DNA from: a virus | IMG/VR virus record: IMGVR_UViG_3300032311_000172 | Span: 1-21,736 of that record | Strand: one strand, 5' to 3' | Length of the DNA: 21,736 nucleotides | Part shown: positions 1 through 21,736 of the stretch, one piece after another | Layout of the letters: each line of letters begins with the position of its first letter | How positions within the stretch are numbered: position 1 is the stretch's first letter | Position numbers and translations under genes: made by a program | Notes under the pieces: generated by a model | Seen by the model: the letters and a program-made list of their open reading frames with translations, nothing else | What the model was told of the DNA's origin: nothing | The model's database searches: none

Positions 1-222
1 AATGGTATGAGAAAATGGGTTATACAAAACCTAGATAAAGAACCTAGTGCTTTGTTTACAAGTATCTACGACAATCTTTATGAACATTTAGAACCCAAAT
101 CAATACCTCAAGCAGTATTAATTATTGCTGGTTATCAATACAAGGCTGCCTTTGTTGCTGACCAAGAAATTAATATGGTTGCTTGTTTAACTGAAATAAT
201 GGCTGGGTGTAAATTCAAATGA
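1..222 (+). CDS. 44: DNA polymerase clamp loader large subunit gp44, C-terminal fragment (5' end outside window)
   Basis: The frame is open from the first base, so this is the tail of a gene that began upstream; the Met codon at 7 is internal. The 73 visible residues resemble the C-terminal collar domain of T4-type gp44, ending in a helix with AFVADQEINMVACLTEIM. gp44 is the AAA+ ATPase that, with gp62, loads the gp45 sliding clamp for gp43 polymerase. Walker motifs lie outside the window. The stop overlaps the gp62 start (ATGA at 219-222), the usual translational coupling of the two loader subunits. Assignment rests on the motif recalled from cyanophage and T4-like gp44 plus the gp44-gp62-regA order. 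Confidence 0.85.
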   Translation, partial: NGMRKWVIQNLDKEPSALFTSIYDNLYEHLEPKSIPQAVLIIAGYQYKAAFVADQEINMVACLTEIMAGCKFK

Positions 223-611
223 GTTACGAATTAAAAGATTATCTTAAAGCCATTAACGAAACAAAAGAACCACTATTAGACAGTGACGATTTGACGTGGG
301 AAAAGAAGTTTCCACCCTACATTATAAATCGTTGTCTTTCTATGTTTTGGGATACACTAATGCCGGCCAACGAAATGAACGGTCTACACTTTCTACCTAA
401 GAAGTTACAATTTCATTTTTTAATAAATAGTATCAGAAAAAAGAAGCGATTTGGTGGTAAGTGGTTATCACAAACCAAGTTAAAAGATTTAGAGTATGTA
501 AAAGAGTATTATGGTTATAGTAATGAAAAGGCAAGAGAGGCCTTAACTATATTGACCAAAGAACAACTTGAACATATTAAGACAAAGTTATTTAAAGGTG
601 GGAGAAATTAA
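219..611 (+). CDS. 62: Clamp loader small subunit gp62
   Basis: A 130-residue protein corresponding to the small, non-ATPase subunit of the T4-type clamp loader, which completes the gp44(4)-gp62(1) complex that places the gp45 clamp on primer-template DNA. Diagnostic stretches are FPPYIINRCLS (about 32-42), an ANEMN motif (50-54), an RKKKRF basic patch and LEYVKEYYGYSNEKAREAL, all typical of marine T4-like gp62. It is shorter than T4 gp62 (about 187 aa), as is usual in the marine relatives. The start overlaps the gp44 stop and its stop overlaps the next gene by one base (TAATG), so it is translated within the gp44-gp62-regA operon. Confidence 0.9.
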   Translation: MSYELKDYLKAINETKEPLLDSDDLTWEKKFPPYIINRCLSMFWDTLMPANEMNGLHFLPKKLQFHFLINSIRKKKRFGGKWLSQTKLKDLEYVKEYYGYSNEKAREALTILTKEQLEHIKTKLFKGGRN

Positions 612-1045
612 TGAGTGAGAGCATTAAGTGGTCAATAGAGGATATGTTAGAGGTAACAATCAAACAGCCTGATGACTTTTTGAAAGTAAGAGAAACACTT
701 ACAAGAATAGGTGTAGCATCCAGGAAAGATAAGACATTATTTCAGTCTTGTCATATACTTCATAAACAAGGTAAATATTACATAGTACACTTTAAAGAGT
801 TATTTGCTTTAGATGGCAAACTTGCTACACTATCAGAAAACGATATTCAAAGAAGAAATACAATAGCTGTTCTTTTGCAAGATTGGGCTTTAATAGATAT
901 AGTTAAAAAAGAGGCAGCTGAAAACAAAGCACCTTTAAGTCAAATTAAAGTATTACCATTCAAAGAAAAAAAAGAATGGACACTATCAGCTAAATACAAT
1001 ATTGGTAAAAAGATTACAAAAGATGATGAAACAACAGGTGAGTAA
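611..1045 (+). CDS. regA: RegA translational repressor
   Basis: A 144-residue RegA homologue. In T4, RegA binds start regions of many early mRNAs and represses their translation, including its own and those of the clamp loader genes. The conserved stretches are VTIKQPDDFLKVRETLTRIG (about 15-34), YIVHFKELFALDG and the C-terminal LLQDWALIDIV. Length is slightly above T4 RegA (122 aa) because of a short Lys-rich C-terminal tail. It starts on the gp62 stop (TAATG at 609-613), and its stop directly abuts the ATG of the RimK-like gene at 1046, so the RimK-RimB fusion is probably cotranscribed and may be under RegA-type control. Confidence 0.92.
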   Translation: MSESIKWSIEDMLEVTIKQPDDFLKVRETLTRIGVASRKDKTLFQSCHILHKQGKYYIVHFKELFALDGKLATLSENDIQRRNTIAVLLQDWALIDIVKKEAAENKAPLSQIKVLPFKEKKEWTLSAKYNIGKKITKDDETTGE

Positions 1046-2533
1046 ATGCAAGTTCCAAAGTTTAGAGATTTTATAAACGAGGCTAAAAAACCTAAAGACA
1101 ACGAACCAATTACAGTAGTTGTTATTACCAAATCTTCGCCTAAAGTAAGAAAACAAAAAACTGGTAATCGTAAGACTAAAAAAGAAATCACAGTTAGTTT
1201 TATACAAAGGTCTTGTAAGAAAAGAAAAATACCTTGTTTTATAATCAATACTAAACACTCAATCATTACAGATAAAGATGAAGAAAAAAATTCATTAACC
1301 ATTTATAACTATGATGGTGAAGATGGTGAACATACTTTCATAGGTAAAAACACAGTTGTTATTACTAGAGCAGGTGCTATTGAAGATGAAGCAGGCCTTT
1401 CTTTAATATCAGCCTTTCAAAATTCTGGTGCATTTATGTTAAACACTAGATCATCAATGTTAACTTGTGATAATAAACTCACGTCTGCTTTATTATTTGA
1501 AAAATTTAATATACCTACACCAAAGACTGCCTTTGTATCTAATGAAAAGAACATAGATAGTGCATTAAAGATTATAGGTAATAAATTTCCAGTTGTGGTT
1601 AAAACATTAACAGGCACACAAGGTATTGGTGTTGTAAAAGTAGATAGTTACGACTCATTAATATCAGTAGTACAAGCTTTATTTAAACACGATGCCGAGT
1701 TATTATTACAAGAATATATGCCAACAGATTTTGATATAAGAACCTTTGTTGTTGATAACAAAATATTTGCTTGTACAAAAAGAGTAAAAGCAAAAGGTGA
1801 ATTTAGATCAAACGTTCATAGAGGTGCGGTAGCAGAACCATACAAACTATCAGATGAAGAAATAGAAATAGTTTTAAGAACGGCCAGAGCATCAAAGGCA
1901 TACATTGTAGGTGTAGATCATATTATATTTAAAGATAAAATTTATGTATTAGAAGTTAACGGTTCACCAGGCACAGGTGCTGATTACGAAGGATATCATT
2001 ACGAAGATTATGCCGATACACCTAATACAACAGGCCCAATTAAAGGTAAACAACTAGTAGATAATATAATTGATTATATAAACGATAGGGACAATTGGGA
2101 TCGTCAATCAATAATAGAAGTAGGTTATATTGAAACAATAGAATTAGATGGCGTAGGTAAAGTAAGAGCAAAATTAGACACAGGTAATGGTGCTGAAGTC
2201 AGTGCATTACACGCCGAAGAAATAGATATTAAAGATGGTAAAGTTTCTTGGAAATATGATGGTAAAAAACATACAAGTAAACTTGTTCGTAAAGTAAAAA
2301 TTTTTAGAGCAAACGTAGATGACGACAAAGGCGAAGAAAGGCCAGTGGTTAAATTAGACTTAACGTTTAATGGGTTTGTTTATAAAGATGTAGAATTTGG
2401 TCTTGATGAAAGAATCAGATCACGTAATGACGTGTTGTTAAATAGGGATATGATAAGAAAATTTAACGCCTCGGTAAATCCCAACCGAGAGTTTGTGTTA
2501 AGTAGAAGAATCAAACCTATTGACAAAAAGTAA
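1046..2533 (+). CDS. RimK-like ATP-grasp ligase fused to RimB-like retropepsin/zinc-protease domain, with capsid-targeting-like N-terminus
   Basis: A 495-residue two-domain protein. Residues about 20-350 are an ATP-grasp amino-acid ligase of the RimK type: Lys186 in VVVKTLTGTQGIGVV (ATP-binding and glycine-rich loop), LLQEYMPTDFDIR, and the metal site LEVNGSPG (302-309). RimK adds glutamates to the C-terminus of ribosomal protein S6. Residues about 356-490 resemble the RimB/Zn_protease (PF05618-type) retropepsin-like fold: LDTGNGAEVSALHA with candidate catalytic Asp378, and VLLNRDMIRKF near the end. In bacteria these are usually separate genes of the rim system. The first 13 residues, MQVPKFRDFINEA, look like a T4 capsid-targeting and gp21-cleavage sequence. 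The gene directly follows regA. Domain calls are confident; the ribosomal target and packaging are inference. Confidence 0.85.
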   Translation: MQVPKFRDFINEAKKPKDNEPITVVVITKSSPKVRKQKTGNRKTKKEITVSFIQRSCKKRKIPCFIINTKHSIITDKDEEKNSLTIYNYDGEDGEHTFIGKNTVVITRAGAIEDEAGLSLISAFQNSGAFMLNTRSSMLTCDNKLTSALLFEKFNIPTPKTAFVSNEKNIDSALKIIGNKFPVVVKTLTGTQGIGVVKVDSYDSLISVVQALFKHDAELLLQEYMPTDFDIRTFVVDNKIFACTKRVKAKGEFRSNVHRGAVAEPYKLSDEEIEIVLRTARASKAYIVGVDHIIFKDKIYVLEVNGSPGTGADYEGYHYEDYADTPNTTGPIKGKQLVDNIIDYINDRDNWDRQSIIEVGYIETIELDGVGKVRAKLDTGNGAEVSALHAEEIDIKDGKVSWKYDGKKHTSKLVRKVKIFRANVDDDKGEERPVVKLDLTFNGFVYKDVEFGLDERIRSRNDVLLNRDMIRKFNASVNPNREFVLSRRIKPIDKK

Positions 2534-2548
2534 ATAATGTAATATAAT
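2520..2548 (+). promoter_or_regulatory. Consensus sigma70 promoter upstream of the Sm-like gene
   Basis: TTGACA at 2520-2525, a 17-base spacer, and TATAAT at 2543-2548: both hexamers match the consensus perfectly. Expected transcription start is near 2555, about 11 bases before the ATG at 2566, with an AAGGA Shine-Dalgarno at 2555-2559. It would drive the Sm-like, ferredoxin, Mom-like and polymerase genes with host sigma70 RNA polymerase. The -35 overlaps the last codons of the RimK-RimB gene. Confidence 0.85.
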
Positions 2549-2565
2549 ACAATAAAGGATACATA

Positions 2566-2877
2566 ATGAGCAATTTGAAAATATTTAGACTATCAACAGG
2601 TGAAGATGTTATTGGCCAAAAGATTGATAACAATAATTCAGAAGTAACAGATATAAAACAACCATTTGTGATTGTACCAATGCAATCAAAACCAGGTGGA
2701 CCTGTTTCATTAGCACTAACACCATATATGCCTTATGCTGAAGAAGATACTGTATCTATTAAAAAGAACAATATCGTAGCAGAGGTAAATCCAAAAACAG
2801 AAATAGGAAATTCATACAATCAGCATTTAGGATCAGGAATTATACAAGCAAAAAAACCTAAACTAATTATTGATTGA
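2566..2877 (+). CDS. Small Sm-like-fold conserved phage protein
   Basis: A 103-residue protein opening with KIFRLSTGEDVIG, a pattern I know from a widespread conserved protein of marine T4-like phages that is sometimes described as Sm/LSm-like. An initial strand-loop-strand with a ...GEDVIG... turn and a later VIVPMQSKPGG strand are compatible with a small beta-barrel. An RNA- or DNA-binding role is only suggested by that fold guess. It is the first gene after a perfect sigma70 promoter, with AAGGA six bases before the ATG, and its stop overlaps the ferredoxin start (TGATG at 2875-2879). Function is unknown; the call of a real gene is firm. Confidence 0.7.
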   Translation: MSNLKIFRLSTGEDVIGQKIDNNNSEVTDIKQPFVIVPMQSKPGGPVSLALTPYMPYAEEDTVSIKKNNIVAEVNPKTEIGNSYNQHLGSGIIQAKKPKLIID

Positions 2878-3224
2878 TGATAACAATATACTTTGTAAGA
2901 AACGGCTCTAAGATTAGAGTTGAGGTACCTATTGGCCGTACAGTAATGGAAGCGGCTAAGTATTTTAGTCCAGTTTCTATACCAGAAATACCAGGCGATT
3001 GTGGTGGCAGTTGTGCTTGTGCTACTTGTCATATCTATGTTGATGAAAAATGGATAGATAAATTGTCTAAGATAAATGATAATATGGCAGAATTAGAATT
3101 GTTAGAATATGAAAAAGGATATAAAAAAGATATTAGTAGATTAGGTTGTCAAATTTATTTAAGTAAAGAACTTGACGGATTGACTTTACATTTAAAAAAT
3201 GATGATACTAAAACCATTGAATAA
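2877..3224 (+). CDS. [2Fe-2S] ferredoxin, adrenodoxin/ISC type
   Basis: A 115-residue ferredoxin. The cluster ligands follow the adrenodoxin pattern C-x5-C-x2-C...C: Cys42, Cys48, Cys51 and Cys91, within GDCGGSCACATC and RLGCQI; Cys46 is an extra cysteine in the binding loop. ATG at 2877 overlaps the previous stop as TGATG; a TTG just upstream at 2874 is a poorer start. Such proteins carry single electrons to oxygenases, Fe-S assembly or radical enzymes. Unlike plant-type ferredoxins of cyanophages, this type is not photosynthetic. It sits directly before and overlapping the Mom-like gene, so it may donate electrons to that DNA-modification step; this pairing is inference from neighbourhood only. 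Confidence 0.93.
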   Translation: MITIYFVRNGSKIRVEVPIGRTVMEAAKYFSPVSIPEIPGDCGGSCACATCHIYVDEKWIDKLSKINDNMAELELLEYEKGYKKDISRLGCQIYLSKELDGLTLHLKNDDTKTIE

Positions 3225-3984
3225 GTACACAGCAGCTGAATTTGTATCAACAAGACATTATTCAGCAGTAATGCCTAAACTTACAAAACACTATCTTGGT
3301 TGTTTTTTAAGTGATGAACTAGTAGGTGTAATTACCTTTGGTTGGGGAACAAGACCTAAACATACTATACAAAAGTTATTTCCACAATTAGATACAAAAG
3401 ATTATTTTGAAATAGGTAAGATGTGTATGGACGATAAGATGCCTAGAAATTCAGAATCACAATTACTTTCATTGTCTATTAAATGGTTAAAAGAAAATAC
3501 AAACATTAAATATCTTTTTACTTGGGCTGATGGTTTAGTTGGCAAACCTGGTTATGTATATCAATCTGCTAACTTTTTGTATGGTGGATTTTCTATAACT
3601 GATACTTATGTTACTGAACAAGGAGAAAAGGTACACCCTAGAACTATGCAAGGCCATATACCAAATACTAAAAATAGAAAATATGGTATGAGACCTAATC
3701 CAAAACAATTAATAGAATTAAAATTAAGTAGAGTAAAAGGTAAACAATTTAGATACATTTATCCTATGACCAAAAAAGACCGAAAGTTTTTAAAAAAATC
3801 AACAGTACAATGGTCATTAAATTATCCTAAAGATAAAGATTTGATTTGGTATATAAAAAAACCTGGTGAAACAGAATACACAGAAACAAATAAGATGCCA
3901 TTTGACTTATCTAAAGAAATGGTATATAATAAAAAAAATGTTAATATGTATAAAAGTGAAAGTAATTTAAGTGAATTTCTATAA
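3199..3984 (+). CDS. Mom-family DNA adenine modification protein (GNAT-like)
   Basis: About 261 residues (start at 3199 or at the adjacent ATG 3202). The central region carries hallmarks of the phage Mu Mom-related family: HYLGCFL...LVGVITFGWGTRP, IGKMCMDDKMPRNSESQLL, and TWADGLVGKPGYVYQSANF with GGF following. Mu Mom has a GNAT-like fold and converts adenine in DNA to N6-carbamoylmethyladenine, which blocks many restriction enzymes. The C-terminal third (FRYIYPMTKKDRKFLKKS, then WSLNYPKD) is an extension seen in T4-like relatives. It overlaps the ferredoxin by 26 bases and the polymerase by 14. The family call is from recalled motifs; the exact adduct made here is unknown. Confidence 0.72.
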   Translation: MMILKPLNKYTAAEFVSTRHYSAVMPKLTKHYLGCFLSDELVGVITFGWGTRPKHTIQKLFPQLDTKDYFEIGKMCMDDKMPRNSESQLLSLSIKWLKENTNIKYLFTWADGLVGKPGYVYQSANFLYGGFSITDTYVTEQGEKVHPRTMQGHIPNTKNRKYGMRPNPKQLIELKLSRVKGKQFRYIYPMTKKDRKFLKKSTVQWSLNYPKDKDLIWYIKKPGETEYTETNKMPFDLSKEMVYNKKNVNMYKSESNLSEFL

Positions 3985-6460
3985 ATCAGTAATTGAATAT
4001 AAAGGTAAACTCTTAGTAAGAGGAGTTTTAAATGGTAAAGAATATAAAGAACGTTTAAATTATAAACCAACATTATATTCATTATCACAAAAAGCAAGTC
4101 AGTATAAAACTTTACAAGGGTCTGCATTAACACCTATTACGTTTAATTCTATATCAGAAGCTAGAGATTTTAGAAGAAATGTTGCGACTGAAAATTCTCC
4201 CATCTTTGGAATGGAAAAATATCAATACCAGTATATTTCTGATACTCAAAGAGGAGAAGTTGAATGGTTAAAAGAATATATTAAAATATTTACATTAGAT
4301 ATAGAAACTTCTTGCGAAAATGGTTTTCCTGATGTAGAAAATCCTATAGAAGAAATACTTTGTATAACAGTTAAAAATCAAAACAACAAACAAATAATAA
4401 CTTGGGGTGTAAATGATTATAAGACAAATAGAACAGATATTACTTATATAAGATGTAATTCTGAAAAAGAATTAATAAGACAGTTTATGGAGTTTTGGTT
4501 AAAAAATTATCCTGACGTTATAACAGGTTGGAATACTAAATTTTTTGACTTACCTTATTTAATTAATCGTATTAGAAATTTGACAGGAGATAAAGTCATT
4601 AACAAATTGTCGCCTTGGAATTTAATTGAAAGAGAACAAATAGTTGTAAGAGGTAGACCTCAAACAATATACAATCTTTTTGGTATTACTATGTTAGACT
4701 ATTTAGATTTGTATAAAAAATTTATACCAACTAAACAAGAGAGCTATAGATTAAATTATATTGGTAAAGTAGAATTAGGTGAAACCAAAGACGATAATCC
4801 TTATGATACATTTAAAGATTGGTACACAAAAGATTTTCAATCCTTTGTTGATTATAATATACAAGACGTTGAAATCGTTGACAAGTTAGAAGATAAGTTA
4901 GGTCTTATTGAATTAGTTTTAACTATGGCGTATGATGCAAAAGTAAATTACAATGATGTATTCAGTCAAGTTAGAATGTGGGATACTTTAATTTATAATT
5001 TTTTAAGAGAGGATAATATAATTGTACCACCTAAAGAAGAAAATGTAAAAGAAGAAAAGTATGAAGGTGCTTATGTAAAAGAACCTTTACCAGGTTTACA
5101 TAAATGGATAGTATCATTCGATATCAATTCACTATATCCACATTTGATTATGCAATACAATATATCACCTGAAAAAATTATAGGTATGAAACCAGCAAAC
5201 ATTAGTGTTAATAATTTGATTTATAAAAAATCAGAACTTGGCTATTTAAAAACACAAGGAGCTTGTGTAACACCGAATGGTGCAATGTTTAAAACAGATA
5301 GCGCTGGATTTTTACCTAGACTATTAGATAAGATGTATCAAGACCGAGTTTTTTATAGAGAAAAAATGATGGCAGCAAAACAAGAATATCAAAAAACAAA
5401 AGATAATAAATTGTTAAGATTGATTTCACGTTTTCATAATATACAATGGTCTAAAAAAATTGCATTAAATAGTGCGTATGGCGCAATAGGTAACGAGTAC
5501 TTTAGATACTATGATGTAAGACAAGCAACGGCAATAACAACTTCAGGTCAATTTGTAATTAGATTTATTGAAACAAGAATAAATGAATACTTAAATAAAA
5601 TATTGCAAACAGAAAATCAAATTGATTATGTTGTTGCTTCTGATACAGATTCAATATATCTTACATTAGGTAAACTAGTAGATAAAGTTTGTAAAGATAA
5701 AGATGATAAACAAGTATTAAAATTTTTAGATAAAGTAGTAAGTACTAGACTTGAACCATTTATAGATAAATGTTTTATAGAACTTGCCGAATATACTAAT
5801 GCGTTTAAACAACGTATGGTAATGAAAAGAGAAGTAATCGCTAACAAAGGTTTATGGACTACTAAAAAAAGATATATGTTAAATGTACTTGATGAAGAAG
5901 GTATTACATATGACGAACCTAAGATTAAAATTATGGGTATTGAAGCTGTAAGATCATCTACTCCGGAAGTTTGTCGTGGTAAAATCAAAGATGCAATTAA
6001 AATTATAATGAATAAAGACGAAGATACATTAATATCTTTTGTATCTAAATTTAAAAATGAATTTTCAAACTACGAAGCAGAATTAGTATCCTTTCCAAGG
6101 TCTTGTAATAATCTGGCTAAATATGGACACGGTGCTGATATTTTTATTAAAGGAACACCGATACACGTTAAAGGCGCATTGATTTATAATCACTATTTAA
6201 GAATGATGAAACTTACAAACAAATATCCTTTAATACAAGAAGGAGATAAGATTAAATTTTTATTATTAAAAGAACCCAATCCTTTCAAATTTAATGTAGT
6301 AAGTTATCTAACAAAGCTACCAAAAGAATTTAAATTACAACAGTATATTGATTATGATTTACAATTTGAAAAAACTTTTTTAGATCCTATCAGTTTTATA
6401 ATAAACCCCATAGGTTGGAAGTATGAAAAACAATCATCACTAGAAAGTTTTTTTGTATAA
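3971..6460 (+). CDS. 43: DNA polymerase gp43, family B with 3'-5' exonuclease
   Basis: An 829-residue T4-type replicative polymerase (T4 gp43 is 898). It starts at GTG 3971, inside the end of the Mom-like gene. Exonuclease motifs are intact: ExoI DIE (Asp110, Glu112), ExoII GWNTKFFDLPY (Asp193), ExoIII YNIQD (Tyr295, Asp299). Polymerase motif A is FDINSLYP (Asp384), motif B KKIALNSAYG (about 495-504), motif C SDTDS (Asp558, Asp560). The C-terminal ESFFV resembles the clamp-interacting tail of gp43. It copies phage DNA with the gp45 clamp loaded by gp44/62. It is flanked by DNA-modifying genes on both sides, which departs from the plain T4 order. Confidence 0.98.
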   Translation: MNFYKSVIEYKGKLLVRGVLNGKEYKERLNYKPTLYSLSQKASQYKTLQGSALTPITFNSISEARDFRRNVATENSPIFGMEKYQYQYISDTQRGEVEWLKEYIKIFTLDIETSCENGFPDVENPIEEILCITVKNQNNKQIITWGVNDYKTNRTDITYIRCNSEKELIRQFMEFWLKNYPDVITGWNTKFFDLPYLINRIRNLTGDKVINKLSPWNLIEREQIVVRGRPQTIYNLFGITMLDYLDLYKKFIPTKQESYRLNYIGKVELGETKDDNPYDTFKDWYTKDFQSFVDYNIQDVEIVDKLEDKLGLIELVLTMAYDAKVNYNDVFSQVRMWDTLIYNFLREDNIIVPPKEENVKEEKYEGAYVKEPLPGLHKWIVSFDINSLYPHLIMQYNISPEKIIGMKPANISVNNLIYKKSELGYLKTQGACVTPNGAMFKTDSAGFLPRLLDKMYQDRVFYREKMMAAKQEYQKTKDNKLLRLISRFHNIQWSKKIALNSAYGAIGNEYFRYYDVRQATAITTSGQFVIRFIETRINEYLNKILQTENQIDYVVASDTDSIYLTLGKLVDKVCKDKDDKQVLKFLDKVVSTRLEPFIDKCFIELAEYTNAFKQRMVMKREVIANKGLWTTKKRYMLNVLDEEGITYDEPKIKIMGIEAVRSSTPEVCRGKIKDAIKIIMNKDEDTLISFVSKFKNEFSNYEAELVSFPRSCNNLAKYGHGADIFIKGTPIHVKGALIYNHYLRMMKLTNKYPLIQEGDKIKFLLLKEPNPFKFNVVSYLTKLPKEFKLQQYIDYDLQFEKTFLDPISFIINPIGWKYEKQSSLESFFV

Positions 6461-6648
6461 TGAACTGGTTATTATATACATTACCAAAAAATAAAAGATT
6501 TCATTATCTTATTTGTTTATGGTTATCTTTAGTACTTGTGCCATCATTATTTGATAATAAACTTACAGTTACACAATCTTTTTTTAATTTTATATGTTAT
6601 GACATTTTATATTATTACCTATTAATAAGAGGACACTTTGATAGATGA
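6460..6648 (+). CDS. Small putative membrane protein
   Basis: A 62-residue hydrophobic protein linking the polymerase and the MT-A70 gene: its ATG overlaps the polymerase stop (TAATG) and its stop overlaps the next ATG (ATGATA at 6645). Two hydrophobic stretches, LICLWLSLVLVPSLF (about 18-32) and FFNFICYDILYYYLLI (about 41-56), suggest one or two membrane segments with Lys/Arg-flanked ends. I recognise no family. The tight coupling on both sides argues that it is real. Confidence 0.6.
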   Translation: MNWLLYTLPKNKRFHYLICLWLSLVLVPSLFDNKLTVTQSFFNFICYDILYYYLLIRGHFDR

Positions 6649-7181
6649 TACCATTTCCTAATAAAAAATATAAAGTAATATATGCTGATCCACCTTGGTA
6701 CTTTAAATCATATAGTAAAAAAGGTGAAGGAAGAAATGCTACACAACATTATGATTGTATGAAGATTGAAGATATTAAAAATTTACCAGTTAAAGATATA
6801 TCAGAAAATGATTCAACTCTATTAATGTGGGTAACAGATCCTTTTTTAAAAATGTCATTTGAAGTTATTGAGTCTTGGGGATTTAAATATAAAACTGTTG
6901 CATTTACTTGGGTAAAAACAAATAAAAAAAGTCCAGGATATTTTAAAGGTTTGGGTTATTGGACAAGAGCCAATCCAGAAATGTGTTTGTTAGCAACTAA
7001 AGGTAAACCTAAAAGAATATCAAATGGTGTAGATCAATTAGTGGTATCTAAATTAAGAGAACATTCAAAAAAACCAGATGAAGTTTATGAACGTATTGAA
7101 AAATTATTAGAAGGACCTTATATAGAATTGTTTGCTCGTAATAAAAAAGATAATTGGTCTAGTTGGGGAAATCAAGTATAA
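6645..7181 (+). CDS. MT-A70-type adenine-N6 DNA methyltransferase
   Basis: A 178-residue SAM-dependent methyltransferase. The catalytic DPPW is at residues 15-18, preceded by YKVIYA, and the downstream pattern LLMWVTDPFL, SWGFKY, TWVKTNKK, YWTRANPEMCLLATKG, REHSKKPDEVYERIE and ELFAR is the classic MT-A70 phage/prophage type (beta-class permuted order). It should methylate adenine N6 in a short DNA motif, protecting phage DNA or marking it. Length is normal for compact phage forms. Its start overlaps the small membrane gene; a sigma70-type promoter for the C5-methyltransferase follows its stop. Confidence 0.92.
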   Translation: MIPFPNKKYKVIYADPPWYFKSYSKKGEGRNATQHYDCMKIEDIKNLPVKDISENDSTLLMWVTDPFLKMSFEVIESWGFKYKTVAFTWVKTNKKSPGYFKGLGYWTRANPEMCLLATKGKPKRISNGVDQLVVSKLREHSKKPDEVYERIEKLLEGPYIELFARNKKDNWSSWGNQV

Positions 7182-7189
7182 TTAGTTTA

Positions 7190-7218
7190 TTGACATTATT
7201 TAAAAACTATGATAGAAT
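7190..7218 (+). promoter_or_regulatory. Sigma70-type promoter upstream of the C5-methyltransferase/CmoA-like pair
   Basis: TTGACA at 7190-7195, a spacer of exactly 17 bases, and TAGAAT at 7213-7218 (one mismatch to TATAAT). It lies in the 52-base gap after the MT-A70 gene. Predicted start near 7225 leaves a leader of under 10 bases before ATG 7234, with no good Shine-Dalgarno, so translation would be nearly leaderless. Confidence 0.75.
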
Positions 7219-7233
7219 GAATATTATTATATT

Positions 7234-8391
7234 ATGAAATACGAAAAGTATTATTTAAAAGACGTTTTAGCAGGTGAGAAGAAAGAACTGTTTACCGTAG
7301 TATCCACCTTTGCAGGCGGTGGTGGTTCATCAACAGGTTATCGTTTAGCTGGTGCAAAAATACTTGCAGTAAATGAATTTGTAGAAGAAGCAAGAAAAAC
7401 ATATTTAGAAAATTATCCTAATACTATTATTATACCTGATGATATAAAAAAATTAACAGGTAAAGATTTTTTAGATAAACTTAATTTAAAACCGGGTCAA
7501 TTAGATATCCTAGATGGATCGCCACCGTGTTCTGCATTTAGTATGGCAGGTTCGGTATCTCACGGTAAAGGTAATACACACGAAGATGCATTTGGTAAAA
7601 CAAAACAGTATTCTGATATTAAAGGTGTAACCAATGTAGAAGATTTATTTTTTGAATTTTTAAGAATAGCAAACGATATTAAACCTAAAGTCATTATAGG
7701 AGAAAATGTTGCAGGATTAACTATGGGTAAAGCAAAAGAATATTTCCATAAGATACAAGCAACATTTGAAAGTATAGGCTATCACGTGTCAGCTAAAGTA
7801 TTATCTGCTCATAATTTTAATGTACCTCAATCCAGAGAACGTACATTTTTTATAGCATTAAGAGAAGATGTAGCAGACAAAATAGGTTATTCGTTTTTAA
7901 ATATATCTTCAATTTTTCCAAAAGAAAATGATGAGTTTGTATCTCTAGGTGAAGCAATAGATGATATTGAAAACGATAAACAAGAAATAGAATACTTGAC
8001 AAAAGCATTAGGACCTGATAAAACTGTAGGTAAGACTTTGGCTAAGATGCCTAAAAATCCTGACAAAGTATTAACTGGTATGGACTATCACGACAAAGGA
8101 CATCATTTTAATTTAAAACGTACAAGTAGAAAACTTCCTTGTCCTACTATAACTGCTTTAGGTAATTTAGCAGGTATCGCTGGAGTTTGTCATTATAATG
8201 AAGATAGAAAATTTACAATAAAAGAACTAAAAAGAATTATGTCTTTACCAGAAGATTTTATATTAACAGGAGAACATAAGAAACAATCTGAACGTATAGG
8301 TAGAATGGTTCCACCACTAATGATGAAAGCATTAGCTGAATCAGTTTATAATAATGTTTTGAAACCATATAAGGAGAAATATAATGACTAA
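7234..8391 (+). CDS. DNA cytosine-C5 methyltransferase with atypical motif X (Asn to Arg), candidate carboxymethyltransferase
   Basis: A 385-residue C5-methyltransferase with canonical motif order: motif I STFAGGGGSSTGYRLAG (24-40), motif IV DGSPPCS with catalytic Cys99, motif VI GENVAGL (Glu157), motif VIII QSRERT (199-204), target-recognition region about 215-310 ending in CPTITALGN, and motif X QSERIGRMVPPLM. The last normally reads IGN(S/A/M)VPP; here the Asn is Arg357 (codon AGA, 8302-8304). That Asn lies by the SAM sulfonium, and a basic residue there is reported (as I recall, for E. coli Dcm and M.MpeI variants) to permit carboxy-SAM and yield 5-carboxymethylcytosine. The gene overlaps the CmoA-like gene by 8 bases. 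Target sequence is not predictable. Confidence 0.93.
   Translation: MKYEKYYLKDVLAGEKKELFTVVSTFAGGGGSSTGYRLAGAKILAVNEFVEEARKTYLENYPNTIIIPDDIKKLTGKDFLDKLNLKPGQLDILDGSPPCSAFSMAGSVSHGKGNTHEDAFGKTKQYSDIKGVTNVEDLFFEFLRIANDIKPKVIIGENVAGLTMGKAKEYFHKIQATFESIGYHVSAKVLSAHNFNVPQSRERTFFIALREDVADKIGYSFLNISSIFPKENDEFVSLGEAIDDIENDKQEIEYLTKALGPDKTVGKTLAKMPKNPDKVLTGMDYHDKGHHFNLKRTSRKLPCPTITALGNLAGIAGVCHYNEDRKFTIKELKRIMSLPEDFILTGEHKKQSERIGRMVPPLMMKALAESVYNNVLKPYKEKYND
8371..8376 (+). promoter_or_regulatory. Strong ribosome binding site for the CmoA-like gene
   Basis: AAGGAG seven bases before ATG 8384, inside the end of the methyltransferase gene. It fixes the start of the CmoA-like gene and implies translation at a level independent of simple stop-start coupling. 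Confidence 0.85.
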
Positions 8392-9061
8392 GTTTACATT
8401 TGCAACGTCAGAAGAAGGTTTTGATAATCATATAGAAACATCTGTAAGAGGTTATACTAATTTATGGGGTGATGTTTTATCTATGTCAAAGTATTTTGTA
8501 GAAGATAATACTAATATTGTAGATTTGGGTTGTTCAACAGGTAAGCTATTAAAGTCTATGATAGAACAAAATAAAAAACATATACCCAATGCAAAGTATA
8601 TAGGTATAGAAATAGAAGAAGATTTTTTTAGTAACTATGATAATGATGAGAAATTATATAATACATTAAAATATTATAAAGGTGACGTAAGAAAGTTTAA
8701 TTTTCAAAATTGTAGTTTGGTAACATCTATATTTACATTACAATTTATGCCACCAAAAGATAGAGAGAATACAATCAATAGGATATATCAAGGATTAAAT
8801 CACGGTGGCGCATTTATCTTTTCTGAAAAAACTTTTAGTTGCGATCCTCAAGTGCAAGATATGATGACCTTTATGTACTATGATTATAAAAGAAAAAATT
8901 TTTCTGAGAAAGAAATACTAGATAAAGAAGTACAATTAAGGCATATGATGAAACCTAATACTAAAACAGAAATATTTGATATGTGTCATAAGGCAGGATT
9001 TAAGACTCACGTCTTTTGGCAGAACTTTAATTTTTTAGGAATTGTTGCTATAAAGAAATAA
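8384..9061 (+). CDS. CmoA-like carboxy-S-adenosylmethionine synthase homologue
   Basis: A 225-residue class I SAM-binding protein that matches CmoA along its length rather than a generic methyltransferase: SVRGYTNL (20-27), VDLGCSTGKLL (46-56), SIFTLQFMPP (115-124), INRIYQGLNHGGAFIFSEK (131-149), YDYKRKNFSEKEI (166-178), HKAGFK and FNFLGIVAIKK at the end. CmoA converts SAM plus prephenate to carboxy-SAM, used by CmoB for tRNA uridine; no CmoB is visible here. In my hand alignment the E. coli Arg199 that binds the carboxylate corresponds to Glu182, with Arg186 one helical turn on, so the exact product is uncertain. It overlaps the C5-methyltransferase gene, whose Arg357 would suit carboxy-SAM. 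Confidence 0.8.
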   Translation: MTKFTFATSEEGFDNHIETSVRGYTNLWGDVLSMSKYFVEDNTNIVDLGCSTGKLLKSMIEQNKKHIPNAKYIGIEIEEDFFSNYDNDEKLYNTLKYYKGDVRKFNFQNCSLVTSIFTLQFMPPKDRENTINRIYQGLNHGGAFIFSEKTFSCDPQVQDMMTFMYYDYKRKNFSEKEILDKEVQLRHMMKPNTKTEIFDMCHKAGFKTHVFWQNFNFLGIVAIKK

Positions 9062-9066
9062 TTTTA

Positions 9067-9074
9067 TATAAATA
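9067..9074 (+). promoter_or_regulatory. T4-type late promoter octamer (TATAAATA) before the speD-like gene
   Basis: Exact TATAAATA in the 66-base gap between the CmoA-like and speD-like genes. In T4 this octamer is the whole late promoter read by gp55-RNA polymerase, with start about 6 bases downstream (near 9081), giving a 47-base leader that contains GAGGTGG at 9094-9100. AT-richness makes chance hits possible, but the three I found are all in gene gaps. Confidence 0.65.
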
Positions 9075-9127
9075 AACTTATATATATTGATTTGAGGTGG
9101 AAAATAAATTGTAAAATTTTTAGAGAG

Positions 9128-9589
9128 ATGGAACAAAACAAACCGTTAATACACAAACATTTAATTATTAGAGCCGAAGTGAAAAACCCACCAAAGAACG
9201 AAGAACAACTAACAAACTGGTTAAAAGATTTTATAACTTTTATTGATATGAAAGTTTTAATGGGACCTTATGTTAAGTACTGTGATAAAGTAGGTAATCG
9301 TGGTATTACAGGTGTAGCTGTTATTGAAACAAGCCATATAGCAATGCACGTATGGGACGAAACAGATCCCGGGACTATGCAGTTTGACGTTTATAGCTGC
9401 TCAGAATTTGACCCTTATAAGATAGCAGATAAACTACAAGCTGATTTTGATGTAGTAAAACTAGACTATAAGTTCCTTAATAGAGAAACTGAATTGAAAC
9501 CAATAAGATTAAAAAAAGATACAATGAAAAATTATGCAAATAGTAATAATCAACAGACTTCAGAACCCACCCTATTTAATATCTCCTAA
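9128..9589 (+). CDS. S-adenosylmethionine decarboxylase (SpeD) family proenzyme
   Basis: About 153 residues from ATG 9128 (a TTG at 9092 in frame would add 12 residues lying over the likely leader and GAGGTGG). The core GVAVIETSHIAMHVWDE...MQFDVYSC matches the self-cleaving SpeD family: Ser69 as pyruvoyl-forming residue, His74 and Cys91 at the usual relative positions, with two extra residues in the loop before Cys91. The cleavage junction is Thr-Ser rather than the common Glu-Ser. SpeD makes decarboxylated SAM for spermidine; some homologues decarboxylate ornithine or arginine instead. It is common in marine T4-like phages. Here it follows a late promoter and another SAM-converting enzyme. 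Substrate is uncertain. Confidence 0.8.
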   Translation: MEQNKPLIHKHLIIRAEVKNPPKNEEQLTNWLKDFITFIDMKVLMGPYVKYCDKVGNRGITGVAVIETSHIAMHVWDETDPGTMQFDVYSCSEFDPYKIADKLQADFDVVKLDYKFLNRETELKPIRLKKDTMKNYANSNNQQTSEPTLFNIS

Positions 9590-9713
9590 CTTCCATCCAA
9601 AAGAACTTGACAGTTTAAAGGAAATGTTATATAATGAGAATATCAAATACGTATTAATATCTAGTGAAAAGGAGAACTTAGAATATGAGCAATTTTTTAA
9701 AAGACATAATTAA
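9534..9713 (+). CDS. Possible 59-aa protein bridging the speD-like and uvsX genes
   Basis: An open frame from ATG 9534 to TAA 9711-9713, overlapping the end of the speD-like gene and the first 29 bases of uvsX. It fills what would otherwise be the longest gap (95 bases). The translation looks protein-like ([19 protein letters not shown], then [11 protein letters not shown] and a C-terminal EQFFKRHN), but there is no good Shine-Dalgarno for ATG 9534, and the uvsX promoter lies inside it. It could start at ATG 9624. I recognise no family, and chance openness is not excluded. Confidence 0.4.
9607..9635 (+). promoter_or_regulatory. Consensus sigma70 promoter upstream of uvsX
   Basis: TTGACA at 9607-9612, a 17-base spacer, and TATAAT at 9630-9635: a perfect match. 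Start expected near 9642, giving a leader of about 43 bases with AAGGAG at 9669-9674, ten bases before ATG 9685. It would drive uvsX, the small conserved gene, gp41 and probably the gene at 12335. Confidence 0.85.
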
Positions 9714-10707
9714 AGATGTAGGCAACGAGTACGCTTCACTTGTAAGTGAAGGTGTTGATAGTGCTGATGTAACAAATTTTATAGACACAGGTTCATATTC
9801 TTTTAATGCTTTATTATCAGGCAGCATTTTTGGTGGTCTTCCAGGAAATAAAATCACAGCAATTGCTGGTGAAGCTGCAACAGGTAAAACATTTTTTGCT
9901 TTAGGTATTTGTAAAAACTTTTTAGATAAAGATAAAGAAGCAGGTGTAATTTATTTTGAATCTGAAAGTGCAATCTCAAAAGAAATGATTGTATCACGTG
10001 GTGTTGATGCCACAAGAATGGTAATTGTTCCAGTTGCAACAGTACAAGAATTTAGAAATCAATCAATAAAAGTATTAGACAAATATTTAGAACAGCCAGA
10101 AGATAAAAGAAAACCATTAATGTTAGTGTTAGATAGTTTAGGTATGTTATCTACTACAAAAGAAATGGAAGATACGGCTGAAGGAAAAGAAACAAGAGAT
10201 ATGACAAGATCACAAATTGTCAAATCAACATTTAGAGTTTTAACATTGAAACTTGGAAGGGCAAAAGTTCCAATGATAATGACCAACCACACATATGACG
10301 TAATAGGTTCTATGTACCCACAAAAAGAAATGGGTGGTGGTTCTGGTCTTAAATACGCAGCCTCATCAATCATCTATCTTGGTAAACGTAAAGAAAAAGA
10401 CGGCGACAATCAAGTGATTGGTAATATTATCCATTGTAAAAACTATAAGTCAAGGTTAACAAAAGAGAATGCTCAAATTGATGTAAGACTAACATACAAA
10501 GATGGTTTAGATCGCCATTATGGTTTGTTAGAAATTGCAGAAGAAGAAGGCATTTTCAAAAAAGTATCCACAAGATACGAGTTACCTGATGGCACTAAAG
10601 TGTTTGGTAAATCTATTAATGATGAACCTGAAAAGTATTTTACAAAGGAAATATTAAAACAGATAGATGAAGCAACAAAGAAAAAGTTCCTTTACGGAAG
10701 CGAATAG
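9685..10707 (+). CDS. uvsX: UvsX RecA-like recombinase
   Basis: A 340-residue RecA/UvsX-family strand-exchange protein (T4 UvsX is 391). Walker A is GEAATGKT (62-69), Walker [10 protein letters not shown] (Asp150), with the DNA-binding loop region around [12 protein letters not shown], the [15 protein letters not shown] motif and the [16 protein letters not shown] segment. It drives recombination-dependent replication and repair together with gp32, UvsY and the gp41 helicase encoded just downstream. It has its own consensus sigma70 promoter and a clear AAGGAG. Its end overlaps the next gene by 41 bases. Confidence 0.95.
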
Positions 10708-10978
10708 ATATACTTTTGTTCAAAAAGACGGAGACGATTTTACCTGTATTAAACTTACAGATAAAAAGTACAACGGTGTCATATATAGATATGATGACGT
10801 AGGATTTGCTAAAGAAGAAAATGCTGATGGCAAATTACCTATGAGATTTAAATATGATATCTTTAAAAATCCAAACAAAGTAGATATTGACAATCAGGAA
10901 TTTATAGATTATATTGGTGATATACTAATAGAACTATTAGAGAAACAATTGACAGATGGAAAAATTGAATTTAAATAA
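10667..10978 (+). CDS. Small conserved protein between uvsX and gp41
   Basis: A 103-residue acidic protein with [21 protein letters not shown] and C-terminal [18 protein letters not shown] protein with this layout (DxxFxCI... and a final NILVELL-type helix) sits at the same spot in cyanophage T4-like genomes, so it is likely real and conserved, but I know no function. The first dozen residues overlap the uvsX end, and the start is uncertain because there is no good Shine-Dalgarno near ATG 10667. It overlaps gp41 by 23 bases. Confidence 0.7.
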
Positions 10979-12338
10979 TGAACGAATAGAGATTACAGTA
11001 CTACGTAATTTCATATTCAACGATGCATTTACTAGAAAGGCTTTACCTTTCTGTAAAGAAGATTACTTTACAAATCGTAATGAACGATTATTGTTTAGAG
11101 AAATAGATATATTCGTAAACAAATATAAAAACATACCTACAAAAGAAGCTCTTGTTATAGAACTAGGTCAAAGAAAAGATATAAACGAAGATGAATTTAA
11201 ATCAGTAAAAGATTTACTAGATACAATATCAAATGAAAGTGTAGACCTACAATGGTTACTAGACACTACAGAAAAGTTTTGTAAAGACCGTGCAGTACAT
11301 AACGCAGTATTAACTGGTATTAAAATACTAGATAAGAAAGATCCAAAACTTACACCAGAAGCAATACCTGGTATTCTTGCAGATGCATTGGCTGTTTCTT
11401 TTGATAATCATATTGGTCACGATTATATAGAAGATGCTGAAAGACGATTTGACTTTTATCATACTAAAGAAAAGAAATATCAATTTGATTTGACATACTT
11501 AAATCGTATTACAAAAGGTGGGGTACCTCCTAAGACTTTAAACATTGCTCTTGCAGGTACGGGTGTAGGTAAATCTTTGTTTATGTGTCACTGTGCTTCT
11601 AGTTTTCTAACACAAGGTCTAAACGTATTATATATTACAATGGAAATGGCAGAAGAACGTATCGCAGAACGTATTGACGCCAATCTTTTAGATGTAACTA
11701 TGGACGATTTACATAGTATGCCTAGACAATTGTATGATGACAAGATTGAAAAAATTAGAAACAAGACTGCTGGTAAACTAATTATAAAAGAATATCCAAC
11801 AGCATCAGCACACGCTGGTCACTTTAGAGCATTACTCAATGAACTTGCTTTAAAGAAATCATTTAGACCTAATGTTATCTTTATTGATTATCTAAATATA
11901 TGTTCAAGCAGTAGATTTAAAGGTGGTAATATTTCTTCGTACTTCTTCATTAAGGCAATAGCCGAAGAACTACGAGGTCTTGCAGTTGAGTTTAATTTAC
12001 CAATCTTCAGTGCAACACAAACAACAAGAACAGGTTTTGTAAGCACAGATATTGGTTTAGAAGATACTTCTGAATCGTTTGGTCTTCCAGCAACTGCTGA
12101 CTTTATGTTTGCTTTAATATCTAATGAAGAACTTGAAGCACTAGGTCAAATGAAAATTAAACAATTAAAGAATCGTTATAACGATCCATCTATCAATCGT
12201 TCTTTTATTGTGGGTGTAGATAGAGCTAAGATGAGATTGTATGACGTATCTAACAATGCACAGAACATTGTAGATAGTAACCAAAAAGAAATACCAATGA
12301 AAACAAGTTACGATAAGTTTTCGGATTTTAAAATATGA
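10956..12338 (+). CDS. 41: Replicative DNA helicase gp41 (DnaB family)
   Basis: A 460-residue DnaB/gp41-type hexameric helicase (T4 gp41 is 475). The N-terminal helical domain spans about 1-165. The RecA-like motor follows: Walker A LAGTGVGKS (199-207), ITMEMAEERIAERIDANL (DnaB motif H1a-type), Walker B NVIFIDYLNI (Asp311), the SATQTTRTG stretch (sensor-type Gln) and late RNRYNDPSIN region. It unwinds DNA 5'-3' ahead of gp43 and stimulates primase. It follows uvsX in the T4 manner and shares an ATGA overlap with the gene at 12335. The gp61 primase is not in this window. Confidence 0.95.
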   Translation: MEKLNLNNERIEITVLRNFIFNDAFTRKALPFCKEDYFTNRNERLLFREIDIFVNKYKNIPTKEALVIELGQRKDINEDEFKSVKDLLDTISNESVDLQWLLDTTEKFCKDRAVHNAVLTGIKILDKKDPKLTPEAIPGILADALAVSFDNHIGHDYIEDAERRFDFYHTKEKKYQFDLTYLNRITKGGVPPKTLNIALAGTGVGKSLFMCHCASSFLTQGLNVLYITMEMAEERIAERIDANLLDVTMDDLHSMPRQLYDDKIEKIRNKTAGKLIIKEYPTASAHAGHFRALLNELALKKSFRPNVIFIDYLNICSSSRFKGGNISSYFFIKAIAEELRGLAVEFNLPIFSATQTTRTGFVSTDIGLEDTSESFGLPATADFMFALISNEELEALGQMKIKQLKNRYNDPSINRSFIVGVDRAKMRLYDVSNNAQNIVDSNQKEIPMKTSYDKFSDFKI

Positions 12339-12592
12339 AAAAACAAAAAGTAAGATTTCATAGAAACGATAGGAGACCTGGTCACCTAGGTGAACAATTG
12401 TCATATGAAAAAAAGATGATTAAGAACAAAGGTGACATCTATTGGCAGGCAGTTGAACAACCAACAGGTACAATTGTTAGACAATCTTTTTTTGAAGAAG
12501 ATATATCTGAATTGGTAGACTTTCAAAATGCTAATCGTCAATGGCATCCTAATGGTGGTATACCTAAATTTCTTTGTGATAATATTAAATAG
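12335..12592 (+). CDS. Small conserved hypothetical protein after gp41
   Basis: An 85-residue basic-to-acidic protein beginning MKKQKVRFHRNDRRPGHLG, with WQAVEQPTGTIVRQSFFEED in the middle and a polar end (NANRQWHPNGGIP). It starts on the gp41 stop (ATGA), indicating translational coupling and membership of the uvsX-gp41 early unit. I do not recognise a family; no catalytic motif, signal or membrane segment is visible. Confidence 0.65.
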   Translation: MKKQKVRFHRNDRRPGHLGEQLSYEKKMIKNKGDIYWQAVEQPTGTIVRQSFFEEDISELVDFQNANRQWHPNGGIPKFLCDNIK

Positions 12593-12597
12593 TCATT

Positions 12598-12605
12598 TAT
12601 AAATA
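12598..12605 (+). promoter_or_regulatory. T4-type late promoter octamer (TATAAATA) at the early/late junction
   Basis: Exact TATAAATA in the 18-base gap after the gene at 12335. The predicted late start, about 6 bases downstream, falls on or next to the ATG at 12611, so the late mRNA would be leaderless or nearly so. No Shine-Dalgarno is visible for that ATG. Confidence 0.65.
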
Positions 12606-12610
12606 TATAA

Positions 12611-13792
12611 ATGGCCGACAAAACAGCATTACAAGAAAGCTCTCAAGCATTATTTTGTTCAATAGCAGATCAATTAGGAACAATAGAATCAAACAAAGTA
12701 TTAGATATTAAAAAATTTAATACATACGAAGATTTTAAATTAAAATATAATAAAATAATATCTTCTGCACATTCCAGAATTTCTACGCCTGCAGTTTCTT
12801 TAAAAGAAATAGATGATTTTTTAAGTAAAAATAAACCTTGGTATATATCCTCAGTAAATATTGCTGTTGCATTAGTCAATCAAATATCATTTATAGATAA
12901 TGATTTTAAAATTAAAGCACCTGGATATCAAAACATTTTTTACTTTAGAGGTGATAGTGAGATAATGGGTACTATTTCTTCTATATTTAAAATTGCAAAT
13001 AAAGCTCCTATAACAATTAAACAACAACTTAAATTTGGAGATATTAATAAATGGAATCCAGCAGATATATATTTTGCAAGTGATAAGGCTAAAACTGAAC
13101 TTAAAAAAGAATTAAACAAAGCAGAATCGAATCAATCATCATATAGTTTTATAAACTTAAATAGTATAACAAATTCTTTAATAGATTCTGGAGATTTATT
13201 ACCACTGTCTTTAAAGTTAGCAACAGGAACAGTTAAAATAGAAAGAATAAACTTTGATAGAAAAAAAGAATTAGAAGCAATTAAAGATATAAAAATTTCA
13301 AGTGTAAATGATTGGAAACCATACAAGATAGTTAAATATCCTACAAAAGGAGAAACAAGAGACATAACAGTTAATTTATCTAATGGAGGTAAAATAAAAA
13401 TGAGACACGATCCATCAACACCTTCTTATAAAATCGAAGCTGTTATAGATAAAGATTCTAGGGGGGGTTCTATAGGTAGTATGAAAATGTTTTGCGAATT
13501 AATGTCTTTTGTAGATAAAACAACAGCAGAAAAATTATTAAAAACATTTAATATAGCAGAACAACAGTTTAAAAAAGAAATCGTAATTTTAAAAAATAAA
13601 AAATATGAATACGATATATTTGATTATAAAAGAGCACAACTAAGTGCAATGACTATAACTAATGCAGTCAATCCAATATTAAAAAATTGGTATAATCAAA
13701 AGAATGAAAAAACAACACAGTTTTGTAAATTAGTATATTTGTATACCACAGCTAGAACACAACTGTCTGGCAAGTTTGTACTTGCAAAATAA
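12611..13792 (+). CDS. Late-gene protein of unknown function with possible nuclease-like (PD-(D/E)XK-type) core
   Basis: A 393-residue protein. N-terminal ALQESSQALFCSIADQLG, then KWNPADIYFAS (147-157) and, about 45 residues later, SGDLLPLSLKLAT (193-205), followed by MRHDPSTPSYK and RGGSIGSM. The PAD-I ... (S)LK spacing resembles the metal-binding D...(x)K core of PD-(D/E)XK-like folds found in some phage proteins, but one acidic ligand is not obvious, so nuclease activity is a weak guess. It comes directly after a late promoter octamer and is the first gene of the late region. It could equally be a virion protein. It has no capsid-targeting-like start. Confidence 0.6.
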   Translation: MADKTALQESSQALFCSIADQLGTIESNKVLDIKKFNTYEDFKLKYNKIISSAHSRISTPAVSLKEIDDFLSKNKPWYISSVNIAVALVNQISFIDNDFKIKAPGYQNIFYFRGDSEIMGTISSIFKIANKAPITIKQQLKFGDINKWNPADIYFASDKAKTELKKELNKAESNQSSYSFINLNSITNSLIDSGDLLPLSLKLATGTVKIERINFDRKKELEAIKDIKISSVNDWKPYKIVKYPTKGETRDITVNLSNGGKIKMRHDPSTPSYKIEAVIDKDSRGGSIGSMKMFCELMSFVDKTTAEKLLKTFNIAEQQFKKEIVILKNKKYEYDIFDYKRAQLSAMTITNAVNPILKNWYNQKNEKTTQFCKLVYLYTTARTQLSGKFVLAK

Positions 13793-13798
13793 TGTATG

Positions 13799-13806
13799 TA
13801 TAAATA
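13799..13806 (+). promoter_or_regulatory. T4-type late promoter octamer (TATAAATA) before the capsid-cargo operon
   Basis: Exact TATAAATA in the 74-base gap 13793-13866, the clearest intergenic region of the late half. Predicted start near 13813 gives a leader of about 54 bases with GAGAGGA at 13858-13864 before ATG 13867. Everything from 13867 to the window end is tightly packed and probably forms one late transcript. Confidence 0.75.
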
Positions 13807-13866
13807 GTAGTAATTGATATAGTGTATGGGTAATTTGATTTTATTTATGGGAAATATGAGAGGAAA

Positions 13867-15087
13867 ATGTTTAGTTTTAAAGGATTCGTTACTAAAGGTA
13901 CTAATACACATTTAGAACATTTAGAAGATTCTATTATAGATAGAGGTTCAAAGGGCGGTAAAGATGCCGTTAACTTTCTAAAGTCAATCAAAAAAATGTT
14001 AACTGGTCATACAGGTGGCCGATTAAACGTAACAGTAAAATGGGACGGTGCGCCGGCTGTTATATGTGGTATCAATCCTGAGAATGGTAAATTCTTTGTT
14101 GGTACAAAATCAGTATTCAATGTAACTCCAAAAGTAAATTACTCTACAGGCGATATAATGAAAAATCACGATGGAGTATTAGCACAAAAATTAATAGTAT
14201 GTTTAAGAGAATTATCTAAACTAGGTATTACAGGAATTCTACAAGGAGATTTATTATTTACTCCTGGCGATGTAAAAACAGTTAATATAGACGAACAAGA
14301 TTATCTTACATTTACACCAAATACAATTACATATGCAGTACCAGTAAATAGTGATTTAGGTAAAAGAATATCTAAAGCTAGAATTGGTATAGTATTTCAT
14401 ACAGTATATCACGGAAGTAATTTAAAAAGTTTAAAAGGAGGCTTTGGTTCTATAAAAGGATTTCCAAAATTAGCATCAGTGTTTGTTACAGACGCCACAT
14501 ATAAAGACGCTTCAGGTTCAGCAACATTTAGTAAAACAGAACAAGTACAATTTGATAGTATTCTTTCTATGGCTGAAGGTTCATTACAAAAAGCACAACC
14601 AGTTCTAAACGACTTCAACACATCTGATCCTTTGGCTGTAGGATATAAACTAAAATCATTCTTTAATTTTTATATACGCAATTCACAAGGAGATATGGCT
14701 AGAGTAAAAGAACTAGTAGAATCATTTAGATCATATTATGCAAATATGATACAACAAGAAGTTGACGCTGTATCTAAAGAAGAAACAAAAAATAAATACA
14801 GAACAATAAGAGATAATGGTTTAAATTTTATAGATAAAAACAAAAATGGAATTTATTATACAATCGCAAGTTGGATATCATTACAAAGAGCAAAAAACTT
14901 TTTAATACGTAAGTTAAATCAAATACAATCAATAGGGCATTTTATGAGAACACCTGATGGATATAGAGTTACAAATCCAGAAGGATATGTTGCTGTTGAT
15001 AGAGTAAGAGGGGCAGTTAAACTTGTAGATAGATTAGAATTTAGTCGTGCTAATTTTAATGTAGCACGTGACTGGGTAAAAGGATAA
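13867..15087 (+). CDS. Nucleotidyltransferase/ligase-like late protein (KWDG motif; DUF6267-like)
   Basis: A 406-residue member of a conserved marine T4-like family (I recall it as DUF6267). VTVKWDGAPAVICG (55-68) resembles motif I (KxDG) of ATP-dependent RNA/DNA ligases, with candidate adenylation Lys58. VGTKSVF (78-84), ITGILQGDLLF (121-131), ITYAVP (154-159) and IGIVFHTVY (173-181) fall where ligase motifs Ia, III, IIIa and IV would. HLEHLEDSIID near the start is typical of the family. If active it would seal or adenylylate nucleic acid. The N-terminus MFSFKGFVTKG is a degenerate version of the capsid-targeting start seen in its neighbours (Lys replaces Glu). It is the first gene after a late promoter. 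Confidence 0.7.
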   Translation: MFSFKGFVTKGTNTHLEHLEDSIIDRGSKGGKDAVNFLKSIKKMLTGHTGGRLNVTVKWDGAPAVICGINPENGKFFVGTKSVFNVTPKVNYSTGDIMKNHDGVLAQKLIVCLRELSKLGITGILQGDLLFTPGDVKTVNIDEQDYLTFTPNTITYAVPVNSDLGKRISKARIGIVFHTVYHGSNLKSLKGGFGSIKGFPKLASVFVTDATYKDASGSATFSKTEQVQFDSILSMAEGSLQKAQPVLNDFNTSDPLAVGYKLKSFFNFYIRNSQGDMARVKELVESFRSYYANMIQQEVDAVSKEETKNKYRTIRDNGLNFIDKNKNGIYYTIASWISLQRAKNFLIRKLNQIQSIGHFMRTPDGYRVTNPEGYVAVDRVRGAVKLVDRLEFSRANFNVARDWVKG

Positions 15088-15088
15088 T

Positions 15089-15376
15089 ATGAAAACATTT
15101 AAAGAATTTATAAACGAAGCTGCTGTAGATAAAAAAGGACTTAAAAGTTCTACAGGAGGTTTAACACAAAAAGGTAGAGATTATTATAATCGTAAAGATG
15201 GCAGTAATCTAAAAGCACCTGTAACAAAAAAACCATCTGAATTAAAAAAAGGTAGTAAGGCATACAATAGACGTAAGTCATTCTGTGCTCGTATGTCTGG
15301 TAATCCAGGCCCAATGAAAGACGAAAAGGGTAGACCGACTCGTAAGGCATTGGCATTAAGAAAGTGGAATTGTTAA
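15089..15376 (+). CDS. Small basic internal head protein candidate (capsid-targeting start plus DUF6321-like domain)
   Basis: A 95-residue, strongly basic protein. Residues 1-11, MKTFKEFINEA, are almost the T4 internal protein III start (MKTYQEFIAEA), including the gp21 cleavage pattern I-x-E before Ala. The rest, GLTQKGRDYYNRKDGSNLKAP...SKAYNRRKSFCARMSG...RPTRKALALRKWNC (non-contiguous pieces), is a very conserved small domain in marine phages that I recall as DUF6321; its function is unknown. Basic charge and small size suit a DNA-bound internal head protein released with the genome. Two Cys (in SFCARM and the last residue) are conserved in relatives as I recall. It is coupled to both neighbours with 0-1 base gaps. 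Confidence 0.8.
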   Translation: MKTFKEFINEAAVDKKGLKSSTGGLTQKGRDYYNRKDGSNLKAPVTKKPSELKKGSKAYNRRKSFCARMSGNPGPMKDEKGRPTRKALALRKWNC

Positions 15377-16009
15377 ATGGCACAGTTTAGAAAAGATACA
15401 CAAATATTTTTAGATCAAAGTAAAACAATCTATGAAGTGCCTATGATTGCCACAAAAGATGGTAATATAGTAGGTACAAGTAATCCTTTACCCGTTACTT
15501 TAAATTATGAAGAGCCTGGAAATTATTACGCATTTAATAATCATAATACACACACAAGTCGTGGATGGACTATGGATAATACAATGAGACCTGTATTAAG
15601 TATTCGTGTTAATCCTTCAGCAACAACAATATCGGACATTGCAAAAATATATGAATATGAACTTGGAAATAATAATGCCAATTCAAGCACTATTGTTTAT
15701 GAATGGTATGATGGAGCTATCACAATAGCTGGAGCAACAATACCAGATTGGACAAATTTAGGAACTAAAATTCAATATCGTGTTTATGAAGATAAGTATA
15801 GTTCAAATACGGGAAATACTTTTTCATTAAACGGTGCTAATTTATTTCATACTGGTATAATTATAGGTAAAAATACTAGTGATGATGTATTACCCGTAAA
15901 TATGTTAGGAGGAAATACACCTAATATGTTAACTCTTTGTGTAAAGAGAGTTGATAATGCTACAAAATTAGATATTTGGTTTACTATTAATCTAAAAGAA
16001 TTGACATAA
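15377..16009 (+). CDS. Putative virion structural protein
   Basis: A 210-residue, beta-rich, Asn/Thr-rich protein starting AQFRKDTQIFLDQSKTIYEVPMIA, a start I recognise from marine T4-like virion proteins. The body (NNHNTHTSRGWTMDN, RVNPSATTISDI, ANLFHTGIIIG, GGNTPNMLTLCVKR) looks like a jelly-roll or fibre-decoration type fold, with no enzyme motif. Being in the late operon between two proteins with capsid-targeting starts, it is probably a capsid or tail accessory protein. The ATG abuts the preceding stop and its stop overlaps the kinase ATG (TAATG). Confidence 0.65.
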   Translation: MAQFRKDTQIFLDQSKTIYEVPMIATKDGNIVGTSNPLPVTLNYEEPGNYYAFNNHNTHTSRGWTMDNTMRPVLSIRVNPSATTISDIAKIYEYELGNNNANSSTIVYEWYDGAITIAGATIPDWTNLGTKIQYRVYEDKYSSNTGNTFSLNGANLFHTGIIIGKNTSDDVLPVNMLGGNTPNMLTLCVKRVDNATKLDIWFTINLKELT

Positions 16010-16695
16010 TGAAATCGTTTGAACAAATACTTTCAGAAGGCTTATATGACCCTAATATATTTAAGGCTTTCTTTTTAGCTGGAGGGCCAGGTTCAGGCAA
16101 ATCTTTTGTTGCAAGAAATGTATTTACAGGAACAGGATTAAAATTAGTTAATTCAGATATAATATTAGAAAACAGTTTAAAAAAAGCAGGCCTGTCTTTA
16201 TCTATGCCTGATGAAGAACAATATTTTAGAGATATATTAAGAACAAGAGCAAAGGCAATTGTAGATAATCAAATAGACTTATATGTAAAGGGCCGATTAG
16301 GTTTAGTTATAGATGCCACAGGTAGAGATTACAACATTATCAGTCGCCAGTTTAGTGCATTACAATTATTAGGTTATGATTGTTATATGGTATTTGTAAA
16401 CACAAGTTTAGAAGTTGCATTAGAAAGAAATGCTAAAAGAGAAAGAGTTGTACCAGAATATATTACAAAAAATTCTTGGCAATCAGTTCAAAATAATATA
16501 GGTAGATTTCAAAACCTTTTTGGTTTAACAAACTTTGTTGTAGTAGATAACAGTAAATCAGAACAAGAATTAGTTACACTAACAATGAATAAAGTAAATA
16601 GTGTTGTAAGAAGATTTTTGGGCACACCAATTAAAAGTTATATTGCTAAAAGATGGATGGCAAAAGAAAGAATGGCAAGAAGAAAAGATGTTTAG
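16009..16695 (+). CDS. P-loop kinase (polynucleotide kinase/zeta-toxin-like) with capsid-targeting-like start
   Basis: A 228-residue P-loop NTPase. Residues 1-11, MKSFEQILSEG, fit the capsid-targeting and prohead-protease pattern (I-L-S-E before Gly). Walker A is GGPGSGKS (25-32) after FKAFFLA. VNSDIILE resembles the Asp-bearing substrate loop of PNK-type kinases, LVIDATGRDY is a Walker-B-like strand, and RNAKRERVVPEY is the lid with two Arg. The fold is that of T4 PNK N-terminal, zeta toxin and AAA_33 kinases, acting on a 5'-OH nucleic acid end or a small metabolite. The phosphatase half of T4 Pnkp is absent. The basic C-terminus overlaps the next gene by 8 bases. Confidence 0.82.
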   Translation: MKSFEQILSEGLYDPNIFKAFFLAGGPGSGKSFVARNVFTGTGLKLVNSDIILENSLKKAGLSLSMPDEEQYFRDILRTRAKAIVDNQIDLYVKGRLGLVIDATGRDYNIISRQFSALQLLGYDCYMVFVNTSLEVALERNAKRERVVPEYITKNSWQSVQNNIGRFQNLFGLTNFVVVDNSKSEQELVTLTMNKVNSVVRRFLGTPIKSYIAKRWMAKERMARRKDV

Positions 16696-18787
16696 ATTAA
16701 TTAAAGAAGCAGTAATAGATATACCTAGACGAACATATGCCAAAGGTGTATTTGATGATGCAGATACAGAAAATCCAAAATTAAAACAATCCGTATTAGA
16801 CATTATACAAAATCAAATTAAACAATTTAATGAAATAAGACCGGTATTAAAATATAGTTTAGTTGGTTCAATACTTACAAAAAATTATAGAGATGATGCC
16901 GATTTAGATGTAAATGTTTTATTTGATGTATCATTACCTGATAGAGATGTAATAAGAAAAGAATTAGCTAAATCATTAAGAAATATAAATGGCGCTTTGG
17001 TACCAGGAACTAAACACCCAATTAACTATTATATCATTACAGATCCAAATGTAAAAGAAACAAACGATAAGATGGCAGATGCTGTATTTGATATTAAGAA
17101 CAATACATTTATAAGAAAAGCAAAAGAATTTAAGTTTGATGCAAAACGTTATGCCGCTGATTTTGAAAAAAGAGTTAAAGAGATTGATGTAGTTCAAGGC
17201 GAATTAAAACGAGACCTTATAGACTATAAAGAATTAAAAGAATTAAATCCAGATGACATATTAAATTTACAAGAATTAATAAATGAAAAGTTAGATGAAA
17301 TAGAAAATGGTATTAAACAATTAGTTGATATTGGTAACACAGTATTAAAAGATAGAGCTGATGCTTTTGCTACTGATATGACACCAGAAGAAATAAAAAC
17401 ATTTGGTAGAAAAAATCAATTACCTAAAAATGTTGTATATAAGATGTTAGAGAAATATCATTACTTAACTTTCTATAAAGAATTAAAAGATATATTAGAA
17501 GATGGACAAGTAACAGATGCAGAAATACAATCTATACAAACAGAAGAAGTAAACAAATCTTTTGCATTTACTTTTGGTAGATTTAATCCACCAACAATAG
17601 GCCACGAGAAACTTATAAGAACAGTTGCAAGTCAAGGTTCAGATTATAAAATCTTTATAAGTAGATCACAAGACGCAGTTAAAAATCCATTATCACCATC
17701 AGACAAATTAAAATGGATGCAAATGATATTTAAAAATTATGCTAGTCACATATTAGTAATGCCAACAAATATGGTATTAGAATTAGCAACAAAAATTTAT
17801 AGTATGGGTTACACATCAATAACTATGGTTGTAGGAAGTGATAGAGTAGGAGAATTTAAATCTATATTAAACAAATATAATGATGAAAAAAATAGACACG
17901 GATATTATAATTTTAAAAAGATTGATGTAGTATCTGCTGGCGAAAGAGATCCAGATGAAGAAGGCGTAACTGGAATGAGTGCAAGTAAATTAAGAGACTA
18001 TGCAAAAAGAGGAGATTTAAAAAATTTCAAAAGAGGAGTTCCAGGTAATTTATCTGAAAAACAAAAGAACGAATTATTTTTTGATGTAAGAAAAGGTATG
18101 GGATTATCAGTTAGTTTAGCTTCTAATTTCGAACCACAAGAAAATAAAATAAAAACGTTACAAGAATTTGAAGCTAAACAAGTAAGAGATTTATACATTA
18201 GAGAAGTAATATTTAATATTGGAGAACAAGTGAATAACACCAAATTAAATATAATTGGAAAAGTAATAAGACGAGGAACAAATTATATTGTATTAGAAGA
18301 TACGAATAATAGTTTACACAAATCTTGGATTTGGGATTGTATACCAATTTCAGCTAATAAAGAAGTTGCAGTAAGAGAATATAACTTAGACGTAGATTAC
18401 GGATTTAAAGCCGTTTCAGAAATCAAAGAAGAACCTAAACTAATACAAGAAAAAAAGAAAAAAATGTTTGGTGAATTAAAAAAGGAATTAATTAAAATGA
18501 CTGATACTAAAAAAGAAGCATATGATATAGGCCACGATTATGCTCAACACACATCTAAAACAACACCTGGCGAACCGGGTTATGACCCTAATTATAAAGG
18601 TACATCTTATAAACCAAGTAAACCTGATGATAATTTAAAACAAATAACTACCCAGGATATAGAAGAATGGGCTAATTCAAATGCTACAATAGATAAATAT
18701 AGAGAAAGGTACGGCGATAATTATAAGTCTAAAATAGACGAAGTTAAAGGTAAGATGTTATCTTTCAAAGATTACGCTAAAAAATAA
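16688..18787 (+). CDS. Dual nucleotidyltransferase (MNT-like plus NMNAT/cytidylyltransferase-like) cargo protein
   Basis: A 699-residue protein from ATG 16688 (an in-frame TTG at 16643 is less likely). The start MFRLIKEA matches a shortened capsid-targeting motif. Residues about 15-150 form a polymerase-beta-type nucleotidyltransferase: GSILTKNYRDDADLDVNVLFD (pieces; Gly60-Ser61, Asp72, Asp74). Residues about 290-440 are a HIGH-superfamily nucleotidyltransferase: FGRFNPPTIGHEKLI (TIGH at 303-306) and late MSASKLRDYAKRGD, like NMNAT or cytidylyltransferases. The C-terminal part holds cassettes common in marine phage virion proteins: GKVIRRGTNYIVLED (524-538), SEIKEEPKLIQEK (577-589) and AYDIGHDYAQHT (611-622). 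Substrates are unknown; RNA-end and NMN/NAD chemistry are the natural guesses. Confidence 0.82.
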   Translation: MFRLIKEAVIDIPRRTYAKGVFDDADTENPKLKQSVLDIIQNQIKQFNEIRPVLKYSLVGSILTKNYRDDADLDVNVLFDVSLPDRDVIRKELAKSLRNINGALVPGTKHPINYYIITDPNVKETNDKMADAVFDIKNNTFIRKAKEFKFDAKRYAADFEKRVKEIDVVQGELKRDLIDYKELKELNPDDILNLQELINEKLDEIENGIKQLVDIGNTVLKDRADAFATDMTPEEIKTFGRKNQLPKNVVYKMLEKYHYLTFYKELKDILEDGQVTDAEIQSIQTEEVNKSFAFTFGRFNPPTIGHEKLIRTVASQGSDYKIFISRSQDAVKNPLSPSDKLKWMQMIFKNYASHILVMPTNMVLELATKIYSMGYTSITMVVGSDRVGEFKSILNKYNDEKNRHGYYNFKKIDVVSAGERDPDEEGVTGMSASKLRDYAKRGDLKNFKRGVPGNLSEKQKNELFFDVRKGMGLSVSLASNFEPQENKIKTLQEFEAKQVRDLYIREVIFNIGEQVNNTKLNIIGKVIRRGTNYIVLEDTNNSLHKSWIWDCIPISANKEVAVREYNLDVDYGFKAVSEIKEEPKLIQEKKKKMFGELKKELIKMTDTKKEAYDIGHDYAQHTSKTTPGEPGYDPNYKGTSYKPSKPDDNLKQITTQDIEEWANSNATIDKYRERYGDNYKSKIDEVKGKMLSFKDYAKK

Positions 18788-18788
18788 T

Positions 18789-19976
18789 ATGAGTTTTATA
18801 AAAGAATCAAAAAAAGCGTACAGCCAAGTAAAAGAAAATCACATTGCAATTGCTATGGGTAATATGTTAGATGATGAAGGCAGTATGATATTAAATCAAC
18901 TAGAAGAATTAGAACGAGGTATTCAGATGCTTCGTGCTTACGTTGGTAACGATTATGAAAAACAATTACCAGCTTGGGTTCAATCTAAAGTTACTTTAGC
19001 AACCGATTACATTTCTACTGTAGGTAATTATCTTTCTAGTAAAAATGAAAAAGTAACAGAAGAAACTATTAAAGAATCTTCACATTTAACAGAAACTACT
19101 TTTGAAAAGATTTATCAAATGCAACAAGATGGTAAATCGTCAGAAGATATAGCAAAAGAATTAAAACTAAATCCAGCTTTAGTTAAAAAAGTTTTAGGCG
19201 AACAGATAGAATTAAAAGAATTTACAGATGCTATGCTTGCCGCTCTTAAAAAAGAATACGAACCATTAAAAGGTAAAACAATTACCACAGCACAGTATCA
19301 ACAATTAAAAAATATATTGTTTAAACTACAAGATGCTGATTTAGAAAAATTACAAAAACAAAATATACCATTTGCTTCAACTGGAGCTGGTTCAATATTA
19401 AGAGTAAGAAAATCACCAGTTAAAATAACAAGCGTTAAAGTTCCTGGTTTAGAAGGTATGGCCGAAGAAAACCAATATGTAGCTGTACACGTTAAAAAAG
19501 GAAAAACAAGTGTAACAGCAAACTCATCTTACGAAGCAGCTAAAAAGGCTTCAGAAAAATTTGGATTAAATAATACAACAGGCATAACTGTTATGTTAGC
19601 TAAAAAAGATGGTGAAGATGTTATACATAAAGCAACAGAACAAGTAAAAGTTACAGAAGAACCTAAAAATCCATATGCTATTGGTATGGCCGCTGCTATG
19701 AAAGCAACAGGCGATACACCTCCTTTAAAAAAATCTACTATTACTAAGGCACATAAAATTGCTGATAAAGTAAAAGAAGAAGTAGAAATACAAGAAGAGC
19801 CAAAATTAAATCAAAAAGAGATAGATAAATTTCATACCAGTTTAGATAAATTGGTACATAAAACTTTTGGTTCAAGTTCAGATGAAAAGAAAAAACAAGA
19901 ACCTAAAAAAGAAGCATATAAAGGCGCTAAAGCAACAGTAGAAAAAGCTTTCAAAAAATTAAAGGAGAAAAAGTAA
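18789..19976 (+). CDS. Late cargo/internal virion protein with processing-site-like repeats
   Basis: A 395-residue Lys/Glu-rich protein. The start MSFIKESKKA carries an I-K-E cleavage-like motif. Conserved segments known to me from marine T4-like virion proteins are LPAWVQSKVTLATDYIST (60-77), a helix-turn-helix-like QQDGKSSEDIAKELKLNPALVKK (pieces, 112-134), SVTANSSYEAAKKASEKFGL (241-260) and PYAIGMAAAMKATGDTPP (295-312) with KKSTITKAHKIA. Linkers TIKESS (93-98), VTEEPK (288-293) and EEVEIQEEPK (330-339) resemble prohead-protease sites. No catalytic motif was found. It is coupled in the late operon (1-base gap upstream, TAATG overlap downstream). Function is unknown; packaging is inference. 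Confidence 0.7.
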   Translation: MSFIKESKKAYSQVKENHIAIAMGNMLDDEGSMILNQLEELERGIQMLRAYVGNDYEKQLPAWVQSKVTLATDYISTVGNYLSSKNEKVTEETIKESSHLTETTFEKIYQMQQDGKSSEDIAKELKLNPALVKKVLGEQIELKEFTDAMLAALKKEYEPLKGKTITTAQYQQLKNILFKLQDADLEKLQKQNIPFASTGAGSILRVRKSPVKITSVKVPGLEGMAEENQYVAVHVKKGKTSVTANSSYEAAKKASEKFGLNNTTGITVMLAKKDGEDVIHKATEQVKVTEEPKNPYAIGMAAAMKATGDTPPLKKSTITKAHKIADKVKEEVEIQEEPKLNQKEIDKFHTSLDKLVHKTFGSSSDEKKKQEPKKEAYKGAKATVEKAFKKLKEKK

Positions 19977-21256
19977 TGACAAGATATTTAGAAATTAAAC
20001 CAGGCAGTATATCAGAAACTATCAAAAGATTGAGTGATGATTACCAGGCCATATTTAAAAAAGAATTAGAAAAAACAGGTAAAGGTATTGGTTCAATGAC
20101 ACCTGATGAGAAGAAAGCATTTTTTAATAAGATAGATAAAATGCACAATGCTAAAAATGAAGCAATGGATAGTAGTTGGATTAAAAAAGAAATAGATAAA
20201 GAAAAAAAAACTACATTAGTAGCTGCACCAGGTAATAAAGAAAAAGTAATCAGAATACCAAAAGAAAAATTAGCAGATTATAAAGCAAAAGGTTATGTTG
20301 AAGCCGAGAGTTACATACCTGAAGCAAAAAAAGTTAAAGAAGAAGAACTAACTGCTGCACAAAAAAAATTACCACCAGCACTTCAAAAAGCTATAGATAA
20401 AAAAGATAAGAAAGAAGAAGTAGAAATAAAAGAAATTACTGATGAAGAAGAAAAAAATTATGCCAGACAAATTACCTCTCTATCTAATGACAAAGTAATG
20501 GCAAGAATTAATAAAAAAGGTGATGAAGCAATAGCAGCCATTCAAACAAAAATAGATAGTGTTAAAGCTGAAAGAGATAAAAAAAGAGCTCAAAAAAATG
20601 AAGAAGTAAAAATGAAAGACGATCCTTGCTGGAAAGATTATAAAATGGTTGGAATGAAAAAGAAAAATGGTAAAGACGTTCCTAACTGTGTACCAAAGGA
20701 AGAAGTTGAAATCAAAGAAGGTGGAATGAAAGAAATTGATACTAACAAAAAAGAATTAGAAAGACTATCTACAAGATTATCTCAACTAAGAGATAGAAAA
20801 AATGCAAACGCCGGCGGAGACACAACTGATGTTGAAAAACAAATAAAACAAACTCAAATGTCAGTAATTGACGTAAAGAAAAGATTGTCAGCTACTAAAA
20901 AAGAAGAAGTAGAAAATGTTGAAGAAGCCGCAGGTCCAAATAGATTAACAAATCTAAATGATAAGATATCAAAATTACAAGTTAACTTATCTAAATTAGA
21001 TAAATCTAAACCTGAAAGTAAAACTAAAGAAGCAATTATGAAAGCTGATCTTGTTACAGCAAAATTAAGATTACAAGACTTAATGCAAAAAAGAAATACT
21101 GAAACAAAAAAAGAATCAGTAAATGAAGCAAAGAAAACTTATAAGTCTATGAAAAAATCTTTAAAAAAAGAACAAGATAAAGAAGTTAATACTAAAAGAA
21201 CTTTAACAGACAAACCAATAACTAAAATTGACGTAGATCCTAAGGTTAAAGGTTAA
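19976..21256 (+). CDS. Highly charged coiled-coil polyprotein-like late protein with EEVE repeats
   Basis: A 426-residue, Lys/Glu-dominated protein predicted to be mostly helical or disordered, with coiled-coil-like stretches (about 250-305 and 322-375). A processing-like motif recurs: YIPEA (113-117), EEVEIKEI (147-154), EEVEIKEGG (242-250), EEVENVEEAA (310-319) and ESVNEA (380-385), each ending in a Glu before a small or hydrophobic residue, as in T4 gp21 sites. Between the second and third lies DPCWKDYKMVGMKKKNG to CVP (216-240; Cys218, Trp219, Cys238), a cassette I recall from cyanophage virion proteins. The composition is like a head core or scaffold protein. No enzyme motif is visible. 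Confidence 0.7.
   Translation: MTRYLEIKPGSISETIKRLSDDYQAIFKKELEKTGKGIGSMTPDEKKAFFNKIDKMHNAKNEAMDSSWIKKEIDKEKKTTLVAAPGNKEKVIRIPKEKLADYKAKGYVEAESYIPEAKKVKEEELTAAQKKLPPALQKAIDKKDKKEEVEIKEITDEEEKNYARQITSLSNDKVMARINKKGDEAIAAIQTKIDSVKAERDKKRAQKNEEVKMKDDPCWKDYKMVGMKKKNGKDVPNCVPKEEVEIKEGGMKEIDTNKKELERLSTRLSQLRDRKNANAGGDTTDVEKQIKQTQMSVIDVKKRLSATKKEEVENVEEAAGPNRLTNLNDKISKLQVNLSKLDKSKPESKTKEAIMKADLVTAKLRLQDLMQKRNTETKKESVNEAKKTYKSMKKSLKKEQDKEVNTKRTLTDKPITKIDVDPKVKG
20413..20930 (+). repeat. Imperfect direct repeats encoding EEVE(I/N)(K/V)E linkers
   Basis: Three near-identical coding repeats (about 20411-20436, 20697-20722 and 20898-20926) of the form AAAGAAGAAGTAGAAAT..., plus a fourth in the preceding gene near 19773-19797. 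Codon choice differs slightly between copies (GTA or GTT, ATA or ATC), so the amino-acid sequence is more conserved than the DNA. They border compact conserved cassettes. Confidence 0.6.
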
Positions 21257-21661
21257 ATGAAAAAAATTATATTATACTTATTCTTAGCAGTTTCTTTACA
21301 AGGTTGTCTAGCTCTTGCTGGCATATCAGCATTAATGCCTAGTGCTTGGGACGCTAATCAATCTGCCGCTATAACAGATATACAACAAAAATCAAAAAGA
21401 ATAAATTGTAAAACAGAAATAACTGTTTTGAAAAAGCATTTAGATTCTTTAGATGAAAGAGTTGAATGGTTGATTATATACAGCGAAAGTAAAAAAACAA
21501 CTGACATCTATAATATGGCCAATGTTTACAACCAAACATTACAAGATATGATTACAAGAACAGATAAAAAATCTATAAGTAATAGTTATTGTGAAAACAA
21601 AAAAACTTTATTGATAGAACAATCACATATAATATCAAAAGCATTACAAGGTAGAAACTAA
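21257..21661 (+). CDS. Phage-encoded lipoprotein
   Basis: A 134-residue protein with a type II signal peptide: MKK, a hydrophobic stretch IILYLFLAVS, and lipobox L14-Q15-G16-Cys17. The mature part is a polar helical domain with two further Cys (in RINCKTE and NSYCENKK) that could pair. The residue after Cys17 is Leu, not Asp, so outer-membrane sorting is expected in a Gram-negative host. Possible roles are superinfection exclusion, an outer-membrane spanin-like lysis factor, or receptor masking; nothing decides between them. It is the late operon gene following the charged polyprotein, with start abutting that stop and end overlapping the next ATG (TAATG). Confidence 0.75.
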   Translation: MKKIILYLFLAVSLQGCLALAGISALMPSAWDANQSAAITDIQQKSKRINCKTEITVLKKHLDSLDERVEWLIIYSESKKTTDIYNMANVYNQTLQDMITRTDKKSISNSYCENKKTLLIEQSHIISKALQGRN

Positions 21662-21736
21662 TGGAACAATTAAAAGAACTATTAACATCAAGTGATTGGG
21701 CTGCAAAGAAAGCACAATTAGCAATTAAATTTACAG
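21661..21736 (+). CDS. Start of a further late gene, truncated by the window end
   Basis: An ATG overlapping the lipoprotein stop opens a frame that stays open for the remaining 25 codons (MEQLKELLTSSDWAAKKAQL and onward). The amphipathic start is not of the capsid-targeting type. Too little is visible for an assignment. Confidence 0.55.
   Translation, partial: MEQLKELLTSSDWAAKKAQLAIKFT

Follow-up and report, generated by a model that had tools for sequence, protein, structure and literature searches.

Known carboxymethylation systems

Carboxymethylation of phage DNA cytosine was reported in December 2025 for Synechococcus phage S-B43, whose CmoX and CmoA together make 5-carboxymethylcytosine (Yang et al., Nat Commun 2025, 17:281; PMC12783734). 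S-B43 CmoX is a DNA cytosine C5-carboxymethyltransferase, S-B43 CmoA is active, and no CmoB was reported in this phage (PMC12783734). In the 1.9 Å structure of SpCmoX with carboxy-SAM (8yf3), Arg350 touches the carboxymethyl group; SAM is not used by the wild-type enzyme, and the R350N substitution abolishes activity with either cofactor (PMC12783734). SpCmoX prefers GC sites, and DNA modified in vitro by the S-B43 enzyme resists HhaI (PMC12783734). A further enzyme of S-B43, the ligase CmoY, adds glycine to 5-carboxymethylcytosine, and in the virion DNA the glycine amide is present while the bare base is not detectable; the published survey counted 5,615 CmoX, 4,257 CmoA and 2,251 ligase candidates (PMC12783734). 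A basic residue at the motif X Asn position also permits carboxy-SAM use in M.MpeI N374K (cited in PMC12783734). In E. coli CmoA, the carboxylate is bound by Arg199 (PMC3663124).

A cmoX-cmoA pair in a T4-like phage fragment

The window, which is the whole stretch of 21,736 nucleotides analysed here, represents part of a larger T4-like genome and carries homologues of both genes (Table 1). With a probability of roughly 0.92, we assign the pair to the published CmoA-CmoX type of DNA-modification module. Since the chemistry has already been published for a related phage, the window pair is not a first; it widens the known range of this recent modification to a T4-like group that has been sampled widely and whose closest isolate, judged by DNA polymerase, is a SAR11 phage, and what is noteworthy here is a pair without CmoY, the enzyme known to cap the carboxymethyl group.

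Table 1. Features of the window discussed in the text
Feature	Position	Strand	Evidence and remarks
RimK-type ATP-grasp ligase fused to a PF05618 domain	1046..2533	+	PF08443, E 2.6e-41
Mom-family DNA modification gene	3199..3984		PF25680, E 2.8e-52; shortly before PolB
MT-A70 adenine methyltransferase	6645..7181	+	PF05063; usual upstream neighbour of the pair
Sigma70-like promoter, TTGACA-17-TAGAAT, TG before the -10	7190..7218	+	11/12 consensus, ahead of cmoX
cmoX	7234..8391	+	385 aa, DNA cytosine C5-carboxymethyltransferase homologue; PF00145, 8yf3 identity, predicted fold
Arg357 codon, motif X IGRMVPP	8302..8304	+	in cmoX
cmoA	8384..9061	+	225 aa, carboxy-SAM synthase homologue; TIGR00740, predicted fold
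SpeD (AdoMet decarboxylase)	9092..9589		
Sigma70 consensus, TTGACA-17-TATAAT	9607..9635		12/12 consensus, ahead of the UvsX gene at 9685

The first gene matched the profile of C-5 cytosine DNA methylases (PF00145, E 1.8e-53). Its residues bear out what had been read from the letters, namely intact SPPC (Cys99), ENV (Glu157) and QxRxR (Arg201/Arg203) motifs together with a motif X of RIGRMVPP, in which residue 357 is Arg at the position of the family Asn. In the alignment, Arg357 corresponds to the carboxylate-binding Arg350 of SpCmoX, and because 120 of 121 near homologues readable at that column share it, the sole exception being a Leu from a different methyltransferase type, it is not a product of chance or of sequencing error. 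The identity to SpCmoX is 59.4% over 372 aligned residues, and all 13 active-site positions compared are identical, with the Arg350/Arg357 position among them. A PDB sequence search returned 8yf3 first (E 2.3e-144) and M.HaeIII next (4e-19). Similarly, a Foldseek search with the AlphaFold2 model (mean pLDDT 81) placed 8yf3 at the top, with a TM-score of 0.94 by target length and an E value of 1.1e-42, compared with about 1e-19 for HhaI and others.

The second gene begins within the first, and the 8-base overlap claimed earlier is confirmed by the ORF coordinates (8384-8391). The resemblance of its product to CmoA is also upheld: the best models were those of NCBIfam CmoA (TIGR00740, 127 bits, E 9e-37), the predicted fold was closest to E. 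coli CmoA (4gek/4iwn), and the identity is 50% to SpCmoA and 53% to the CmoA of Synechococcus phage S-CRM01. The score of 127 bits lies below the curated TIGR00740 cut-off of 193 bits, as does that of the active SpCmoA (115.6 bits). E. coli Arg199 aligns with Glu182 of the window CmoA and E. coli Glu203 with Arg186, a charge swap between positions one helical turn apart that is also found in the active SpCmoA and in all the cyanophage-type CmoAs aligned. The clamp Arg of the window-type CmoA may therefore have shifted by one helical turn, and the swap, which by itself speaks against the assignment, does not refute a CmoA function, because the active SpCmoA is arranged alike. With a C5-methyltransferase fold bearing its motifs, the motif X Arg and a cmoA gene in the same genome, the first product has the features of a CmoX, and the second has those of a CmoA in both best model and best fold.

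In the proposed pathway, CmoA would convert SAM and prephenate to carboxy-SAM. Cys99 of CmoX would then attack C6 of cytosine, and the carboxymethyl group of carboxy-SAM would be transferred to C5, with Arg357 gripping the carboxylate and so selecting carboxy-SAM over SAM. The enzyme would be expected, by homology to S-B43, to prefer GC sites, and 5-carboxymethylcytosine could shield the phage DNA from restriction and, more conjecturally, from other defences. This carboxymethyl-transfer chemistry, put forward in the sequence-only reading, is supported by the conserved active-site residues and by its demonstration in the closest characterised homologues, and 5-carboxymethylcytosine, which that reading had described as an unnatural base, is made by natural phage enzymes in the S-B43 system (PMC12783734). 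Judging from homology, the module of the window is almost certainly functional. Avoidance of the GC dinucleotide as a sign of modification was not seen in the window (GpC observed/expected 1.11).

The promoter proposed before the pair is present as a site, at 11 of 12 consensus positions; as a signal it does not stand out, as promoter-like sites in this AT-rich stretch were not more frequent than in shuffled sequences (26 vs 21.4 +/- 5.6). A perfect consensus site also precedes the UvsX gene (Table 1).

The motif X arginine tracks CmoA

The co-occurrence of Arg and CmoA, suggested earlier as a check, was examined in three tests on partly independent data, drawn from isolate genomes, from IMG/VR and from genome contigs of bacteria and archaea; Arg without CmoA was not common. 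A CmoA match was found somewhere in the genome of all six Arg-type isolate phages examined (S-B43, S-CRM01, Erwinia pEa_SNUABM_28, Moraxella Mcat8, Streptomyces TurkishDelight and Pseudomonas PaBG), and in none of the seven isolate phages with Asn, Met or Leu at the site. In the IMG/VR profile scan, CmoA lay within about 4 kb of 79 of the 85 Arg-type homologues vs 0 of 81 non-Arg homologues, and in the bacterial and archaeal contigs it lay near 10 of 13 vs 0 of 64, counts for which Fisher values overstate the independence because the contigs share ancestry. Among the three Arg-type bacterial or archaeal contigs lacking CmoA, two had a CmoY-like gene and one had its Arg-type gene at the contig end. 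The association had the same direction across distant groups. Leu-type IMG/VR homologues had a TET/JBP oxygenase in 64 of 80 cases and CmoA in none of the 80. The pairing of Arg with CmoA and of Leu with TET/JBP, and the lack of both beside Asn or Met, form a clean natural set that could be used for predicting the product base of phage C5-methyltransferases from sequence.

These counts bear on a more conventional explanation, in which an ordinary 5-methylcytosine methyltransferase with a harmless Arg happens to stand beside a CmoA serving tRNA wobble modification (cmo5U). The PHROGs labels would fit it, as the CmoA family is called a tRNA methyltransferase and the CmoX family a DNA methyltransferase, and so would the CmoA score under the curated cut-off. 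However, SpCmoX, 59% identical and with the same Arg, rejects SAM, and its R350N mutant is dead with both cofactors (PMC12783734); moreover, Arg and CmoA occur together across unrelated phages and bacterial contigs, and non-Arg homologues were never found with CmoA nearby. We consider this explanation highly improbable, and the carboxymethylation module is retained as the reading of the pair.

Several loci depart from the common pattern. Two staphylococcal isolate phages have CmoA and a Gly at the aligned motif X site; in both (L205:4950-7468 and L206:4983-6682) CmoA adjoins a C5-methyltransferase with the motif X VGGVINQL, and L205 also has a CmoY-like gene. The Gly-type enzyme possibly represents a second mode of carboxy-SAM recognition, which the published search, being based on the Arg, would not cover. 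At L367:3656-5098, a close homologue of CmoX has Asn at the site (LGNSVPP) and lacks a CmoA neighbour; it could have reverted to ordinary methylation or resemble an ancestral state. Alcaligenes phage Afa-NA1 has a CmoA-like gene (L207:4917-5669) and, about 2.5 kb off, a gene annotated as a DNA adenine methylase; no C5-methyltransferase is among the annotations of that stretch.

A module without CmoY

The earlier expectation of carboxymethylated cytosines is supported for the chemistry and is less settled for the finished base, given that the native end product in S-B43 is the glycine amide made by CmoY and that CmoY was not found here. No Asn-synthetase-like AMP-forming ligase of the CmoY type was present among the ORFs of the window, and no Asn_synthase domain (PF00733) was detected in 50 whole contigs (up to 40.9 kb) with close CmoX/CmoA relatives. 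S-CRM01 (178 kb) and Mcat8, both with complete genomes, also had no Asn-synthase gene, and the former had neither a RimK match nor an AMP-binding ligase (PF00501). These absences suggest that bare 5-carboxymethylcytosine may be the end product, and we put the chance that it is the finished virion base in the window lineage, S-CRM01 and Mcat8 at about even or slightly lower. It would place negatively charged cytosines in the major groove. We found no report of bare 5-carboxymethylcytosine as the finished base of a native phage, and the branch without CmoY poses the question of whether this base can itself be the protective end point or serves in every case as a handle for later modification.

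Alternatively, a CmoY-type ligase could be encoded outside the 21.7-kb fragment, the end product then being a glycine or other amide as in S-B43. The incompleteness of the T4-like genome allows for this, and in an Erwinia jumbo phage CmoX is separated by about 15-20 kb from CmoA and from an Asn-synthase match. Against it, where fetched loci do have CmoY, the ligase stands beside the pair and normally no more than 4 kb from cmoX, and the Asn_synthase domain is missing from the 50 relatives' contigs and both complete genomes. An unlinked CmoY thus seems possible, though somewhat less probable than the bare base.

Amidation by a ligase other than CmoY was also considered, for which the RimK-type protein is the best local candidate. 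ATP-grasp RimK enzymes couple amines to carboxylates. The chemistry would be suitable, the PF08443 match is clear (Table 1), and many CmoX contigs have RimK in the same replication region. However, the same gene stands beside regA in relatives without cmoX-cmoA (60-99% identity), it also occurs without CmoA in Methylophilales phage Melnitz, it accompanies CmoY in contig L192, and the complete S-CRM01 genome combines CmoX and CmoA with no RimK match. Being kept equally in relatives without the pair, RimK was mostly rejected as a CmoY substitute, and this route appears quite unlikely. SpeD was rejected as a dedicated polyamine supplier for amidation, because it is equally found in relatives without cmoX-cmoA and is absent from many with the pair. 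When the neighbours of 134 CmoX-CmoA loci without CmoY were clustered, mainly MT-A70 and a 102-aa ORF recurred specifically, and no substitute ligase was recognised among them.

In L192 (1229-5819), CmoX, CmoY and CmoA are directly followed by a DAHP/KDO8P-synthase-like gene (PF00793) and a serine hydroxymethyltransferase gene (PF00464), the latter of which could supply glycine for CmoY.

Neighbourhood and possible exchange of the modification genes

The gene order in the window and its near relatives is PolB, usually MT-A70, CmoX, CmoA, sometimes SpeD, and then UvsX. MT-A70 is probably not part of the pathway, because it is also present where cmoX-cmoA is absent. The Mom-family gene near PolB indicates that the phage may hypermodify adenine besides cytosine; Mom, MT-A70 and CmoX, three putative base-modifying enzymes, lie within 6 kb.

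In sister IMG/VR contigs, a DruA-like protein (PF14236, phrog_19197; for example L089:14618-15718, L094, L112-L116, L120, L122 and others) stands where the window has CmoX-CmoA, and the RegA, RimK and UvsX of these contigs match the window at up to 96-99%. CmoX and the DruA-like gene were never found together on a fetched contig. The PolB identity to the window is 99% in the closest CmoX relatives vs 65-70% in the DruA-type contigs, and since the PolB allele differs with the occupant of the site, the modification genes look like an exchangeable block including PolB; any functional cause for the PolB link would be hypothetical. In L154:968-2745 (the same contig as L382), a DruA-like gene followed by an intact cmoA, without cmoX, lies between MT-A70 and SpeD, an arrangement that looks like a recombination junction. 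As the DruA-like gene precedes cmoA in only this one of about 80 contigs, it was rejected as a general alternative user of carboxy-SAM, and a profile comparison showed no similarity between it and Mom.

Among isolates, Pelagibacter phage Mosig has the closest DNA polymerase (69%), and the host is therefore plausibly SAR11-like; no CmoX match was found in Mosig.

Comparison with known systems

Both enzymes of the window are homologous over their full length to those of S-B43 (59% for CmoX and 50% for CmoA), and the catalytic residues, the carboxy-SAM-binding residues and the charge arrangement of CmoA are common to both phages. They differ in gene order, which is CmoX and then the overlapping CmoA in the window but CmoA-CmoY-CmoX in S-B43, and in that the window has no CmoY and has MT-A70 and a Mom-like gene near the pair. 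S-CRM01 resembles the window in its adjacent genes (58% CmoX and 53% CmoA identity) and in having no Asn-synthase ligase in its complete genome, whereas its CmoA precedes CmoX and its pair lies ahead of regA rather than after PolB. Melnitz and its relatives, which belong to the same phage family, have a homologous methyltransferase (41% identity) in a similar place after PolB, but with Leu at the motif X site, a Tet_JBP oxygenase and no CmoA. M.MpeI N374K, like the window CmoX, has a basic residue at the motif X Asn position; it is engineered and prefers CG, whereas the basic residue of the window CmoX is natural and conserved.

Follow-up and report, generated by a model that had tools for sequence, protein, structure and literature searches.

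Genes and start peptides at the locus

We analyzed a 21,736-nucleotide stretch of viral DNA (here, the window) that belongs to a marine relative of T4 in which T4's short head-loading start appears to be placed on whole enzymes. Its features are listed in Table 1; no Rfam family and no tRNA were found within the window.

Table 1. Genes, candidate tags and late promoter cores of the window
Feature	Coordinates	Strand	Evidence and remarks
RimK-RimB-like fusion (RimK-like ATP-grasp and putative Zn protease domain)	1046..2533	+	Pfam RimK E=3e-41, Zn_protease E=9e-10; tag MQVPKFRDFINE at 1046-1081
TATAAATA, T4-type late promoter core	12598..12605	+	just upstream of the 12611 gene; 13/26 relatives
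Untagged protein	12611..13792	+	distantly homologous to S-SCSM1 ORF90 (24% identity by blastp, E=1e-10)
TATAAATA, T4-type late promoter core, intergenic	13799..13806	+	head of the tagged operon; before DUF6267 in 66/68 distinct relatives vs 2.6 expected
DUF6267 protein, ligase-like N-terminal half with KWDG	13867..15087	+	Pfam DUF6267 E=1e-116 from residue 13; degenerate tag at 13867-13899
DUF6321 protein, 95 aa, pI 10.4	15089..15376	+	tag MKTFKEFINE at 15089-15118
P-loop kinase (AAA_33/zeta-like)	16009..16695	+	tag MKSFEQILSE at 16009-16038
Nucleotidyltransferase domain and PPAT/NMNAT-like adenylyltransferase	16688..18787	+	Pfam; PHROG cytidyltransferase E=1e-63; short tag MFRLIKE at 16688-16708
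Uncharacterised protein	18789..19976	+	weak tag MSFIKES; some relatives have T or Q in place of the Glu
Lys/Glu-rich modular protein	19976..21256	+	start YLEIKPGSISE

The preliminary description had gathered seven protein starts into a single family of T4-like tags. The peptides that it quoted are all present where it had placed them: MFSFKGFVTKG (13867), MKTFKEFINEA (15089), MKSFEQILSEG (16009), MFRLIKEA (16688) and MSFIKESKKA (18789), with the 19976 product starting MTRYLEIKPGSISE and the RimK-RimB fusion (1046) starting MQVPKFRDFINEA. As one family, they hold together for the products at 1046, 15089, 16009 and 16688, which carry true tags with a conserved P1 Glu, and come apart for those at 13867, 18789 and 19976.

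A strict pattern ([FY]xx[FYLI][ILVM]xE), written post hoc yet modelled on residues 4, 7, 8 and 10 of the T4 capsid targeting sequence (CTS), matched 3 of the 24 protein starts in the window (RimK-RimB, DUF6321 and the kinase) against 0.14 expected from shuffled N-termini, and none of 300 shuffles reached three. A looser pattern (3 observed versus 0.56 expected; 2% of shuffles) was left out of our claims because of its many false matches (UvsX and others). The aromatic or hydrophobic residues at about positions 4 and 7 that serve targeting are present in the three products with the strict pattern and absent from the 19976 product. For the nucleotidyltransferase they are seen in relatives only, where the tag is full-length (MRFKDFIKES); the window carries a shortened form. 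The mechanical reading frame of this gene begins at TTG 16643, and conservation among orthologs begins at ATG 16688.

With the first 25 residues of the DUF6321 product, PHROG gave matches to six families that bear the name internal head or internal virion protein; every match opens at profile position 1, and the best has E = 5e-4. PHROG scans with the N-termini of the kinase, the nucleotidyltransferase and RimK returned no internal-protein match. In the adenylyltransferase, residues 289-475 have an HxGH-type nucleotidylyltransferase fold (150 residues aligned to PPAT with Z 14.8 and rmsd 2.6), with the motif FGRFNPPTIGH. The DUF6267 product keeps the aromatic half of the tag but has Lys at P1, a Lys found in 34 of 50 in the window's clade, and distant relatives have an intact tag (MYSFKQYLNEA). 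Its homologs in S-PM2, S-SM1 and S-SZBM1 are without a tag, and we rejected the view that DUF6267 is cargo in every phage that has it. The KWDG motif, of the KxDG nucleophile type, is invariant; the top two VIA-align matches, at residues about 50-217, were REL1 (Z 6.5) and T4 Rnl2 (Z 6.2), a weak RNA-ligase match from a model with pLDDT 68. Foldseek gave no significant match for DUF6267, and PDB sequence searches with the DUF6267 and nucleotidyltransferase profiles gave none.

Two other starts were set aside. The 18789 product is a weak candidate whose Glu is not fixed, since relatives read MSFI[KT][ETQ]S. The 19976 product and its relatives start with a different motif, [YF]L..KPGS[ILV]xE, which has only the conserved [ILV]-x-E in common with the tags. 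S-SCSM1 ORF90, the homolog of the untagged 12611 product, is annotated as a virion protein.

Conservation of the tags and the late promoter

An [LI]-x-E cleavage-site motif closes the tag, and its P1 Glu is kept in the kinase (57/57), the nucleotidyltransferase (58/58) and RimK-RimB (27/27 distinct contexts, the tag being found in all relatives); it is also conserved in relatives of the 15089 product. The codon for this residue varies between GAA and GAG among relatives while the residue is invariant. In relatives of the kinase, [LI]-x-E-G ahead of the domain is retained and the upstream residues differ in sequence and length. More generally, enzyme tags are kept across 60-100% identity, with [IL]-x-E retained where adjacent residues diverge. 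One subclade has a PAP2 phosphatase domain that separates MRFKDF from the conserved [FL]xES site.

Of the 347 tagged open reading frames counted in about 200 related contigs, 342 belong to eight families, one of which is adenylate kinase, with the tag added ahead of the usual Adk start. Tagged genes of a 165,693-bp relative are concentrated after gp41 (5/19 versus 1/194, p=1.9e-5). In HTVC008M, whose tags have diverged further, the genome-wide count of the strict pattern was not above chance (1 versus 0.87 expected). The late promoter core that opens the tagged operon also precedes gp21 and gp22 in relative G001. It was found ahead of none of the replication genes and is absent upstream of RimK-RimB in 34 relatives.

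The maturation sites of the capsid protein, gp23, share the form of the tag end (T4 SFLTE/A, G001 FLSE/A, HTVC008M FLGE/I, S-SCSM1 SFLAE/A). A gp21-type prohead protease, together with the same site in the capsid protein, was found in relatives G001, G002, HTVC008M and cyanophages; gp21 is seen in relatives only, because no capsid genes lie on the 21.7-kb fragment that forms the window.

Tagged proteins in cyanophage virions

Virion detection was taken from published mass spectrometry of four cyanophages related to the window phage. According to these reports, in which virions were CsCl-purified or otherwise purified, the tagged adenylyltransferase is present in virions of S-CREM2, S-SCSM1, S-SZBM1 and S-SM1. 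S-CREM2 ORFs 6, 12, 13, 14 and 154 are both tagged and detected, and the tagged proteins of the S-CREM2 virion include a SAM hydrolase, a kinase and a Cas9-like protein; further detected members are S-SM1_190, S-SZBM1_140 and S-SCSM1 ORF91. Some of the tagged enzymes are reported with low peptide counts, and the S-CREM2 authors allow that virion-associated enzymes could be contaminants. When nonstructural proteins of three phages were pooled, tag and detection coincided in 5 cases versus 0.84 expected (P=4e-4); the association was not significant in S-SCSM1 by itself, and tagged S-SZBM1_191, S-SZBM1_192 and S-SCSM1 ORF30 are not among the reported virion proteins.

The preliminary description had further proposed that whole enzymes bear the T4 tag and travel in the capsid. 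Conservation, the gp23 cut-site form, the late promoter and the virion proteomes of relatives uphold a capsid-targeting tag; the proposal was too wide in taking in the 19976 product, which is untagged, the 18789 product, which is weakly tagged, and DUF6267, which in this clade is without the cleavage Glu.

Probable enzyme delivery and comparison with known systems

With a probability of about 0.78, we read the operon from 13867 on, together with RimK-RimB, as capsid cargo that is targeted by the tag, cut by gp21 and delivered with the DNA. Capsid targeting of the tagged enzymes is well supported; cleavage after the tag Glu is likely, going by the motif; and we infer their injection and action at entry. 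The N-terminal peptide of 7-12 residues, M(x)n[FY]xx[FYLI][ILV]xE, would work as in T4 internal proteins: its aromatic/hydrophobic part would anchor the precursor in the core of the prohead, and cleavage by gp21 after [IL]-x-E would free the enzyme, which would be packaged, and exit, with the DNA. The tag is of the T4 type and tagged enzymes occur in virions of relatives; therefore, these phages probably deliver working enzymes alongside DNA. The cargo (kinase, ligase-like DUF6267, nucleotidyltransferase, PPAT/NMNAT-like enzyme and RimK) would most plausibly repair host-defence damage to nucleic acid or cofactors, or adjust the ribosome, ahead of phage gene expression.

Alternatively, by binding the head-assembly core the tags may bring the enzymes to act inside the prohead or at its surface while it is being built; the enzymes would then be left behind or removed, undelivered. 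Tag homology indicates core affinity only, the late promoter is compatible with an assembly role, and the low peptide counts fit it as well; however, tagged enzymes are reported from purified virions of four phages, and T4 internal proteins and Alt, which have the same arrangement, are ejected. We consider this unlikely. It is more improbable still that the small basic DUF6321 protein is the only true internal protein and that the motif on the enzymes is a relic or coincidence: DUF6321 alone matches known internal-protein profiles and resembles T4 internal proteins in size and charge, but the retention of enzyme tags amid diverging neighbours and the tagged enzymes reported from cyanophage virions argue against it. 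Least probable, by a little, is that recombination among neighbour genes has spread an ordinary amphipathic start or a host-contact motif, the enzymes in the virion preparations being contaminants; most tagged genes do adjoin one another and contamination is allowed for in S-CREM2, but RimK-RimB lies at a distance of 12 kb, tagged genes of S-CREM2 are found at 4-13 kb and at 124 kb, replication proteins are untagged, and the P1 Glu is invariant despite synonymous variation and has the gp23-site form.

If delivery of tagged enzymes is true, a readable N-terminal tag forecasts virion-borne enzymes across Kyanoviridae and related marine phages; the unexplained virion-associated adenylyltransferases, kinases, SAM hydrolase and Cas9-like protein become a defined class of injected proteins; pre-expression enzyme delivery becomes testable from existing mass-spectrometry files; and natural tags become available for loading proteins into heads. 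A broader reading, which we hold tentatively and at somewhat less than even odds, is that marine T4-like phages have turned the T4 internal-protein route into general enzyme delivery. Swappable tags would be carried by kinases, ligase-like enzymes and adenylyltransferases (in relatives, also by a SAM hydrolase and a Cas9-like protein) encoded in a dedicated late operon and by scattered genes. Enzymes for repair and counter-defence would thereby enter with the DNA, and in some lineages the protease would cut a two-enzyme polyprotein.

We found no open-licence paper that joins the capsid targeting sequence with cyanophages or Pelagibacter. One close parallel is the capsid targeting sequence of T4 IPI, IPII and IPIII (PMC9026906): IPI has MKTFKEF and IPII/III have MKTYQEFIAEA, compared with MKTFKEFINEA in the window, with the [IL]-x-E end in common and gp21 present in relatives. 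The 15089 product, small and basic, shares this tag; in contrast to T4, the window cargo consists mostly of 25-78 kDa enzymes unrelated to internal proteins, and not all tags are full-length or keep the Glu. As proposed for these enzymes, the T4 Alt ADP-ribosyltransferase is a whole enzyme packed into the head with a short N-terminal propeptide and then ejected, but Alt starts MELITELFDED and targets RNA polymerase, whereas the window cargo comprises other enzymes, mostly in one operon. Phage P1 DarB also has an N-terminal signal on a large head-travelling protein, and SPN3US ejection proteins have N-terminal propeptides and a prohead protease (PMC9024508, PMC5694885); the sequences differ in both, and SPN3US propeptides are mostly much longer. 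S-CREM2, S-SCSM1, S-SZBM1 and S-SM1 share the tagged adenylyltransferase of the 16688 family, in the same syntenic block after gp41 in the last three and elsewhere in S-CREM2; the available parts of the cyanophage reports present the virion-associated enzymes as unexplained and leave the tag unmentioned. We judge the tagged-enzyme system to be a variant, itself new, of the T4 internal-protein system.

Tags at gene starts

The window, a virus record of 21,736 bases, belongs to a T4-like phage. Genes for gp62, RegA, the gp43 polymerase, UvsX and gp41 (named by comparison with HTVC008M) lie upstream of the tagged block, and DUF6267, whose gene starts at 13867, occurs in a similar setting in cultured phages including Pelagibacter phage HTVC008M, Methylophilales phage Melnitz and cyanophages. 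In T4, targeting depends on residues 4 and 7 of the capsid targeting sequence (CTS) and processing on residues 8 and 10, with gp21 cleaving after [LI]-x-E (PMC9026906). IPI begins MKTFKEF, and IPII/IPIII begin MKTYQEFIAEA. A strict pattern, [FY]xx[FYLI][ILVM]xE, was found at 3/24 window gene starts (1046, RimK-RimB fusion; 15089, DUF6321; 16009, kinase) versus 0.14 in shuffled N-termini. As the pattern, built from T4 CTS residues, was composed after the window was seen, the associated probability is optimistic. In a PHROG scan independent of this pattern, the first 25 residues of the DUF6321 protein matched six internal head/internal virion protein families, every alignment beginning at profile position 1 (best E 5e-4); nine further N-termini, tagged and untagged, gave no internal-protein match. 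DUF6321 is also found at the C-terminus of longer phage proteins, e.g., S-SZBM1_192, which starts MKTFKQYITEA.

The preliminary description had proposed a set of tagged, injected enzymes, and every peptide it quoted was located in the window at the coordinates given. Capsid targeting is well supported for the products of 1046, 15089, 16009 and 16688 (nucleotidyltransferase/adenylyltransferase), and cleavage of their tags is likely; by analogy with T4, we infer that these products are delivered and act at entry. Extending the set to the other proposed members, the uncharacterised 18789 product and the Lys/Glu-rich modular 19976 product, is not supported.

Conservation of the predicted cut site, and the cargo

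Relatives of 60-99% identity retain the tags. What precedes the cut in the kinase varies both in sequence and in number of residues (MKSFEQILSEG, MKVNSFIQHLAEG, MKSFNELKNITLNEG, MKKFDDIRFQDLQEG), with [LI]-x-E-G constant in all. The P1 Glu, the last tag residue before the predicted gp21 cut, was retained in 57/57 kinase, 58/58 nucleotidyltransferase, 27/27 RimK-RimB and 11/11 adenylate kinase contexts. Both Glu codons are used in these contexts; the residue, although it lies beyond the recognised domain, is under purifying selection. DUF6267 is different: P1 is Lys in 34/50 contexts, distant relatives start MYSFKQYLNEA, and extending cleavage to the 13867 product is unsupported. By T4 rules, the Lys-type tag could still target without being cut.

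A strict-pattern census of ∼200 related contigs, retrieved via three of the eight families below and so not a random sample, returned 347 ORFs, 342 of them in eight families: kinase, RimK-RimB, adenylate kinase, DUF6321, nucleotidyltransferase/adenylyltransferase, DUF6267 and two small protein families. The remaining genes on these contigs were without the tag. The cleanest case is adenylate kinase, in which MKSFRDFIFE plus four residues stand ahead of the usual start MRIIMLGGPGSGKST. In G001, a relative of 165,693 bp, the stretch after gp41 is enriched in tagged genes (5/19 versus 1/194 elsewhere, p = 1.9e-5).

Within the 16688 product, one part folds like adenylyltransferases of the PPAT/NMNAT group (Z 14.8) and another is a nucleotidyltransferase domain; the 16009 kinase is AAA_33/zeta-like. 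DUF6267 keeps KWDG and, in a model of modest confidence, weakly resembles RNA ligases, with REL1 and T4 Rnl2 leading. Bacterial RimK is described as modifying ribosomal protein S6 (PMC7343187). A repair or counter-defence kit would be at most a fitting guess for this cargo.

Tagged proteins reported in cyanophage virions

Non-structural virion proteins of S-CREM2 (PMC10665884, Table 3) include five with tags, and tagged adenylyltransferases are reported in virions of three other phages (see the table). The S-PM2 homolog is without a tag; PMC3037559 records it as undetected in S-PM2 virions, in a study that also missed known structural proteins. Across the translated parts of each genome, tag and detection were associated among non-structural proteins in S-CREM2 (3/3 versus 10/139, p = 6e-4) and in the combined data of three phages (5 versus 0.84 expected, P = 4e-4); the association was not significant among those of S-SCSM1. 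In the S-SCSM1 gp41-primase block, 7/17 genes are annotated virion proteins versus 1/66 other non-structural genes (p = 3e-5), unnamed virion proteins of the structural region being left out by our choice. The S-CREM2 authors consider that such enzymes might be contaminants (PMC10665884).

The 19976 product contains a Cys-containing module, DPCWKDYKMVGMKKKNGKDVPNCVPKEE, common to S-SZBM1_139, S-CREM2 ORF160 and Melnitz ORF18, the first two of which are listed as detected in virions. The gene following DUF6321 encodes a product whose residues 1-55 match a PHROG virion structural protein (E=4e-9). Beyond residue 55 nothing matched clearly, as though a common N-terminus had been joined to variable bodies.

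Timing and processing

Three copies of TATAAATA, the core of T4 late promoters, are present in the window. That is below the chance number, but every copy lies in the window's 291 intergenic bases, a count that shuffled intergenic sequence reaches in 0.1% of trials. The core precedes DUF6267 in 66/68 distinct relatives versus 2.6 expected, and in G001 it also precedes gp21, gp22 and the tail sheath gene; the timing of the tagged operon thus seems to match that of head assembly. None stands before gp62, regA, RimK-RimB, pol, uvsX or gp41, and RimK-RimB does not seem to share this timing, unless via read-through.

Coordinates and motifs of features (bare positions, window; slash, cut)
Feature	Position	Tag or motif	Remark
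Late-promoter core	9067-9074		intergenic, before SpeD; 18/18 relatives
Late-promoter core	12598-12605		intergenic, before 12611, untagged gene ahead of operon
Late-promoter core	13799		before DUF6267, first gene of tagged operon
DUF6321	15089-15376
Gene following DUF6321	15377-16009
Modular protein	19976-21256
24-nt repeats	19773-19796, 20411-20434, 20696-20719	KEEVEI[QK]E	18789 and 19976 products
PAP2-like insert protein	L041:6000-9401		Pfam match
S-CREM2 ORF6		MKDFDSFLEE	SAM hydrolase
S-CREM2 ORF12	OR473000, L206:7704-10313	RFASFMAEA	Cas9-like; residues 18-26
S-CREM2 ORF13		MKDLHSFLTE
S-CREM2 ORF14		MKRFDAFLTE	kinase
S-CREM2 ORF154		MKNFSSFLTEA
S-SM1 adenylyltransferase		MKKFSAFLNEA
S-SZBM1 adenylyltransferase		MRFRQFIIEA
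S-SCSM1 adenylyltransferase		MKSFLQFLKEA
gp23 site, T4		GSFLTE/A	established site
gp23 site, G001		AAFLSE/A	putative, from sequence
gp23 site, HTVC008M		AFLGE/I	putative, from sequence
gp23 site, S-SCSM1		SFLAE/A	putative, from sequence
gp23 site, S-SZBM1		ILTE/A	putative, from sequence
gp23 site, S-CREM2		LLTE/A	putative, from sequence

The 24-nt repeats may encode [IL]-x-E sites for internal cutting between the modules. In contigs L037, L041, L044, L045, L048, L057 and L058, a PAP2-like phosphatase domain lies inside the tag of the nucleotidyltransferase protein, after MRFKDF or a near form and ahead of the conserved [FL]xES preceding IIDIPRK. This leaves the targeting half N-terminal and puts the cut half at the junction of the enzymes, the arrangement expected of a two-enzyme precursor. 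Relatives encode a gp21 of the Peptidase_S77 type. The established gp23 maturation site of T4 and the likely one in each relative examined have the form of the tag.
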